NCBI RefSeq assembly: GCF_900103785.1
Contig: NZ_FNHE01000002.1
Location: forward strand, 186,001-250,000
Direction: 5' to 3'
Source: Geodermatophilus siccatus
Lineage (GTDB): Bacteria; Actinomycetota; Actinomycetes; Mycobacteriales; Geodermatophilaceae
DNA: 64,000 nucleotides
Program-made: the position numbers and the translations under genes
Part shown: in pieces, positions 1 to 64,000 of the stretch
Position numbering within the stretch: position 1 is the stretch's first letter
How the letters are laid out: each line of letters begins with the position of its first letter
The notes under the pieces: model-generated
What the model saw: the letters and a program-made list of their open reading frames with translations, nothing else
What the model was told of the DNA's origin: nothing
Database searches by the model: none

Positions 1-1
1 C

Positions 2-37
2 GCCGCGGCCATCCGCCGGCACGTGTTCCGGGCATGA
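2..37 (+). CDS. Small basic family protein, C-terminal end only (partial)
   Basis: Only the last ten codons are inside the window (AAIRRHVFRA then TGA). The stop overlaps the ATG of the next gene as ATGA, which suggests translational coupling. In many actinobacteria a small basic membrane protein (DUF1290) lies directly before a DUF881 gene. The arginine-rich tail after a hydrophobic stretch fits that family. The identification rests mostly on this neighbourhood. Confidence 0.5.
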   Translation, partial: AAAIRRHVFRA

Positions 38-942
38 GCGACCAGCCGCGCCCCGAGCCCGACCGGCGGCCGGAGGACGACGTCCACCCCGGGGACGACG
101 CCCCCGACCTCGACGCGCCCGACCTCGACGCCGACCCGGACGCCCCCGAGCAGGACGCCCCCGCGTCCGCCGCGGACGCCGGCGACCGGCCCGTGCCGCC
201 CCCGGAGCCCCCCGCGGAGCCGGCGCAGCAGCGCCCCGGGAGGCCGCGGCGCCGGCGGGACCCGCTGGCCGCGGCGCTCATCGGGGTCCTCACCCTGCTG
301 CTCGGCTTCGCCTTCGCCGTCCAGGTGCGCACCACGGGGACGGGGGAGGACTACTCGACCCTCCGCGAGGAGGACCTCGTCCGCATCCTCGACGACCTCG
401 ACGCCCGCGAGGACCGGCTGCGCGAGCAGATCGCCGACCAGCGCACGGCGCTGCGGGAGCTCACCAACGACGACAGCCAGTCCGCGGCCGCCCTGCAGGA
501 GGCCCAGGAGCGCGCCGAGGCCCTCGGCATCCTCAACGGCACCGTCGCCGCCCAGGGCCCGGGACTGGTCATGACCATCCGGGACCCCGAGGGCCGGGTG
601 CGGGTCGCCGACCTGCTCGACGCCGTCCAGGAGCTGCGCGGCGCCGGCGCGGAGACGATGCAGATCGGCGGCGTCCGCGTCGGGGTGTCGACGGCGGTCA
701 CCGGCGAGCCCGGGGCGCTGCGGATCGACGGCGTCGAGGTCGACAGCCCCTACGAGATCCGGGTCATCGGGTCCGCGCAGGACCTGCAGACGGCGATGAA
801 CATCCCCGGCGGCGTCGTCGACCGGGTCGGCCGGCAGGGCGGCAGCGTCGACATCGAGCAGTCCGAGACCGTCGTCGTGGACGCGTTGCGGCAGCTCGAC
901 CGCCCTCAATACGCTCGACCCGACACCGACGACGGCGGATGA
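34..942 (+). CDS. DUF881 family membrane-anchored protein
   Basis: The 302-residue protein has an acidic, proline-rich cytoplasmic tail (about residues 1-65). A basic patch RPRRRR and one membrane helix (about 78-98) follow. Next come a charged coiled-coil-like segment (about 108-165) and a DUF881 domain to the end (ILNGTVAAQGPGLVMTIRD onward). This resembles Rv1825 of M. tuberculosis, which sits in the same place before gcvH. The biochemical role is unknown; family members are linked to the cell envelope and division. The ATG overlaps the preceding stop codon. Coiled coil plus single-pass anchor suggests a scaffold outside the membrane, which is inference. Confidence 0.85.
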   Translation: MSDQPRPEPDRRPEDDVHPGDDAPDLDAPDLDADPDAPEQDAPASAADAGDRPVPPPEPPAEPAQQRPGRPRRRRDPLAAALIGVLTLLLGFAFAVQVRTTGTGEDYSTLREEDLVRILDDLDAREDRLREQIADQRTALRELTNDDSQSAAALQEAQERAEALGILNGTVAAQGPGLVMTIRDPEGRVRVADLLDAVQELRGAGAETMQIGGVRVGVSTAVTGEPGALRIDGVEVDSPYEIRVIGSAQDLQTAMNIPGGVVDRVGRQGGSVDIEQSETVVVDALRQLDRPQYARPDTDDGG

Positions 943-994
943 CGCCGCGCCGCCCGCACCACCGCACCCGACCTCACCGACGAGGAGCCGCTGC

Positions 995-1399
995 ATGACC
1001 ACGCCCGACGACCGCCGCTACACCGAGCAGCACGAGTGGGCGCTGCTGCAGCCGGGTGGGGGCGAGGGCGCCGTCGTGCGGGTCGGCATCACCGACCACG
1101 CCCAGGACGCCCTGGGGGACATCGTCTTCGTGCAGCTGCCCGAGGTCGGCGCCGAGGTCGCGCCCGGCGCCCCCATGGGCGAGGTGGAGTCGACCAAGTC
1201 GGTCTCCGACGTCTACGCGCCGGTCACCGGCGTCGTGACCGCGGTCAACGAGGCCCTCACCAACGCCCCCGAGACCATCAACGCCGACCCCTACGGAGCC
1301 GGCTGGCTGGTCGAGATCAGCGTCACGGGGGACGGCGGCGACCCCACCGCGGACCTGATGGACGCCGCCGCCTACCAGGCGCTGGTCGAGGCGAGCTGA
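995..1399 (+). CDS. gcvH: Glycine cleavage system H protein
   Basis: H protein carries the lipoyl arm that shuttles the aminomethyl group between the P, T and L proteins during glycine cleavage. The lipoylation motif EVESTKSVSDVYAP is present with the acceptor lysine at about residue 68. The length of 134 residues is normal. A GAGGAG ribosome site lies about 10 bases before the ATG. The P protein gene is 3.4 kb downstream in the same orientation. The T protein is not in the window. The order gcvH, GarA, FtsR-like is conserved in actinobacteria. Confidence 0.96.
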   Translation: MTTPDDRRYTEQHEWALLQPGGGEGAVVRVGITDHAQDALGDIVFVQLPEVGAEVAPGAPMGEVESTKSVSDVYAPVTGVVTAVNEALTNAPETINADPYGAGWLVEISVTGDGGDPTADLMDAAAYQALVEAS

Positions 1400-1674
1400 C
1401 CGGCGCTCCGGGCCCGCGGCAGCGGTCCCCCCGGCCCCGGCGGCGATCACTATGCTGCCGATCGGGGCGCCGCGGAGGCCGCTGAGCGACCGCTGAGCCT
1501 CACCCTGTACGTTCGGTTGACCCTCGGGTCGGCCGCTGGTTCCATGACCCACGGCCCGCCGTGCTCGACGCGGCGACCGACCCGCGACGGGCTGTCCGGC
1601 CCGTCGTCCGCCGGCCGCCCGCGGCCAGACCCCAGGTCCGCGGCGGTGCCACCCCTGCACCGGAGGAGACAGAC

Positions 1675-2187
1675 GTGCACTGCACTCGTTGTGGCCACAA
1701 CAACCCCGAGGGCAGTCGCTTCTGCGCGCAGTGCGGCGCGGCGCTGTCCCAGGAGCGGATCGGCGAGTCCACCAGCGTCATCCCCAAGGTGGGTGGCGAG
1801 GACTCCGCGGAGACCCCCGAGGTCACCGAGGCCGACGCCCACGCCGGCGCGGTCGAGTCGCTGCCCGCGGGCTCGGCGCTGCTGGTCGTCAAGCGCGGCC
1901 CGAACGCCGGCAGCCGCTTCCTGCTCGACCAGGACGTCACCACCGCCGGCCGGCACCCCGACAGCGACATCTTCCTCGACGACGTCACCGTCAGCCGCCG
2001 GCACGTGGAGTTCCACCGCGAGGGCGGCGGCTTCTCCGTGCACGACGTCGGCAGCCTCAACGGCACCTACGTCAACCGTGAGCCGGTCGACGTCGCGACG
2101 CTGGCCGGGGGCGACGAGGTGCAGATCGGCAAGTTCCGCCTCGTCTACCTGACCGGTCCGCGCACGGGCGAGCCCGCCGGCGCGTGA
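1675..2187 (+). CDS. garA: Zinc-ribbon FHA-domain protein, GarA/OdhI-type metabolic switch
   Basis: A GTG start is chosen because GGAGGAG lies 6 bases upstream and the protein then begins with a zinc ribbon: CTRC at the start and CAQC at residues 17-20. The motif GESTSVIP (residues 30-37) resembles the phosphorylated ETTSVF segment of GarA, so T33 is a candidate kinase target. The FHA domain covers about 62-155, with the expected GRH, SRRH and NGTYVN motifs. GarA and OdhI inhibit 2-oxoglutarate dehydrogenase and tune glutamate metabolism when unphosphorylated. The position between gcvH and the FtsR-like gene matches Rv1827. The zinc ribbon is an addition relative to the M. tuberculosis protein. 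Confidence 0.85.
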   Translation: MHCTRCGHNNPEGSRFCAQCGAALSQERIGESTSVIPKVGGEDSAETPEVTEADAHAGAVESLPAGSALLVVKRGPNAGSRFLLDQDVTTAGRHPDSDIFLDDVTVSRRHVEFHREGGGFSVHDVGSLNGTYVNREPVDVATLAGGDEVQIGKFRLVYLTGPRTGEPAGA

Positions 2188-2265
2188 CCGGGCTCGCGAG
2201 GTCGCGCGTGGGCACGGCACCACCGGGCAGGAGCGAGACGAGCGCCGGCGAGGAGCGCTCGTGAC
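2184..2265 (+). repeat. Intergenic 82-base repeat, copy 1
   Basis: This segment aligns without gaps to 31992-32073. Both begin GTGACCrGGC at the stop of the upstream gene and both contain GACGAGCGCCGGCGAGGAG (here 2237-2255). Both end in GTGAC 77 bases after their start. In the second copy the final GTG is the thymidine kinase start; here it is out of frame with the next gene. Confidence 0.6.
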
Positions 2266-2322
2266 CCGGCGCGCAGCCACGGGGACGGGGACGGGGACGG
2301 TGCCGACGGCACGGACGGCGGC

Positions 2323-3048
2323 GTGAACGCGGTGCCCTCGCGTGCCGACGCATCCGGGGAGCCCGACGGCCCGCACACGCCGCGCCTCACCATCGGCGAG
2401 GTGCTGACCGTGCTCCGCGAGGACTTCCCCGACGTCACGATCAGCAAGATCCGCTACCTCGAGTCCGAGGACCTGGTGCACCCGCAGCGCACGCCGTCGG
2501 GCTACCGGAAGTTCTCCTCGGCCGACGTGGCCCGGCTGCGGTACGTGCTGGCCGCCCAGCGCGACCAGTACCTGCCGCTGCGGGTCATCAAGGAGCACCT
2601 CGCGGCGCTCGACCGGGGCGAGCCGCTGCCCGGCAGCGCGCCGCCGGCCGCGCCGCCGCCGGAGGAGGAGGCCGACACCAGCAGCCTGACCAGCGAGCAG
2701 TTCGCGCGGGCGTCCGGCCTGGAGGCCGGGCAGCTGGCCGACTGCGTGCAGTTCGGGCTGCTGACCCCCGACGCCGACGGCCGGCACCCGGCGACCGACC
2801 TGCCGATCGCGCGGGCGGCGGCGGGGCTGGCCCGGCACGGCATCGAGCCGCGGCACCTGCGCGTCTACCAGAACGGCGCCGAGCGGGAGGCCGGGCTGGT
2901 CGAGCAGCTGGTCGCGCCGGTGCTGCGGGCGCGCTCCGAGGAGGCCCGGAACCGGGCCACCGAGAAGCTGCGGGAGCTGGCCGCCCTCTCCGCGCAGCTG
3001 CACGGTGCGCTGCTGGAGGCGCGCCTGCGGGATCTCCTGCGCCCCTGA
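2323..3048 (+). CDS. ftsR: MerR-family regulator, FtsR-like
   Basis: The N-terminal winged helix-turn-helix is clear: LTIGEVLTVLREDFPDVTISKIRYLESEDLV at about residues 22-52, then RTPSGYRKFSSADVARLRYVLAAQRDQYLPLRVIKEHL. A proline/glutamate-rich linker follows (about 105-125), then a second helical domain of unknown ligand. This layout matches Rv1828 and corynebacterial FtsR, an activator of ftsZ. The start is GTG 2323; no clear Shine-Dalgarno site is seen. The gene lies between the GarA-type and bifunctional nuclease genes, as in M. tuberculosis. Confidence 0.85.
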   Translation: MNAVPSRADASGEPDGPHTPRLTIGEVLTVLREDFPDVTISKIRYLESEDLVHPQRTPSGYRKFSSADVARLRYVLAAQRDQYLPLRVIKEHLAALDRGEPLPGSAPPAAPPPEEEADTSSLTSEQFARASGLEAGQLADCVQFGLLTPDADGRHPATDLPIARAAAGLARHGIEPRHLRVYQNGAEREAGLVEQLVAPVLRARSEEARNRATEKLRELAALSAQLHGALLEARLRDLLRP

Positions 3049-3169
3049 CTCGGGCGTACCGTGGTCGGGGTCGGGACCCGAGTCCACGGCCCCGGCGCCG
3101 CACCTCGTCCACCAGCCGCCCGTAACGATCCACCGCCCGTCCTCGGGCCGCAGCTGAGGGAGCCCCACC

Positions 3170-3664
3170 GTGCAGGAACTCAGAGTCGTCGGTGTCCGGG
3201 TCGAGCTGCCCGGGAACCAGCCGATCCTGCTGCTCAAGGAGACGCAGGGCGAGCGGTACCTGCCCATCTGGATCGGTGCGGTCGAGGCGGCGGCGATCGC
3301 CTTCGAGCAGCAGGGTGTGCGCCCGGCCCGGCCGATGACGCACGACCTGCTCAAGGACGTCGTCCGCGCGCTGGGTGCGACGCTCGAGGCGGTCAACATC
3401 ACCGAGATGCGCGACGGCATCTACATCGCCGAGCTGGTCTTCGGCGACGACCGGGTGGTCAGCGCCCGCCCGTCGGACGCCGTCGCCCTCGCCGTCCGCA
3501 CCGGCGCCCCGATCTACGGCGCCGAGGACCTGCTCGACGAGGTCGGGATCGAGATCCCCGACGAGCAGGAGGACGAGGTCGAGAAGTTCCGCGAGTTCCT
3601 CGACCAGATCTCCCCGGAGGACTTCGGCGCCGGCTCCGGTTCGGGCGGCAGCGGCCCCGCCTGA
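3170..3664 (+). CDS. Bifunctional nuclease family protein (DUF151)
   Basis: The 164-residue protein has the DUF151 core. It opens LRVVGVRVELPGNQPILLLKE, then LPIWIGAVEAAAIAFEQQGVRPARPMTHDLL, then SARPSDAVALAVRTGAPIY. Relatives have been reported to have nuclease activity, but the in vivo role in actinobacteria is not settled. The start is GTG, preceded by GAGGGAG. An acidic tail and a glycine/serine-rich end (about 125-164) are typical. It corresponds to Rv1829 by position. Confidence 0.9.
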   Translation: MQELRVVGVRVELPGNQPILLLKETQGERYLPIWIGAVEAAAIAFEQQGVRPARPMTHDLLKDVVRALGATLEAVNITEMRDGIYIAELVFGDDRVVSARPSDAVALAVRTGAPIYGAEDLLDEVGIEIPDEQEDEVEKFREFLDQISPEDFGAGSGSGGSGPA

Positions 3665-4105
3665 AGAGGGACCACCCTTCCCCCCACGCCTCGCCGCAGG
3701 GCCCCGCCCTCCCCGGCCTTCGCGGGCTCGGGCCGGGACCCGGGACGGGGCCGGCGGGACCCTGGAGGGCGGCCGTTCCAGTACGTCACCACGCTCGGGT
3801 GGGCCGTCGGCACCGGGGTGCGTGGGACGGCTGTGACGGCCGGGGCACGTGCGGTGAGTTCCCACGGTCGGAGGCGTGCTCCGGGTCAAGGAACGGCCCC
3901 GGTGCGCCGATACCCCTCCGATGGGTGAGTGCCGCGACACGCCGCCCTCCTCAGTTGACCCGCCCCAGGGCCCGGCTTACGGTCGGCGAACAACAGCGGT
4001 GTGACACCGGCAACCCGACGCGGCAGCCGATTGCAGCGACCCGAGTGACGGTCAGCACCGCGGGGGACCGCGGCGTCAGCTGCGGGAGCAGAGGAGGACG
4101 CTGAC
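3665..4105. other. Intergenic region with palindromic element and probable merR promoter
   Basis: No gene is supported here. The first 110 bases hold a copy of the GC-rich palindromic repeat family. The remainder leads into the next MerR gene and ends with AGAGGAGG, a strong ribosome site. No riboswitch fold was recognised by eye. Confidence 0.5.
3700..3752 (+). repeat. GC-rich extragenic palindrome, copy a
   Basis: GGCCCCGCCC at 3700-3709 pairs imperfectly with GGGACGGGGCC at 3742-3752. The core TTCGCGGGCTCGGG matches the shared core of this family. It follows the DUF151 gene. Confidence 0.6.
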
Positions 4106-4678
4106 GTGAGCGACCAGAGCAAGGGCTCCCAGGGTCAGCTCTTCAGCGACGCTGCCGTGGGCGCGCCGTCCTACGAGGAGGTCGACAGCGACCTCCTCGG
4201 GTACCGCGGCCCGACGGCGTGTGCCGCTGCCGGCATCACCTACAGGCAGCTCGACTACTGGGCCCGCACCGGCCTGGTCGCCCCGTCGGTGCGCAGCGCC
4301 ACCGGCTCGGGCACCCAGCGGCTGTACTCCTTCCGCGACATCCTGGTGCTCAAGGTCGTCAAGCGGCTGCTGGACACCGGCGTCTCGCTGCAGAACATCC
4401 GCAAGGCCGTCGACCACCTGCGCAACCGCGGCATCAAGGACCTCGCCAACGTCACGCTGTTCTCCGACGGCGCCACGGTCTACGAGTGCACCTCCGCCGA
4501 GGAGGTCGTCGACCTGCTCGCCGGCGGCCAGGGCGTCTTCGGCATCGCCGTCTCCGGCGCGCTGCGCGAGCTCTCCGGCGAGCTGGCCGAGCTGCCGGCC
4601 GAGCGCATCGACGGCGCTCCGCTGCACGCCGCGGACGACGAGCTCGCCGCCCGCCGCCGCCGCCGCGCCGCGGTGTAG
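4106..4678 (+). CDS. MerR-family transcriptional regulator (Rv1830-like)
   Basis: The 190-residue protein has a MerR helix-turn-helix ([20 protein letters not shown], about residues 38-57) followed by [35 protein letters not shown]. The C-terminal part is a short conserved domain ending in an arginine-rich tail. It matches Rv1830 in size, sequence style and place next to gcvP. GTG 4106 is chosen because AGAGGAGG lies just upstream and the protein starts MSDQSKG. Its targets cannot be told from this window; a role in growth or division control is inferred from the family. Confidence 0.85.
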
Positions 4679-4783
4679 GAGCGAGCAGCCCCCGCGCACC
4701 TCCGGGCGACACCGGTGGTGCCGCCCGGACGCGGTGACCCGGGCGGGTGGGGGCGGCGATCTCGCTGCCTCCTCTCCCGCTGG

Positions 4784-4789
4784 TAGCGT
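4784..4789 (+). promoter_or_regulatory. -10 element of a leaderless gcvP transcript
   Basis: TAGCGT lies 7 bases before the gcvP ATG and no Shine-Dalgarno sequence is present, so the mRNA probably starts at or next to the start codon. The same TAGCGTCGTGG stretch precedes the HAD gene at 12216. Confidence 0.6.
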
Positions 4790-4796
4790 CGTGGTA

Positions 4797-7808
<3,012 letters not shown>

Positions 7809-7956
7809 CGACGGCCGTCCCGCGGGGGAGCGCAGCGCGTCCGGCGAGCGAGGAGCGAACCGGAGCGGCGTCGGGCGCGTGGGCGGGTCCTGACGGTCCC
7901 GCGCCGCGGTGCCGGTCGACGGCCGGTACCGCGGCCCTCCCGCGCGCCGCGCGCCG

Positions 7957-7970
7957 CCGTTATCCCCAAC
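7957..7970 (+). repeat. dif-directed motif CCGTTATCCCCAAC, copy 1
   Basis: Exact copy on the + strand, intergenic, about 20.5 kb left of dif and reading toward it. Confidence 0.75.
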
Positions 7971-8278
7971 TGGCGCGTCGATGACGGCGGCGCGGGGGAC
8001 GAGCGGTCGCGGGGGAGGGGAGCTGTCGTCCGCCGGGGCCGTACCGGCGTCCCCCCGGGGGCGGCCCGCTGGTCGCGGGCGACCAGGGGCCGGCGCTCGA
8101 GCCGGGCGCCCCGAACGCGCCGGGGCCCGGGCGACGCGGGCGGCTGACGCCGCAGCAGCGAGGACGCGGCGGCGGCTGCCGAGTTGATCACGGAGTCGCC
8201 GCCGCCCACCCGCGGCGACGCACCGCGGCGGGCGACACCAAGCCGGAGATCACGGACGGGGGGCGGTTCACTCCTACG

Positions 8279-8292
8279 CCGTTATCCCCAAC
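8279..8292 (+). repeat. dif-directed motif CCGTTATCCCCAAC, copy 2
   Basis: Exact copy on the + strand, 57 bases beyond the coaA stop, reading toward dif. Confidence 0.75.
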
Positions 8293-8348
8293 AAGGCCGG
8301 TCGCATGTCGAGAGGGCGGACAGAGCGGTCGAGAGGGAGGGGCCTGCG

Positions 8349-9311
8349 TCAGATCTTGCGCAGCAGGACGCGGCGGACCTCGTGGTCGGCGGCCTTCTGC
8401 AGCACCAGCCGGGCGCGCGAGCGGGTCGGCACGATGTTGTCGCGCAGGTTGGGGCCGTTGACCGCCGCCCAGATGCCCAGGGCGGTCTCGCGGGCCTGCT
8501 CGTCGGTCAGGCCGGCGAACCGGTGGAAGTAGGCACCGGTGTCGGCGAACGCCGTCCGCCGCAGCGCGAGGAAGCGCTCGACGTACCAGCGCTGGATGTC
8601 GGGCTCCGCGGCGTCGACGTAGACGGAGTAGTCGAAGAAGTCCGAGAGGAAGACCTCGGGCGCCCGGCCGTCGGCCCGGCGGCCCGCCTGCAGCACGTTG
8701 AGCCCCTCCAGCACCAGGATGTCGGGCCCGTCGACGACCTGCCGGCCATCGGGGACGACGTCGTAGGCCTGGTGGTCGTACAGCGGGGCGCTGACCTGCC
8801 CCCGGCCGGACTTCACCTCGGCCAGGAAGCGCAGCAGCGCCCGCCGGTCGTAGCTCTCCGGAAAGCCCTTGCGGCCGAGCAGCCCGCGCGCCTCCAGCTC
8901 GGCGTTGGGCAGGAGGAACCCGTCGGTGGTCACCAGGTCGACCCGCGGGTTGCCGGGTCCGGCCGCCAGCAGGGTCTGCAGCAGCCGGGAGGTGGTGCTC
9001 TTGCCGACGGCGACGCTGCCGGCCACCGCGATGACGTAGGGCACCTTGGCCGTCGAGTCGCCCAGGAACTCGCTGCGGGCCGCCCACAGCCGCCTGCTGG
9101 CCTCCACGTGCAGCCGCAGCAGCCCGGCCAGCGGCAGGTAGACCGTCGCGACCTCGTCGAGGTCGATCCGGTCGCCGAGGCTGGCCAGCGACTCCAGCTG
9201 CGTCGCGTCGAGCGGCAGTGAGCTGCCCGCCGCGAGCGCACGCCACGAGTCGCGGTCGAACACCGCGTAGGGCGACACCTGGGGTCGTGCCGCTGCTGTC
9301 ACGCCGCCCAT
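8349..9311 (-). CDS. coaA: Pantothenate kinase, type I
   Basis: CoaA phosphorylates pantothenate, the first and controlling step of coenzyme A synthesis. The 320-residue protein has the bacterial type I layout: [14 protein letters not shown] near the start and the P-loop GSVAVGKST at about residues 98-106. [35 protein letters not shown] and [12 protein letters not shown] follow. The start is the ATG before GGVTAAARP; in-frame alternatives upstream were not found. It is a monocistronic - strand gene, divergent from the GNAT gene at 9435. Confidence 0.96.
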
Positions 9312-9422
9312 CCCACTGCTGTCACGGACTCCATCGTGCCGTCCGGCCTATCCGGCTCACCCGCCCGGGTGGGGGAGGGCCGTCCGGCCGGCGATCGAGC
9401 GGACGTCGTCGCGCCGCCCGTC

Positions 9423-9428
9423 TAGGGT
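9423..9428 (+). promoter_or_regulatory. -10 element, leaderless start of GNAT gene
   Basis: TAGGGT lies 6 bases before GTG 9435 and no ribosome-binding site is visible. Confidence 0.55.
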
Positions 9429-9434
9429 GCCCGT

Positions 9435-10241
9435 GTGTCCCTGCCCCCGGGCCTGCTCGAGCGCGTCGAGCAGTACTTCGCCGCGGCGCCGCTGCCGGAC
9501 GCGCGCATCCACCCCGCCGGCGGTCTCGACGTGCCGATCGGCAGCCCCACCTGGCCGTACCCGGCGCGGCCTCGTCCTGGCGAGCCGGTGGGCGTCGAGG
9601 ACGTCCGGGCCGCCGTGGCGCTCCAGGAGGCCGCCGGTCTGCCGGTGGCGGTCGAGTGGATCTGCGAGGACGCGCCCACCGTCGAGGCCGCCGTCCGGGC
9701 CGTGGGGCTGACCGTGGGCTCCTCGCCGCTGCTGGTCGCCGCGGACCCGGTGGAGCTGGTCCTGCCCTCCGGGGTGCGGCTCTACCTGGTCGGCGCCGAC
9801 GACCCCGAGCTGCCGCGCTACGAGCAGCTGACCTCGATCGCCTTCGCCCACCCGGGGCCGCGCTCGGAGGCCGGTGGGACCTCGGTCGGCGTGGCCGTCG
9901 GCTCGCCCCGCACCGCGGTGCTGCGCGAGCGGATCGCGACCGGTCGCACGGTCATGATGGTCGCGGTGGAGGACGGCGAGCCGGTCGCGGTCGGCACCCA
10001 CCACCCGGTCGTCGTGGACGGCGTCGAGGTGACCGAGATCGTCGGCGTCGCCACGCTCCCGCGGCTGCGGGGCCGTGGCCTCGGCGCGGGGCTGGCCTCG
10101 GCGCTGACCGCGCACGCGCGGGAGACCGCCGAGCTGGTGTTCCTGGTCGCCGGCGACGACGACGTGGCACGGGTCTACGAGCGGACCGGCTTCGCGCGCC
10201 TGGCCACCGTGGGCGTGGCCGACCTCTCCGACGCGGGCTGA
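9435..10241 (+). CDS. GNAT-family N-acetyltransferase
   Basis: The 268-residue protein has a divergent N-terminal half. Its C-terminal GNAT fold carries the acetyl-CoA loop in EIVGVATLPRLRGRGLGAGLASALTAHARE (about residues 199-228) and ends in the usual beta strand AELVFLVAGDDDVARVYERTGFARL. The substrate is unknown. An N-terminal domain ahead of the GNAT motif is common in actinobacterial paralogues. The GTG start is set by the -10 box 6 bases upstream. It is divergent from coaA, and its 3' end is 7 bases from the end of the convergent serine hydrolase gene. Confidence 0.85.
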   Translation: MSLPPGLLERVEQYFAAAPLPDARIHPAGGLDVPIGSPTWPYPARPRPGEPVGVEDVRAAVALQEAAGLPVAVEWICEDAPTVEAAVRAVGLTVGSSPLLVAADPVELVLPSGVRLYLVGADDPELPRYEQLTSIAFAHPGPRSEAGGTSVGVAVGSPRTAVLRERIATGRTVMMVAVEDGEPVAVGTHHPVVVDGVEVTEIVGVATLPRLRGRGLGAGLASALTAHARETAELVFLVAGDDDVARVYERTGFARLATVGVADLSDAG

Positions 10242-10248
10242 GCCGCCC

Positions 10249-11385
10249 TCAGGAGGTCGGCGGGACCGGGACCGCAGCCGCGGCGGAGTCCAGCGCCGCC
10301 CTGGCCCGGTCCCAGCCCACCGACGAGGGCACCTCGCTGAGCAGCACGACGACCCGTCCGCCGACCACGCCCACCGAGTGCAGGTGGCGCTGGCCCCCGA
10401 GGCAGCACATCCAGCCCTGCTTCACCGCGGCGCCGGGCAGGGTGCCGAAGACGCCGAACTCCTGGTCGAAGCCGTCGGAGGCGATCGGGGTGGCCGTGCG
10501 CATCCACCCCATCAGCGCCGCGGCATCGTCGGGGTGCGCGATCACCGGCAGCCGGGTGAGGAAGCGGGCCAGGTCGTCGGCGGTGGTGGTCGTCTCGCCC
10601 CACTGACCCCACCTCCGCGGTGGTGCGGTGTCGGTCAGCCCGTAGCGGACGGCGACGTCGCGGACGGCCTGCGCGCCGTTGAAGCGGACCCAGAGGTCCG
10701 ACGCGGCGGGATCGTCGGAGCGGCGGATCATGACCTCGAGCTCCGCGCGGTCGGCGGGGGTCAGGGTGACCGCGCCGGTGCGGGCGCGGTGCAGCACGTC
10801 CGCGGCGATGAACAGCTTGACCAGCGAGGCGGTGGGGAAGGGGCGGTCGGCCAGCTCGTTGCCCGCCGTCCGCGCCAGCACCCGTGCGGTGCGGGCCTCG
10901 GCGGCGCGGATGGAGACGTCCGTCTGGCGTTCCTCCTGGTCGGCGACGACGACGGCGAAGGTCCCGAGGTCGCCGTGGGCGGCGGTCACCGCCGGGACGA
11001 TGTCGGCGGGTGCGACGTCCTCCTCCGCGGGTGCGACGTCCTCCTCCGCGGGTGGGATGGTCTCCGCGGGTGGGATGGTCTCCGCGGGTGGGATGGTCTC
11101 CGCGGGTGGGATGGTCTCCGCGGGCGCGACGTCGCCCTGCGCGGGTGGGATGGTCTCCGCGGGTGGGATGGTCTCCGCGGGCGCGACGTCGCCCTGCGCG
11201 GGTGGGACGGTCTCCGCGGGCGGGACGGTCTCCGCGGGCGCCGCGTCGTCCTCCGTCGCCGTGGCCCACCGGGGCACGGCGACCCCGGTGAAGACGAGGG
11301 CGAGCAGCACGACGGCGACCACGGCCGACGGCGTGCTGCAGCGGGCACGCCGCGGCCTGCTCCCCTGAGCCGCAGCCGTCGCCAT
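10249..11385 (-). CDS. Secreted serine hydrolase of the class A beta-lactamase fold with repetitive linker
   Basis: The 378-residue protein begins with a basic segment and one hydrophobic helix (about residues 20-38) acting as signal or anchor. It continues with a long proline/alanine/glutamate repeat (about 48-131) built from PPAETI, APAEEDV and PPAQGDV units. The catalytic-like domain follows: SLVK at 187-190 (SxxK), SDD at 223-225 in place of SDN, and KQG at 322-324 in place of KTG. These altered motifs suggest a penicillin-recognising-fold protein rather than an efficient beta-lactamase. The linker probably lets the domain span the cell wall. Its activity is unknown. Confidence 0.75.
   Translation of the reverse strand: MATAAAQGSRPRRARCSTPSAVVAVVLLALVFTGVAVPRWATATEDDAAPAETVPPAETVPPAQGDVAPAETIPPAETIPPAQGDVAPAETIPPAETIPPAETIPPAETIPPAEEDVAPAEEDVAPADIVPAVTAAHGDLGTFAVVVADQEERQTDVSIRAAEARTARVLARTAGNELADRPFPTASLVKLFIAADVLHRARTGAVTLTPADRAELEVMIRRSDDPAASDLWVRFNGAQAVRDVAVRYGLTDTAPPRRWGQWGETTTTADDLARFLTRLPVIAHPDDAAALMGWMRTATPIASDGFDQEFGVFGTLPGAAVKQGWMCCLGGQRHLHSVGVVGGRVVVLLSEVPSSVGWDRARAALDSAAAAVPVPPTS
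11018..11241 (-). repeat. Coding minisatellite in the serine hydrolase gene
   Basis: The unit GCGGGTGGGATGGTCTCC (18 bases on the + strand) occurs in tandem with close variants and mixed 21-base units ending GACGTCCTCCTCC or GACGTCGCCCT. All units keep the reading frame, so copy-number change would alter only linker length. A 57-base higher-order unit encoding PPAQGDVAPAETIPPAETI is itself duplicated. Confidence 0.85.
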
Positions 11386-11496
11386 GACCCCATCGTGCCG
11401 GGCTCAGGGAGCGGGTAGGAGAACTCTCAAGCACTTGCCGTGTGTTCGGAGCGCTGCGCGTCCGGCCGGTCGCGGTGCGGTACGAGACGGGGCCGT

Positions 11497-12042
11497 TCAG
11501 TCCTGTTCGTAGGTGCCGACGAGCACGGCGCGGGCCAGGGTGTGGCTGAACAGGGTGAAGCCGAGGAACGCGGGAGAGGCGTCCGGCGGCACGTCGAGCC
11601 GCTCGACGTCCACGGCGTGCACCGTGACGAAGTAGCGGTGCGGCCCGTGCCCGGCCGGGGGAGCGGCGCCGACGAAACCGGGGAAGCCGGCGTCGTTGCG
11701 CAGCTGGACCGCGCTCTCCGGCAGCCCGGAGCCCTGCCGGTCGCCGGCGCCGCTGGGCAGCTCGGTGACCGAGACCGGGATGTCGGCCACCACCCAGTGC
11801 CAGAAGCCGCTGCCGGTGGGGGCGTCGGGGTCCAGGACGGTGATGGCGAAGCTCTTGGTCCCCTCGGGGAAACCCGACCAGGACAGCTGCGGCGAGCGGT
11901 CCTCACCGCCGGCACCCATCACCCCGCTGACCTGGGCCCGGCCCAGCGGCGCGCCGTCGGTGACGTCGGTGCTGGTGACCTCGAAGCTCGGCACCTGCGG
12001 CAGGAAGTCGTAGGGACTGGGCGGCGTCGGGCGTTCGGCCAT
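11497..12042 (-). CDS. PEBP-like protein (YbhB/YbcL family)
   Basis: The 181-residue protein has the bacterial Raf-kinase-inhibitor-like/PEBP signature. It reads [39 protein letters not shown] near the middle and ends with [20 protein letters not shown]. The family binds small anionic ligands; no bacterial function is firm for this subgroup. No signal peptide is present, so it is cytosolic. It is a single - strand gene, divergent from the HAD gene at 12216. Confidence 0.88.
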
Positions 12043-12104
12043 GGACGGGCTCCTCGGCTCTCGGGCGGACGGCGGGGACGGATGCCCCCGCGCCGACCCT
12101 AGGA

Positions 12105-12147
12105 GGCCCCCGTCCTCCCCGCCCTCCGCAGGCTCGGGACGGGGGCC
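12105..12147 (+). repeat. GC-rich extragenic palindrome, copy b
   Basis: GGCCCCCGTCC (12105-12115) and GGACGGGGGCC (12137-12147) are perfect 11-base complements around CTCCGCAGGCTCG. The element sits between divergent genes, so it is not simply a terminator. Confidence 0.7.
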
Positions 12148-12203
12148 ACCCCGGGCCGGTGAACAGTGCGTTTCCCGGCGCGGCGCGGGCCCGCGGAGGC
12201 CGG

Positions 12204-12209
12204 TAGCGT
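12204..12209 (+). promoter_or_regulatory. -10 element, leaderless start of HAD-GH65 operon
   Basis: TAGCGT lies 6 bases before GTG 12216, without a ribosome-binding site. Confidence 0.6.
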
Positions 12210-12215
12210 CGTGGA

Positions 12216-12950
12216 GTGCTCGGTCTCCCCGGCTCGATCCGTGCCTGCCTGTTCGACCTCGACGGCGTCCTCACCCGGACCGCGACGGTCCACATGGCCG
12301 CGTGGAAGCGGACGTTCGACGAGTTCCTGCGGGCCCGTGACCCCGGGGCGCCCGAGTTCACCCAGGAGGACTACAACCGCTACGTGGACGGCAAGCCGCG
12401 TCTCGACGGGGTGCGCGACTTCCTCGCCAGCCGCGGCATCACGCTGCCCGAGGGGACGCCCGACGACCCGCCGGACGCCGCGACGGTGCACGGGGTGGGC
12501 CTGCGCAAGAACCAGCTGGTGCACGCCGAGCTCGCCGAGCACGGCGTCGAGGTCTACCCCGGCTCGATCCGCTACCTGGCGGCCGCCAAGGAGGCGGGGC
12601 TCGCCACCGCGGTGGTCACCGCCTCGCGCAACGGCCGGCAGGTGATCGAGGCCGGCGGCTTCGCCGACCTCATCGACACCCGGGTGGACGGCGAGGTCGC
12701 GGCGGCGCAGGGGCTGCGTGGCAAGCCCGCCCCGGACACCTTCCTGGCCGGCGCCCGCGCGCTGGGGGTGCCGGCGGCCGAGGCCGTCGTCTTCGAGGAC
12801 GCGCTGGCCGGCGTGGCCGCCGGACGGGCGGGCTCCTTCGGCTACGTCGTGGGCGTCGACCGGGTCGGTCAGGCCGACGGGTTGAAGGCCGCGGGTGCGG
12901 ACGTCGTCGTCCAGGACCTGGCCGAGTTGCTCGAGGGGAGCACACCGTGA
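12216..12950 (+). CDS. Beta-phosphoglucomutase-like HAD phosphatase
   Basis: The 244-residue protein is a HAD-superfamily sugar phosphomutase or phosphatase. The nucleophile motif is FDLDGVLT near the start, followed by a helical cap ([15 protein letters not shown]). TASRNGRQ then supplies motif [19 protein letters not shown] motif III, and [13 protein letters not shown] the metal-binding motif IV. It overlaps the GH65 gene by 4 bases (GTGA), so the two are coupled. The same pair (Rv3400-Rv3401) exists in mycobacteria. The likely role is to convert beta-glucose-1-phosphate made by the phosphorylase into glucose-6-phosphate. Confidence 0.9.
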
Positions 12951-15310
12951 CTGAGGGTCGGCCGCACTTCCCCATCGAGCCCTGGGCGCTGAGCGAGACG
13001 GGCCTGGACCACGCCTCGCTCGCCGTCCACGAGTCGGTGTTCGCACTGTCCAACGGGCACATCGGCATGCGCGGCTCGTTCGAGGAGGGCGAGCCGGTCG
13101 TCGTCCCCGGGACGTACCTCAACGGCTTCTTCGAGGAGCGACCGCTGCCCTACGCGGAGGTCGGGTACGGCTTCCCCGAGCAGGGGCAGACGGTCGTCAA
13201 CGTGACCGACGGCAAGCTGATCCGGCTGCTGGTCGGCGACACCCCGCTGGACCTGGCCTACGGCGAGATCATCGAGCACCGGCGCACGCTGGACCTGCGC
13301 CGCGGCGTGCTGCGCCGCAGCACCGAGTGGCGCTCCCCGAACGGCCGCGTGGTGACCGTGACCAGCACCCGGCTGGTCTCGCTGCGCCGCCGCTCGATCG
13401 CCGCCATCGAGTACACCGTCGAGTGCACCGACGGGCAGGGCGACCTCTACATCGCCCTGCAGTCGGACCTGCTGGCCAACGAGCCGGTCGACAGCGGCTC
13501 GGAGGCCGACGACCCGCGCGCGGCCGCCGCGCTGGCCCGCCCGCTGCTCAACGAGATGGCCGTGGCCCGCGGCCAGCGGGCGGTGCTGGTGCACCGCACC
13601 CAGCGCAGCCGGCTGCGGATGGCCGCCGGCATGGACCACGTGGTCGAGGTGCCCGACACCTCCACGGTCGACATCGAGGCGGGGGAGGACCTCGCCCGCT
13701 TCACCCTCGCCGCCCGGCTGCCCCAGGGCTCGTCGGTGAAGCTGGTCAAGTACCTCTCCTACGGCTGGTCCTCCCGGCGCTCGGCGGCCGCGCTGCGCGA
13801 CCAGGTCGAGGGCGCGCTGGCCACCGCCAAGCTGGCCGGCTTCGAGCGGTTGCTGCGCGAGCAGCGCGAGGTGCTCGACGAGCACTGGCAGCACGCCGAC
13901 GTCGAGATCGAGGGGGACGACGAGCTGCAGCAGGCGGTGCGGGTCGGCGTCTTCCACCTGCTCCAGGCCGGCCTGCGCGCCGAGCGCCAGCCCATCCCGG
14001 CCAAGGGCCTGACCGGCCCCGGCTACGACGGGCACACCTTCTGGGACACCGAGACCTACGTGCTGCCGGTGCTCACCTACATCGCCCCCGGGGCCGCCCG
14101 CGACGCGCTGCGCTGGCGGCACTCGACCCTCGAGCTGGCCCGGGAGCGGGCCCGGGTGCTCGGCCTGAACGGCGCGGCCTTCCCCTGGCGGACCATCCGC
14201 GGCGAGGAGACGTCGGGCTACTGGCCGGCGGGGACGGCGGCCTTCCACATCAACGCCGACATCGCCGACGCCGTCGTCCGCTACCACAACGCCACCGAGG
14301 ACGAGGAGTTCGACCGCGACCACGGCGCCGAGCTGCTCATCGAGACCGCCCGGCTGTGGGCCTCGCTGGGCCACTTCGACGACGAGCACGGCTTCCGGAT
14401 CGACGGGGTCACCGGTCCGGACGAGTACACCGCCGTCGTGGACAACAACGTCTACACGAACCTCATGGCGCAGCGGAACCTGCGCGAGGCGATCGCGGCG
14501 GTGAAGCGCCAGCCCGACGTGGCCGGCCGGCTGGGCGTCACGGCGGAGGAGACCGACTGCTGGGACCGGGCGGCCGCCCTCATGGCGGTGCCCTACGACA
14601 CCCGGCGCGGGGTGCACATGCAGTCCGACGCCTTCACCCACCACGAGGAGTGGGACTTCGCGGCCACCCCGCCGAACCGCTACCCGCTGCTCATGCACTA
14701 CCCGTACTTCGACATCTACCGCAAGCAGGTGGTCAAGCAGGCCGACCTGGTGATGGCGCTGCACCTGCGGGGGGACGCCTTCACCCCGGAGGAGAAGGCC
14801 GCCGACTTCGCCTACTACGAGGCGCGGACGGTGCGCGACTCGTCCCTGTCGGCCACCCAGCAGGCCGTGGTCGCCGCCGAGACCGGCCACCTGGCGCTGG
14901 CCTACGACTACTGGGGCGAGGCCACCCTGACCGACCTGCAGAACCTGCACGGCAACTCCGGGCACGGCCTGCACATCGCCTCGCTGGCCGGCGGCTGGAC
15001 GGTGGCCGTCGCGGGGTTCGGCGGGATGCGGGACCACGACGGGCGGCTGACGTTCGCCCCGCGGCTGCCCGACCGGATCACCCGGCTGCGCTTCCGGCTC
15101 AACTACCAGGGCCGACTGCTGGTGGTCACCGTGACCCCGACCGAGGCCACCTACCGGCTCCTCGACGGCGACCCGCTGGACGTGCACCACCACGGGCGGC
15201 GGCTGACCGTCACCGAGGACGAGGTCAACGCCGAGATCCCGCTCCCGCCGGAGGTCGCGCCGGTGTCCCAGCCCTACGGCGTGGCCCCCCGGCGGCGCGG
15301 CCGACGCTGA
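12947..15310 (+). CDS. Glycoside hydrolase family 65 disaccharide phosphorylase
   Basis: The 787-residue protein has the GH65 architecture: an N-terminal beta-sandwich (about residues 1-260), a helical linker and an (alpha/alpha)6 barrel with a C-terminal beta domain. The catalytic acid lies in VTGPDEYTAVVDNNVYTN (Glu at about 493). KGLTGPGYDGHTFWDTETYVLP and the phosphate-loop-like stretch NLHGNSGHGLHIASLAGG are also characteristic. Members phosphorolyse trehalose, maltose or kojibiose with inversion; the substrate cannot be assigned by eye. Coupling to a beta-phosphoglucomutase-like gene supports production of beta-glucose-1-phosphate. Confidence 0.92.
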   Translation: MTEGRPHFPIEPWALSETGLDHASLAVHESVFALSNGHIGMRGSFEEGEPVVVPGTYLNGFFEERPLPYAEVGYGFPEQGQTVVNVTDGKLIRLLVGDTPLDLAYGEIIEHRRTLDLRRGVLRRSTEWRSPNGRVVTVTSTRLVSLRRRSIAAIEYTVECTDGQGDLYIALQSDLLANEPVDSGSEADDPRAAAALARPLLNEMAVARGQRAVLVHRTQRSRLRMAAGMDHVVEVPDTSTVDIEAGEDLARFTLAARLPQGSSVKLVKYLSYGWSSRRSAAALRDQVEGALATAKLAGFERLLREQREVLDEHWQHADVEIEGDDELQQAVRVGVFHLLQAGLRAERQPIPAKGLTGPGYDGHTFWDTETYVLPVLTYIAPGAARDALRWRHSTLELARERARVLGLNGAAFPWRTIRGEETSGYWPAGTAAFHINADIADAVVRYHNATEDEEFDRDHGAELLIETARLWASLGHFDDEHGFRIDGVTGPDEYTAVVDNNVYTNLMAQRNLREAIAAVKRQPDVAGRLGVTAEETDCWDRAAALMAVPYDTRRGVHMQSDAFTHHEEWDFAATPPNRYPLLMHYPYFDIYRKQVVKQADLVMALHLRGDAFTPEEKAADFAYYEARTVRDSSLSATQQAVVAAETGHLALAYDYWGEATLTDLQNLHGNSGHGLHIASLAGGWTVAVAGFGGMRDHDGRLTFAPRLPDRITRLRFRLNYQGRLLVVTVTPTEATYRLLDGDPLDVHHHGRRLTVTEDEVNAEIPLPPEVAPVSQPYGVAPRRRGRR

Positions 15311-15315
15311 CGAAG

Positions 15316-15368
15316 GGCCCCGTCCTCCTCGTCCCTCGCAGGCTCGGGACGAGCCCCTGGACGGGGCC
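15316..15368 (+). repeat. GC-rich extragenic palindrome, copy c
   Basis: There are two nested stems. GGCCCCGTCC (15316-15325) pairs with GGACGGGGCC (15359-15368), and CTCGTCCC (15328-15335) pairs with GGGACGAG (15346-15353). The core is TCGCAGGCT. It lies between convergent gene ends and could also act as a bidirectional terminator. Confidence 0.75.
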
Positions 15369-15382
15369 GACGGGGGCTCCCG

Positions 15383-16087
15383 TCAGCCCAGGAGCCACCA
15401 GCCGCCGAGCAGCAGCGCGCCGACGTCGACCAGCAGGAAGAACCCGACCCACAGCACCGCGGGCAGGCGGGTGAGACGCGCCAGCTGGTCGGCGTCGGAG
15501 TCCGGCGCGGCGCGGCGGCGCCGGGCCCGCTGCAGCTCGAGCACGGTCTTCGGCGCGGCCAGCAGCAGGAACCACGTGCCGGCAGCGGCGAAGGCAGCCT
15601 GCCCCGACGGCGGGAGCCACCCGGTGACGGCCAGGACGACGGCCCCGGTGGCCAGCACCGCCCACAGCCCGTACCAGTTGCGGATCTGCACCAGCAGCAG
15701 CGCCAGCAGGCCCAGCAGCGCCCACAGCAGCCCGACCGCGTGGCCGGCGGCCAGCAGTGCTGCCGCTCCCAGCCCGAACAGCGCCGGGCCGGTGTAGCCC
15801 GCCGCGCAGGTGAGCACCATGCCCGGCCCGGTCGGCCGGCCCGCCGACACGGTCAGCCCCGAGGTGTCCGAGTGCAGCCGGATGCCGGACAGCCGTCGTC
15901 CTGCGGCCAGGGCGACCAGCCCGTGCGCGCCCTCGTGGGCGATGGTCACGACCGTCCGGGCCGGCCGCCACAGGGCAGGCGCGAGGACGACGGCGCCGGC
16001 CGCCACGAGCGCGCCCACGAGGACCGCCGTCGGCAGCTGGGGCAGGGGAGTGCTCACGCGGACCCAGAACCCCTCGACGACGTCCAC
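15383..16087 (-). CDS. M50-like membrane zinc metalloprotease
   Basis: The 234-residue protein is mostly hydrophobic, with about six membrane helices. The zinc motif HEGAH (HExxH) lies at the end of the second hydrophobic stretch (TVVTIAHEGAHGLVALAAGRRLSG). This fits the M50B-type peptidases widespread in actinobacteria. No PDZ domain is present. The protein could cut a membrane-bound regulator, but no anti-sigma partner is adjacent. GTG 16087 is the only start that keeps the first helix; no ribosome site is obvious. Confidence 0.75.
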   Translation of the reverse strand: MDVVEGFWVRVSTPLPQLPTAVLVGALVAAGAVVLAPALWRPARTVVTIAHEGAHGLVALAAGRRLSGIRLHSDTSGLTVSAGRPTGPGMVLTCAAGYTGPALFGLGAAALLAAGHAVGLLWALLGLLALLLVQIRNWYGLWAVLATGAVVLAVTGWLPPSGQAAFAAAGTWFLLLAAPKTVLELQRARRRRAAPDSDADQLARLTRLPAVLWVGFFLLVDVGALLLGGWWLLG

Positions 16088-16211
16088 GCGGGGGAGTCAA
16101 CCGCACCCGGCTGTGAACGCCGTGCGCCCGGCGACGGTCCCGCCGGGCGGCGCGTCCGTCGATGCCGACGGCGGCGCGGGAGACGTCCGCACGGCGGAAC
16201 CCCGTCCTGTA

Positions 16212-16225
16212 CCGTTATCCCCAAC
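16212..16225 (+). repeat. dif-directed motif CCGTTATCCCCAAC, copy 3
   Basis: Exact copy on the + strand, about 12.2 kb left of dif, in the gap before the exopolysaccharide cluster. Confidence 0.75.
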
Positions 16226-16266
16226 TAACTGACGGCTCGAACCACCTGGAGTGCGATCAGTTGGGG
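16219..16266. promoter_or_regulatory. Inverted repeat and promoter region before the exopolysaccharide cluster
   Basis: CCCCAACT (16219-16226) is repeated inverted as AGTTGGGG (16259-16266), and the first arm is shared with the dif-directed motif. Downstream, TAGCGT about 34 bases before the ATG is a plausible -10, giving a short leader with AGGAGG. The arms could be an operator or the base of a hairpin. Confidence 0.4.
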
Positions 16267-16333
16267 CGACCTCGAAGAGCGGACCACCGAGTCCTCGGTT
16301 AGCGTCTCCCGGCCCGGTGGCAGGAGGACAGTG

Positions 16334-17812
16334 ATGACCGAGCACGTTCACAGGCCGGTGAGCACTGACGCCCCGGCCGCCCCGGCGGAGGCAGCCCAGG
16401 ATCCGCGGACGGTGCCTCCACCGGCCCGGACCGCCACCACGCTGACGCGTGAGGCACCGTGGCGGAACCCGGAACCGTGGTGGCTGCGCGGCGGCGTCCG
16501 TCCCTACCTGCTGCTGGCTGACATCGCGGCCTTCGCCATCGCCACCGTGATCACCTCGCCCACGTCCCCGGTCCACGTCGTGGTGCTGCTGGTGTACCTG
16601 GTCGTCTTCTACGTGGCCGGGCTCTACCGGTCCCGGCTGAACCTCTCGCTCCTGGACGACCTGCCGTACATCCTGGCCGCGTCCGTCGTCGGCTTCGCCA
16701 TCAAACTGGCGCTCATCTCCCTGTTCCCCCACGTCGACCCGCCCGGCCAGCAGGTCGTCCACGCGGTGGCACTGCTGGGTGTCGTCCTGGTGGTCCGGCG
16801 CATCGCCTACACCGTCGTCCGCAGGGCGCGGTGCCGCGGGAAGGTCCGTCACCGGACCCTCATCCTCGGGGCCGGGCAGATCGGGACACGGCTCGCCGAC
16901 ACGCTCCGGGAGCGGGGTGACTACGGACTGGACCCGGTGGGGTTCGTCGACTCCGCTCCTCCGACCAACGACCCGGCACTGCTGCCCGCGCCCGTGCTCG
17001 GCGGGTACGAGCAACTGGGGCGGATCATCCGGGAGCAGGCCATCCGGGACGTGATCGTGGCCTTCGGGTCGGCTGACGAGGACGAACTCGTCGACGTCCT
17101 GCGGACCTGCGACCGGCTGGACGTCGAGGTCTTCCTCGTGCCGCGGCTGTTCGAGTTGCACAACGCCAACCGCTACACCGACGAGATCTGGGGGATACCC
17201 CTGATCCGCGTGCGGCGGGCCGTCTTCCGCAGCCCCTGGTGGAAGGCCAAGCGACTGGTCGACACCGTGGTCGCCGGGCTCGCCCTGGTGGCTCTCTCGC
17301 CGGTCATGGCCGCGGTCGCACTCGCGGTCCGGTACGAGGGCGGTCCCGGCATCATCTTCCGGCAGCAGCGGGTCGGGATCGACGGGCGGCCGTTCGACGT
17401 GCTGAAGTTCCGGTCGCTCAAGCCGGTCGACGAGAGCGAGTCGCAGACCAACTGGAACATCAAGCACGACGACCGGCTCGGCCCCGTCGGGAGGTTCATC
17501 CGCGCGACGTCGCTGGACGAGCTGCCCCAGCTGTGGAACATCGTCCGGGGGGACATGAGCCTGGTCGGGCCCCGCCCGGAGCGCCCGCACTTCGTGCAGC
17601 AGTTCTCCGCGCACATCCCCCGGTACACCGCCCGTCACCGGGTGCCGGCCGGCCTCACGGGCTGGGCGCAGGCGCACGGGCTGCGCGGGGACACGTCGAT
17701 CGAGGACCGGGCCCGCTTCGACAACTACTACATCGAGAACTGGTCGCCCTGGCTCGACATGAAGATCATCGCCAAGACCGTGGGCCAGGTGCTGCGACGG
17801 CAGGGAGGTTGA
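16334..17812 (+). CDS. Exopolysaccharide-priming polyprenyl glycosylphosphotransferase
   Basis: This enzyme transfers a sugar-1-phosphate to undecaprenyl phosphate and so starts repeat-unit synthesis at the inner membrane. The 492-residue protein has a disordered N-terminus and four membrane helices (about 55-160). A nucleotide-binding-like domain with LILGAGQIGTRLA (about 177-189) follows, then a fifth helix and the catalytic Bac_transf domain (FDVLKFRSL, TSLDELPQLWNIVRGDMSLVGPRPE, AGLTGWAQ). ATG 16334 is preferred over GTG 16331 because AGGAGG is then 6 bases away. It is the first gene of the cluster; its stop precedes the next start by 8 bases. Confidence 0.93.
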   Translation: MTEHVHRPVSTDAPAAPAEAAQDPRTVPPPARTATTLTREAPWRNPEPWWLRGGVRPYLLLADIAAFAIATVITSPTSPVHVVVLLVYLVVFYVAGLYRSRLNLSLLDDLPYILAASVVGFAIKLALISLFPHVDPPGQQVVHAVALLGVVLVVRRIAYTVVRRARCRGKVRHRTLILGAGQIGTRLADTLRERGDYGLDPVGFVDSAPPTNDPALLPAPVLGGYEQLGRIIREQAIRDVIVAFGSADEDELVDVLRTCDRLDVEVFLVPRLFELHNANRYTDEIWGIPLIRVRRAVFRSPWWKAKRLVDTVVAGLALVALSPVMAAVALAVRYEGGPGIIFRQQRVGIDGRPFDVLKFRSLKPVDESESQTNWNIKHDDRLGPVGRFIRATSLDELPQLWNIVRGDMSLVGPRPERPHFVQQFSAHIPRYTARHRVPAGLTGWAQAHGLRGDTSIEDRARFDNYYIENWSPWLDMKIIAKTVGQVLRRQGG

Positions 17813-17820
17813 CGGCGCCC

Positions 17821-19080
17821 GTGCCCGCCGCTCCAGGGGCCCCCGAGCGTGCGGGGCCGGCCGCCCGGTCGAGGAGGCCGGCGGCGGGGCTCCTCCGCGT
17901 CACCTTGGTCGCCACCCTGGCCCTCGCTCCGCTCGAGGGCTACCTGCAGGCCGTGGACGCCAACCTCGGCAAGGTCGCCCCCGCGCTGTTCCTGCTGGCC
18001 TGGGTGGCGAACCGGATGGTCCACGACCGTCCGATCGGGGCCTCCCACCCCGTGACCTGGTGTGCCGTCGGCCTGCTCCCCGTGGTCCTCGCCTCGACGG
18101 CGGTCAACCTCGACAACGGTCACGCCCTGGCCTACGCGGTGCGGTGGCTGCCCTTCCTGCTGCTGGTCGTGGCGCTGGTCGACGTGCTGACCCACGACGT
18201 CGACGTCTGGGTGGCCCTGTACGCGCTGGTCGCCGGCGCCGCGGCGAGTGCCCTCGGTGCGGTGGTGAGCTTCGCGTTCCTGGGGTCCCCCCGCGCCACC
18301 GGCCCGCTGGAGGACCCCAACGACCTCGCCTACGTCATCACGGCCGCCGTCCCGATCGTGCTGCTCGCCGTCCGGAAGGCCGCCCGCCCGTCGGGGGCCC
18401 TCGCGTGGGGGGCGGTCCTCGCCCTCCTGCTCGTCGGTGCGCTGGCCACCCTGTCGCGCGGCGGCATCCTCGCCACCACGGCGGTCCTGGTCTGGGCGTT
18501 GCTCAGGGGGCTGGTCCCGGCCCGGTTCCTCGCCGCGGCCGGCGCCCTGCTCGCCGCGCTGGCGGTGCCGATCCTGCTGCTGGCCCAGGACGTCGTGCAG
18601 CAGGCGCTGGACCAGAAGCAGTACATCGCCGCGACCAACGTCGACACGCGGCTGCTGCGCTGGCAGGCCGCGGCGCGCATGCTGGCGGACAACCCCCTGC
18701 TGGGCGTGGGGCCGGGTGGCTTCCGCAGCGGTTACGTGGAGTACTCCGGCTTCGCCGAGCTCGCCGAACGGACGCCGGTGGCCCACGAGATGTACCTGGA
18801 GGTGGGGGCGGAGCTGGGGGCCGTCGCCCTGCTGCTGTTCGTCGGTGGGATCGTCGCGGCGCTCGTGGCCAGCGAGCAGGCGGTCCGCCGGCGCCGGGCC
18901 GAGGGCGCAGGGGTCCGCGACGCCGCTGTGCTCGCCGCCCTCGCCGTCCAGGGCAGCCTGCTGGCCGTCTGCGTGAGCTCGGTCTTCCTGTCCGAGCAGT
19001 ACTACATGCCGCTGTGGGCCGGACTGTCGATCGCCGCGGCGATCGACCTGCGCAGCCGCGGCGGGGAGAGGAGCACGTGA
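17821..19080 (+). CDS. O-antigen ligase/polymerase-like membrane protein (Wzy type)
   Basis: The 419-residue protein has about ten hydrophobic helices. A large extracytoplasmic loop carries RLLRWQAAARMLADNPLLGVGPGGFRSGY, the hallmark of the Wzy_C/O-antigen ligase domain. It would join lipid-linked repeat units into polymer on the outer face of the membrane. GTG 17821 is the likeliest start; TTG 17809 is also possible but sits on top of the GGGAGG site. The stop TGA is directly followed by the ATG of the next glycosyltransferase. Confidence 0.88.
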   Translation: MPAAPGAPERAGPAARSRRPAAGLLRVTLVATLALAPLEGYLQAVDANLGKVAPALFLLAWVANRMVHDRPIGASHPVTWCAVGLLPVVLASTAVNLDNGHALAYAVRWLPFLLLVVALVDVLTHDVDVWVALYALVAGAAASALGAVVSFAFLGSPRATGPLEDPNDLAYVITAAVPIVLLAVRKAARPSGALAWGAVLALLLVGALATLSRGGILATTAVLVWALLRGLVPARFLAAAGALLAALAVPILLLAQDVVQQALDQKQYIAATNVDTRLLRWQAAARMLADNPLLGVGPGGFRSGYVEYSGFAELAERTPVAHEMYLEVGAELGAVALLLFVGGIVAALVASEQAVRRRRAEGAGVRDAAVLAALAVQGSLLAVCVSSVFLSEQYYMPLWAGLSIAAAIDLRSRGGERST

Positions 19081-20190
19081 ATGCACGTCCTGCACGCCAT
19101 CGGTGAGATGGGCACGGGCGGCGCGGAGTCCCTGGTGGTCGAGCTCGTACGACGGGGGCCCGAGGTGGGCTGGCGGTCGACCGTGGCCAGCGCCGGAGGG
19201 GCCCGGGAGGACGAGATCGTCGCGGAGGGGCTGGCCGACGTCCACCGCGTCCCGCTGTCCCGCCGCAGGCCCGCGGGACTGGCCCGGGCGGTCGTGGCCA
19301 CCCGCCGGGCGCTCGTCGAGGCCGTCCCCGACGTCGTCCTGGCCCACAACGTCGGGGTGACGGCGGCCGTGACGCTCGCCCAGCTGAGCCGGCGGCGCAG
19401 GATCCCGGTCGTCACCGTGTTCCACGGCGTGGCTGCGGAGGACTACCGCGCCGCTGCGCGCCTGCTGAGCACCGCGCCCCGCGCCGTGGTGACGGTGAGC
19501 GAGGCCATCGCCGGCCGGCTGCAGGCCGCGGGCCTGCGCAGGCCACCCGTCGTCATCCCCAACGCCGTGACCGCCCCCGTCCTCCCCGACCGGCAGCAGG
19601 CCCGGCGCGAGCTGGGGCTGGAGCCGGGCGTACCCGTGGCGCTCTGCGCGGCCCGGCTGGTCGACCAGAAGCGCCACGACGTCCTGCTCCGGGCGTGGGC
19701 CCACCTGCCGCGGCACTGCGTCCTCCTCGTGGCCGGGGACGGCCCCAACCGGCCCGCCCTCGAGACCCTGCACCGGGAACTGGCACTCGGGGACCGGGTG
19801 CGCCTGCTGGGCAACCGGACGGACGTCCCGCGACTGCTCGCGGCCGCGGACGTCGCGACACTCGCCTCGGACTGGGAGGGCCTGCCCGTCTTCGTGCTGG
19901 AGGCCATGGCGGCCGGGCGGCCGGTCGTCGCCACGGAGGTCGACGGTCTCACGGAGATCCTCCGCGACGGCGGTGGGCTCCTGGTGCCACCGGGGTCCTC
20001 CGACGCGCTCACCGTCGCCCTGGAGCGACTGCTCACCGCCGCCGATGCCCGCAGGGCGGCCGCGGACGCGGCGAGGCGGACCATCGCCGACAGGCACGAC
20101 CCCCTGCACATGACCCGGCGCTACGACGCGCTCCTCCGCGACCTCGTCGCCGGACCCGCTGCGACCCCCGAACCCGGGGAGGCGCGGTGA
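19081..20190 (+). CDS. Glycosyltransferase family 4 (first of three)
   Basis: The 369-residue protein has the GT-B fold. Its N-terminal acceptor domain begins MHVLHAIGEMGTGGAESLVVEL. The C-terminal donor domain has LCAARLVDQKRHDVLLRAWAHL, the UDP-sugar contact region DWEGLPVFVLEAMAAGRPVVATEVDGLTEIL with the paired glutamates, and GGGLLVPPGSSDAL. It adds a sugar to the lipid-linked repeat unit; donor and linkage are unknown. The ATG follows the previous stop without a gap, and its own stop overlaps the next start, so translation is probably coupled. Confidence 0.9.
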   Translation: MHVLHAIGEMGTGGAESLVVELVRRGPEVGWRSTVASAGGAREDEIVAEGLADVHRVPLSRRRPAGLARAVVATRRALVEAVPDVVLAHNVGVTAAVTLAQLSRRRRIPVVTVFHGVAAEDYRAAARLLSTAPRAVVTVSEAIAGRLQAAGLRRPPVVIPNAVTAPVLPDRQQARRELGLEPGVPVALCAARLVDQKRHDVLLRAWAHLPRHCVLLVAGDGPNRPALETLHRELALGDRVRLLGNRTDVPRLLAAADVATLASDWEGLPVFVLEAMAAGRPVVATEVDGLTEILRDGGGLLVPPGSSDALTVALERLLTAADARRAAADAARRTIADRHDPLHMTRRYDALLRDLVAGPAATPEPGEAR

Positions 20191-21203
20191 CGCGCTCCCA
20201 GGCACTGGCGGCGCTGCGCCGAGCCCTGGTCCCCGCGCTCCTCGCGGCGGGTCTCACCCTGGCGCTGGTCCTGGCCCTGCTCCTCACGCGCGACCCGCTG
20301 TACCAGGCCAGGGTCGGCATCGTGGCCACCCCCGCCGCCGTCGGCAGCGCCGAGGGTCCCGAGTACGGGGCCGTCGTGAGCTCGATCATGCCGGCCCTCC
20401 CCGAGGTCGCGGTCTCGACCCCGGTACTGGACCGGCTGGCCGGACGTCTGCCGGAGCTGGACGCGGCCACGCTCAGCGAGTCCGTGGCCGTCGAGCTCGT
20501 GCCGGCGTCGGGAGTGGCCCGCGTGACCGTCACCGGGGACAGCCCCGAGGCCGCGACGGCCGTCCTCCGGGCGGTGGTCGACGAGATCGTCGGCAGCAAC
20601 CTGCTCGCGCCGGTGGGGACCTTCACCGTCCTCGGGGACGTCGGCGCCGAACCGGTGCAGGTGGGCCCCGACCCGCTGCTCGCGGGGGGCCTGGGCGTGC
20701 TCGCCGCGGTCGTCGTGGGGCTCCTCGCGGTCGCCGCCGTCCAGGTGCTGCGTCCCCGGCTGCTCACCGTCGCCGACGTGGCGGAGGTCGTGCGGTCGGT
20801 GGCCTCGTCGGCGGTGCCGGTCGTGGCGCTGGGCGGCCGGCACGGCGGGGTGGACGCCCTCGCCGCGCGGCTGGCCCTCGCGGCTCCCGGGGCGACCCGG
20901 GTCCGGACCTTCCCGGCCGGGCCGGGGACGGAGGACGGCGTCACCGCGGCGATCGACGAGCGTCTGGCGCGGCGTGCGCTGGAGCGGGCACCCGCTCCCG
21001 AGCACCTCGGGGACCACGAGCGGCCGGGCGCCGCCAACGGTCGAGCGGCCACCGACGCACGGCACCGGGTCCGGGAGGCCGTCCAGCCCGAGCCGGCGAT
21101 CGTCACCGTGCAGCTGCGACGGACGACGACCGAGGAGCTCACCGCGGCGATCCTGGCGGCGGTGGACTCCGGTCACGAGCTGGGCGCGGTGGTGGCCCGG
21201 TGA
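20187..21203 (+). CDS. Wzz-like polysaccharide chain-length/export protein without kinase domain
   Basis: The 338-residue protein has two membrane helices (about residues 12-32 and 165-190). They flank an extracytoplasmic domain with the Wzz-type pattern: DPLYQARVGIVATPAA after the first helix and a proline-containing segment before the second. The cytoplasmic C-terminus (about 195-338) lacks a Walker A motif and a tyrosine cluster, so it is not a bacterial tyrosine kinase. GTG 20187 overlaps the upstream TGA (GTGA). It probably governs chain length in concert with the polymerase. Confidence 0.7.
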   Translation: MTRSQALAALRRALVPALLAAGLTLALVLALLLTRDPLYQARVGIVATPAAVGSAEGPEYGAVVSSIMPALPEVAVSTPVLDRLAGRLPELDAATLSESVAVELVPASGVARVTVTGDSPEAATAVLRAVVDEIVGSNLLAPVGTFTVLGDVGAEPVQVGPDPLLAGGLGVLAAVVVGLLAVAAVQVLRPRLLTVADVAEVVRSVASSAVPVVALGGRHGGVDALAARLALAAPGATRVRTFPAGPGTEDGVTAAIDERLARRALERAPAPEHLGDHERPGAANGRAATDARHRVREAVQPEPAIVTVQLRRTTTEELTAAILAAVDSGHELGAVVAR

Positions 21204-21258
21204 GCGCCCGGGGTGTACCGGAGCCGCCGAGGGACCGCGGCACGAGCCGGGCCCGCCC

Positions 21259-22695
21259 GTGAGCCGAGGGCTGGCCGGAGCGGCCTCGCGAGGGGCGCTC
21301 TGGCTCGGGCTGGTCAACCTGCTCAGCAAGGGCTCCCAGGTCGTGGTGACCCTCGCCCTGGGCGTGTTCCTGACCGCCGGCGAGCTCGGGACCGTCACCG
21401 TCACCGTGGCGCTGGTGAACCTGGCCCTGGTCCTGCAGTCGGCCGGCGTGTACGACGTCGTCTCCCGGACCTCCGAGGAGCCCCGCCGGTTCGCGGGGAC
21501 GGTGGCGTCGCTGTCGGTCACCGCCGGCGCCGCCATCGCGCTGGTCACCGCCGCCGCCGCACCGCGGATCGCCGAGGCCGTCGGGGCGCCGGGGGCGACC
21601 GACCTCCTCCGTGTGGCGGTCCTCAGCCTGCCGTTCACCGCCCTCGCCGGGGTGCAGATGGCCTACCTCCACCGCAACCTGGACTTCCGGCGGCGCCTGG
21701 TGCCGGATGCCGGCAGCGCCCTCGCCGGGGCGGCGGTGACCGTCGCGACCGCCGCCCTCGGACTGGGCGAGTGGTCGCTGGTCGCCGGGTTGGTCACCAC
21801 CGCCGTGCTGGCCCCCCTGCTCGGCCTGGTCGTGGGGATCAGGGTGCCGCTGCGCTGGTCGACCTCCCACGCGCGCAGCACCGTGCGGTGGGCGGCGGTG
21901 ACCGGGCCGGGTGCGGTGCTCGGCCTGGTGCTCCTGAACCTGGACTACGTCGTGATCTCCCGTGCCCTCGGGGAGGCCGCGACCGGCGTGTACTCCTTCG
22001 CGTTCCGCATCGCCTTCGTGCCGTACGTCATGGGCGCCGTCGTGCTCGGGGGTGTCGCGTTCCCCCTGTACGCCCGGCTCATGGCCTCGGGTGGAGAAGA
22101 GGCCATGGCCCCGGCCGTGGTGCGCTTCCTCCACGTCCTCGTGGCGACGACCGGCGGGGCCTACACCGCCGTCGCGCTGCTCGCTGACCGGATCGTCGTG
22201 ATCGACCCCCGGTGGGCGGGGTCCGCACCGGTGCTGCGGGTGCTGGCCCTGTACGGCGTCCTGCTCGGGGCCGTGCTGATGGGGCACGAGGCCCTCCGGG
22301 CATCCGGACGTCCGGGGCTGTACCTGCGTGCGCAGGTCGTCCACGTGGTGGTCCTCCTGGTCGCCGCGATCGGCCTGGTGCGGTTCGGGATCATCGGGGT
22401 GGCCTGGGCCCAGGTCGGCGCGGTCGTGGTGGCCACCGCCGTCGTCGGCGGGATGCTCCGCAGCGCAGGGCTGCTGGGGCCGGGCCTCGGCCGTGTCGTC
22501 CTCGCGCCGCTGCTCGCGGCCGCGGCCGCATCCGCTCTGCACGCGGCCGCCGGCTGGGCCGGTCTGCTGCCACCTGCCGACTCCCTGCTCGGCGGTGCGG
22601 TCACCGGGGTCGTCGTCCTGGTGGCGTACTGCGGGGTCCTCGCGCTCGTCGACCGACCGCTGGTCCGCGACCTGCGCGCGGCCGCGGCACGGTGA
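21259..22695 (+). CDS. Polysaccharide flippase (Wzx/MATE-like)
   Basis: The 478-residue integral membrane protein has about 12-14 helices and opens with the typical SRGALWLGLVNLLSKGSQVVVTLALG. It carries VLLNLDYVVISRALGEAATGVYSFAFRIAFVPY in the middle, as in the Polysacc_synt family. It would flip lipid-linked repeat units outward for Wzy. GTG 21259 is chosen because the membrane protein begins there; the gap of 55 bases to the upstream gene lacks a clear ribosome site. Confidence 0.88.
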   Translation: MSRGLAGAASRGALWLGLVNLLSKGSQVVVTLALGVFLTAGELGTVTVTVALVNLALVLQSAGVYDVVSRTSEEPRRFAGTVASLSVTAGAAIALVTAAAAPRIAEAVGAPGATDLLRVAVLSLPFTALAGVQMAYLHRNLDFRRRLVPDAGSALAGAAVTVATAALGLGEWSLVAGLVTTAVLAPLLGLVVGIRVPLRWSTSHARSTVRWAAVTGPGAVLGLVLLNLDYVVISRALGEAATGVYSFAFRIAFVPYVMGAVVLGGVAFPLYARLMASGGEEAMAPAVVRFLHVLVATTGGAYTAVALLADRIVVIDPRWAGSAPVLRVLALYGVLLGAVLMGHEALRASGRPGLYLRAQVVHVVVLLVAAIGLVRFGIIGVAWAQVGAVVVATAVVGGMLRSAGLLGPGLGRVVLAPLLAAAAASALHAAAGWAGLLPPADSLLGGAVTGVVVLVAYCGVLALVDRPLVRDLRAAAAR

Positions 22696-22735
22696 GTGAG
22701 CGCCCGGTGGATCGAGCGACGGAGGGAACCCGACG

Positions 22736-23866
22736 ATGAACAGCGGCCCGGCACGGACCCGGCGACTGGCCTACCTGCTCACCCAGGACCGGGGCGGGCC
22801 GGTGGACGTGACCGTCGAGCTCGCCCTGGCGGCGAGCCGGGTCCCGGGCTGGGAGGTCCGGGTCTTCGGCCCACGCCCGGCCCGGGGTGCCGACCGGGTG
22901 GCCCACCTCCACACCGAGGTGCTGGTCGAGGGGAAGGGGGCCGCAGGTGCGATCCGCCGGGCACGACATCAGCTGTTCGCCTGGCGACCCGACGTGCTGC
23001 ACGCGCAGGACCGCCGCTCGGGCCTGGTCTGCGCCGGCGCCACCTGGAGCGCGCCCCGAGGGGGCCGGCCGGGGGTCGTGGTGCACACCTACCACGGGGT
23101 CCCCGACGACGTGACCGAGTCGTGGTTCCGGGGCGGGCGGGGTGGAGGACCCTCGCGGTACACCCGCACGGTCCTGGCGGCCGACGCGCTCGTGGCGCGA
23201 GCCGTGACCCGCACGGTCGTCCCCGCGTCGTCGATGGGCCGGTTCCTGCGGCAGCGGCTGCGGGTCCCCGCCGACCGCGTGGTGCACATCGACAACGGGA
23301 TGCCCCTGCCTCCGGCCGCCGTCCCCCGCGGGCCGGTGCGGCGGCTGCTGTTCGTCGGCCTGCTCGTGCGCCGCAAGGGCGTGCACCTCCTGCTCGAGGC
23401 CATGGCCCGCGCCGCCCTCCCCCCGGACGTGACGCTGCAGGTGGCCGGTGACGGCCCGGAACGGGCCGGGCTCGAGGCGCTCGCCGCCGGGTCGGGGCTG
23501 CGCGGGCGGGTCGAGTTCCTCGGCTTCCGCAGCGACGTGCCCGCCCTGCTGGCCGAGGCGGACGCGTTCGTGCTGCCGTCGGCGATGGAGCAGCAGCCGC
23601 TGGTCCTCATCGAGGCGCTCGGCGCCGGCAAACCGGTCGTCGCGACCGACGTCGGAGGGGTCGCGGAGATGGTCGCCGGCGCGGGCATCGTCGTCCCGCC
23701 CGGCGACGCCACCACCCTCGCCCGGGCGCTCGAGGAGCTGACCACCGTCGACGCCGCCCAGTGGGGCACGCGGGCGGCGGCCATGGCGAGGGAGAGGTTC
23801 TCCGTGGGCACGGCGCTGGACCGGCACCTGGCGCTCTACACCGACCTCCTGGGGGAGAACTCGTGA
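22736..23866 (+). CDS. Glycosyltransferase family 4 (second)
   Basis: The 376-residue GT-B enzyme opens RLAYLLTQDRGGPVDVTVELALAA. Donor-side motifs are LLFVGLLVRRKGVHLLLEAMARA, AGDGPERAGLEALA and MEQQPLVLIEALGAGKPVVATDVGGVAEMV. The ATG is supported by GGAGGG about ten bases upstream. It is followed by a GTGA overlap with the third glycosyltransferase. Specificity is unknown. Confidence 0.9.
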   Translation: MNSGPARTRRLAYLLTQDRGGPVDVTVELALAASRVPGWEVRVFGPRPARGADRVAHLHTEVLVEGKGAAGAIRRARHQLFAWRPDVLHAQDRRSGLVCAGATWSAPRGGRPGVVVHTYHGVPDDVTESWFRGGRGGGPSRYTRTVLAADALVARAVTRTVVPASSMGRFLRQRLRVPADRVVHIDNGMPLPPAAVPRGPVRRLLFVGLLVRRKGVHLLLEAMARAALPPDVTLQVAGDGPERAGLEALAAGSGLRGRVEFLGFRSDVPALLAEADAFVLPSAMEQQPLVLIEALGAGKPVVATDVGGVAEMVAGAGIVVPPGDATTLARALEELTTVDAAQWGTRAAAMARERFSVGTALDRHLALYTDLLGENS

Positions 23867-24963
23867 CCGTCCACGTCGTCCACGTCGCCCAGCCCACGAC
23901 CGAGGGCGTCGCCCGCTGCGTGGCCGGGCTGGTCCGCCACCAGGTGGCTGCCGGGTTCGAGGTCACCGTCGTGTGCCCGGAGGAGGGCTGGCTGGCGTCC
24001 GAGGCCGTCGCCGGCGGGGCACGGCACGCGTCCTGGACCGCGCAGCGCAGCCCCGGCCCGGTCGTCGTCCGGGAGACCGCCGGCCTGCGCCGGATCCTGC
24101 TGGGACTGCGCCCGTCGCTGGTCCACCTGCACAGCGCCAAGGCCGGGCTCGCCGGCCGCCTGGCGGTGCGCGGGCGGGTGCCGACGGTGTACCAGCCGCA
24201 CGCCTGGTCCTTCCTGGCCGTCCAGGGGCCGCTCCGGCGGGCCACCCTGGCCTGGGAGGTCTGGGCGGTGAGGTGGGCCCAGCGGGTGGTGTGCGTGAGC
24301 GAGGCCGAGTGCCGCGACGCGAGGGAGCTGGGGGTGCCGCTCGACGGCCGGGCCCGCGTGGTGCCCAACGGCGTGGACACCGACCGTTTCCGACCGGGGG
24401 ACCGCGACGGGGCGCGCGCGAGGCTCGGCCTCGGCGCCGGGCCCCTGGCGGTGTGCGTCGGCCGGCTCAGCGAGCAGAAGGGGCAGGACGTGCTGCTCGA
24501 GGCCTGGCCGAGGATCCGGGAGTCGGTACCCGGCGCGTGCCTGGCGCTGGTGGGGGAGGGGCCCTGGCAGGAACGGCTGTCGTCCACCGGCGGGGAGGGC
24601 GTCGTCCTGGTCGGCAACAGCCCCGATCCCCGGGACTGGTACGCGGCCGCCGACGTCGTCGTCGTGCCGTCCCGCTGGGAGGGGATGGCCCTCGTCCCGC
24701 TGGAGGCGGGGGCCAGCGGCCGCAGCGTCGTGATCACCGACGTCGCGGGAGCCCGGGAGGCCGTGCTGCCCGGGACGGGCGCGGTGGTGCCCGCCGAGGA
24801 CCCCGCCGCGCTGGCGGAGGCCGTCGGGGTCCGGCTGCGCGACCGGGCGGCCAGCGACCGCGAGGGTGCCGCTGCCCGGCGCCACGTCGTGGAGGACTAC
24901 GGGCTCACCGCCAGTGGGGCCCGGATGCTCGAGGTCTACGGAGAGGTGCTCAGCGGGTCCTGA
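23863..24963 (+). CDS. Glycosyltransferase family 4 (third)
   Basis: The 366-residue GT-B enzyme opens VHVVHVAQPTTEGVARCVAGLVRHQ. It carries LHSAKAGLAGRLAVRGRVPTVYQPHAWSF and the donor motifs VCVGRLSEQKGQDVLLEAWPRI and WEGMALVPLEAGASGRSVVITDVAGAREAV. Relatives often add the second or third sugar of exopolysaccharide units. It is translationally coupled to the upstream transferase by a 4-base overlap. Confidence 0.9.
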   Translation: MTVHVVHVAQPTTEGVARCVAGLVRHQVAAGFEVTVVCPEEGWLASEAVAGGARHASWTAQRSPGPVVVRETAGLRRILLGLRPSLVHLHSAKAGLAGRLAVRGRVPTVYQPHAWSFLAVQGPLRRATLAWEVWAVRWAQRVVCVSEAECRDARELGVPLDGRARVVPNGVDTDRFRPGDRDGARARLGLGAGPLAVCVGRLSEQKGQDVLLEAWPRIRESVPGACLALVGEGPWQERLSSTGGEGVVLVGNSPDPRDWYAAADVVVVPSRWEGMALVPLEAGASGRSVVITDVAGAREAVLPGTGAVVPAEDPAALAEAVGVRLRDRAASDREGAAARRHVVEDYGLTASGARMLEVYGEVLSGS

Positions 24964-25090
24964 CGGGGGCGCCCCGGATGGGACCGCTGCGGGTGGTCGG
25001 TGTTGTCGACGTAGTCGGTGGACGGTCGTGAGGCGGGCGCGCGGGCAGGGTCACCCCGACGGGGGATCGAGCGGGACGCCCGACCCGTCG

Positions 25091-26350
25091 ATGCCCACCG
25101 GTGTGATCACCTCCTCGAGGACGCGCAGACTGTGGCGATCCGTCGGTGCGGTTCTCTCGGCCGCCCTCGTCGCGATGCCGAGCGCCTCCACCCGCGATCC
25201 GGCTCCGAACGCGTCGGCCTGTCCGCAGCCCGCTGATGCGGCGGACGACCCCGCCGGACGGCGCGGCTTCTGGTACGCCATCGGGGACCGGCCGACCGAG
25301 CAGGAGATCGACGCCGCGGCCACCCGGTACGGGGTCGTGGTCCTCAACCCCTGGGAGACGTGGGCCCTCGAGCGCATCAGGCAGCAGGACCCCTCCGTGG
25401 TCGTGCTCGTGTACAAGGACCTCGCCAGCACGCGCAGCTACCACACCGACCCGCTCCCGCCGGCCGGTGTGCGGTACGGCGAGGCGGATCCGTCCTGGTT
25501 CGCCGTCGACGACGCCGGGGAGCGGATCGAGTGGGACCCCTACCCGGGGCACTGGCAGATGGCGGTGTGGGACCCGGCCTACCAGCAGCGCTGGGTCGAC
25601 AACGTCGTCGCGGAGGTCGTCTCGGCCGGCTGGGACGGGGTCCTCGCCGACAACGACCTGGCGACCCTGCGGTGGTACGACGCAGGCCTGCTCGCCGGCA
25701 CGGCGTCGGCAGCGGAGACCGACGCGCGGCTGCAGGAGGGACTCGACGGCCTGGTCACGCGGGCCGGGCAGGCCCTGCGGGAACGGGGCAGGCTCCTGGT
25801 CCCCAACACCTCGGACGCGCGGCTGCAGGACGGGCGGTGGGACGCGCACGCGGCGTTCGGCGGGGCCATGGAGGAGAACTTCGCGCACTGGGGGACCGAC
25901 CCCGGTGCGGGCTTCCTGTGGGACTGGGGCCGGACCGGCTGGGTGACGCAGACAGGGCAGCTGGCGGGCCCCGGCCTGGCCCTCACCGTGACCCGTGCGG
26001 CCCCCGGGGACAACCGGACCCTGCTGTACGCCTACGCCAGCGTCCTCGTGCGGGGCAACGGCGACGAGTACTGGACCCCGTCGACCACCGCGGCGGGGGA
26101 CTACACCCAGCCGGAGTGGCTGCCCGAGATGGCCGTCGCGACCGGCCCGGCCGCCGCGGATGCGCTGCGTGAGCCGTCCGGCGCCTGGACCCGCAGGTAC
26201 ACGACGGCCTGGGCGGCGGTCAACCCCACCCAGGCGACGGTCACGGTGGTCCCGCCGCGCGGGACGGTCGACCGCAACGGCAAGTCCGTTCGGTCGGTGA
26301 CCCTGCAGCCGACGTCCGGCGTGGTCCTGCGGGTGGAGTGCGGCCGCTGA
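25091..26350 (+). CDS. Secreted putative glycoside hydrolase (GHL15-like)
   Basis: The 419-residue protein starts with a basic N-terminus and a hydrophobic segment (RLWRSVGAVLSAALVAMPSAS), a likely Sec signal. The body looks like a TIM-barrel glycosidase of the hypothetical GHL15 type. The strands VVVLNPWETWALERIRQQDPSVVVLVYKDL and AGWDGVLADNDLATLRWYD place acidic residues at strand ends, and MEENFAHWG is near the active-site side. It closes the exopolysaccharide cluster, so trimming of the secreted polymer is a reasonable inference. The ATG is one of several possible starts; the upstream frame is longer but unconvincing. Confidence 0.65.
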   Translation: MPTGVITSSRTRRLWRSVGAVLSAALVAMPSASTRDPAPNASACPQPADAADDPAGRRGFWYAIGDRPTEQEIDAAATRYGVVVLNPWETWALERIRQQDPSVVVLVYKDLASTRSYHTDPLPPAGVRYGEADPSWFAVDDAGERIEWDPYPGHWQMAVWDPAYQQRWVDNVVAEVVSAGWDGVLADNDLATLRWYDAGLLAGTASAAETDARLQEGLDGLVTRAGQALRERGRLLVPNTSDARLQDGRWDAHAAFGGAMEENFAHWGTDPGAGFLWDWGRTGWVTQTGQLAGPGLALTVTRAAPGDNRTLLYAYASVLVRGNGDEYWTPSTTAAGDYTQPEWLPEMAVATGPAAADALREPSGAWTRRYTTAWAAVNPTQATVTVVPPRGTVDRNGKSVRSVTLQPTSGVVLRVECGR

Positions 26351-26622
26351 GCACCTCGGGCACCGTCCCGGCTGCGGCCGGCAGCGACGTGCAGGTCCCG
26401 GCGTCGGCGAGCGCCGCACGACCGGCCGGCTCTCGGTGGTCCCACCGGTAGCGCACCCCGCCGATGTGAGGCGGGGAGCCTCGGCGCTCTGCGGCCGATG
26501 ACACTTCATCCGTTATCCCCAACATTCGTCCAAAAATTCCCGGGAAATAACCCAACAGCACACCGATCGCAACCCGGACATCCGGTCGACGCGACGAACC
26601 GGGCGGGCGACCATCACCAGCC
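26351..26622. promoter_or_regulatory. AT-richer intergenic region before lysE-like gene
   Basis: The gap is unusually AT-rich for this chromosome between about 26500 and 26560. It holds the dif-directed motif and, 13 bases after it, the perfect 10-base palindrome TTCCCGGGAA (26537-26546), a possible operator. No gene is seen. Confidence 0.45.
26510..26523 (+). repeat. dif-directed motif CCGTTATCCCCAAC, copy 4
   Basis: Exact copy on the + strand, about 1.9 kb left of dif, the closest copy. Confidence 0.75.
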
Positions 26623-27267
26623 GTGGACCTCGTCTCGTCACTGCCGGCCTTCGTGCCGGCCGTGGTGCTCATGTCGGTCTCCCCGGGCCCCGCGATGGCG
26701 TTCGCCATCCGGCGGTCGGCGCTGCGGGGGACCGGCGGGGCGGTACCCGTGGTGCTCGGCCTGGAGGCCGGCCTCTACGTGTGGGCTCTCCTGGCGGGTG
26801 CGGGCTTCGCCGCGTTGGTGACCGCCTCGGAGGTGGCCTACCTGGTGCTCCACGGGGTGGGCGCGGCCGTTCTCCTCGGGCTCGGGATCCAGGCCTGGCG
26901 GACGGCGTGGCGCGAGGGACGGCATCCGGACACGGTGGGGGAGCCGGGGCCGTCCTCGGGCCACCGCCACTGGTGGACGGCGTTCGGCGAGGGCCTCCTG
27001 GTGCAACTGGCCAACCCGAAGGCCGCCGTCCTCGTGATCGCGTTCTACCCGCAGTTCGTCCCGGTGGACGGGCCGGTGTTCGCCACGACGGCGCTGCTGG
27101 GCCTGCTGCAGGTCGGTCTGGAGACCGGTCTCTACCTGGCCCTGGCCGCCGGGGTCGCCCGCGCGGGGTCGTGGTCCCGGCGGCCGCGGATCCGCCGGCG
27201 GCTCGAGACCGTCAGCGGGACCGTGCTCGTGGCCCTCGGGCTGCGGGTCGCGTTCGCCAGCCGCTGA
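26623..27267 (+). CDS. LysE-family exporter
   Basis: The 214-residue membrane protein has the LysE/RhtB pattern: FVPAVVLMSVSPGPAMAFAIRRSALRG at the start, then about six helices, and LLVQLANPKAAVLVIAFYPQFV in the middle. Members export amino acids such as lysine, homoserine or threonine. The substrate here is unknown and no LysG-type regulator is adjacent. GTG 26623 is the only start that keeps the first helix. Confidence 0.85.
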   Translation: MDLVSSLPAFVPAVVLMSVSPGPAMAFAIRRSALRGTGGAVPVVLGLEAGLYVWALLAGAGFAALVTASEVAYLVLHGVGAAVLLGLGIQAWRTAWREGRHPDTVGEPGPSSGHRHWWTAFGEGLLVQLANPKAAVLVIAFYPQFVPVDGPVFATTALLGLLQVGLETGLYLALAAGVARAGSWSRRPRIRRRLETVSGTVLVALGLRVAFASR

Positions 27268-27273
27268 GGCCGG

Positions 27274-27636
27274 TCATCGCGTGGTGGTCAGGTTGACCGC
27301 GTTACCGTCCGGGTCTCGCACGTGGGCGACGCGCTGGCCCCACGGCATGTCGTTGGCCGGCGCCGGCGCCTGTCCGCCGTGGGCCTCGACCCGGTTGAGG
27401 GCGGCGTCGACGTCGGGCACCTCGATGCTGAGCAACACCCGGCCCGCCGGCGCCCCCTCGACCGATCCGTCGGAGACGATGCCGAGCTCGGAGTCGCCGA
27501 CGCGCAGGCCGAGGTAGAACGTCGGTCCCTCGTCGGGGGTCCGGCTGGTCTCCGTCGCGCCGGCGACGCCGGTGTAGAAGTGGGCCAGGCGCTCGAGGTC
27601 GTGCGTGACGATCATCGGGGTGACGCTGCTGGGCAC
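27274..27636 (-). CDS. VOC-family (glyoxalase-fold) protein
   Basis: The protein is 120 residues from GTG 27636, chosen because AGAGG lies a few bases upstream; a longer frame to 27738 has no family similarity. It shows the two beta-alpha-beta-beta-beta modules: TPMIVTHDLERLAHFYTGV and VRDPDGNAVNLTTT at the end. Candidate metal ligands are His in the first module and Glu in VLLSIEVPDVDAAL. Function is unknown; the group includes dioxygenases, glyoxalases and antibiotic-binding proteins. Confidence 0.8.
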   Translation of the reverse strand: MPSSVTPMIVTHDLERLAHFYTGVAGATETSRTPDEGPTFYLGLRVGDSELGIVSDGSVEGAPAGRVLLSIEVPDVDAALNRVEAHGGQAPAPANDMPWGQRVAHVRDPDGNAVNLTTTR

Positions 27637-27743
27637 GGGGTTCCTCTCGGTCGGGACGTCGAGGGGTGGACCATCTCGCACCGGGGAACTCATCGGTGCG
27701 CAAGTGTCACGTGACGAAATGGGTGACGACCGGACCATCGGCG

Positions 27744-27771
27744 TTGACTTAGTCCGGCTTGGTCATACTCT
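27744..27771 (+). promoter_or_regulatory. Promoter of the toxin-antitoxin operon
   Basis: TTGACT (27744-27749) and TACTCT (27766-27771) are separated by 16 bases and the ATG of the antitoxin lies 6 bases after the -10. This is a near-consensus promoter giving a leaderless mRNA. Confidence 0.7.
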
Positions 27772-27777
27772 GGGTGC

Positions 27778-28023
27778 ATGGCGACGACCGTCAACGTCCA
27801 CGAGGCGAAGACCCACCTCTCGCGGCTCCTCGAGGCCGTCGAGGCGGGGGAGGACGTCGTCATCGCCCGGGCCGGCAAACCGATCGCCCGGCTGGTGCCG
27901 GCCGGCGTGCGGACCGAACCGCGGACTCCTGGAGCCTGGCGGGGCCAGGGGTGGATGGCGGACGACTTCGACGAGACGCCCGAGGAGCTGATCGCCGCCT
28001 TCCGCGGTGACGCCGACTCGTGA
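27778..28023 (+). CDS. Phd/YefM-type antitoxin
   Basis: The 81-residue protein reads TTVNVHEAKTHLSRLLEAVEAGEDVVIARAGKPIARLVPA, the standard Phd fold that binds operator DNA through its N-terminus. The rest is a flexible, acidic toxin-binding tail (MADDFDETPEELIAAF). It overlaps the toxin gene by 4 bases (GTGA). Autoregulation with the toxin is expected for the family. Confidence 0.92.
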   Translation: MATTVNVHEAKTHLSRLLEAVEAGEDVVIARAGKPIARLVPAGVRTEPRTPGAWRGQGWMADDFDETPEELIAAFRGDADS

Positions 28024-28394
28024 CGCTGCTGCTGGACACGCACGTCCTGCTGTGGTGGCTGTTCGGCGACCCGCGGCTGACAGCGACGATGCGGGAGGCG
28101 ATCGCGGACCCGACGTCGACGGTCCTGGTGTCGGCGGTGACGGCGTGGGAGATGGCGATCAAGGCCGCGGTCGGCAAGCTCGCCGTTCCTGATCACCTGA
28201 CCCAGCAGTTGCGTCAGGAGGGTTTCGACGCGCTGCCGGTCACCGTCGAGGACGGCCTGGCGGCGGGCGCGCTGCCGAGGCACCACAGCGACCCGTTCGA
28301 CCGCATGCTCATCGCCCAGGCCGCGCGCCGGCGATTCGTCCTCGTCACAGCAGACCGTCGCTTCGCCGACTACGACGTGACGACCCTGTCGTGA
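28020..28394 (+). CDS. vapC: PIN-domain ribonuclease toxin (VapC)
   Basis: The 124-residue PIN protein carries the acidic metal site: Asp in LLLDTHVLLWW (residue 6), Glu in SAVTAWEMAIK, Asp in HHSDPFDRMLIAQA and Asp in LVTADRRFADY. Such toxins cut specific RNAs when freed from the antitoxin. GTG 28020 is coupled to the antitoxin stop. The stop codon is only 32 bases from the dif-like site, an unusual address. Confidence 0.93.
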   Translation: MTLLLDTHVLLWWLFGDPRLTATMREAIADPTSTVLVSAVTAWEMAIKAAVGKLAVPDHLTQQLRQEGFDALPVTVEDGLAAGALPRHHSDPFDRMLIAQAARRRFVLVTADRRFADYDVTTLS

Positions 28395-28426
28395 CCAGGT
28401 CGGACGGGGGATCTCACCGCCGAGCA

Positions 28427-28454
28427 ACTTGACATAATGTGCATTATCGGCGTT
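28427..28454 (-). other. dif: dif, chromosome-dimer resolution site (XerC/XerD target)
   Basis: On the + strand the site reads ACTTGACATAA (XerD arm, 28427-28437), TGTGCA (central region) and TTATCGGCGTT (XerC arm, 28444-28454). On the - strand it has CCGATAAT followed by ACATTATGTCAAGT, the pattern I recall as the actinobacterial dif consensus. The arms ATAATG/CATTAT form the expected partial palindrome. Gene orientation and a polar motif both switch around this point. No xer gene is in the window. Confidence 0.85.
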
Positions 28455-28898
28455 GGCGCCGATGGCGAACAGGGGCTGCGGACGCCAGCCGGTCCGACCG
28501 GCACTCGGACCGGCCAGAACGGCGTCCTGCGGTGGCCGGCGTCGTCTCGTCGCCTCGCGTGCCGGCACGGCGCCGGCCGACCCGGCACGGCGCCGGACGA
28601 CCGCGTCGACGCAGCAGCTCGGCGACCCGTCCGACCGTCGTCCTGCTGACGCCGGTGCGCCGTCCGGCTCGTCCGGTCGGTCCGATCGCCACCTCGACTC
28701 CTCGTCCCGACCCCTCGTCGGCCCACCCGATCCGCGGTGCCGACCCGCCGGCCGGCACCGCGCCGGCGACCCTCGCCGCCCTCCCGGTCACCACTTCCCC
28801 GGGCGGTCACCCGCGGGTATTTACGTCACTGTGACGGAAAGACGGACGGGGCGCTGTTCGACGGGCGCACTGCGCGACGGCTGCCTAGGGTCGGAGAC
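28455..28898. other. Non-coding stretch beside dif
   Basis: About 440 bases without a convincing gene. It holds a 15-base direct repeat CCGGCACGGCGCCGG (28562-28576 and 28582-28596) and, near its end, the palindrome CGTCACTGTGACG (28825-28837), a possible operator for the next gene. Confidence 0.45.
28886..28891 (+). promoter_or_regulatory. -10 element, leaderless start of small lipoprotein gene
   Basis: TAGGGT lies 7 bases before ATG 28899. Confidence 0.55.
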
Positions 28899-29144
28899 AT
28901 GCAACTCCGACGCCCGATCGCCGCACTGATGACCGCCTTGGCGCTGTTCGGAGGCGGTGCGACGATGACCGCCTGTCAGGCAGCCGGGCAGGACCAGAAC
29001 GACGGCAGCACCGACGAGAACAACCCGCCGAACGTCGAGACCAACGACGAGTCGGACCCGTCGCAGGACAACGTGCCCGACCTGTCCGACCCCGAGGACG
29101 GCGTCGAGCAGGGCAACAGCAACGACGACGCCGACGACGGCTGA
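28899..29144 (+). CDS. Small acidic lipoprotein, function unknown
   Basis: The 81-residue product has a lipoprotein signal: RR near the start, the hydrophobic run PIAALMTALALFGGGA and a lipobox-like MTAC with Cys at residue 26. The mature part is almost entirely Asp, Glu, Asn, Gln, Ser and Pro, with no folded domain visible. It is probably exported and lipidated, then acts as an acidic, disordered surface tail. I recognise no family. The ATG is fixed by a -10 element 7 bases upstream. Confidence 0.7.
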   Translation: MQLRRPIAALMTALALFGGGATMTACQAAGQDQNDGSTDENNPPNVETNDESDPSQDNVPDLSDPEDGVEQGNSNDDADDG

Positions 29145-29163
29145 TCCGCCCGGGCCGGTGCGG

Positions 29164-29586
29164 TCAGCCGGCGGCGCGCTCGGAGACCCAGAGCTTGTCG
29201 AGCCGGCCGGTCGACCGCACCAGGTCCTGCAGGGAACGCTCCAACTCGGCCTTGGTGTGCCGCTCGCCCAGCAGGGTCTGCACGTCCTCGATCGCGCAGC
29301 GCAGCTGGTACAGCCGGTCCTGCAGCCCGTCGAGCTCCGCGCGGGTGACCAGCACGACGTCACCGGACAGGCCCGCCTTAGCCGTCGCGGAACGCTGCTC
29401 GTAGGCCCGCTGCCGGCAGGCCTGACCGCAGTACTGGCGCGGGCGCCCGACCGACCCCTGCTGCGGCAGCACCCGGCGACACCAGCCGCACCGGCGCTCG
29501 CTGCCACTCCCCCTCCGCGGGCTGGGCAGCCCGGTCTCGGTCGTTGCCTCCTCGTCGATCGTCCGGATCGTGTCTCGCTCTGCCAC
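29164..29586 (-). CDS. Zinc-finger-like hypothetical protein with coiled-coil C-terminus
   Basis: The 140-residue protein contains CGWC followed by RRYCGQACRQ-like RQYCGQACRQRAYEQR, a probable zinc-binding pair found in small actinobacterial proteins. A helical, charged segment follows (AELDGLQDRLYQLRCAIEDVQTLLGERHTKAELERSLQDLV), probably a coiled coil. Its function is unknown, with nucleic-acid binding a guess. GTG 29586 is preferred over the longer frame from 29616 because TACGGT (29599-29594, - strand) lies 7 bases upstream of it, as in other leaderless genes here. Confidence 0.65.
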   Translation of the reverse strand: MAERDTIRTIDEEATTETGLPSPRRGSGSERRCGWCRRVLPQQGSVGRPRQYCGQACRQRAYEQRSATAKAGLSGDVVLVTRAELDGLQDRLYQLRCAIEDVQTLLGERHTKAELERSLQDLVRSTGRLDKLWVSERAAG

Positions 29587-29728
29587 GCTGCGCACCGTAG
29601 ACGCCGCCACCGACACAAACCGCGGAACACGCCCGGTCCGCGCCTGCGGGAAGCCGGTCGGGGCGGGACGGACCGGTCCTCGGCGGCACGTGCGACCAGG
29701 CCCCGACCGGCGCGTGGACCAGCGGCGT

Positions 29729-29734
29729 TAGCGT
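29729..29734 (+). promoter_or_regulatory. -10 element, leaderless start of GDPD gene
   Basis: TAGCGT lies 6 bases before GTG 29741. Confidence 0.55.
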
Positions 29735-29740
29735 GTCGGC

Positions 29741-30517
29741 GTGGGCTCGGTCCGGTACGCGTTCCTCGACGGACCCACCCCCATCGCGATGGCCCACCGG
29801 GGCGGGGCGATCGAGCACCTGGAGAACACGCTGCCGGCCTTCGAGGCCTGCGTGGCGATGGGGTACCAGTACCTGGAGACCGACGTCCGGGTCACCGCCG
29901 ACGGCGTGCCGATCGTGTTCCACGACCCGACCCTCGACCGCGTCACCGACCGCACCGGACGCGTCGACCAGCTGAGGTGGGCGGAGCTGGCACCCGCCCG
30001 GATCGGGGGGCGCGAGCCGATCCTCCGGCTCGAGGAGCTGCTCGGCGCCTGGCCCGACGTGCGGTTCAACCTCGACATCAAGGCACCGGGCGTCGTCGCC
30101 CCGCTGGCCCGCACCGTCCGCCGGCTGCGCGCCGAGGACCGCATCTGCCTGGGCTCGTTCTCCGACGCCCGCGTCGCCGCGGCCCGCCGGGTGTTCGGGC
30201 CCTCGGTGTGCACCTCGCTCGGCCCGCGCGGGGTGGCGGCGCTGCGGCTGTCCTCCTACTCCCCCCGCGCCGCCGGGCTGGTGCGCATCCCCGCCGGCTG
30301 CGCGCAGGTGCCGCTGCAGCTGGGTGGCCGGGCGCTGGTCGACGAGCGCTTCATCGCCGCGGCGCACGCCCGCGGGCTGCAGGTGCACGTCTGGACGGTG
30401 GACACCCAGGAGGAGGCCGCGGCCGTCCTCGACCTCGGCGTGGACGGCGTGATGACCGACCGCCCGGCGATGCTCCGGGCCCTGCTGGAGCGCCGCGGCC
30501 AGTGGGTGCCGCGGTGA
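29741..30517 (+). CDS. Glycerophosphodiester phosphodiesterase
   Basis: The 258-residue TIM-barrel enzyme cleaves glycerophosphodiesters to glycerol-3-phosphate and an alcohol. The signature MAHRGGAIEHLENTLPAFEACVAMGYQYLETDVRVTADGVPIVFHDPTLDRVTDRTG is complete, with catalytic histidines and metal-binding Glu and Asp. The barrel end QVHVWTVDTQEEAAAVLDLGVDGVMTDRP is also typical. There is no signal peptide, so it is cytoplasmic. The GTG start is set by a -10 box 6 bases upstream. Confidence 0.93.
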   Translation: MGSVRYAFLDGPTPIAMAHRGGAIEHLENTLPAFEACVAMGYQYLETDVRVTADGVPIVFHDPTLDRVTDRTGRVDQLRWAELAPARIGGREPILRLEELLGAWPDVRFNLDIKAPGVVAPLARTVRRLRAEDRICLGSFSDARVAAARRVFGPSVCTSLGPRGVAALRLSSYSPRAAGLVRIPAGCAQVPLQLGGRALVDERFIAAAHARGLQVHVWTVDTQEEAAAVLDLGVDGVMTDRPAMLRALLERRGQWVPR

Positions 30518-30642
30518 GCGGGATCCGGGCCGAGTGGTGGGACGGTGCGCCGCGGGCGGCCGACCGCGGCGTCGTCCCCGCGACATCCCGGCGTGACCAG
30601 CCCGTGCTGGACCACCTCGATCACGGCTGACACCCTGCGGCC

Positions 30643-31995
30643 GTGACGACCGCCGCCGCCACCGGGCCGACCAGCCCCGCCGCCGACCGCGCGCTGCGCC
30701 GCGAGCGGTTCGGCTGGTACTCCTACGACTGGGCGATGTCGGTGTTCAACACCAGCGTCACCACGGTCTTCCTCGGCCCGTACCTGACGTCGGTCGCCGA
30801 GGAGGCGGCCGGGCCCGACGGGCGGCTGGGCTTCCTGGGCCTGTCCATCCCGCCGGGCAGCTGGTTCTCCTACGTGCTGTCGGCGTCGGTGCTCCTGCAG
30901 GTCCTGGTGCTGCCGCTGACCGGCGCCGTGGCCGACCGGACCGGCCGCAAGCGGGAGCTCCTGGCCGGCTCCGCCGCGCTGGGCGCGCTGGCCACCACGG
31001 CCCTCTACTTCGTCGCCGACGGCCGTTACCTGCTCGGCGCCGTCCTGTTCGTCCTGGCCAACATCAGCTTCGGCGCGGCCACCGTCGTCTACTACTCGTG
31101 GCTGCCGGACCTGGCCGCGCCGGACGAGCGGGACGCCGTCTCCAGCCGCGGGTGGGCGTTCGGCTACGTCGGCGGTGCGCTGCTGCTCGGCGTCCACCTG
31201 GGGCTGGTGCTCGGCGCGCCGTCCCTGGGGCTGACCACCGGCGAGGCGGTGCGGATCTGCCTGGCCACGGCCGGCCTGTGGTGGGGCGCGTTCACCGTCT
31301 TCACGGTGTCCCGGCTGCGCAACCGGCCGGTGCGCGAGGCCGCCGGCCGGCCGCGCAGCGGCTTCCGCCAGCTGGCGACGACGGTGCGCGAGATGCGGGC
31401 CTTCCCGCTGACGCTGTGGTTCCTGGGCGCGTACCTGCTGTTCAACGACGGCGTCCAGACCGTCATCTCGCTGTCGGCCACCTACGCCACCGAGGAGCTC
31501 GGCCTGGAGCAGTCGGTGCTCACCGGCGCGATCCTCATGGTCCAGGTGGTGGCCATCGCCGGCGCGCTGGGCCTGGGCCGGCTGGCCGCCCGGTACGGGG
31601 CCAAGCGGACCGTCCTGGGCGCCCTGGGGGCGTGGATCGGCGTGCTGGTCGTCGCCTACTTCCTCCAGGCCGGCGCGGTCGGGCAGTTCTACGCCCTGGC
31701 CGCGGTCATCGGGCTGGTGCAGGGCGGCACGCAGGCGCTGTCCCGGTCGCTGTTCAGCCAGCTCATCCCGGCGGGCAAGGAGGCCGAGTACTACGGCTTC
31801 TACGAGATCAGCGACCGCGGCACCAGCTGGCTGGGGCCGCTGGCGTTCGGCCTGACCTACCAGCTGACCGGGTCCTACCGGCTGGCCATCGTCAGCCTCG
31901 TCGTCTTCTTCGTGGCCGGCTTCGTCGCGCTGGCCGCGCTGCCCGTCCGCCGCGCGGTGGTCGCGGCGGGCAACACCCCACCGGAGCGTTTGTGA
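30643..31995 (+). CDS. MFS transporter of the UMF1/Atg22-like family
   Basis: The 450-residue membrane protein has about 12 helices and the UMF1 hallmark RERFGWYSYDWAMSVFNTSVTTVFLGPYLTSVAEEAAG at its start. An MFS loop ADRTGRKRELLAGSAALG and AVIGLVQGGTQALSRSLFSQLIPAGKEAEYYGFYEIS also match. The substrate is unknown; eukaryotic relatives export amino acids from vacuoles. GTG 30643 sits 6 bases after CACCCT, a weak leaderless -10. Confidence 0.88.
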   Translation: MTTAAATGPTSPAADRALRRERFGWYSYDWAMSVFNTSVTTVFLGPYLTSVAEEAAGPDGRLGFLGLSIPPGSWFSYVLSASVLLQVLVLPLTGAVADRTGRKRELLAGSAALGALATTALYFVADGRYLLGAVLFVLANISFGAATVVYYSWLPDLAAPDERDAVSSRGWAFGYVGGALLLGVHLGLVLGAPSLGLTTGEAVRICLATAGLWWGAFTVFTVSRLRNRPVREAAGRPRSGFRQLATTVREMRAFPLTLWFLGAYLLFNDGVQTVISLSATYATEELGLEQSVLTGAILMVQVVAIAGALGLGRLAARYGAKRTVLGALGAWIGVLVVAYFLQAGAVGQFYALAAVIGLVQGGTQALSRSLFSQLIPAGKEAEYYGFYEISDRGTSWLGPLAFGLTYQLTGSYRLAIVSLVVFFVAGFVALAALPVRRAVVAAGNTPPERL

Positions 31996-32073
31996 CCAGG
32001 CCGGCGAGGTCACGGACGAGCGGAGCACCCCGTGGCGCAGGACCGACGAGCGCCGGCGAGGAGATCCTGTGAC
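31992..32073 (+). repeat. Intergenic 82-base repeat, copy 2
   Basis: Gap-free match to 2184-2265, with 19 identical bases GACGAGCGCCGGCGAGGAG at 32045-32063. In this copy GGCGAGGAG also serves as the likely ribosome site for thymidine kinase. Confidence 0.6.
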
Positions 32074-32800
32074 ACCCCTGACCGACACGGACGGCGCACC
32101 GCTGCTGTCCGCCGTCCCCGCCGCCGGCGACCGCCGCCGCCACCCGGCGCCGGCGCACCTGCGCTTCTTCCACGGGCCGATGGACTGCGGCAAGTCCACG
32201 CTGGCCCTGCAGGTCGACCACAACCAGAGCCGGCAGGGACGGCGGGGTCTGCTGCTGACCCAGGGGGACCGCTCCGCGCAGCCGCAGATCAGCTCCCGGG
32301 TGGGGCTGTGCCGCGAGGCGCTGGAGGTGGCGGCGGGCACCGACCTGCGGCTGCTGGTGCGCGCCTCCTGGGCGGCGGGCGACCGGGTGGACTACCTGAT
32401 CGTCGACGAGGCGCAGTTCCTCACCGCCGCGCAGGTCGACCAGCTCGCCGAGCTCGTCGACGAGTCGCACGTCGACGTCTACGCCTTCGGGCTCACCACC
32501 GACTTCCGGGCGCGGCTGTTCCCCGGCACCCAGCGGCTGCTCGAGGTCGCCGACGACGTCCAGCGCATCCAGGTCGAGGTGCTGTGCTGGTGCGGGCTGC
32601 CCGGGCTGCTCAACGCCCGGGTGGTGGACGGCGAGATGGTCCGCGAGGGCGAGACCGTCGTCGTCGCCGACACCGCGCCCACCCCGGCGCCGGACGAGCG
32701 GGACGCCGACGTGCACTACCAGGTGCTCTGCCGGCGCCACCACGTGCTGGGCCAGCTGGGCCCGACGGCGGCCGGCCCCGGGCAGCTGGCGCTGCGCTGA
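32069..32800 (+). CDS. tdk: Thymidine kinase (TK1-type)
   Basis: The 243-residue enzyme phosphorylates thymidine for salvage. It has the P-loop FFHGPMDCGKSTLAL, the Walker B-like segment VDYLIVDEAQFL, the lasso region with RIQVEVLCWCGLPGLLNARVVDG, and a second cysteine near the end (VLCRRHH) for the zinc site. The protein starts with a 30-residue disordered tail. GTG 32069 is chosen because GAGGAG lies 9 bases upstream within the 82-base repeat. Confidence 0.92.
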   Translation: MTPLTDTDGAPLLSAVPAAGDRRRHPAPAHLRFFHGPMDCGKSTLALQVDHNQSRQGRRGLLLTQGDRSAQPQISSRVGLCREALEVAAGTDLRLLVRASWAAGDRVDYLIVDEAQFLTAAQVDQLAELVDESHVDVYAFGLTTDFRARLFPGTQRLLEVADDVQRIQVEVLCWCGLPGLLNARVVDGEMVREGETVVVADTAPTPAPDERDADVHYQVLCRRHHVLGQLGPTAAGPGQLALR

Positions 32801-32880
32801 GGGCCCGGCGACCGGCCGGGACTCCCCCGGAAGGGGGTGGTCCAGCGTCCCACTACCACCCCATGCGATGATTCGGGACC

Positions 32881-32894
32881 GATTCCGCGGAATC
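32881..32894. promoter_or_regulatory. Perfect 14-base palindrome before rbpA
   Basis: GATTCCGCGGAATC is self-complementary and overlaps the -35 part of the proposed sigma-R promoter, so it may be an operator. Confidence 0.45.
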
Positions 32895-32914
32895 TCTCCG
32901 CGAACTCTGTCGTT
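32889..32914 (+). promoter_or_regulatory. Sigma-R-like promoter of rbpA
   Basis: GGAAT (32889-32893) is followed after exactly 18 bases by GTT (32912-32914), matching the GGGAAT-N18-GTT sigma-R pattern. In Streptomyces rbpA is a known sigma-R target. The transcript would have a leader of about 80 bases. Confidence 0.6.
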
Positions 32915-33003
32915 GGTCCACGTGATCCCGCCGCGCAGTGGGTAGACCCCTGCTGCGACGGTGAGTCTGGACCGACACCACCAGCACGAGAGGACGGTGT
33001 GCC

Positions 33004-33348
33004 ATGGGCGAGCGTTCCCTGCGGGGCAGCCGACTGGGCAGCGTGAGCTACGAGACCGAACGGAACACCGCGCCGATCGAGCGGCAGTACGCGGAGTACC
33101 GGTGCCCGTCGGGTCACCTGTTCACCGTGCCCTTCGCGGACGACGCCGAGCTCCCCGACACCTGGGAGTGCAAGTTCGACGGCTCGGCCGCCAAGCTGGT
33201 CGGTGGCACCGAGCCCGCGCCCAAGAAGGTCAAGCCCCCGCGGACGCACTGGGACATGCTCCTGGAGCGCCGTTCGGTGGAGGACCTCGAGGAGGTCCTG
33301 GCCGAGCGCCTCGAGGTGCTCCGCGGTCGGCGGACCCGCGCCAGCTGA
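33004..33348 (+). CDS. rbpA: RNA polymerase-binding protein RbpA
   Basis: The 114-residue actinobacterial transcription factor binds the principal sigma factor and stabilises open complexes. It starts MGERSLRGSRLGSVSYETERN, followed by the core domain with YRCPSGHLFTVPFADDAELPDTWECKFDG (one Cys in each half; zinc site reduced). It ends with the basic linker and sigma-interacting helix THWDMLLERRSVEDLEEVLAERLEVLRGRR. The ATG has GAGAGGA upstream. A long hairpin lies 22 bases after the stop. Confidence 0.97.
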   Translation: MGERSLRGSRLGSVSYETERNTAPIERQYAEYRCPSGHLFTVPFADDAELPDTWECKFDGSAAKLVGGTEPAPKKVKPPRTHWDMLLERRSVEDLEEVLAERLEVLRGRRTRAS

Positions 33349-33370
33349 CACCGTCGCACGACGGCAGGCG

Positions 33371-33402
33371 ACGGCCCCGGTGGGATCCCCCACCGGGGCC
33401 GT
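33371..33402 (+). terminator. Terminator hairpin after rbpA
   Basis: ACGGCCCCGGTGGG pairs perfectly with CCCACCGGGGCCGT across a 4-base ATCC loop. The T-tract is short (GTTCC), as is usual at this GC content. Confidence 0.75.
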
Positions 33403-33569
33403 TCCGCGTTCCGGGCCCGGAGCGCAGGTCCGCCGGTCCCAGCCCCCCTCAGGAGTTGGTCATGGGCTCGGTGCAGGTGACGCGCGCGGACGTGCCGAGC
33501 GGGCCAACCCCAACGCCATGATCGTCTCGACGTCGGCGCCCGGGGCAGCGACGTCGGGAGCCGGACCGG

Positions 33570-34091
33570 TCACGGGCGGTCGTCGCGCACCGGCTCGTCC
33601 CGCACGACCTCGCCCTCGATGACCAGCGGCCGCCCGAACCCGGACGCGTGCGCCCCCGAACCGAACGGACCGCCGAGGGGCCCCTCCGCGCGGGCGCTGC
33701 GCACCCGCACCGGACCGCGCAGCGCGACCGGCAGCCGGGCGGCCACCGTGCGGCCCAGCAGCCCGCGGACGAGGAAGCGCGTCGGCGGCAGCAGGCACAG
33801 CAGCCCCACGACGTCCCCGAGGAACCCGGGCAGCACCATCAGCAGCCCGCCGACGGCGATCAGCCCGGCGTCCCCCAGGGCCCGCCCCGGTGCCCGCCGC
33901 TCGCGGGCCCGTTCCCGCAGCTCGGCCAGCGCCCGGGTGCCCTGGCGGGCCAGCAGCACCCAGCCCAGGGCGGTCGTGGCCAGGGTGGCCAGCACCGTCC
34001 ACCCCACGCCGATCCACGAGGCGACCAGGACGAGGACGACGACCTCGGCCAGCGCCCACAGCCCCACCAGCACGCGCACGCGGTGTCCCAC
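33570..34091 (-). CDS. FxsA-family membrane protein
   Basis: The 173-residue protein has FxsA topology: two N-terminal helices (VLVGLWALAEVVVLVLVASWIGVGWTVLATLATTALGWVLL), then an arginine-rich loop. The conserved GRALGDAGLIAVGGLLMVLPGFLGDVVGLLCLLPPTRFLVR follows. E. coli FxsA was named for suppressing T7 phage exclusion by F; the role in actinobacteria is unknown. GTG 34091 has GGAG four bases upstream. It is the last of three - strand genes with Ppm1 and Lnt. Confidence 0.88.
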   Translation of the reverse strand: MGHRVRVLVGLWALAEVVVLVLVASWIGVGWTVLATLATTALGWVLLARQGTRALAELRERARERRAPGRALGDAGLIAVGGLLMVLPGFLGDVVGLLCLLPPTRFLVRGLLGRTVAARLPVALRGPVRVRSARAEGPLGGPFGSGAHASGFGRPLVIEGEVVRDEPVRDDRP

Positions 34092-34133
34092 GGTTCTCCT
34101 CTCGCCCGCACGCGCCGGCGGCCCCAGGTCCGC

Positions 34134-34922
34134 CTACCGGACCCCGCTCGACCGCCCGCCGTCGCGGGCTCGTCGCGGCACGGGGCGGCGGACCCGGCCC
34201 GGCAGCCGGTCGGCCAGCCGGTCCTGCAGGCCCCACCAGGTGACCCGTACCAACGCCTCCTGAACGATCGAGCGGCTCATCTTGCTCCGCCCGAACGTGC
34301 GTTCGGTGAAGGTGATCGGCACCTCGACCACGCGGGCGCCGGCGCGGACCGCCCGCCACGCCCAGTCGACCTGGAAGCAGTAGCCCTGGCTGGCGACGTC
34401 GTCGAAGGGCAGCCGGTCGACCAGCTCGCCGCGCACCGCCCGGAAACCGCCGGTGGCGTCGGCCAGGGGCAGCCGCAGCGACCAGCGGGTCCACAGGTTG
34501 CCCGCGCGGGAGAGCAGCAGCCGGTGCAGCGGCCAGTCCTCCACCCGCCCGCCGGGCACGTACCGCGAGCCCAGCACCAGGTCGGCGTCCTCGAGCGCGG
34601 CCAGCAGGTCGGGCAGCTGCTCGGGGTGGTGCGAGCCGTCGGCGTCCATCTCGACCAGCACGTCGTAGCCGCGCGCGCGGCCCCAGCGGAAGCCGGCGAC
34701 GTAGGCCGGGCCGAGGCCGGACTTGGTGGTCCGCCGCAGCACGTGCACCCGCGGGTCGAGCGCGGCCAGCTTCTCGGCCAGCTCGCCGGTGCCGTCGGGC
34801 GAGCCGTCGTCCACCACGAGGGCGTGCGCCTCCGGGAGGGCCGCGTGCAGCCGCTCCAGGATCGGCTCGATGTTCTCCACCTCGTCGTAGGTGGGGACGA
34901 CGACCAGCACGCGCGCGCTCAC
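34134..34922 (-). CDS. ppm1: Polyprenol-phosphate mannose synthase (GT2)
   Basis: The 262-residue enzyme makes polyprenyl-phosphate mannose, the donor for extracytoplasmic mannosylation. It shows VLVVVPTYDEVENIEPILERL, LVVDDGSPDGTGELAEKL, the DxD-like VEMDADGSHHPEQLPDLL and ITFTERTFGRSKMS. GTG 34922 overlaps the lnt stop (GTGA), so the two are coupled. In M. tuberculosis these two activities are one fused protein; here they are separate. The longer frame to 35006 is just an overlap with lnt. Confidence 0.93.
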   Translation of the reverse strand: MSARVLVVVPTYDEVENIEPILERLHAALPEAHALVVDDGSPDGTGELAEKLAALDPRVHVLRRTTKSGLGPAYVAGFRWGRARGYDVLVEMDADGSHHPEQLPDLLAALEDADLVLGSRYVPGGRVEDWPLHRLLLSRAGNLWTRWSLRLPLADATGGFRAVRGELVDRLPFDDVASQGYCFQVDWAWRAVRAGARVVEVPITFTERTFGRSKMSRSIVQEALVRVTWWGLQDRLADRLPGRVRRPVPRRARDGGRSSGVR

Positions 34923-36625
34923 GCCGTCCCTCTCCGCAGCCGGCGGCGCAGCGCGGGCGTGGCGACCGCGAGCACCGCCCCGGCGCCCAGCGCGCTCAGC
35001 AGCCACTCCGGGCCGGCGCCCAGCCGCTCGGCGAGGGTGGTGGAGTCGCGCTGCGCGACCTCCTCGACGAACACCGCCGGCTCGAACAGCCCCGAGGCGG
35101 CGGCCAGGGAGCCGTCGGGGGCGATGACCGCCGAGATGCCGCTGGTGGAGGCCAGGGCGACCGAGCGGCCGAACTCGACCGCCCGGACGCGGGCGGCCGC
35201 GACCTGCTGCTCGCTCTCGGCGGTGTAGCCGAAGGTGGCGTTGTTGGTCTGGACGACGATCATCCCGGCGCCGGCGGAGACGGCGTCGTGCACCAGGCCG
35301 TCGTAGACCACCTCGAAGCAGATGACGTCGGCGATCCGGGCGCCGCCCACCTCCAGCAGGCCGACCTCGTCGCCGGCAGCGAAGTCGCGGCGGACCAGGT
35401 CGACCTTGTCGCTGAACAGCCGGAAGAAGTCGCGGAAGGGGATGTACTCGGCGAACGGGACCGGGTGGCGCTTGACGTAGGTGTCGCCCGGCCCGGTCCC
35501 CGGGGCCCAGACGATCGCGGTGTTGCTGATGAACGCACCCGGGCCGCTGACGACGGCGCCCACCAGGACCGGCGCGCCGATGGCGTCCGCGGCGCGGCTG
35601 ATCTCACGGGCGGCGTCGGGGTTGCGGTACGGGTCGATGTCGGAGCTGTTCTCCGGCCAGACGACGAGGTCGGGCTGCGGCTGCTCGCCGGCCGCGACCG
35701 CCTCGGCCAGGGCGATCGTCCGGCCCACGTGGTTGTCCAGCACCGCCCGGCGGCGCTCGTTGAACTCCAGGCCCGGCTTCGGGACGTCGCCCTGCACGAC
35801 CGCGACAGTCCGGGTCGGCCCGCCGGCGGTGAGCGAGGAGCCGGGCAGCGGCAGCCAGGCCAGCCCGCCCAGCGCCGGGACGGCCAGCGCGCCCAGGGCG
35901 GTGAGCGCCGCGGCGCGCCGTCCCCCGGCGCCCAGCCGCAGGACGGCGGCGGCCAGCAGCGTGCCGGTGAGCGCGATGGCGAACCCGACCAGGGGCACCC
36001 CGCCGTAGGCGGCGAGCGCCAGGAACGGCCCCTCGGTCTGGCTCAGGCCCAGCCGGCCCCAGGGGAAGCCGCCGAACGGGAACCGGCCGCGCAGCGCCTC
36101 CTGGGCCACCCAGAGAGCCGCCGCCCACAGCGGCCACAGCGGCAGCCGCGACGTGGCGGCCGTCGCCGCGCCGAGCAGGGCGACGGAGGCGGCCTGCGAG
36201 ATGGCGAGTGCGAGCCACGGCAGCGCGCCGACGACGATGCCGCTCCACGACAGCAGCGGCACGAAGAACGCCAGGCCGGCGACCAGGCCCAGCCAGGCGC
36301 CGGTGCGGGCGCGCTGCCCGTGGACGGCCAGGGCCAGGGCGGCCGGGCCCAGCGGTGCCAGCAGCGGCAGCGAGGAGCCGGGGAAGGCGAGCAGGAGCAG
36401 TCCCCCGGCGGCGGCCGCCAGCAGCGTCCGCCCTGCCAGCTGCCCACCCACCCAGCGCCGCCGGGACCCACCCGCGGAGCTCGTACCCGAGGACCCGGCG
36501 GGCCGCTCGAGGGTGCCGGTCGGCGTCGCTGACGGCACCCGTGCCTCCCGTGGACCCGTGCGGCCGGGAGCCTCCGGTCGCTGACCTGCCCCGAGCCGGT
36601 CGGACGGGGTCGCGGCCTCCAGCAT
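34919..36625 (-). CDS. lnt: Apolipoprotein N-acyltransferase
   Basis: Lnt adds the third acyl chain to lipoproteins at the outer face of the membrane. The 568-residue protein has a disordered N-terminus of about 60 residues, about seven helices, then a nitrilase domain with the Glu-Lys-Cys triad: Glu in VVWPENSSD, Lys in YVKRHPVPFAEYIPFRDFF, Cys in IADVICFEVVYDG. A final helix anchors the C-terminus. A split lnt-ppm1 order is common in actinobacteria. It has its own ATG upstream of a 159-base gap. Confidence 0.93.
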   Translation of the reverse strand: MLEAATPSDRLGAGQRPEAPGRTGPREARVPSATPTGTLERPAGSSGTSSAGGSRRRWVGGQLAGRTLLAAAAGGLLLLAFPGSSLPLLAPLGPAALALAVHGQRARTGAWLGLVAGLAFFVPLLSWSGIVVGALPWLALAISQAASVALLGAATAATSRLPLWPLWAAALWVAQEALRGRFPFGGFPWGRLGLSQTEGPFLALAAYGGVPLVGFAIALTGTLLAAAVLRLGAGGRRAAALTALGALAVPALGGLAWLPLPGSSLTAGGPTRTVAVVQGDVPKPGLEFNERRRAVLDNHVGRTIALAEAVAAGEQPQPDLVVWPENSSDIDPYRNPDAAREISRAADAIGAPVLVGAVVSGPGAFISNTAIVWAPGTGPGDTYVKRHPVPFAEYIPFRDFFRLFSDKVDLVRRDFAAGDEVGLLEVGGARIADVICFEVVYDGLVHDAVSAGAGMIVVQTNNATFGYTAESEQQVAAARVRAVEFGRSVALASTSGISAVIAPDGSLAAASGLFEPAVFVEEVAQRDSTTLAERLGAGPEWLLSALGAGAVLAVATPALRRRLRRGTA

Positions 36626-36784
36626 CCCATCCCGCCGGGGATCGGCGAGGAACCCGTTCCGGGGTCCCCCGTCCGTGCCGTCCCCCGACGGGGGACCGCG
36701 GCGGGTGATTGCAGTCGCTGTAGGGACACTCCGCCGCGGTCCCTGGCCTCGCGGACGGCGGACGGACCGTGAGCCGTCCGTGCC

Positions 36785-38308
36785 CTACGCGCCTCGGTCC
36801 CCGACCGGGGCGCCGTCCACCAGCAGCAGGCGGCAGGCCGGCCGGCCCCGCCCGGCGAGCACCGCCGACAGCGTCTCCGACGTCGCCCACAGCGCCAGGT
36901 CGGCCGGAGCCCCGACGGCCAGCGGCCCCTGTGGGTGCTCCGCGCGGACGGCGTGCCAGCCGCCGTGCGTGGCCGCGTCGAAGGCGTCGAAGGGCCGCAG
37001 CCCCGATCCCGGCGCGTGGTGGTCGACCGCCGCGTGCACCCCGCCCCACGGGTCCAGCGGGGTGACCGGGGTGTCGCTGCCCAGGACGAGCGCGACCCCG
37101 GCGTCGGCGAGTTCGGCGAACGGGTTGGTGGCCAGCGCCCGGTCCACCCCGAGCCGCTCGGCGTACATCCCGGCGTCCCCGCCCCAGGCCGAGTCGAACG
37201 CCGGCTGCACGCTGGCGACCATCCCCCAGTCGCGCAGCCGCACCACCGCTGCCGGGGACGCCATCTCGACGTGCTCGAGGCGGTGCCGGCACGCCCGGAC
37301 CGCGGCTGCGCCCAGCTCGTCGACGACCGCGCCGACCGCGTCGAGCACCTGGTCGACCGCGGCGTCCCCGATGACGTGGAACCCCGCCTGCACGCCGGCG
37401 CGGGTGCAGGCCCGCACGTGCTCGACCAGGGACGCCGTCTCGAAGCGCAGGTGCCCGACCGTCTCGGGTCGGTCACTGTAGGGACGGCTCAGCGCGGCGG
37501 TGTGCGAGCCCAGGGCGCCGTCGCAGAACAGGTCGCCCCCGGCGCCGGTCAGACCCAGTTCGCGCACCACGTCCAGGCCTCCGCGCTCGGCCAGCTCACC
37601 CCAGTAGCCGAGCACCCGCGGACCGGGCTCGGCGGCGGCGATCGCCAGCAGGCCGGCCAGGTCGTCGGCGCCGGAGACCTCGGGTCCGGCCATCTCGTGC
37701 AGGCTGCCGATGCCCAGGGCGGCCGCCGCCGCGCGGGTGGCCCGCTGCGCGGCGCCGCGCTGGACGGCGTCCACCGCCCCGTAGGCCGCCTGCCGGGCGG
37801 CGTGGTGGGCATCCAGGCGCAGCTGCCCGTCCGCGGAGAAGCCGGGCAGGTCGGCGATCCCCGGGATCCGGTCCAGCAGCGCGGTCGAGACGGTGGCGGA
37901 GTGGACGTCGACCCGTGCCAGGTAGGCCGGCCGGTCGCCGACGACGGCGTCGACGTCGGCACGGGTGGGCCCGCGACCCTCCGGCCAGCCGGTCTCGTCC
38001 CAGCCGGTGCCGAGCAGGACACCGCCCGGAGTGGCCGCGGCGTGGGCCCGGAGCGACGCAACCACATCTCCAAGGCTCAGGCTCGAGTGGAGGTCGAGAC
38101 CGGTGAGCGCCAGACCGGTCGCCGTGGCGTGCACGTGCGCGTCGACGAAGGCCGGGGTGAGCAGCGCCCCCTCCCCCGCGACCACCCGGGCGGCGGACGG
38201 CGCGGCGGCGGCGTCCCCGAGCCAGGCGATCCGGCCGTCCTCCACCAGCACCGCCCGGCCGGTGCGATCGCCGACCGTCACGTCGGTGACCAGCAGGCTC
38301 TCGGTCAC
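36785..38308 (-). CDS. Amidohydrolase family protein (YtcJ-like)
   Basis: The 507-residue protein belongs to the metal-dependent amidohydrolases. It has the metal site TPAFVDAHVHATATGL, a central insert and the barrel segments FHVIGDAAVDQVLDAV, HRLEHVEMAS and LVLGSDTPVTPLDPWGGVHAAV. The C-terminal beta-sandwich ends ADLALWATSETL. The substrate is unknown. GTG 38308 is chosen since AGGGAGGA lies about 8 bases upstream and the product begins TESLLVTDVTV. It is divergent from the GNAT gene. Confidence 0.9.
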   Translation of the reverse strand: MTESLLVTDVTVGDRTGRAVLVEDGRIAWLGDAAAAPSAARVVAGEGALLTPAFVDAHVHATATGLALTGLDLHSSLSLGDVVASLRAHAAATPGGVLLGTGWDETGWPEGRGPTRADVDAVVGDRPAYLARVDVHSATVSTALLDRIPGIADLPGFSADGQLRLDAHHAARQAAYGAVDAVQRGAAQRATRAAAAALGIGSLHEMAGPEVSGADDLAGLLAIAAAEPGPRVLGYWGELAERGGLDVVRELGLTGAGGDLFCDGALGSHTAALSRPYSDRPETVGHLRFETASLVEHVRACTRAGVQAGFHVIGDAAVDQVLDAVGAVVDELGAAAVRACRHRLEHVEMASPAAVVRLRDWGMVASVQPAFDSAWGGDAGMYAERLGVDRALATNPFAELADAGVALVLGSDTPVTPLDPWGGVHAAVDHHAPGSGLRPFDAFDAATHGGWHAVRAEHPQGPLAVGAPADLALWATSETLSAVLAGRGRPACRLLLVDGAPVGDRGA

Positions 38309-38427
38309 GTCCCGTCCTCCCTGTCGCGCGGGCGCCGACCGCGCCCGGGGAAGGACACCACGGCGCCTCCGCCGGAGGCGTCCCGGGGGGCGGCCGGCGT
38401 CCGGTGGCCGCGGGCCGCCCCCGGCGG

Positions 38428-38433
38428 TAGGCA
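38428..38433 (+). promoter_or_regulatory. -10-like element, leaderless start of GNAT gene
   Basis: TAGGCA lies 7 bases before GTG 38441; the sixth base is not T, so this is a weak match. Confidence 0.4.
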
Positions 38434-38440
38434 GGACGGC

Positions 38441-38968
38441 GTGGCGGCCGAGGGCGGGGACCTGCGCACCGCACGGTTGCGGTTGCGGCCCTGGACCACC
38501 CGCCGGGACGACCTGGCGCGGCTGGTGGACCTCTACGGCCGCGACGAGGTCACCCGCTGGCTGGGCGGCACGCCGTCGGTCCCGCCGGCCGAGCTGGTCG
38601 CCCGGTGGCGCGCGGTGGCGCAGGCCGACGACCGCTTCGGCGTCTGGGCGATCGAGCTGGACTCCGGGATCGTGGCCGGCACGGTGCTGCTCAAGCCCCT
38701 CCCCCGCGGCGTGGGCGAGGTGGAGGTCGGCTGGCACCTGCACCCGGACAGCTGGGGCCGCGGCTACGCCACCGAGGCGGCGCGGGCGGTCATCGAGCGG
38801 GGCTTCGAGGCGGGCCTGCCGGAGGTGTACGCCGTGGTCCGGCCCGGCAACACCGCGTCGGTGGCTGTGTGCACCCGGCTGGGGATGACCCCGCTGGGCC
38901 GGATGCGCCGCTGGTACGACGTCGAGCTCGACGCCTTCCGGCTCATGGCACCGACGGTCGTCGACTGA
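38441..38968 (+). CDS. GNAT acetyltransferase, RimJ/RimL type
   Basis: The 175-residue protein has the RimJ/RimL layout: LRTARLRLRPWTTRRDDLARLVDLYGRDEVTRWLGG, then FGVWAIELDSGIVAGTVLLKPLP, the acetyl-CoA loop GWHLHPDSWGRGYATEAARAVIERGFE, and VYAVVRPGNTASVAVCTRLGMTPLGRMRRWYD. It may acetylate an N-terminal residue or a small molecule. The upstream frame is much longer but is antisense to the amidohydrolase, so the start at 38441 is preferred. Confidence 0.88.
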   Translation: MAAEGGDLRTARLRLRPWTTRRDDLARLVDLYGRDEVTRWLGGTPSVPPAELVARWRAVAQADDRFGVWAIELDSGIVAGTVLLKPLPRGVGEVEVGWHLHPDSWGRGYATEAARAVIERGFEAGLPEVYAVVRPGNTASVAVCTRLGMTPLGRMRRWYDVELDAFRLMAPTVVD

Positions 38969-38972
38969 GAGA

Positions 38973-39027
38973 GGACCCCGTCCCCCCTCACCGCTCGCGG
39001 GCTCGCGGCGAGCCTCCGGGCGGGGCC
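38973..39027 (+). repeat. GC-rich extragenic palindrome, copy d
   Basis: GGACCCCGTCC (38973-38983) and GGGCGGGGCC (39018-39027) flank an inner stem around CTCGCGGGCTCG. It lies between convergent gene ends. Confidence 0.65.
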
Positions 39028-39056
39028 GCTCCAGGGCTCGGCTCGGCGGCCACCCT

Positions 39057-39914
39057 TCAGCGGGCGCGGCGGCGCAGCAGCCGGCGCACCGTCGCGACCG
39101 GGTTCGCCTTGGGGCGGGCGCCCTTGACGTCGCTGTGGTCGAGGCGCACGGCCTCCTCCGGCGTCGGTGCGGTGCCGCCCAGGTGCGCCGGCTGCCACCA
39201 GAGGTCCTCGGGGCCGGCCGGCGGCTGGGGATAGGTGCGCTGGGCCTCGTCGAGCAACGCCTCCATCGCCGCCCGGATGCGGGTCAGCAGCGCGCGGGGC
39301 TCCTCCCCCGGCTCCGGGCGGATCGGCTCGCCGAGGACGACGGTGACCGCCACGCCGCGGGTCAGCTGGATCGGGTGGTGCTTGGTGAACAGCCGCTGGC
39401 CGCCCCACACCGCCGCGGGGATCACCGGGACCCCGGCGTCGATCGCCATCCGCGCGGCGCCGGCCTTGAGCTCCTTGACCCGGAAGCTGCTGCTGATCGT
39501 CGCCTCGGGGAAGACGCCGACCACCTCGCCGTCCTTGAGCGCGCGGACGGCGAGGTCGAACGCGGCCGCTCCGGCCTTCCGGTCGACCGGGATGTGGTGC
39601 ATCGCCCGCATGAACGGCCCGGAGAAACCGTGGGCGAACACCGAGGCCTTGGCCATGAACCGCACCAGCCGGTGCTGCGGTAGCGCCGCCAGCCCGAGGA
39701 AGGTGAAGTCGAGGTAGCTGACGTGGTTGCTGCAGACCACCGCGCCGCCCGACGTCGGCACGTGCTCGGCGCCGCGGACGTCGAAGCGGAAGCGCAGCAG
39801 CCGGAACACCGCCAGCGCCAGCCGGATGACGAACCGGTACGGACGGTCGCGGGGGTCCGGGTGCGCACCGAAGAGGTCGCGGCGGACGACGTCGCCCCAG
39901 CTGGCGGTGTACAT
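39057..39914 (-). CDS. 1-acyl-glycerol-3-phosphate acyltransferase-like protein (PlsC family)
   Basis: The 285-residue acyltransferase has the NHVSYLDF (HX4D) catalytic motif, followed by FSGPFMRAMHHIPVDRKAG, VVGVFPEATISSSFRVKELKAGAARMAIDAGVPVIPAAV and a disordered, basic tail. It acylates a lysophospholipid or a related acceptor in the membrane. ATG 39914 is preferred over 39944 because TATCGT (39926-39921 on the - strand) lies 6 bases upstream, the leaderless pattern. Confidence 0.9.
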   Translation of the reverse strand: MYTASWGDVVRRDLFGAHPDPRDRPYRFVIRLALAVFRLLRFRFDVRGAEHVPTSGGAVVCSNHVSYLDFTFLGLAALPQHRLVRFMAKASVFAHGFSGPFMRAMHHIPVDRKAGAAAFDLAVRALKDGEVVGVFPEATISSSFRVKELKAGAARMAIDAGVPVIPAAVWGGQRLFTKHHPIQLTRGVAVTVVLGEPIRPEPGEEPRALLTRIRAAMEALLDEAQRTYPQPPAGPEDLWWQPAHLGGTAPTPEEAVRLDHSDVKGARPKANPVATVRRLLRRRAR

Positions 39915-39949
39915 GGCGGGACGATAACCGCCGTCCCGCGGCACCGCTC

Positions 39950-41101
39950 TCAGGAGTGCGTGGCCTCGACCGCCGCCCGCACCACCGCGGTGAGGTCACC
40001 GGTCTGCGCGAACACCCGGCGCTGTAGGTCCGCGCCGGTGCCGCGGTCGAGGACCGCGGCGACGCCGCCGGATACCCGCTGCTCGTCGCCGGCGGCGGCC
40101 AGCGCGGGCCGCACGTGCTCCAGCAGCGCCGTCACGACCTGCGCGGCCGGCGCGGGACGGCCGGTGGCGGGGTGCACGAGGTCCCCGGTCAGCCCGGAGC
40201 GGCTGGCGCGCCACGCGGCCATGCGCACCACCTCGCTGCGGACGGCGGGCGCCGGCACCCCGGCCCGCCACTCGCCCGCGGCGGTGCCGACCAGCCCGCG
40301 CACCAGGCCGGCGAGGGTGACGGCGTCCTCGGCCCGCAGCGCGACGTCGGCGACCCGCACCTCGACGGTGGGCCAGCGCTCGGACAGCCGGGCGTCGAAG
40401 TACACCATCCCGGTGTCGACGATCGTCTCCGTGGCGAGCAGCTCCTGCACGAGCCGGTGGTAGGCGGCGGCGTCGGCGAACAGCTCGGTGGGGCCCGACG
40501 ACGGCCAGCGGTTCCACGCCTGGGCGCGGTAGCTGGCGTGGCCGCTGTCCCGGCCCAGCCAGAACGGCGAGTTCGCGGTCAGCGCGGTCAGCACCGGGAG
40601 CCACACGCGGATCCGGTTGAGGACGGCGACGCCCTCCTCGTCGTCGTCGACGGCGACGTGCACGTGGCACCCGCAGGTCAGCTGCTCGGCCGCGGTCAGC
40701 CCGAAGGTCTCGGCCATCTGCGTGTACCGCTCCCCCGGCGTGCTCCGCGGCTCGACCCGCACCGGGGAGCTGGCCAGCGCGGCCACCCGGGCGCCGACAC
40801 CACGGGCCGCGGCGTCCGCCCGCTCCCGCCAGTGCCGCAGGTCGGCGGCCACGTCCTCCAGACCCGTGCAGACGGGCGTGCCGAACTCCAGCTGCTGCGC
40901 CTTGAGCTCGGGGACCAGCCGGGCGGCCGGGTCGTCGACCACGCGCGTGTCGCCGTCCTCCCGCTCGGCACGGTCGTGCTCCTCGACCGTCTCGCCCTCG
41001 CCACGACGGGCCGCCACCTCCAGCGCGGCCGGCCCGAGCGGCACCGGCCGCCCCGAGGGGTCGACCACCAGCAGTTCCTCCTCGACACCCACCGTCCGCA
41101 C
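39950..41101 (-). CDS. Carboxylate-amine ligase, YbdK/GCS2 type
   Basis: The 383-residue ATP-dependent ligase belongs to the glutamate-cysteine ligase 2 group. It starts VRTVGVEEELLVVDPSGRPV, has ELKAQQLEFGTPVC, GCHVHVAVDDDEEGVAVLNRIRVWLPVLTALTANSPFWLGRDSGHASYRAQAW, and YFDARLSERWPTVEVRVADV. Actinobacterial members are often called glutamate-cysteine ligase-like; the product is not established here. GTG 41101 is chosen because the conserved TVGVEEE begins there; AATGCT lies 6 bases upstream. Confidence 0.9.
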   Translation of the reverse strand: MRTVGVEEELLVVDPSGRPVPLGPAALEVAARRGEGETVEEHDRAEREDGDTRVVDDPAARLVPELKAQQLEFGTPVCTGLEDVAADLRHWRERADAAARGVGARVAALASSPVRVEPRSTPGERYTQMAETFGLTAAEQLTCGCHVHVAVDDDEEGVAVLNRIRVWLPVLTALTANSPFWLGRDSGHASYRAQAWNRWPSSGPTELFADAAAYHRLVQELLATETIVDTGMVYFDARLSERWPTVEVRVADVALRAEDAVTLAGLVRGLVGTAAGEWRAGVPAPAVRSEVVRMAAWRASRSGLTGDLVHPATGRPAPAAQVVTALLEHVRPALAAAGDEQRVSGGVAAVLDRGTGADLQRRVFAQTGDLTAVVRAAVEATHS

Positions 41102-41220
41102 GCCGACAGCATTCCCAGGAGGCTGCGGTGCCGCGCGGCGAACGGGATGGGGAACCGGAAGTCCTTGTCGGTGGCCCGGCGCCGGAGGCGCCGCCTTCCC
41201 TCCCTGGAAGTTTCCTACAA

Positions 41221-41236
41221 CTGTTCGGGATAACGG
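41221..41236 (-). repeat. dif-directed motif, copy 5 (one mismatch)
   Basis: On the - strand CCGTTATCCCGAAC (41236-41223) differs from the consensus by one base. It lies 12.8 kb right of dif, reads toward dif and abuts the -10 element of the next gene. Confidence 0.65.
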
Positions 41237-41242
41237 TACGAT
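41237..41242 (+). promoter_or_regulatory. -10 element, leaderless start of 41249 gene
   Basis: TACGAT lies 6 bases before ATG 41249, directly after the dif-directed motif, so a motif-binding protein could block this promoter. Confidence 0.55.
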
Positions 41243-41248
41243 GAGTGC

Positions 41249-42106
41249 ATGAGCGACCGGTGGGAACCGCCTCTCCCGGCGATGCCGGCTCCGCCTCCCG
41301 AGCGGGCCTGGCGCCGGCTGCCCGTGCCGCCCGGCTACGAGGCCCAGTGGCGCCGGCTCGTCGACGCCGCGCTCGAGCTCGGCATGGGGCCCGACGCCCT
41401 CGTCGAGGAGGGCATGGACCCCATCGCCGAAGCCCGCGACTGGAAGCCGGCCACCGTCGCCCTCTACAGCAAGGTCGCCCGGTACGGCGGGATCGCGCTG
41501 CCGGTGGTGCGGACGCCGGAGCCCGACCCGCAGACCCTGGAGTTGCGGCCACTCTCCCAGATCAGGTCCGAGGACCCCGAACACCTGCGCACCGTGGCGT
41601 GGTGCGCGCTGGCCCTGGGCTGGCCCGGGACCGTGGGGCAGTTCCGGTCGCTGCGCCGCGACCAGGTGCAGCCGACGGCGCGGCGGGTCGTCGTCCGCAC
41701 CGAGGACGGCGAGTGGTCGGTGCCGGGCGCGCTCACCGCGTGGCACGCCTGGGAGTCCTGCCGCGCCCGGTTCCCCGCGCTCGCCGACAGCCCGTGGGTG
41801 CTGCCGGCGCTGCGCCGCGGCCCCGGTCTCACCTCGGCCGTGGGGGCGCGACTGTCGACCCAGGCGCTGCAGGTCACCTTCGCCAAGCACGCCGTGCGGA
41901 CGGCGCAGCACCTTCGGATGACCGCACCACCGTCGAGGCGCGAGTGGGCCGAGGCGCTGGCGGTGCAGTACCTGACCCTCTCCTACGACTCCTACCGCCG
42001 GCTCGCGCTCGCGGGCGGCGCCGAGCCGGTCGCCCCGCGCGGCGCCGTGCGCGCCAAGCGCAGTGCGGCCCGAGCGGCGCGCGAGGCCGAGGGCCGCCCC
42101 TCCTGA
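41249..42106 (+). CDS. Tyrosine-recombinase-like protein lacking catalytic residues, function unknown
   Basis: The 285-residue protein is not assigned to a named family. Its middle resembles the core of phage-integrase-type recombinases. LRTVAWCALALGWPGTVGQFRSLRRDQVQ stands where TGLR-SELLALRW-type sequence is expected; a beta-hairpin RRVVVRTEDGEWSVPG and SPWVLPALRRG with LSTQALQVTFAKHAVRTA follow. The N-terminal segment WKPATVALYSKVARYGG could be the arm-binding domain. The box I arginine and hairpin lysine appear absent, so it is probably a DNA-binding rather than recombining protein. Three dif-directed motifs flank the gene. Confidence in the fold is modest. Confidence 0.5.
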   Translation: MSDRWEPPLPAMPAPPPERAWRRLPVPPGYEAQWRRLVDAALELGMGPDALVEEGMDPIAEARDWKPATVALYSKVARYGGIALPVVRTPEPDPQTLELRPLSQIRSEDPEHLRTVAWCALALGWPGTVGQFRSLRRDQVQPTARRVVVRTEDGEWSVPGALTAWHAWESCRARFPALADSPWVLPALRRGPGLTSAVGARLSTQALQVTFAKHAVRTAQHLRMTAPPSRREWAEALAVQYLTLSYDSYRRLALAGGAEPVAPRGAVRAKRSAARAAREAEGRPS

Positions 42107-42169
42107 TCAGTGCGCGGGCTGCTCTTGGCCTCGCTGTCGGCCTTTTCTCCTGTTCTTGTCGGACGGCTA

Positions 42170-42183
42170 GTTGGGGATAACGG
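42170..42183 (-). repeat. dif-directed motif CCGTTATCCCCAAC, copy 6
   Basis: Exact copy on the - strand, 13.7 kb right of dif. Confidence 0.75.
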
Positions 42184-42419
42184 TAGTGGGGAGTGGCGCG
42201 CGAGGCCGACGCCGAGCCGGGCCTCCCCGGTCGGGCCGGCAGGAGGGCTCGTCGGCCGGTGTCGGGGCGGGGCACGCGCGCGGGCCCCGCGGGCCCGGAT
42301 GACGTGCCCGCTGGCCGCCGCCAGGTGCCCCGTGCCGCTCTCACCCGGCACGTCGGGCGCCGAGCGGGGCCCCCCTCCCCTGCTGCTGCCTGGCCCTCTC
42401 CGTCGTCGATGGTGCGCCA

Positions 42420-42433
42420 GTTGGAGATAACGG
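42420..42433 (-). repeat. dif-directed motif, copy 7 (one mismatch)
   Basis: On the - strand CCGTTATCTCCAAC, one base off consensus, 250 bases from copy 6. Confidence 0.65.
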
Positions 42434-42486
42434 GTACATGGCCGCTGCGCGGCCCCGGGCGACCGCGCCGGTGCCGGCGCGTCGGG

Positions 42487-43605
42487 TCAGAGGAGCGCGA
42501 GCTGCTCGCCCACCGGTGCCGGAGCGGGGCGGACCTGCGCCGGCCGGGTCGCCGGCAGGCTGCCTGACGGGAAGTCGCGGTCCCCGTCCGCGGGGATGCC
42601 GCCCGGCGTACTGTCGCCGTCCACCCCACGGGCCGCTCCCCCGGCCTGCCCGTCCAGGCCGTACCGGGTGAGCAGCGGGCCCACCCGGCCGGCCAGCCAG
42701 CTGCGGTACTCCGGTGCGACGACCGCGCCGCGGCGGTAGAGCTGCCGGTAGCGCGGCACCAGTGCCGGGTGCTCGCGGGCCAGCCAGGCGGAGAACCACT
42801 CCCGGGCGCCGGGGCGCAGGTGCAGCGGGACGACGGTGACGCCGGTGGCCCCCGCCTCCGCGACGGCTCGCAGCGCGGCGTCGAGGTCCGCCAGCCGGTC
42901 GGTGAGGCCGGGCAGCACCGGGGCGAGGAACACCCCGCAGGTCAGGCCGGCGTCGGTGAGCGCCCGCACCAGCTCCAGCCGGGCCCGCGGGCTGGGCGCC
43001 CCGGGCTCGAGGGAGGCCTGCAGCTCGTCGTCCCGGATCGCCAGGGACACCCCGAGCCCGACGGGGACGTCGCGGGCAGCGGCCGCCAGCAGCGGCAGGT
43101 CCCGGCGCAGCAGGGTGCCTTTCGTCAGGATCGAGAACGGCGTGCCGGAGCCCGCCAGCGCCGAGATCACGCCGGGCATCAGCCGGTAGCGGCCCTCGGC
43201 CCGCTGGTACGGGTCGGTGTTGGTGCCCAGGGCGACGTGCTCGCGCCGCCACGAGGGCCGGGCCAGCTCGCGGCGCAGGACGTCGACCAGGTTGGTCTTC
43301 ACGACGACCTGGGTGTCGAAGTCCCGGCCGGTGTCCAGCTCCAACCACTGGTGCGTGCTGCGGGCGTAGCAGTAACCACACGCATGGGAGCAGCCCCGGT
43401 AGGGGTTGATGGTCCATCGGAACGGCATGCGCGAGTCGCCCGGGACCTCGTTGAGCGCGCTCCTGCTGCGGACCTCGTGGAAGGTCAGCCCGGGGAACTC
43501 CGGCACCTGGACGCTGCGCAGGAGGCCGCGCATCGTCGGCATGCCGGGCAGCGTGGCCGGCTCCTCGGCGTCCAGCCGCTGGGCGTCCCACCGCACGCCG
43601 GTCAT
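42487..43605 (-). CDS. Radical SAM protein, Rv2578c family
   Basis: The 372-residue protein has the iron-sulfur motif CSHACGYCYA (CxxxCxxC) at about residues 72-81, followed by the radical SAM barrel (VVVKTNLVDVLRRELA, ALGTNTDPYQRAEGRYRLMPGVI). The family is sometimes called splB-like because of distant similarity to spore photoproduct lyase. A LexA-type palindrome lies two bases before the ATG, supporting a DNA-damage role. The M. tuberculosis homologue is, to my knowledge, in the LexA regulon. The C-terminal 60 residues are low complexity. Confidence 0.9.
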   Translation of the reverse strand: MTGVRWDAQRLDAEEPATLPGMPTMRGLLRSVQVPEFPGLTFHEVRSRSALNEVPGDSRMPFRWTINPYRGCSHACGYCYARSTHQWLELDTGRDFDTQVVVKTNLVDVLRRELARPSWRREHVALGTNTDPYQRAEGRYRLMPGVISALAGSGTPFSILTKGTLLRRDLPLLAAAARDVPVGLGVSLAIRDDELQASLEPGAPSPRARLELVRALTDAGLTCGVFLAPVLPGLTDRLADLDAALRAVAEAGATGVTVVPLHLRPGAREWFSAWLAREHPALVPRYRQLYRRGAVVAPEYRSWLAGRVGPLLTRYGLDGQAGGAARGVDGDSTPGGIPADGDRDFPSGSLPATRPAQVRPAPAPVGEQLALL

Positions 43606-43606
43606 C

Positions 43607-43620
43607 CGAACACACGTTCG
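43607..43620 (-). promoter_or_regulatory. LexA/SOS box of the radical SAM gene
   Basis: CGAACACACGTTCG is a 5-base perfect inverted repeat with a 4-base spacer, matching the actinobacterial/Gram-positive LexA site GAACNNNNGTTC. It ends two bases before the ATG, where LexA would block transcription initiation. Confidence 0.75.
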
Positions 43621-43639
43621 ACCCGGTGTCCAGCCGGCG

Positions 43640-44122
43640 CTACAGCGGCGGGCGGTCCTCGTAGAAGGTGGAGAGCACCACCGTCGTGCGCGTGGTGACG
43701 TTGGCGGTCTGCCGGATGGTCCGCAGCAGCGCCTCCAGCGCGTCCGGGGACGACGTCCGCACCTTGAGCAGGTAGCTCTCCACCCCCGCCACCGAGTGGC
43801 AGGCCTCGATCTCGGTCAGGTGCGCCAGCAGCGCCGGTGCCTCGTCCGGCGTGGCGGCGTCGGACGGGGTGATCGCGACGAACGCGGTCAGGCCCAGGCC
43901 GAGGGCCGCCGCGTCGAGCTTGGCGTGGTAGCCGGTGATCAGTCCCCGCTGCTCGAGCCGGCGCACCCGCTGGTGCACCGCCGACACCGACAGGCCCACC
44001 CGCTCGGCGAGCTCGGTGTAGCTGGCCCGCCCGTCGCGGGCCAGGGCGGCCAGCAGCGCCCGGTCGACGTCGCCGGAGGTGAGCGGCCCGCCGCCCTCAG
44101 CCGGGGAGGACGACGAGCTCAC
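43640..44122 (-). CDS. Lrp/AsnC-family regulator
   Basis: The 160-residue protein has an N-terminal helix-turn-helix (DGRASYTELAERVGLSVSAVHQRVRRLEQRGLI). The RAM ligand domain follows (AFVAITPSDAATPDEAPALLAHLTEIEACHSVAGVESYLLKVRTSSPDALEALL). Such proteins sense amino acids. GTG 44122 overlaps the end of the upstream M24 peptidase gene by 26 bases; a shorter start inside the disordered N-terminus is possible. The pairing with a peptidase suggests control of peptide or amino-acid use. Confidence 0.9.
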   Translation of the reverse strand: MSSSSSPAEGGGPLTSGDVDRALLAALARDGRASYTELAERVGLSVSAVHQRVRRLEQRGLITGYHAKLDAAALGLGLTAFVAITPSDAATPDEAPALLAHLTEIEACHSVAGVESYLLKVRTSSPDALEALLRTIRQTANVTTRTTVVLSTFYEDRPPL

Positions 44123-45254
44123 GCGGACCCTCGTTGAGCGCGGTGACGCCGTCGTCGGTGCAGACGACGATGTCCTCGATGCGGGCGCCGCAGCGGCCGG
44201 GCAGGTAAATGCCCGGCTCGACGGAGAACGCCATCCCCGGCTCGAGCGGCAGGCCGTTGCCGGCGACGATGTAGGGCGCCTCGTGGGTGTCCAGGCCGAT
44301 GCCGTGCCCGGTGCGGTGGATGAAGTACTCGCCCCACCCGGCGGCGGCGATGACGTCGCGCGCGGCGGCGTCCACGGCCTCGGCGGTCACCCCGGGCCGG
44401 ACGGCGGCGGTCGAGGCGCGCTGGGCCTCCTGCAGGACGGCGTACCACTCGGCGACCTCGGCACCCGGCGCGCGGCCGACGGCGTAGGTGCGGGTGCAGT
44501 CCGACCGGTAGCCGGTGACCGTCTCGCCGCCGATGTCGACGACGACGACGTCCCCCTCCTCCACCACCCGGTCGGAGAGCTCGTGGTGCGGGCTGGCGCC
44601 GTTGGGCCCGGACCCGACGATGGTGAAGTCCACCGACACGTGCCCCTCGGCGAGGATCGCCGCGGCGATGTCGGCACCCACCTCGGCCTCGGTGCGCCCG
44701 GCCCGCAGCCACTCCCCCATCCGGGCGTGCACCCGGTCGATGGCCGCGCCGGCCGCGGCGAGCTCGGCGACCTCGGCCGGCGTCTTCACCATCCGCAGCC
44801 GGTCGACGACCGGGCCCGCCAGCTCCAGCGCCGCCCCGGGCAGGGCGCCCGCGACGCCGAGTGCGTGCAGCGCCCAGGTGCGGTCGCCCACGGCCACCCG
44901 CGCCGGCGCGGCACCCAGCCGGGCGGTGGCGGTGCGGCCCAGCAGGGCGAAGGGGTCGTCGGTCTCGTCCCAGGCCAGCACCTCCAGGCCCAGGCCGCCG
45001 GCCGGGCTGGCGTCGACCATGGGGGCCTCCAGCCGGGGGACGACGAGGAACGGCTCGCCCCGCCGCGGCACCGCCAGCGCGGTGAGCCGCTCCATCGCGT
45101 GGGCGGAGTAGCCGCAGAGGTAGCGCAGGTCCGAGCCCGGGGTGACGACGAGCAGGTCGACCCCGGCCTCCGCGGCGACCTGCCGCGCGGCGTGCACGCG
45201 GTCGATGGTCACCAGCGGCGCACCGGCGGTCGCGGCGGCGGTCGGAGAGGGCAC
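44097..45254 (-). CDS. M24-family aminopeptidase (Xaa-Pro peptidase type)
   Basis: The 385-residue protein has a creatinase-like N-terminal domain and a pita-bread C-terminal domain. All five metal ligands are visible: Asp in VVVVDIGG, Asp in YRSDCTRTY, His in HRTGHGIGLDTHE, Glu in FSVEPGIYLPG and Glu in RIEDIVV. It removes residues before proline or an unusual N-terminus. By position it matches PepE (Rv2089c), next to the exonuclease gene. TAGGCT (45266-45261, - strand) lies 6 bases before the GTG, a leaderless start. Confidence 0.92.
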   Translation of the reverse strand: MPSPTAAATAGAPLVTIDRVHAARQVAAEAGVDLLVVTPGSDLRYLCGYSAHAMERLTALAVPRRGEPFLVVPRLEAPMVDASPAGGLGLEVLAWDETDDPFALLGRTATARLGAAPARVAVGDRTWALHALGVAGALPGAALELAGPVVDRLRMVKTPAEVAELAAAGAAIDRVHARMGEWLRAGRTEAEVGADIAAAILAEGHVSVDFTIVGSGPNGASPHHELSDRVVEEGDVVVVDIGGETVTGYRSDCTRTYAVGRAPGAEVAEWYAVLQEAQRASTAAVRPGVTAEAVDAAARDVIAAAGWGEYFIHRTGHGIGLDTHEAPYIVAGNGLPLEPGMAFSVEPGIYLPGRCGARIEDIVVCTDDGVTALNEGPRELVVLPG

Positions 45255-45260
45255 GATCGG

Positions 45261-45303
45261 AGCCTAACCAGGCGGTACGCCGTGCACCCCCCGCCGTTAC
45301 CGT
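45261..45303. promoter_or_regulatory. Divergent leaderless promoters of peptidase and exonuclease genes
   Basis: AGCCTA (45261-45266) is TAGGCT on the - strand, 6 bases before the peptidase GTG. TACCGT (45298-45303) lies 8 bases before the exonuclease GTG. Both genes therefore start within a 57-base gap and may compete for polymerase. Confidence 0.6.
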
Positions 45304-45311
45304 CCCGAGTC

Positions 45312-46238
45312 GTGACGACGATGCTGCTCGACGCCGCCTCCCTCTACTTCCGGGCCTTCTACGGGGTGCCGACCAGCGTCACGTCACCCGACGGGCGCCC
45401 GGTCAACGCGGTCCGCGGCTTCCTGGACATGACCGCCCGGCTGGTCACCGCCCACGCCCCCGACCGGCTCGTCGCCTGCTGGGACGACGACTGGCGCCCG
45501 GCCTTCCGCGTGCAGGCGCTGCCCTCCTACAAGGCGCACCGGCTCTCCCCCGACGGCGGCGAGGAGACCCCCGCGGAGCTCGGCCCGCAGGTGCCGGTGC
45601 TGGTCGAGGTGCTCGCCGCGGCGGGACTGGCGCGGGTCGGCGCCCCCGGCTACGAGGCCGACGACGTCATCGGCACGCTGGCCACCCGCGCCCGCGGCCC
45701 GGTCGACGTCGTCACCGGCGACCGCGACCTCTTCCAGCTGGTGGACGACGGGCGCGGGGTGCGCGTCCTCTACACCGCCCGCGGCATCACCGACCTCGAG
45801 CTGGTCGACGAGGCGGCGGTGACGGCGAAGTACGGCATCCCGGGGCGGGCCTACGCCGACTTCGCGGTGCTGCGCGGCGACCCCAGCGACGGGCTGCCCG
45901 GGGTGGCCGGCATCGGCGCCAAGACCGCGGCGGCGCTGATCACCGAGTTCGGTGACCTGGCCGGCATCCGGGCGGCCGCCGCGCGGACCGTCGTGCCCGA
46001 GCCGCCGCTCACCGCCGCCGTCCTCAGGAAGCTGCACGCCGGCGCGGACTACCTCGACGCCGCCCCGGTGGTCGTGGCCGTCGCCCGCGACGTCGACCTG
46101 CCCGCGGTGGAGGGCACGCTCCCCCGCCGTCCGGCCGACCCCGACGCGCTGGCGGCACTGGCCGCCGCGCACGGCATCGAGTCCTCGCTGCGGCGGCTCG
46201 GTGCGGCGCTGGGCTGGCCGCAGGACGCCATGGCCTGA
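45312..46238 (+). CDS. 5'-3' exonuclease (PolA N-terminal-like)
   Basis: The 308-residue FEN-type nuclease has LLDAASLYFRAFYGVPTS, the acidic cluster YEADDVIGTLA, VVTGDRDLFQLV and the helix-hairpin-helix GDPSDGLPGVAGIGAKTAAALI, all with intact aspartates. It acts on flaps and 5' ends in repair or replication. It stands alone, without the polymerase domain, as in Rv2090. The start is GTG 45312, with an ATG three codons later; the -10 box upstream fits the GTG. Confidence 0.92.
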   Translation: MTTMLLDAASLYFRAFYGVPTSVTSPDGRPVNAVRGFLDMTARLVTAHAPDRLVACWDDDWRPAFRVQALPSYKAHRLSPDGGEETPAELGPQVPVLVEVLAAAGLARVGAPGYEADDVIGTLATRARGPVDVVTGDRDLFQLVDDGRGVRVLYTARGITDLELVDEAAVTAKYGIPGRAYADFAVLRGDPSDGLPGVAGIGAKTAAALITEFGDLAGIRAAAARTVVPEPPLTAAVLRKLHAGADYLDAAPVVVAVARDVDLPAVEGTLPRRPADPDALAALAAAHGIESSLRRLGAALGWPQDAMA

Positions 46239-46257
46239 CCCGCCCGCCCCGGAGCCC

Positions 46258-46851
46258 TCAGACCTCTTCCCACGTGTAGGAGGCGTCGGTCTCGTCGATG
46301 ATGACGATGCGGAGGGTGACCTCCTCGCCGTCGGCCGTGGTGCCGGTGCACTCGTAGTCGGAGCCCTGCTCGACCTGCATCTCGTCGTCGCAGGTCAGGT
46401 CGATCGCCACGCCCTCCCGCTCCTCGAACTGGGCGGCGACGTCGGCCTCGACCCGCTCGGGGTCGAGCACGGTGTCGGCGAAGAGGCGGGCGAACACCAC
46501 GGCGAGCAGCAGCAGGACCGCCGGGACGACGATGCCGGCGACCAGCCCCCTGCGTGACCGGCGCGGCGGAGCAGGCGGCGGCCCGTACGGCGGCTGGCCG
46601 TACGGGGGCTGCCCCGTCCAGTAGGGCGGCTGGCCGGCGGCCGGCTGCCCACCCCAGGGCTGCCCGTACTGCGGGGACGGCGGGCCGTGGACCGGCTGCC
46701 CGTACGGCGGCTGGCCGCCGTACGGGCCGGGCGGTCCCCAGGGCCCGGGCTGCTGCGGCCCGGGCTGCTGGGGCCATTGCTGCGGCGGCCACGGCTGCGG
46801 CGGCCGGCCCGGCTCACCGGGCGGCGGGCCGCCGTGCGGGGGGTTGGTCAT
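46258..46851 (-). CDS. DUF4333 membrane-anchored protein with Pro/Gln-rich N-terminus
   Basis: The 197-residue protein begins with a long [21 protein letters not shown]-like tail (about residues 1-100), one membrane helix ([23 protein letters not shown]) and an extracytoplasmic DUF4333 domain with a Cys pair (DLTCDD and YECTG). Function is unknown; such tails are flexible cytoplasmic extensions. It corresponds by position to Rv2091c between exonuclease and helY. ATG 46851 is 28 bases beyond the helY stop. Confidence 0.8.
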
Positions 46852-46879
46852 CGTCGACAGATCCTGCCCCACCCACGGC

Positions 46880-49735
46880 TCAGCCGCCGACCGCCACGGC
46901 GACCACACCGCGCCGCACCCGCTCCACCGCGGTCCGGGCCGTGACCGCGAGTGTCGTGTCCGCGACCTTGGCCAGCTGGTCGAGCAGGTCCAGCAGCTGG
47001 CGGGCCCAGCGCACGAAGTCCCCGCCGGAGAGCTCCGTGCCGGCCTGCTCGGCACCGGCCAGGACCCGGTCGAGGCTCTGCCCGTCGGCCCAGCGGTAGG
47101 CCGCCCAGGCGAAGCCGAGGTCCAGGTCGCGGGTCGCCGGGACGCCGTGGTCGAGCTCGACGTCCTGCAGCCGCGCGCGGATCCGGCGCATCTCCGCGAT
47201 CGCCGCGGCCACCTTGCCGGCCGGGACCGCCGGCTGGCCGGGCATCTCGCGGCGGGCCTCGAACACCAGCGTCGAGACCGCGGCGGCCAGCTCGGCCGGG
47301 GTGAGCCCGCGCCACACGCCCGAGCGCAGGCACTCGGCGACGAGCAGGTCGGCCTCCGACCAGACGCGCGCCAGCCGGCGGCCGTCGTCGGTCACCACCG
47401 GGGTGACGTCGGCGATCTCGTGGTCCACCGGGTCCTGCCCCTCCACCACGGGCGGCGCCGCCGGGTCGGGGACCAGGTAGCCCAGCTCCTCCAGGACGTC
47501 GCAGGTGCGGTCGAACTGGCGGGTCAGCGAGCCGGTGCGCTCGGCCATCCGCCGGTGGGTGGCCTCGGCCTCCCGGGTCGCCCGCAGCCAGAGCTCGGCC
47601 GCCCGCACCCGCTCCTCCCGGTCGGGCAGGGCGTGCACCGGGTGGGCGCGCAACGCCCGGCGCAGGTCGTGCAGCACCGGGTCGTCCGCGGCCGCGGAGC
47701 GCTGCTTGACCCGCCGCGCGCCCAGGTCGTGCTCGACCCGCGCGTTGCGCAGCGTGGCGGCCATGTCCCGGCGGGCGTGCGGGCTGCGGTGGTTGAAGTT
47801 CCTGGGCACCCGCACCCGGGCCAGGGCGGTCACCGGCGTCGGGAAGTCCACGCTGCCCAGGCGCCCGGCCCACTTGTCCTCGGTGAGCACCAGGGGGCGC
47901 GGCTCGGTCAGGTCGGTCACCCCCGGGTCGAGGACGACGGCCAGCCCCTGCCGCCGTCCCGACGGCACCCGGATGACGTCGCCGGGCCGCAGCGCGGCGA
48001 GCGCCTCGGAGGCCTCCATCCGGCGCTTGGCCGCCGAGTCGCGGGAGAGCTCCTTCTCCCGGTCGGCGATCTCCTGGCGCAGCCGCGCGTACCCGGCGAC
48101 GTCCCCGCCCTCGGAGTGCATCTCCGCGGCCCACCGCTCGGCGTCCCGCTCGTGCCGGGCCGCGGACCGGGCCAGCCCCACGACCGACCGGTCGGCCTGG
48201 AACTGGGCGAACGAGGAGGCCAGCAGCTCGCGGGCGCGGGCCCGGCCGAAGGAGCTGACCAGGTTGACGGCCATGTTGTAGCTGGGCCGGAAGCTGGACC
48301 GCAGCGGGTAGGTGCGGGTGCTGGCCAGCCCGGCGACGACCGAGGGGTCCATACCCGGCGCCCAGACGACGACGGCGTGCCCCTCGACGTCGATGCCGCG
48401 GCGGCCGGCCCGGCCGGTGAGCTGGGTGTACTCCCCCGGCGTCACGTCGACGTGCGCCTCGCCGTTCCACTTGACCAGCCGCTCCAGGACGACGGTGCGC
48501 GCCGGCATGTTGATGCCCAGGGCGAGGGTCTCGGTGGCGAACACGGCCTTGACCAGGCCGCGGACGAAGCACTCCTCGACGGTCTCCTTGAACGCCGGGA
48601 CCAGGCCGGCGTGGTGCGCGGCGATCCCGGCCAGCAGCCCCTCGCGCCACTCCCAGAACCCCAGGACGTGCAGGTCCTCCTCCGGCAGCGACCCGGTGCG
48701 CTCGTCGACGATCGCGGCGATCTCGGCGCGCTCGTGCTCGTCGGTGAGCCGCAACCCGGAGCGCAGGCACTGGTCGACGGCGGCGTCGCAGCCGTTGCGG
48801 CTGAACACGAAGGTGATCGCCGGCAGCAGCCCGGAGCGGTCCAGCCGCTCGATGACGTCGGGCCGGGCCGGCGGGCGGTAGCGCGGCTTGTGCCAGTCCC
48901 GCTCGCGGCGCGCGCCCCCGTTGCCGCCGCCCCAGGTGTCCAGCCGGCGCTCGTACTCGCGCACGTAGCGGACCAGCTCCGGGTCGACGACGCTGGCGCC
49001 GCGCTCCCGGGTGGACAGCCCCCGCGGGTCGTCGCCCTGCTCGGCGGCGTGCGCGGCCGGGCGCAGGCTGAACAGGTCGAACACCCGGTTGCCGACCAGC
49101 ATGTGCTGCCACAGCGGGATGGGCCGCACCTCGCTGACGACGACCTTGGTGTGGCCGCGGACGGTGACCAGCCAGTCCGCGAACTCCTCGGCGTTGCTGA
49201 CCGTGGCCGACAGCGACACCAGCGTCACCGACTGCGGGAGGTGGATGATCACCTCCTCCCACACCGCGCCGCGGAAGCGGTCGGCGAGGTAGTGCACCTC
49301 GTCCATGACCACGTAGCCCAGGCCGTCGATCGCCGGGGACTCCGCGTAGAGCATGTTGCGCAGCACCTCGGTGGTCATCACCACCACGGGCGCGTCGCCG
49401 TTGACCGCGTTGTCACCGGTCAGCAGGCCGACCCGGTCGGCGCCGTAGCGGTCGACCAGGTCGTTGTACTTCTGGTTGGACAGCGCCTTGATCGGCGTCG
49501 TGTAGAAGGCCTTGCGCCCCTCGGCCAGCGCCTTGTGGACGGCGAACTCCCCCACCACCGTCTTGCCGGCACCGGTCGGCGCGCAGACGAGGACGCCCGC
49601 GCCCTCGTCGAGGGCCTCGCAGGCCTCCACCTGGAACGGGTCGAGGGAGAAGCCGAGCTCCGCGGTGAAGTCGGCCAGTGCAGGGTGGGCACCGCGCCGC
49701 CGGGCAGCCGCGTACCGCTCAGCGGGGCTGGACAT
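46880..49735 (-). CDS. helY: Ski2/Mtr4-type DEVH-box RNA helicase HelY
   Basis: The 951-residue protein has Walker [14 protein letters not shown] (about residues 51-63), DEVH in [15 protein letters not shown], and the helicase C core with [45 protein letters not shown]-like C-terminal region ends in [36 protein letters not shown]. It unwinds RNA duplexes, probably in mRNA decay. By order it matches Rv2092c, followed by the Tat and Paf genes upstream on the - strand. Confidence 0.93.
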
Positions 49736-49792
49736 GCCTCCACGTTAGGCGCGTCTCCTCTCCTCGGCGCGGCCGACCCCGTCGGCGCGGGC

Positions 49793-49806
49793 GTTGGGGA
49801 TAACGG
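49793..49806 (-). repeat. dif-directed motif CCGTTATCCCCAAC, copy 8
   Basis: Exact copy on the - strand, 21.4 kb right of dif, the outermost right copy and nearly the mirror distance of copy 1. Confidence 0.75.
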
Positions 49807-49831
49807 TGGACCTGGCCCCGGCGCCCGGTGA

Positions 49832-50130
49832 TCAGCGCGGCTGGTCGCCGCGGGTCGTCGTCGGGGACCCGGCCCAGCGGCCGGTGCCCACCACCGACAG
49901 CGCGCCGGGCACGCGGACGCCGGCGGCCGGCAGCGGCGCGACCGGCTCCCCGTCGGCGTAGACGCGCAGTCCCTCCCCGGCCGGCTCCACCCGGCGGGCC
50001 CGGCGGCGCGCAGCACCTCGAGCACCGCACCGCCGGCGGCCCGGGCCCGTCCACGCCCCGACGCCGGGCTCACCAGGTCGGCGACCTCGGCGGCGGGCAA
50101 GCGGGTCCTCCGGAGGTCGGGGGCGGAGCG
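49832..50130 (-). pseudogene. Frameshifted remnant of a lipid/diacylglycerol kinase
   Basis: The - strand ends with EPAGEGLRVYADGEPVAPLP followed by VRVPGALSVVG, which resembles the C-terminus of DgkB/YegS-type lipid kinases. The upstream part, ADLVSPASGRGRARAAGGAVLEVLRA, is in another frame and no catalytic domain precedes it. This is probably what remains after a deletion and a frameshift. It could also be a chance resemblance in GC-rich sequence, so confidence is moderate. Confidence 0.4.
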
Positions 50131-50332
50131 CCCGGACCCTGCGACCCCCGGCCCGCGACCGAGGTAGGACCCCGGCGCGACCCGGGGATGGACTTTGTCG
50201 CCGAACCCGCCCGGCAGGCGGGTCCCGGCCGTGGCACCTAGATCACGAAGAGGTCACGACGGGGTGTATCCGCTGGTCAGCGCGGCATCCTGACCCGCAC
50301 TCGTGATCACCGTCCCAGCCTCAGGAGGAGTC

Positions 50333-51718
50333 ATGCGCGTCGTCGTCACCGGTGCCGGGGTCGCGGGGGCCACCGCTGCCCTCGCCCTCGCCCGCCAGGG
50401 TCACCGCGTGCAGGTCCTCGACCGGGACGACGGGCCACGACCGGCCGCGGTCGCCGACGCCGCGGCCTGGGAGCGTCGCGGCGTGGCCCACTTCGGCCAG
50501 CCGCACGCCCTCCTCGCCCGGCTGCACGCGGAGCTGGCCGCCGGGCTGCCGGACGTGCTCGAGGCGCTGCGCGCGCTCGGCGTCCCCGAGGTGCCGCTGC
50601 CCGACGGGCTGCGGACCGTGTGGTGCCGGCGCAGCACCCTGGAGTGGGTCCTCCGCCGCACCCTCGAGGCGGAGCCCGGCGTGCGGGTGCGGACGGCGGC
50701 GGTGGCGGGGGTGGAGACAGCCGGTGGAGCGGTGCGCGGGGTCCGGCTGGCCGACGGCGCCGTCGTCCCCGCCGAGCTGGTGGTCGACGCCTCCGGCCGC
50801 CGCGGGCGGCTGTCCGCGCCGTGGCTGCGGGTCGTGGCCGACGAGCCTGCGGAGGAGGTCTACACGTCGCGCCGGTACCGGCTCCTGCCCGGGGCCCACC
50901 CCGGCCCGGTCAACCGCGGGGTCATCTCGGTCGCGGAGGGCGACGGGTACGCCGTGCTGGTCTTCCCGCACGACGCGGGCACGTTCTCGGTGAGCGTCAC
51001 CCGGCTCCCCGACGACGCCGAGCTGGGCGCGGTGCGCGAGCTCGGTTCCTTCGAGGCCGCCGTCCGCGCCGTGCCCCTGGCCGCCGTGTGGACCGATCCG
51101 GACCGCGCCCGGCCGGAGTCGGGGGTCATGGTCATGGGCGGGCTGCGCAACACCTTCCGGACGCTCGACGACGCGGCGCCGCTGGGCCTGCACCCGCTCG
51201 GCGACGCGGTCTGCACCACGAACCCGCACTTCGGCCGCGGCTGCGCGCTCGCCGTGGCGCACGCGCTGCGGCTGGCCGGCGCCGTCGCGGCCGCACCGGA
51301 CGACGCCCGGGCGTGGCGCACCGGGGTGGAGGCGTGGGAGCACGGCGAGCTGCGTGCCTGGTTCGAGGACGCCCGGGCCATCGACCGCGCCCGCGCCGCC
51401 GTGTGGCGGGCCGTCCGGGACGGCCGCTCCCCCGCCGTGGAGGGCGCGCCGGGCGGTGGGCTGCCCACCCTGCTGGTGCTGGCCGCGGCCGCCGCCGACC
51501 CACTCGTCGGCCGGGCGGTGCTGCGGCACATGCACATGGCCGACCCGCCCGCGGCGCTGGAGGCGGTGCACCCGCGGGTCGCCGCGCTGCTGGCCGCCGG
51601 CTGGGCGCCCGGTCGTCCCACGCCGGGGGTGCCCGGGCCGACGGCGGGGTTCGCGGCACCCCCGCGCAGCCGGCTGGTGGAGCACCTCACGGCGGTCGCG
51701 GCCGCGCAGCCGGCCTGA
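50333..51718 (+). CDS. FAD-dependent oxidoreductase, function unknown
   Basis: The 461-residue protein has an N-terminal Rossmann fold, VVVTGAGVAGATAALALARQGHRVQVLDRD, with GxGxxG at about residues 7-12. Further FAD segments are WVLRRTLEAEPGVRVRTAAVAGV, AELVVDASGRRG and GLHPLGDAVCTTNPHFGRGCALAVAHALRLA. The fold is that of halogenase/geranylgeranyl-reductase-like flavoproteins, but the Lys of tryptophan halogenases is not seen. Its substrate is unknown. AGGAGGAG lies just before ATG 50333. It is a lone + strand gene. Confidence 0.85.
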   Translation: MRVVVTGAGVAGATAALALARQGHRVQVLDRDDGPRPAAVADAAAWERRGVAHFGQPHALLARLHAELAAGLPDVLEALRALGVPEVPLPDGLRTVWCRRSTLEWVLRRTLEAEPGVRVRTAAVAGVETAGGAVRGVRLADGAVVPAELVVDASGRRGRLSAPWLRVVADEPAEEVYTSRRYRLLPGAHPGPVNRGVISVAEGDGYAVLVFPHDAGTFSVSVTRLPDDAELGAVRELGSFEAAVRAVPLAAVWTDPDRARPESGVMVMGGLRNTFRTLDDAAPLGLHPLGDAVCTTNPHFGRGCALAVAHALRLAGAVAAAPDDARAWRTGVEAWEHGELRAWFEDARAIDRARAAVWRAVRDGRSPAVEGAPGGGLPTLLVLAAAAADPLVGRAVLRHMHMADPPAALEAVHPRVAALLAAGWAPGRPTPGVPGPTAGFAAPPRSRLVEHLTAVAAAQPA

Positions 51719-51767
51719 CGCCGGCGCCGGCCCCCGTGCAGGGGCCCGCCGCGGCCCGGGCCGGCTC

Positions 51768-51821
51768 GGCCCCGTCCAGAGGCTCGCCCCGAGCGTGCGA
51801 GGAGTGGGAGGGACGGGGTCC
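51768..51821 (-). repeat. GC-rich extragenic palindrome, copy e
   Basis: GGCCCCGTCC (51768-51777) pairs with GGACGGGGTCC (51811-51821); the core is in inverted orientation. It sits between convergent gene ends. Confidence 0.7.
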
Positions 51822-51840
51822 TTCCCGGTGGGGTCCTCTC

Positions 51841-52827
51841 TCAGCCGCGCGAGCGCGCCGGGCCGTCCAGCGGCGCGGCGTCGTCCTCCCGCCGGAGGTC
51901 GTCGTAGGGGGCCGGCTGCCCGTCCAGCGCCGACGGCGTCGCGTCCAGCGCCGACGGCGCGGCGTCCAGCGGCGAGGCCTCGTCGTCGGAGAGGTCGTGG
52001 AAGTGCTGCACGGCGTCCCGCTTGGCCCGGCGCCGGTCGACGAACCGGGCCACCTGGATGGCCAGCTCGAACAGCACGATCATCGGCCCGGCCATGAGCA
52101 GCATGGTGAACGGGTCCTGCGTCGGGGTGACGAACGCGGCGAACACGATGGTCAGGAAGAAGATCCACCGCCGGGCGCCGCGCAGCACCTGGTAGGAAAG
52201 GACGCCGACCAGGTTGAGCGCCACCGCCACCAGCGGCACCTCGAAGCTCACCCCGAACGCCACCAGCAGCGAGAGCATGAAGCCGATGTAGTCCGGGGCG
52301 GTCAGCGCGATGACCGTGCCCTCGCCGGCCAGCCCGAGCAGCAGCTCGAGGCCGGCCGACAGGGAGACGTAGGCCAGCACCGCGCCGAGGGCGAACAGCG
52401 TGGTGGAGACGGCGACGAAACCGAAGCCGTAGCGCTTCTCGTTGCGCTTGAGCCCCGGGGTGATGAACGCCCACAGCTGGTAGAGCCAGATCGGCGCGGA
52501 CAGCACGGCGCCGGCCAGCAGGCTGACCTTGAGCCGGATGAAGACGCCGCCGAACACGTCGGTGATCAGCAGTCCGCAGCCGCCGTCGGCCGACCCGCCG
52601 TAGCGCAGCTCGGCCGGCAGTCCGCAGTAGGGCGCCCGGATGAAGTCGCCGAGGCCGTGCTCGTACCACCAGAACGCGACGGCCGTGGCGACCAGCAACG
52701 CGAGCAGCGCCTTGGCGACCCGGTTGCGCAGCTCGGTGAGGTGCGCGACCAGCGTCATCGTCGCCGCGGGGTCCCGAGGGGGACGGCGGCGCCGGCGCAG
52801 GCCGGACCGGCGGGCGGGGTCGCTCAT
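51841..52827 (-). CDS. tatC: Twin-arginine translocase subunit TatC
   Basis: The 328-residue protein has six membrane helices and the TatC signature (MTLVAHLTELRNRVAKALLALL, QLWAFITPGLKRNEKRYGFGFV, GVSFEVPLVAVALNLVGV). It receives folded, RR-signal precursors and works with TatA downstream of it in the operon order tatA-tatC. A disordered acidic C-terminal tail of about 70 residues includes short repeats of SALDATPSALDGQP type. ATG 52827 is 20 bases after the tatA stop. Confidence 0.96.
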   Translation of the reverse strand: MSDPARRSGLRRRRRPPRDPAATMTLVAHLTELRNRVAKALLALLVATAVAFWWYEHGLGDFIRAPYCGLPAELRYGGSADGGCGLLITDVFGGVFIRLKVSLLAGAVLSAPIWLYQLWAFITPGLKRNEKRYGFGFVAVSTTLFALGAVLAYVSLSAGLELLLGLAGEGTVIALTAPDYIGFMLSLLVAFGVSFEVPLVAVALNLVGVLSYQVLRGARRWIFFLTIVFAAFVTPTQDPFTMLLMAGPMIVLFELAIQVARFVDRRRAKRDAVQHFHDLSDDEASPLDAAPSALDATPSALDGQPAPYDDLRREDDAAPLDGPARSRG

Positions 52828-52847
52828 GGTGGTGCCGGGGAGAGGGG

Positions 52848-53174
52848 TCAGCGGGTGCGGTCGGCCGGGCCGGCCTGCGTGGCGCGTGCCCGCAGCTCGG
52901 CCGCCCGGGCCTCCGCGGCCCGCGCCTCGGCCTCGAGGGCCTCACGCTCGCGGTCGGCCGCGGTCGCCGGCGGGAGGACCTCACCGCGCACCGGGGAGGT
53001 CTTCGCGGCGTCCTTGGTGCGGACGTCGTCGTCCTTCATGCCCTTCATCTCGCCCTTGAAGATGCGCAGCGAGCGGCCCAGCGAGCGCGAGGCGTCCGGC
53101 AGCTTCTTGTAACCGAACAGCAGCAGGATGGCCAGGATGATCAGGCCGATCTCCATGGGGCCGAGTCCGGCCAT
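52848..53174 (-). CDS. tatA: Twin-arginine translocase subunit TatA
   Basis: The 108-residue protein has the TatA hallmark: a short N-terminal helix (MEIGLIILAILLLFGYKKLPDASRSLGRSLRIFKGEMKG) with an amphipathic helix and FGYKKLP hinge, then a charged soluble tail. It oligomerises to form the translocation path with TatC. It is transcribed before tatC on the - strand. Confidence 0.95.
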   Translation of the reverse strand: MAGLGPMEIGLIILAILLLFGYKKLPDASRSLGRSLRIFKGEMKGMKDDDVRTKDAAKTSPVRGEVLPPATAADREREALEAEARAAEARAAELRARATQAGPADRTR

Positions 53175-53255
53175 GTCGTCCTCCAGGTCAGCGGGTGGCG
53201 TCGTCGATGCTACGTGCCCGCGGGCGTCCTGCCGCCCCCGAAACGGGGGGTGGGG

Positions 53256-53450
53256 TCAGGACGGCCGCTGGATCTCCGCCGCGCGCGCGGCCGTCTGCTG
53301 CGCCTCGGTGAGCAGCGGCCGGACCTCCCGCTCGAACGCCGCGACCTCCCGCCGCAGCCGGCCGGCCGCGCCGAGCACCCCGTACGCCAGCGCGCCCAGC
53401 ACGACGACGGCCAGGACGGCGACGGCGATCCACACGACGGTCAGCAGCAC
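53256..53450 (-). CDS. Small single-helix membrane protein between pafC and tatA
   Basis: This 64-residue product has a membrane helix (VVWIAVAVLAVVVLGALAYGVLG) followed by an amphipathic charged segment (RLRREVAAFEREVRPLLTEAQQTAARAAEIQ). GTG 53450 is chosen because TAGGGT (53463-53458 on the - strand) lies 7 bases upstream, as in leaderless genes here. The -10 overlaps the pafC stop. No family is recognised; DUF948-like proteins look similar. It could anchor or regulate envelope factors. Confidence 0.65.
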   Translation of the reverse strand: MLLTVVWIAVAVLAVVVLGALAYGVLGAAGRLRREVAAFEREVRPLLTEAQQTAARAAEIQRPS

Positions 53451-53460
53451 GGGCCCGACC

Positions 53461-54456
53461 CTAGTCGCCGGAGCTGGAGGGCAGCTGCCCCTCGGCTGCG
53501 TAGCGGCGGAGCGCGGCCCGGGCGTCGGCGGCGACGGCCGCGGCCAGCTCGGCCGGCTCGTCGACGGTGGCGGCCCCGCCGAGGGAGGCCACCAGCCGCC
53601 GCGCCCACGCCACGTCGGCGGTGCGCAGGGCGACCGCGAGACCGCCGGGCGGGTCCTGCACCTCGCGCACGTCCTCGACCGGGTAGTACTCGGCCACCCA
53701 GCGGGCGGTGCGGGCCAGGCGCAGCCGCACCACCGGCGAGCCCGGCTCGGGCTGGTAGAGCCCGGCGTCCACGTCGCGCAGCGGCACCCCCGGTGGCGGC
53801 GCCGACGGCTCGTCGAGGACCTCGACGTCGTCGATCCGGTCCAGCCGGAACAGCCGGACGCCGCCGACCTCCCGGGACCAGGCCTCCAGGTACCAGCGGC
53901 CGTCGACCAGCAGCAGCCGCAGCGGGTCGACGGTGCGCTCGGTGCGCTCGTCGCGGGTGGGCACGTAGTAGTGCAGGTGCAGCGCCCGCTTGCGCTCCAG
54001 CCCCTCGCGGACGACGGCGAGCGCCTGCTCCTGCGCGTCGACCGACAACGCCACCGGCGTGACCCGCTCACCGGCGTGCCCGGCGGCGGCCGACACCTTG
54101 GCCAGCGCGCGGCTGACCGCCTCCCGCTCGGCCAGGCCGGGCAGCTCGAGCAGGGTCCGCAGCGCGACGACGAGCGCGACGGCCTCGTCGGTGGTCAGCC
54201 GCAGCGGGCGGACCATGCCGGCGGTGAAGGTGACCCGCACCCGGTCGCCCTCGAAGGCCAGGTCGATGAGGTCCCCGGGCCCGTAGCCGGGCAGGCCGCA
54301 CATCCACAGCAGCTCCATGTCGCGGCGCAGCTGCCGCTCCGGGACGCCGAAGTCGCGGGCCACCTCGGCCAGCGGCACCCCCTCGGGGCGCGCGGTGAGG
54401 TACGGGACCAGCGAGAGCAGCCGGGTCATCCGCTCGGTGGTCGTGGGAGCGCTCAC
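53461..54456 (-). CDS. pafC: WYL-domain transcription factor PafC
   Basis: The 331-residue protein has an N-terminal winged helix (TERMTRLLSLVPYLTARPEGVPLAEVARDFGVPERQLRRDMELLWMCG) and a central WYL domain (VDPLRLLLVDGRWYLEAWSREVGGVRLFRLDRIDDVEVL). It forms a heterodimer with PafB that activates DNA-damage genes independently of LexA. GTG 54456 overlaps the pafB stop by 4 bases, so the two are made together. Confidence 0.95.
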   Translation of the reverse strand: MSAPTTTERMTRLLSLVPYLTARPEGVPLAEVARDFGVPERQLRRDMELLWMCGLPGYGPGDLIDLAFEGDRVRVTFTAGMVRPLRLTTDEAVALVVALRTLLELPGLAEREAVSRALAKVSAAAGHAGERVTPVALSVDAQEQALAVVREGLERKRALHLHYYVPTRDERTERTVDPLRLLLVDGRWYLEAWSREVGGVRLFRLDRIDDVEVLDEPSAPPPGVPLRDVDAGLYQPEPGSPVVRLRLARTARWVAEYYPVEDVREVQDPPGGLAVALRTADVAWARRLVASLGGAATVDEPAELAAAVAADARAALRRYAAEGQLPSSSGD

Positions 54457-55436
54457 GCCGCCCCCTCCGGCGCCATCGCGGCCAGGCGCGTCAGCCGCTC
54501 GACGACGGCCGCGCGCACCGCGGCCGGGGCCTCGACGACGACGTCGGCCCCGTAGGAGGCGATCTCGCCGGCCAGCCGCATCGGCTCGGTGGTGCGCAGC
54601 TCGAGCCGGTCGTCCCCGTCCTCGGCCGGGCCGAGCGGGACCGCGTGCCGACGCAGCCCCACCGCGGTGCCGGGACGCGCCCGCACCACGACGAGCTGCT
54701 CCTCCCCCCGGGACTGGCCGGCGACCATGGCCGCCAGGTCGACGTCCTCCGGCGGCTCGAAGGCCCCCGCCGGACCGGTGGCCCTGGGCGTGCCGACGAC
54801 GCGGGAGAGCCGGAAGACGCGCGGCGCCTGCCGGTCGAGGTCCAGCCCGCCGAGGTACCAGCGGCCGTGCCAGGCGACGACGCCCCACGGCTGCACGCGC
54901 CGGCGGGTGGGGGCGTCCTCGTCGGGACGGCGGTAGTCGAAGGTCAGCACCCGCCGGTCGCGGGCCGCGGCGTAGCAGGGCTCGAAGGCCGGCTCGTCGG
55001 AGTCCAGCCGCGGGCGCAGCGGGATCGCGCGGGAGGTGTCGACGTCCACCCCCGCGGCCTTGAGCTTGACCAGCGCGCTCTGGGCGGCCCCGGCCAGCTG
55101 GGCGGACTCCCACAGCCGCAGCGCCAGGCCCACCGCCGCGGCCTCCTCACCGGTGAGGGTGATCTCGGGCAGCTCGTAGTTCGCGCGGGCGATGCGGTAG
55201 CCGTCCTCGGTGTCGAAGACGCTGGTGCGGCCGGTCTCCAGCGGCACGCCCATCTCGCGCAGCTCGGCCTTGTCCCGCTCGAACATGCGCTTGAACGCCT
55301 CGTCGGCGCGGGCGGTGCCGTCGTCGGGCTCGTAACCGGGCACGGTGGCCCGGATCCTGGCCGCGGTCACGTACTGCCGGGTGCCGAGCAGGGCGATGAC
55401 CAGGTTCACCAGCCGCTCCGCCCGCTTCGCCGCCAC
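54453..55436 (-). CDS. pafB: WYL-domain transcription factor PafB
   Basis: The 327-residue partner of PafC has an N-terminal winged helix (AAKRAERLVNLVIALLGTRQYVTAARIRATVPGYE...DEAFKRMFERDKAELREMGVPLE). The WYL core is QPWGVVAWHGRWYLGGLDLDRQAPRVFRLSRVVG. The heterodimer responds to single-stranded DNA or damage in mycobacteria. TAGCCT lies 6 bases before the GTG, giving a leaderless start. Confidence 0.95.
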   Translation of the reverse strand: MAAKRAERLVNLVIALLGTRQYVTAARIRATVPGYEPDDGTARADEAFKRMFERDKAELREMGVPLETGRTSVFDTEDGYRIARANYELPEITLTGEEAAAVGLALRLWESAQLAGAAQSALVKLKAAGVDVDTSRAIPLRPRLDSDEPAFEPCYAAARDRRVLTFDYRRPDEDAPTRRRVQPWGVVAWHGRWYLGGLDLDRQAPRVFRLSRVVGTPRATGPAGAFEPPEDVDLAAMVAGQSRGEEQLVVVRARPGTAVGLRRHAVPLGPAEDGDDRLELRTTEPMRLAGEIASYGADVVVEAPAAVRAAVVERLTRLAAMAPEGAA

Positions 55437-55442
55437 GCGCCC

Positions 55443-55537
55443 AGGCTAGTTGAAGGACCCCCTGCCCCCCGCCACTCGCAAGCTCGCGGCGGGACCCTGC
55501 AGGGGGCCGGGCGGCGCGGGAGGGCGCTGGCTAGCCT
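55443..55537. promoter_or_regulatory. Divergent leaderless promoters flanking a palindrome
   Basis: On the - strand TAGCCT (55448-55443) drives pafB. On the + strand TAGCCT (55532-55537) drives the DUF3866 gene, 6 bases before GTG 55544. Between them lies a GC-rich palindromic repeat. Confidence 0.6.
55455..55508 (+). repeat. GC-rich extragenic palindrome, copy f
   Basis: GGACCCCCTGC (55455-55465) pairs with GCAGGGGGCC (55499-55508), with an inner stem around CTCGCAAGCTCG. It lies between divergent promoters, so it is not a terminator of either gene. Confidence 0.7.
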
Positions 55538-55543
55538 GCCCGG

Positions 55544-56644
55544 GTGGGGGAACGCGGGACGACACAGCAGCGGATCCGGTGGCGCCGGGGCACGGTGACC
55601 GCCCTCGGGCGGGCCTGGCGCGACGCCCAGGAGCTCACCGCCGCGGTCGACGGCGACGGCGAGGTGCGGGCGCTGGCGCACCCCTCGCTGGTCGGCGTCC
55701 CGGAGGTCGGCGACGCCGTGCTGCTCAACACCACCGCCTGGGCGCAGGGGCTCGGCACCGGCGGCTACGCGCTCGTCGTCGCCGTCCCCGACCGGCTGCC
55801 GCCGGACCCCACCGGCCCCGGCCACCTGGTCAAGGCCCGGTACACGCCGCTGCAGGTGACCGTGCAGGGCGTCGACGAGCAGGAGACCGAGCACCACCGC
55901 ACCATCGCCGACGCCGAGGACCTCGCCGGGATGCCGGTCGTCGTCGCCGACCTGCACTCGGCGCTGCCGGCCGCGCTGATCGGCGTCCTGGCCACCGACC
56001 CCGACCTGAGGGTCGCCTACGTCATGACCGACGGGGGCGCGCTGGTCGCCGGGTTCTCCCGCACGCTGTCGGCGCTGGCGACCTCGCTGGCCGGCGTGGT
56101 CACCGTCGGCCAGGCGTTCGGCGGGGACCTGGAGGCGGTCACCCTGCACACCGGGCTGCTCGCCGCGAAGCACGTGCTCGGTGCCGACGTCACGATCGTC
56201 AGCCAGGGGCCGGGCAACCTCGGCACCGGGACGCCGTGGGGCTTCTCCGGGGTGGCCGCCGGCGAGGCGTGCAACGCGGTCACCGTGCTGGGCGGGGAGC
56301 CGGTCGGGGCGCTGCGCATCTCCGACGCCGACCCGCGGCCGCGGCACCGCGGCGTCTCGCACCACTCGCTGACCGCGTTCGGCCGGGTCGCGCTGGGCGG
56401 GGTGACGCTGATCGCGCCGCGGGGGCTGGGCTCGGAGCTGGGCAGTCAGGTCGAGGAGGACCTCGCCGGTCAGCCGGAGCGCAACCGGGTGGTGTGGATG
56501 GACGTCGACGGGCTCGAGGAGGCCCTCGGCCTGTCGCCCGTGCCGCTGTCGACGATGGGGCGCGGCTGGCCCGAGGAGCGCGCCTACTTCCTGGCCGCCG
56601 CGGCCGCGGGACGGTACGCCGCGCTGCAGGTGCCGCTGGACTGA
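55544..56644 (+). CDS. DUF3866 family protein
   Basis: The 366-residue protein is recognised as DUF3866: QRIRWRRGTVTALGRAWRDAQELTAAVDG, then LNTTAWAQGLGTGGYALVVAVPD, VVVADLHSALPAALIGVLATDPDLRVAYVMTDGGAL, and TIVSQGPGNLGTGTPWGFSGVAAGEACNAV. The fold and role are unknown; it is conserved beside the Paf genes in actinobacteria. The start GTG is set by the -10 box 6 bases upstream. The end is convergent with pafA. Confidence 0.9.
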   Translation: MGERGTTQQRIRWRRGTVTALGRAWRDAQELTAAVDGDGEVRALAHPSLVGVPEVGDAVLLNTTAWAQGLGTGGYALVVAVPDRLPPDPTGPGHLVKARYTPLQVTVQGVDEQETEHHRTIADAEDLAGMPVVVADLHSALPAALIGVLATDPDLRVAYVMTDGGALVAGFSRTLSALATSLAGVVTVGQAFGGDLEAVTLHTGLLAAKHVLGADVTIVSQGPGNLGTGTPWGFSGVAAGEACNAVTVLGGEPVGALRISDADPRPRHRGVSHHSLTAFGRVALGGVTLIAPRGLGSELGSQVEEDLAGQPERNRVVWMDVDGLEEALGLSPVPLSTMGRGWPEERAYFLAAAAAGRYAALQVPLD

Positions 56645-56748
56645 CGACGAGGGTGAGGGGCTGCCGCAGGCGTCGTGCCCGAGTGGGCCCCGGAGGGGTC
56701 CGCGATGGCAGGGCTCACCGCAGCAGGGGGACGGCTCCTGGCCGCGGT

Positions 56749-56766
56749 GCGGTCCGGTAGGACCGC
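56749..56766 (-). terminator. Terminator hairpin downstream of pafA
   Basis: GCGGTCC and GGACCGC pair around a GGTA loop 11 bases beyond the pafA stop. No T-tract is seen. Confidence 0.45.
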
Positions 56767-56776
56767 GATGTCGTCG

Positions 56777-58135
56777 TCACATGCTGGCGATGAGCTTGTC
56801 GACGCGCTCGTCGACGGCCTTGAACGGGTCCTTGCACAGCACCGTGCGCTGGGCCTGGTCGTTGAGCTTGAGGTGCACCCAGTCCACGGTGAAGTCGCGG
56901 CGCTTCTCCTGGGCCCTGCGGATGAACTCCCCGCGCAGCCGGGCGCGGGTGGTCTGCGGCGGCACGTTCTTGGCCTCGAACACCCGCGGCTCGTGCGCCA
57001 CCCGGTCGACGGCGTTGTTGCGCTCGAGCAGGTAGTACAGCCCCCGGGTGCGGCTGATGTCGTGGTAGGCCAGGTCCATCTGGGCCACCCGCGGCGAGCT
57101 CATGGGCAGGTCCCGCTTGGCCCGGTAGCGCTCGATGAGCTGGTACTTGGTGGCCCAGTCGATCTCCCGGTCGATCAGCGAGAGGTCGCCGGTGTCGACG
57201 GCCTTGAGCACCCGCCCCCACAGCTCGAGCATCTGCCGGTGCACCGGGCCGAAGCCCTCCCGGTCGACGAACTCCGCGGCCCGGGAGTGGTACTCGGACT
57301 GGATCTCCAGCGCCGACATCTCCTTGCCGTTGGCCAGCCGCACCTTGCGCCGTCCGGTCATGTCGTGGCTGATCTCGCGGATCGCGCGGATCGGGTTCTC
57401 CAGGCTCATGTCCCGGATCGGCACCCCGGCCTCGATCATCCGCAGCACCAGGTCGGTGACGGCGACCTTGAGCAACGTCGTCGTCTCGTTCATGTTCGAG
57501 TCCCCGACGATCACGTGCAGCCGCCGGTAGCGCTCGGCGTCGGCGTGCGGCTCGTCGCGGGTGTTGATGATCGGCCGCGAGCGGGTGGTCGCCGAGGAGA
57601 CGCCCTCCCAGATGTGCTCGGCGCGCTGGCTGATGCAGTAGATCGCCCCCCGCGGGGTCTGCAGCACCTTGCCCGCGCCCACCACGATCTGCCGGCTGAC
57701 CAGGAACGGGATCAGCACGTCGGCCAGCCGGCTGAACTCCCCGTGCCGGCCGACCAGGTAGTTCTCGTGACAGCCGTAGCTGTTGCCGGCCGAGTCGGTG
57801 TTGTTCTTGAACAGGTAGATGTCGCCGGTGACGCCCTCCTCGGCCAGCCGCTGCTCGGCGTCGACCAGCAGCCCCTCGAGGATCCGCTCGCCGGCCTTGT
57901 CGTGCACCACCAGCTCGGTCAGGTCGTCGCACTCGGCCGTGGCGTACTCCGGGTGGCTGCCCACGTCCAGGTACAGCCGCGAGCCGTTGCGCAGGAAGAC
58001 GTTCGAGCTGCGCCCCCACGACACCACGCGACGGAACAGGTAGCGGGCCACCTCGTCCGGCGACAGCCGCCGCTGCCCCCGGAAGGTGCACGTCACGCCG
58101 TACTCGGTCTCGATGCCGAAGATGCGTCGCTCCAC
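56777..58135 (-). CDS. pafA: Pup-protein ligase PafA
   Basis: PafA joins the C-terminal glutamate of Pup to lysines of target proteins, using ATP. The 452-residue protein has the conserved FGIETEYGV (Glu at about 9) and [12 protein letters not shown] with the catalytic Asp at about 57. The ATP-binding [22 protein letters not shown] and the C-terminal domain ending [11 protein letters not shown] are also present. TAGAGT lies 6 bases before the GTG, indicating a leaderless start. Confidence 0.97.
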
Positions 58136-58216
58136 GCACCGACTCTAGGCGCCGGACCCGACGAAAGCTCCCTGTCCGCGCTCGCGCCACCCCGCGCCGT
58201 GGCGGGCGGGCGGGCG

Positions 58217-58360
58217 TCAGCCCTCCCGCTCGATGACGTCGTCGGCCACGGCGGTGTCCGGCGCGGCCTCGGACCACTCGGTGAGGTCGTCGAACCGGCC
58301 GTCGTCCATGAGCCGCCTGGCCTGGCGGACGGCGGCCCGGTTCACCCGGTGCTCCGGCAT
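58217..58360 (-). CDS. Small conserved-looking protein of the proteasome locus
   Basis: A 47-residue open frame from ATG 58360 reads PEHRVNRAAVRQARRLMDDG then WSEAAPDTAVADDVIEREG. It is compact, highly charged and predicted mostly helical. GGAGGA lies about 15 bases upstream, which is rather far. It sits between prcA and pafA in the same orientation. I do not recognise a family. It may be a modulator of pupylation or proteasome assembly, which is speculation. Confidence 0.55.
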   Translation of the reverse strand: MPEHRVNRAAVRQARRLMDDGRFDDLTEWSEAAPDTAVADDVIEREG

Positions 58361-58415
58361 GCGTCCGTCCTGCTCCTCCGGGACGGCTCGTCGCCGCACC
58401 AGGGGAGGTCCCGTC

Positions 58416-59279
58416 TCAGGTGGTGGGTGCCTCTCCCCCGCTGCCCGCCGTCCCGCCGCTGTCGGGGGCCGACGGCTCGCCGAGGCCCGCCGGGGTGCCC
58501 GGCTGGGGCACGCTCGGGGAGTGCGCCGCGGTGTGCGGCTCCTCGCCGCCGACGGCCGCGGACTCCTCCTGCCGGTCGAGCAGCGGGCGCAGCGCGGCAC
58601 CGGTGATCCGCCGGAAGGCCCGCTTGGGCCGCCGCCGGTCCAGGACCGCGACCTCCAGCTGCTCGGCCGACAGCAGCGAGGGACCGCCGTTGCCGGCGCT
58701 GGTGGCCGGGCTGACCGCCGACAGCGCCTGGACGCCGACCCGCAGCGCCTCGGCCAGGCCCATGCCGGGCAGGAAGTGCTCGCGCAGGTTGGCGCTGACC
58801 GCCTCGGCCTGGCCGCCCATGACGACGAAGTCGGGCTCGTCGACGACCGAGCCGTCGAAGGTCAACCGGTACAGCTGGTCGGTCTCGGGGGTGTCGCCCA
58901 CCTCGGCGACGCACAGCTCCACCTCGAAGGGCTTCAGCTGCTGGGTGAAGACCTCGCCCAGGGTCTGCGCGTAGGCGTTCGCGATGACCCGGCCGGTGAC
59001 GTCGCGGCGGTTGTAGCTGTAGCCACGGACGTCGGCCAACCGCACCCCGGCCACGCGCAGGCTCTCGAACTCGCTGTACCGGCCGACGGCGGCGAAGCCG
59101 ATCCGGTCGTAGAGCTCGCCGACCTTGTGCAGCGTGGAGCTGGGGTTCTCGGCGATGAACAGCACACCGTCGGCATAGGTGACGACCGCGACGCTGCGAC
59201 CACGCGCGATGCCCTTGCGGGCGTACTCCGACTTGTCGCGCATCAGCTGCTCGGGCGATGCGTAGTACGGCATGGTCAT
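58416..59279 (-). CDS. prcA: 20S proteasome alpha subunit
   Basis: The 287-residue alpha subunit forms the outer rings and the gate. It starts [72 protein letters not shown] and keeps the alpha-type N-terminal helix. The C-terminal 60 residues are disordered and rich in Pro, Gly, Ser and Thr. The gap to prcB is 5 bases, so they are co-translated. Confidence 0.97.
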
Positions 59280-59284
59280 GGCGA

Positions 59285-60127
59285 TCAGCCCTGCCCCTCG
59301 GCGGCGGCCCGCTCGTCGGTGATGATCTTGGCGACGGCGGCGACCTCGTCGTCGGTCAGCCGGACGGCGCCCTCGGCGTCGACCCGGTAGACGATCGGGT
59401 ACAGCCGGCGCACCGGGTCGGGGCCGCCGGTGGCGGAGTCGTCGTCGGCGGCGTCGTAGAGCGCCTCGACCAGGCTGCGCGTGGCGGCGTCCCCGTCGAG
59501 GCCGGGCCGCCAGGTCTTCTTCAGCGAGTTGCGGGCGAACAGCGAGCCCGAGCCGACGGCGGCGTAACCGCGCTCCTCGTAGTTCCCACCGGTGACGTCG
59601 TAGCTGAAGATCCGCCCGGGCGTGGTGCCGGGCGCGGCGTCGAGGTCGAAGCCGGCGAACAGCGGGACGACGGCCAGGCCCTGCAGCGCGGCGCCGAGGT
59701 TGCCGCGGATCATCTGGGCCAGCCGGTTGGCCTTGCCGTCGAGGGAGAGCGTGAGGCCCTCGATCTTCTCGTAGTGCTCGAGCTCGACCTGGTAGAGCCG
59801 GACCATCTCGATGGCGATGCCGGCAGCACCGGCGATGCCGATGACCGACCAGGCGTCGGCCGGGTAGACCTTCTCGATGTCGCGGCTGGAGATCAGGTTG
59901 CCCATGGTGGCCCGCCGGTCGCCGCCCATGAGGACGCCGCCGTCGTAGGTGACCGAGACGATCGTGGTGCCGTGCGGCGTGACGTCACCGACGGGCAGCT
60001 GCGGCACCGGCCGGCGGCCCGGCAGCAGGTCGGGCGCGGCCGCCGCGAGGAAGTCGGTGAACGAGGAACCCACCCGGTCCAGGTACGCGGGCGGGAACCC
60101 GCTCCGACCAGCCGAATACTCGCTCAC
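59285..60127 (-). CDS. prcB: 20S proteasome beta subunit
   Basis: The 280-residue beta subunit has a propeptide of about 53 residues. It is cut before Thr54 ([26 protein letters not shown]), which becomes the N-terminal nucleophile. The remaining core, with [28 protein letters not shown] and [17 protein letters not shown], is standard. GTG 60127 is adopted. A decayed HNH gene separates prcB from pup. Confidence 0.97.
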
Positions 60128-60223
60128 CCATCCGCCTCTCTCGCCGCTGTGGAGCAGCAGCCTCGCTCGAACAGAGGCCTCCTCGACGACCCGCGCGGGG
60201 CCGGTCAGGACGCCGCCACGACC

Positions 60224-60655
60224 CTACCGGCGGCTCCGCGGTCGGGCTCCCGGTGGCCGGCCCGACGACGAGCGTCTCCTGGGGTCGCGCGAGCAGCTGC
60301 CGCTGGAGATGCGCGTCGACGTAGACGGCGGCCGCGTGCAGGAGCGTCGGGTCGTCGCGGACGAGGCCCAGGCCCGGTTGCAGCGCCGGCACAGCATCGG
60401 GCGCGTCGCACCGGTCTCGTGGTCGTGGTCCAGGTGCGGCGCCGGGTCGCCGCAGATCGCGCAGCGGCCGCCCCGGGCCGCCGTCAGGTCGGCGACCTGG
60501 CTCATGGTCAGCCGGTGTTCCCGCTGGACGTAGTACTCACCGTTCGCGGCGTTGTGGCACGGTCTGCAACGACTCGCGACGCCCGACGCAGCGCGGCTGC
60601 TGCGCATGTGGTCGTCATGGGCGACCGCCCGACGACAGGACGGACACCGGCGCAA
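60224..60655 (-). pseudogene. Frameshifted HNH/recombination endonuclease VII-like gene
   Basis: The first frame encodes CPSC and CRPCHNAANGEYYVQREH, then the HNH core CAICGDPAPHLDHDHETGATRPMLCRRCN. After this the correct continuation, GLGLVRDDPTLLHAAAVYVDAHL, is in another frame. Adding one base in the C run at about 60373-60375 restores the reading, so a single-base deletion has split the gene. The upstream start is unclear (TTG 60655 or the missing start before RDHSWVPAGL). Family members are phage-type resolvases or homing-like HNH nucleases; it interrupts the pup-prcB interval. Confidence 0.75.
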
Positions 60656-60782
60656 GCCAGCCGGGACCCACGAGTGGTCGCGGATCTCCTCGCCCCACGC
60701 AGTCGCTGACCGGCTTGACGACCCCGCACGACGGACGGCGTTTCTCAGTGATCACCGTCGCGTCGGACGACTACCGGAGTGA

Positions 60783-60992
60783 TCACTGGCCTCCCTTCTG
60801 CACGTACGACCGGACGAACTCCTCGCTGTTCTCCTCGAGGACCTCGTCGATCTCGTCGAGGATGGAGTCGAGGTCCTCGGAGACCTCCTTGTGCCGCTCG
60901 GCGACCTCGGTGTCGACCGAGGCCTCGACCTCCTCGGTCTCCTCCCGGCTGCGCGTCGAGCGCTGCTGACCGCCGCTGTCCCTCGTGGCCAT
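60783..60992 (-). CDS. pup: Prokaryotic ubiquitin-like protein Pup
   Basis: The 69-residue protein is the degradation tag. The hallmark C-terminal half EVAERHKEVSEDLDSILDEIDEVLEENSEEFVRSYVQKGGQ is present. It ends in GGQ, so Dop must deamidate the last Gln before PafA can use it. The N-terminal half is disordered, as usual. Dop lies immediately upstream. Confidence 0.98.
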   Translation of the reverse strand: MATRDSGGQQRSTRSREETEEVEASVDTEVAERHKEVSEDLDSILDEIDEVLEENSEEFVRSYVQKGGQ

Positions 60993-61093
60993 GGGGTTCC
61001 TCCCGGTGCAGGTCGTGGCTGGTGCCGTGGCAGGTGCCTGGTGCAGAAGCTACCCGCGAGGTGCGACGAACGGAGGCCGACCGACCGGCGTGG

Positions 61094-62599
61094 TCAGCCG
61101 CCGGTGATCGTGTCGACCAGTTCCTGCGCCGAGGACGTCGACTCGAACAGCGCGCCGACGTGGTCCCGCGTGCCGCGCAGCGGCTCCATCGTGGGGATCC
61201 GCACCAGGTTCTCCCGGCCCAGGTCGAAGACCACCGAGTCCCACGACGCCGCGGCCACCTGGGTCGGGTAGCGGCGCAGGCACTCCCCGCGGAAGAAGGC
61301 CCGGGTGTCCGACGGCGGGCGCACCATCGCCTGCAGCACCTCGTCGTCGGTGAGCAGTCGCTGCATCGAGCCGCGCGACACCAGCCGGTGGTACAGCCCC
61401 TTCTCCGGCCGGACGTCGGAGTACTGCAGGTCGACCAGGTGCAGCCGCGAGTCACCCCACGACAGGGCGTCGCGGGAGCGGTAGCCCTCCAGCAGCCGCA
61501 GCTTCGCCGGCCAGTCCAGGCGGTCGGCGCAGCGCATCGGGTCGACCGCGAGGTCCTCGAGCACCTCGGCCCACCGGCGCAGCACGTCGGCGGTCTGGCC
61601 GTCGTCCTCACCCCGCCGGTCGACGTGCCGCTGTGCCATCTCCAGGTACGCCTGCTGCACCTCCAGGGCCGTCATCCGGCGCCCGTCGCGCAGCCGCACC
61701 TGGTGGGTCAGCGACGGGTCGTGGCTGATCGCCTGCAGCGCCGCCACCGGCTCCTCGATCGAGAGGTCCTGGGTCAGGGTGCGCGCCTCGATCATGTCCA
61801 GCACCAGCGCCGTCGTCCCGACCTTGAGGTAGGTCGACAGCTCGGCGAGGTTGGCGTCGCCGATGATCACGTGCAGCCGGCGGTACTTGTCGGCGTCGGC
61901 GTGCGGCTCGTCGCGGGTATTGATGATCGGCCGCTTGAGCGTCGTCTCCAGACCCACCTCGACCTCGAAGAAGTCGGCGCGCTGGGAGAGCTGGAAGCCC
62001 TGCGTGCGGCTCTCGGTGCCGATGCCCACGCGCCCGGAGCCGGCCACCACCTGGCGGGTCACGAAGAACGGGATGAGCCCGCGGATGATCTCGAGGAACG
62101 GCGTCCGCCGGTCCATCAGGTAGTTCTCGTGGGCTCCGTAGGACGCGCCCTTGCCGTCGGTGTTGTTCTTGTAGAGCTGGATCGGCTGGGTGCCGGGGAC
62201 GCGCGCGGCGCGGCGCGCCGCCTCGGCCATCACCTGCTCCCCCGCCTTGTCCCACAGGACGACGTCGTGCGGGTTGGTGACCTCCGGCGTCGAGTACTCC
62301 GGGTGCGCGTGGTCGACGTAGAGGCGGGCTCCGTTGGTGAGGATGACGTTGGCCATCCCGGAGTCCTCCTCCAGGTCGTTGTGGTCCAGCGCCTGGGCCG
62401 GGGACAGGTCGAAGCCCCGGGCGTCGCGCAGCGGCGACTCCTCCTCGAAGTCCCAGCGCGGCCGGCGCGGCGTCGGCGCCTCGGCCACCGCCCAGGCGTT
62501 CACGACCTGGCTGGACAGCGTCGTCGGGTTCGCCGTCGGCTGCCCGGGCACCGAGATGCCGTACTCGACCTCGGTCCCCATGACCCGCCGCACGCTCAT
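61094..62599 (-). CDS. dop: Pup deamidase/depupylase Dop
   Basis: Dop converts the Pup C-terminal Gln to Glu and can also cut Pup from substrates. The 501-residue protein starts [20 protein letters not shown] (conserved TEVEYG), has the Dop loop (about residues 40-80) that PafA lacks, and carries the catalytic Asp in [14 protein letters not shown] (about residue 96). [19 protein letters not shown] matches the ATP-binding segment. TAGGGT (62611-62606, - strand) lies 6 bases before the ATG, so it is leaderless. Confidence 0.96.
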
Positions 62600-62605
62600 G
62601 CCGCC

Positions 62606-62611
62606 ACCCTA
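62606..62611 (-). promoter_or_regulatory. -10 element, leaderless start of dop
   Basis: TAGGGT on the - strand, 6 bases before the dop ATG. Confidence 0.6.
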
Positions 62612-62803
62612 GGCGTGGGCGCTCCGCGCCCGGACCCGGGGCGACACCGTCCGGCGGGCGGCCGGCCACCCACCTCCGGGCCGGACCGCCGGCGGGCGCA
62701 CGGCCCCGGGACGGCGGACGGCCCGGCCCCCGCCGTCGCGCGGGGACCGGGCCGTCGTCCGGCCTCGAAGAGGGGGCCGCCCTGGGGTCGCGACGGGTGT
62801 GAC

Positions 62804-62857
62804 GGCCCCGTCCCGGGCGCCGCCGCGAGCCTGCGGGCGGTGGGGAGGACGGGGTCC
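62804..62857 (-). repeat. GC-rich extragenic palindrome, copy g
   Basis: GGCCCCGTCC (62804-62813) and GGACGGGGTCC (62847-62857) are the outer arms. The core is inverted like copy e. It lies 17 bases beyond the end of the proteasomal ATPase gene and could help terminate it. Confidence 0.7.
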
Positions 62858-62874
62858 GTCCAGAGGTCCTCCCC

Positions 62875-64000
62875 CTACAGGTACTGGCCGGTGTTGGTCG
62901 CCGTGTCGATGGCGCGGCCGCTCTCGGTGCCCTTGCCGCTGATGAGCGTGCGGATGTAGACGATCCGCTCGCCCTTCTTGCCCGAGATCCGCGCCCAGTC
63001 GTCGGGGTTGGTGGTGTTGGGCAGGTCCTCGTTCTCCTTGAACTCGTCGACGCAGGCCTGCATGAGGTGGCCGACCCGCAGCCCGCCGGCACCGGTCTCC
63101 AGCCGCTCCTTGATCGCCATCTTCTTGGCGCGGTCGACGATGTTCTGCAGCATCGCGCCGGAGTTGAAGTCCTTGAAGTACAGGACCTCCTTGTCACCGT
63201 TGGCGTAGGTCACCTCGAGGAAGCGGTTCTCCTCGCTCTCGGTGTACATCCGCTCGACGGTGCGCTGGATCATCCCGGCGACCGTGGCCTCGCGGCTGTT
63301 GCCGTGCTCGGCGAGGTCGTCGGGGTGCAACGGCAGCGTGGTCGTCAGGTACTTGCTGAAGATGTCGCGCGCCGCCTCGGCGTCCGGCCGCTCGATCTTG
63401 ATCTTCACGTCCAGGCGACCGGGCCGCAGGATCGCGGGGTCGATCATGTCCTCGCGGTTGGAGGCGCCGATGACGATGACGTTCTCCAGCCCCTCCACGC
63501 CGTCGATCTCGCTGAGCAGCTGGGGCACGATCGTCGACTCGACGTCCGAGGAGACCCCCGACCCGCGGGTGCGGAAGATCGAGTCCATCTCGTCGAAGAA
63601 GACGATGACCGGCGTGCCCTCACCGGCCTTCTCGCGGGCCCGCTGGAAGACCAGCCGGATGTGCCGCTCGGTCTCACCGACGTACTTGTTGAGCAGCTCG
63701 GGGCCCTTGATGTTGAGGAAGTAGGACCTCGCCTGCCCCTCCCCCTTCACCGCGGAGACCTTCTTGGCCAGCGAGTTGGCGACCGCCTTGGCGATGAGCG
63801 TCTTGCCGCAGCCGGGCGGGCCGTAGAGCAGGATGCCCTTGGGCGGGCGCAGCTCGTACTCGCGGAACAGGTCGGCGTGCAGGAACGGCAGCTCGACGGC
63901 GTCGCGGATCTGCTCGATCTGCCGGGACAGGCCGCCGATGTCGCTGTAGTCGATGTCGGGGACCTCCTCGAGGACGAGCTCCTCGACCTCGCTCTTGGGG
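62875..64000 (-). CDS. arc: Proteasome-associated AAA ATPase (ARC/Mpa), 5' part beyond the window
   Basis: About 374 C-terminal residues are visible; the N-terminal coiled coil and OB domains lie outside. The AAA core has Walker [22 protein letters not shown], Walker [13 protein letters not shown], and the second region with [29 protein letters not shown]. The protein ends GQYL, the penultimate Tyr motif that docks into the proteasome alpha ring. It recognises Pup-tagged proteins through its coiled coil and unfolds them into the 20S core. The reading frame stays open to the window edge. Confidence 0.95.

What the first reader, a model, noticed from the sequence alone, without database searches (positions are those of the whole stretch)
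60224..60655. Decayed HNH endonuclease gene inserted between pup and prcB
The conserved HNH core and its natural C-terminus are in different frames, separated by one missing base at about 60373-60375. In M. tuberculosis pup and prcB are neighbours, so an extra nuclease gene here is a sign of insertion and then decay. A sequencing error is the main alternative.
Basis: partly seen in the sequence, partly recalled or inferred. Interest (0 to 1): 0.5.

Follow-up and report, generated by a model that had tools for sequence, protein, structure and literature searches.

The report
Dead swappable nuclease gene beside pup
The broken gene is one dead copy of a DNA-cutting enzyme gene that sits beside pup, the bacterial ubiquitin-like tag gene, in many actinobacteria; it is repeatedly swapped and lost there and goes together with silent rewriting of the end of pup, which suggests (but does not prove) a self-spreading homing gene aimed at pup.

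Summary
In detail: an Endonuclease VII (PF02945) core lies between pup and prcB with its C-terminus in another frame. The copy is deader than reported: about 83 nt are missing from the first zinc repeat and one zinc cysteine is replaced, so one sequencing error cannot explain it.

"Inserted" is wrong for this genome. The gene, full, broken or remnant, fills this slot in 98 of 102 pup loci examined in the family (Geodermatophilaceae), and in Streptomyces and Actinomadura relatives. Intact copies (~190 aa) carry two zinc ribbons plus an Endo VII nuclease; the nearest solved structure is Hpy99I.

Two diverged types alternate at the slot without regard to the flanking genes' tree. Genomes with 96.5-97.7% identical flanks carry nuclease genes only 53-70% identical. 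Nuclease type predicts silent codons in the last ~12 codons of pup (p 2e-16); the five strongest of 745 columns in dop, pup, prcB and prcA are all there.

Best reading: a free-standing homing-type endonuclease beside its presumed target, the pup 3' end, decayed in the window. Cleavage is untested; a cassette-borne operator overlapping pup is the main rival.

The parts
60783..60992 (-). pup (69 aa, ends GGQ)
   Evidence: PF05639 E 4.6e-29
60786..60821 (-). last 12 codons of pup: the part whose synonymous codons follow the nuclease type across the family; the window has the type I pattern (CAG AAG)
60702..60755 (-). remnant of the first zinc ribbon, in a frame other than the core, with the first zinc cysteine replaced by arginine
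   Evidence: frame translation and alignment to G003, G013, G008
60700..60702 (-). site of a deletion of about 83 nt relative to G003 (97 nt gap against G008; placement uncertain)
60373..60700 (-). second zinc ribbon and Endonuclease VII (DHHRN/HNH) core, open frame, catalytic D, H, H, R, N still present
   Evidence: PF02945
60374..60376 (-). place of the frame change (single-base gap against relatives)
60300..60374 (-). C-terminal helix of the nuclease, out of frame with the core
   Evidence: profile positions 171-195, 21.2 bits
60128..60299 (-). rest of the nuclease tail and spacer to prcB; sequence identity with relatives returns just before prcB
59285..60127 (-). prcB (proteasome beta)
   Evidence: PF00227 E 1e-29
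58416..59279 (-). prcA (proteasome alpha)
   Evidence: PF00227 E 6.1e-15
61094..62599 (-). dop (Pup_ligase family; called dop from its place beside pup)
   Evidence: PF03136 E 2.3e-193; name inferred from position

Best explanation
The window holds a pseudogene of an old resident nuclease cassette of the pup-proteasome locus. Shown by sequence: intact members are ~190-aa proteins with two zinc ribbons and an Endo VII (DHHRN) active site, with low dN/dS among closely related intact copies. They sit directly downstream of pup in several actinobacterial families. At this slot copies are replaced by diverged copies, break, and vanish, while the neighbouring genes stay orthologous. The last codons of pup go with the cassette: their synonymous codons follow the nuclease type. 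Inferred: the nuclease is a free-standing homing-type endonuclease. It would cut pup alleles lacking the matching rewritten tail, repair from the nuclease-bearing allele would copy in the cassette together with the tail, and the rewritten tail would protect the carrier. Once fixed, a copy is no longer needed for spread and decays, as in the window.
For: Slot: 80 of 80 named loci have pup upstream, 77 prcB downstream (these are the best 80 of 359 confirmed relatives). All 26 class-wide matches with E < 1e-40 outside the family lie beside pup, compared by hand. Optional: none at 4 of 102 family pup loci; pup-prcB gaps of 0-23 nt in the five f8 genomes read. Exchange: 13 type changes on the flank tree of 39 typed genomes, shuffled mean 11.6-11.7, 460-468 of 500 shuffles as low, at least 11 forced by starred branches. 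AU tests reject flank groupings in the nuclease trees: G009+G016+G025 p 1.2e-6, G016+G025 1.5e-3, G002+G006 2.1e-4, G000+G003 2.8e-4. dS nuclease vs flanks: G016-G025 1.19 vs 0.073; G006-G007 0.98 vs 0.090; G000-G003 0.885 vs 0.172. Identity collapses at the pup stop and returns before prcB. Recoding: codon -5 CAG in 28 of 28 type I, CAA in 57 of 66 type II, p 1.9e-16; codon -4 p 3.3e-13; five best of 745 variable columns all in pup codons 58-67, no signal in the first 50 prcB codons beyond one p 0.03. Partial Mantel r 0.39, p 5e-4 for the pup tail, r 0.04, p 0.28 for the preceding 108 nt. Class sample: GC3 drop 0.237 in 20 genomes with the nuclease vs 0.069 in 20 without, p 6e-4. Omega 0.08-0.11 for G001/G010/G018, G010/G020 and G004/G011. 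A homing enzyme with the Endo VII motif is known: F-CphI (passages).
Against: No cleavage data. In 741 pairs of 39 genomes no nuclease pair is more alike than its flanks (closest 92.7 vs 96.1%), so no fresh transfer was caught. Recoding differs between types and within type II (r 0.29, p 5e-4) but not within type I (r 0.06, p 0.36). 9 of 66 type II genomes keep CAG at codon -5, and broken type II copies (3 of 13) hardly differ from full ones (6 of 53) (that call counts G024 as broken, though its main copy is full). Some genomes without a detected nuclease have A/T-rich pup tails (G186, G176, G251) and some with it do not (G208, G160, G173). Genomes with remnants or losses in Streptomyces also keep some drop. 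Linkage to pup but not prcB may partly reflect distance: the nuclease starts 20-45 nt after pup in most family copies but ends 100-900 nt before prcB. Lineage-specific motifs follow the pup stop, as an operator would. Long persistence at one slot also fits a useful gene. The flank tree held all 25 other sampled genomes of the genus but a hand-picked 14 of the rest of the family; related genomes in the codon tests are not independent.
Confidence: 0.5

Rival explanations
1. A host-serving nuclease or DNA-binding regulator of the pup operon (DNA repair or phage defence), whose alleles turn over by ordinary homologous recombination. The pup tail is rewritten because the cassette's own operator or promoter overlaps it; tail and gene travel together by linkage.
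For: Lineage-specific motifs just after the pup stop: ATGTCCG in 12 of 15 Actinomadura/Actinoplanes loci, in both orientations (shuffle maximum 4); CCTTCGA in 12 of 18 Streptomyces-like loci (shuffle maximum 5). Low dN/dS of close intact pairs. Restriction-enzyme-like fold. Long retention in Streptomyces and Actinomadura relatives.
Against: Frequent breakage and loss (22 broken or remnant and 4 absent of 102). No methyltransferase among the immediate neighbours. It does not by itself explain why two diverged types alternate so freely.
Confidence: 0.3
2. Ancestral tandem copies of both types, with one or the other lost in each lineage.
For: Tandem second Endo VII domains exist at this slot in Actinomadura-like loci.
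Against: No locus in the 40-genome set shows both types; only G024 has a faint second piece, of the same type, 6.6 bits. It does not explain same-type pairs with near-identical flanks and very diverged genes (G016-G025).
Confidence: 0.1
3. A single insertion in this genome followed by decay.
For: The copy is decayed.
Against: Same slot filled in 98 of 102 family pup loci.
Confidence: 0.02
4. Assembly or sequencing error in an intact gene.
For: The frame change is a single base in a short homopolymer (sequence).
Against: A second large gap and a replaced zinc cysteine; independent broken copies in other assemblies. No reads were available.
Confidence: 0.03

Closest known systems
F-CphI and the DHHRN homing endonucleases with the Endo VII motif (Fang et al. 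2018, PMC6083498; passages read)
   Same: Endo VII catalytic motif with D, H, H, R, N invariant in the 20 aligned members; free-standing gene next to a conserved gene; optional presence
   Different: Bacterial chromosome, not cyanophage; two added zinc ribbons; no intron looked for or seen; cleavage and target untested
Hpy99I, beta-beta-alpha-Me type II restriction endonuclease (3fc3)
   Same: Best PDB relative by profile (E 6.6e-15, profile 66-192) and by Foldseek on the model of an intact member (E 6.6e-6; overall superposition poor, TM 0.29, rmsd 14.7)
   Different: No methyltransferase among the immediate neighbours; different N-terminal part
T4 endonuclease VII (gp49), Holliday junction resolvase
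   Same: Same catalytic domain (E 1.7e-10, profile 124-178)
   Different: Likeness confined to the catalytic core; resolvase activity untested
Actinophage Endo VII-like proteins (e.g. Arthrobacter phage MargaretKali, Mycobacterium phage Phabba)
   Same: 91-97% of the protein covered, zinc ribbons included
   Different: 30-33% identity; all 509 phage records matched are under 60% identical

Membership tests
Endonuclease VII (PF02945) | Profile match above the curated cut-off | tested here: met
   Window 45.3 bits vs 23.6; 20 of 20 members of A1 match, best E 7.9e-27
DHHRN / Endo VII-motif endonucleases | Conserved D, H, H, R, N between CxxC pairs | tested here: met
   Invariant in 20 of 20 rows; present in the window core; definition from passages
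Free-standing homing endonuclease | Optional gene between two conserved genes | tested here: met
   98 of 102 family pup loci occupied (76 full, 22 broken or remnant), 4 without
Free-standing homing endonuclease | History not congruent with the neighbouring genes | tested here: met
Free-standing homing endonuclease | Carrier allele altered at the target and co-inherited with the gene | tested here: inconclusive
   Type-linked pup tail; that it is the target was not tested
Free-standing homing endonuclease | Cuts alleles lacking the gene and is copied into them | not testable with these tools
   Needs an experiment
Type II restriction enzyme (Hpy99I-like) | Partner methyltransferase beside it | tested here: not met
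   Immediate neighbours are dop, pup, prcB, prcA; wider neighbourhood not scanned
Holliday junction resolvase | Cleavage of four-way junctions | not testable with these tools
   Needs an experiment

The most novel reading that the evidence does not exclude
Actinobacteria harbour an old, widespread lineage of homing endonucleases specialised on the 3' end of pup. Each nuclease type travels with its own silently rewritten pup tail, and in doing so also shifts the last residue of Pup between Gln and Glu, the residue that decides whether Dop must first deamidate Pup. A selfish gene would thus have shaped the coding end of the bacterial ubiquitin-like tag.
Probability: 0.4. Interest if true: 0.82.

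Novelty: new variant of a known kind. Interest (0 to 1): 0.62.

Why it matters
The pup-proteasome locus is studied as a stress and virulence locus, and the two texts I searched by passage, a 2008 gene-neighbourhood study and a 2021 review, contain no mention of a nuclease. If the nuclease targets pup, the silent codons at the end of pup and the Gln/Glu choice at Pup's C-terminus, which decides whether Dop is needed for activation (stated in the review), would be partly the mark of a selfish gene. The claim is directly testable with one enzyme and two short DNA targets. It also warns that 'extra gene between two M. tuberculosis neighbours' need not mean a recent insertion.

Tried and rejected
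Rejected: recent insertion; sequencing error; programmed frameshift (breaks lie at different profile positions: 171 window, 173-174 G031, 162-170 G121, 156 G133, 128 G020, 134-139 G079); plasmid-borne relative (no match in plasmids to window 60130-60800). The chromosome-wide search of the class found strong matches only at pup, so a general mobile family of this architecture elsewhere was not seen at E < 1e-40.

Led nowhere or weak: relaxed selection as a clean marker of decay (intact pairs such as G009-G025 also reach omega 0.33); recoding lost after decay (3 of 13 broken vs 6 of 53 full); very recent transfer (none among 741 pairs). Foldseek gave no global superposition. Literature: eight searches found no paper on a nuclease gene between pup and prcB in the held open-access library; most subscription papers are not in it. 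Papers: PMC2588565 (abstract and passages), PMC6083498 (passages), PMC8223512 (passages); all others seen in listings only.

Status counts: the script labelled G024 and G090 'broken'; G024's main copy is full and G090's label comes from a misplaced pup stop, so I count 76 full, 22 broken or remnant, 4 none (full list). Five of the 22 (G029, G092, G098, G109, G124) are 67-81% complete genomes, where errors are likelier. Of 104 family genomes with pup, G034 and G064 were not fetched. G061, G065 and G090 were left out of the codon test. G016, G021 and others kept as stated. The tree counted G021 (no gene) with the broken ones.

Full report
OBSERVATION. The reading frame 60655..60224 (-) encodes an Endonuclease VII core (PF02945, E 8.5e-12) between pup and prcB. 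The profile of intact relatives continues in another frame after a single-base gap near 60375. The copy carries two further lesions: an ~83-nt gap against G003 within the first zinc ribbon, and arginine in place of that ribbon's first zinc cysteine. The window's genome is one contig set of 36 contigs, 99.99% complete. The genus is Geodermatophilus by the contig sizes that same-genus handles share with named records (e.g. 865437 bases for G013 and NZ_FNIQ01000002.1); the window's own species was not identified.

NOT A RECENT INSERTION. 36 of 60 relatives searched have a match. Of the 29 relatives' loci retrieved, all have pup upstream and 28 prcB downstream. Family-wide, 99 of 112 genomes match the profile and 104 have pup. 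I read 102 of these 104 pup loci: 76 hold a full gene, 22 a broken gene or remnant, 4 none (with two labels corrected by hand as told under Tried and rejected). Beyond the family, the best 80 of 359 confirmed loci in named genomes include Streptomyces, Kitasatospora, Embleya, Actinomadura, Actinoallomurus and Actinoplanes; 80 have pup and 77 prcB next to the gene. In a class-wide sample of 197 genomes, 166 have Pup; all 26 matches with E < 1e-40 outside the family lie beside pup, by my comparison of the two tables. Weaker matches lie elsewhere too (for example G271, G252, G218), so the wider Endo VII family is not confined to pup.

THE INTACT PROTEIN. Twenty members align over ~190 aa: two CxxC...YCxxC/H repeats, then the nuclease. 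D, H, H, R and N of the Endo VII motif are invariant. The model of an intact member is confident locally (mean pLDDT 92.2, pTM 0.56). The nearest solved relatives are Hpy99I (E 6.6e-15) and T4 endonuclease VII (E 1.7e-10); Foldseek ranks them in the same order, but the global fit is poor (TM 0.29). Phage relatives of the same layout exist at 30-33% identity.

TWO TYPES THAT SWAP. Copies fall into two types by profile score. On a tree of dop, pup, prcB and prcA for 40 genomes (all the genus members sampled plus 14 picked by hand), the types need 13 changes, no fewer than shuffled labels (mean 11.6-11.7). G006 and G007 have 96.5% identical flanks but nuclease genes of different type, 52.9% identical; G016 and G025 have 97.7% identical flanks and same-type genes 66.5% identical. 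Synonymous divergence of the nuclease exceeds that of the flanks 16-fold in G016-G025, 11-fold in G006-G007 and 5-fold in window-G003. AU tests reject the flank groupings in the nuclease trees. By contrast G001, G010 and G018 keep one lineage of the gene, with omega 0.08-0.10. So intact copies are constrained, but lineages replace each other in place. Broken or missing copies need at least 13 changes on the same tree, and break points differ: decay is recurrent.

THE PUP TAIL GOES WITH THE NUCLEASE. Identity between unlike loci collapses at the pup stop, with a cluster of silent differences in the last codons of pup. In 28 type I and 66 type II genomes the glutamine codon at -5 is CAG in 28 of 28 and CAA in 57 of 66 (p 1.9e-16), and the lysine codon at -4 is AAG in 27 of 28 and AAA in 54 of 66 (p 3.3e-13). 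The family GC3 is near 1 in the body of pup and falls to 0.14-0.5 at several of the last codons in type II. Scanning 745 variable codon columns in 39 genomes, the five strongest associations are pup codons 58, 63, 65, 66 and 67 of 69; the prcB start shows none to speak of. Nuclease distance predicts the distance of the last 36 nt of pup when flank distance is allowed for (r 0.39, p 5e-4), but not that of the 108 nt before (r 0.04, p 0.28); the effect holds within type II and not within type I. Pup's last residue follows as well: Glu in 21 and Gln in 7 of type I, Glu in 21 and Gln in 45 of type II (p 2e-4). Outside the family, 20 genomes with the gene (of the 26) show a GC3 drop of 0.237 in the last 12 codons of pup, 20 without it (picked by me from the listed pup places) 0.069 (p 6e-4). 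These genomes share ancestry in part, so the p-values are upper bounds on the strength of evidence.

INTERPRETATION. A nuclease gene that is optional, sits beside a highly conserved coding end, is replaced out of step with its neighbours, decays repeatedly, and is co-inherited with a silently altered version of that coding end is what a free-standing homing endonuclease is expected to look like; an Endo VII-type homing enzyme is known (F-CphI). The link is inference: no cleavage was tested, no very recent transfer was found, and motifs after the pup stop, in both orientations in Actinomadura-like loci, could be an operator. I give the homing reading 0.5 and a host-serving cassette with an overlapping control site 0.3.

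VERDICT. The given feature is a real pseudogene, correctly spotted, with the wrong history. The system it belongs to is more interesting than the feature. I found no report of it in eight searches of the held library, which lacks most subscription papers.

Noticed in passing
L191, L199, L182, L201, L204, L207, L192: pup-prcB interval of G010, G018, G001, G020, G024, G026, G011: In the longer intervals (about 1.4-1.6 kb) a similar reverse-strand open frame of roughly 230-270 aa with hydrophobic stretches lies between the nuclease and prcB; function not looked up.
   Followed up: no
L104, L108, L112, L115, L119, L123, L125, L126, L130, L131, L134, L135 (Actinomadura-like), pup-prcB interval: A second Endo VII domain follows the full copy in tandem.
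   Followed up: no
first 60 nt after the pup stop, Actinomadura-like and Streptomyces-like loci (L085-L137): ATGTCCG in 12 of 15 and CCTTCGA in 12 of 18 loci, in both orientations; possible binding or cutting site.
   Followed up: partly
window 60786-60788 and the same codon in 94 family genomes: Pup's C-terminal residue is Gln or Glu within one family and correlates with the nuclease type.
   Followed up: partly
L155 (G061) and L157 (G065): A third, very divergent nuclease version occupies the same slot (54-63 bits).
   Followed up: no
L234 (G090): The Pup frame runs on past its C-terminal glycines without the usual end, within the homopolymer-rich rewritten tail; error or real loss not decided.
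   Followed up: no
L066 (SPQJ01000009.1): A record labelled Bacillus sp. AZ43 (marked unverified) carries a Blastococcus-like pup locus: probably a mislabelled organism.
   Followed up: no
G000 contig C23:40314-40448: A second, partial Endo VII match in the window's own genome, away from pup (E 1.1e-11).
   Followed up: no
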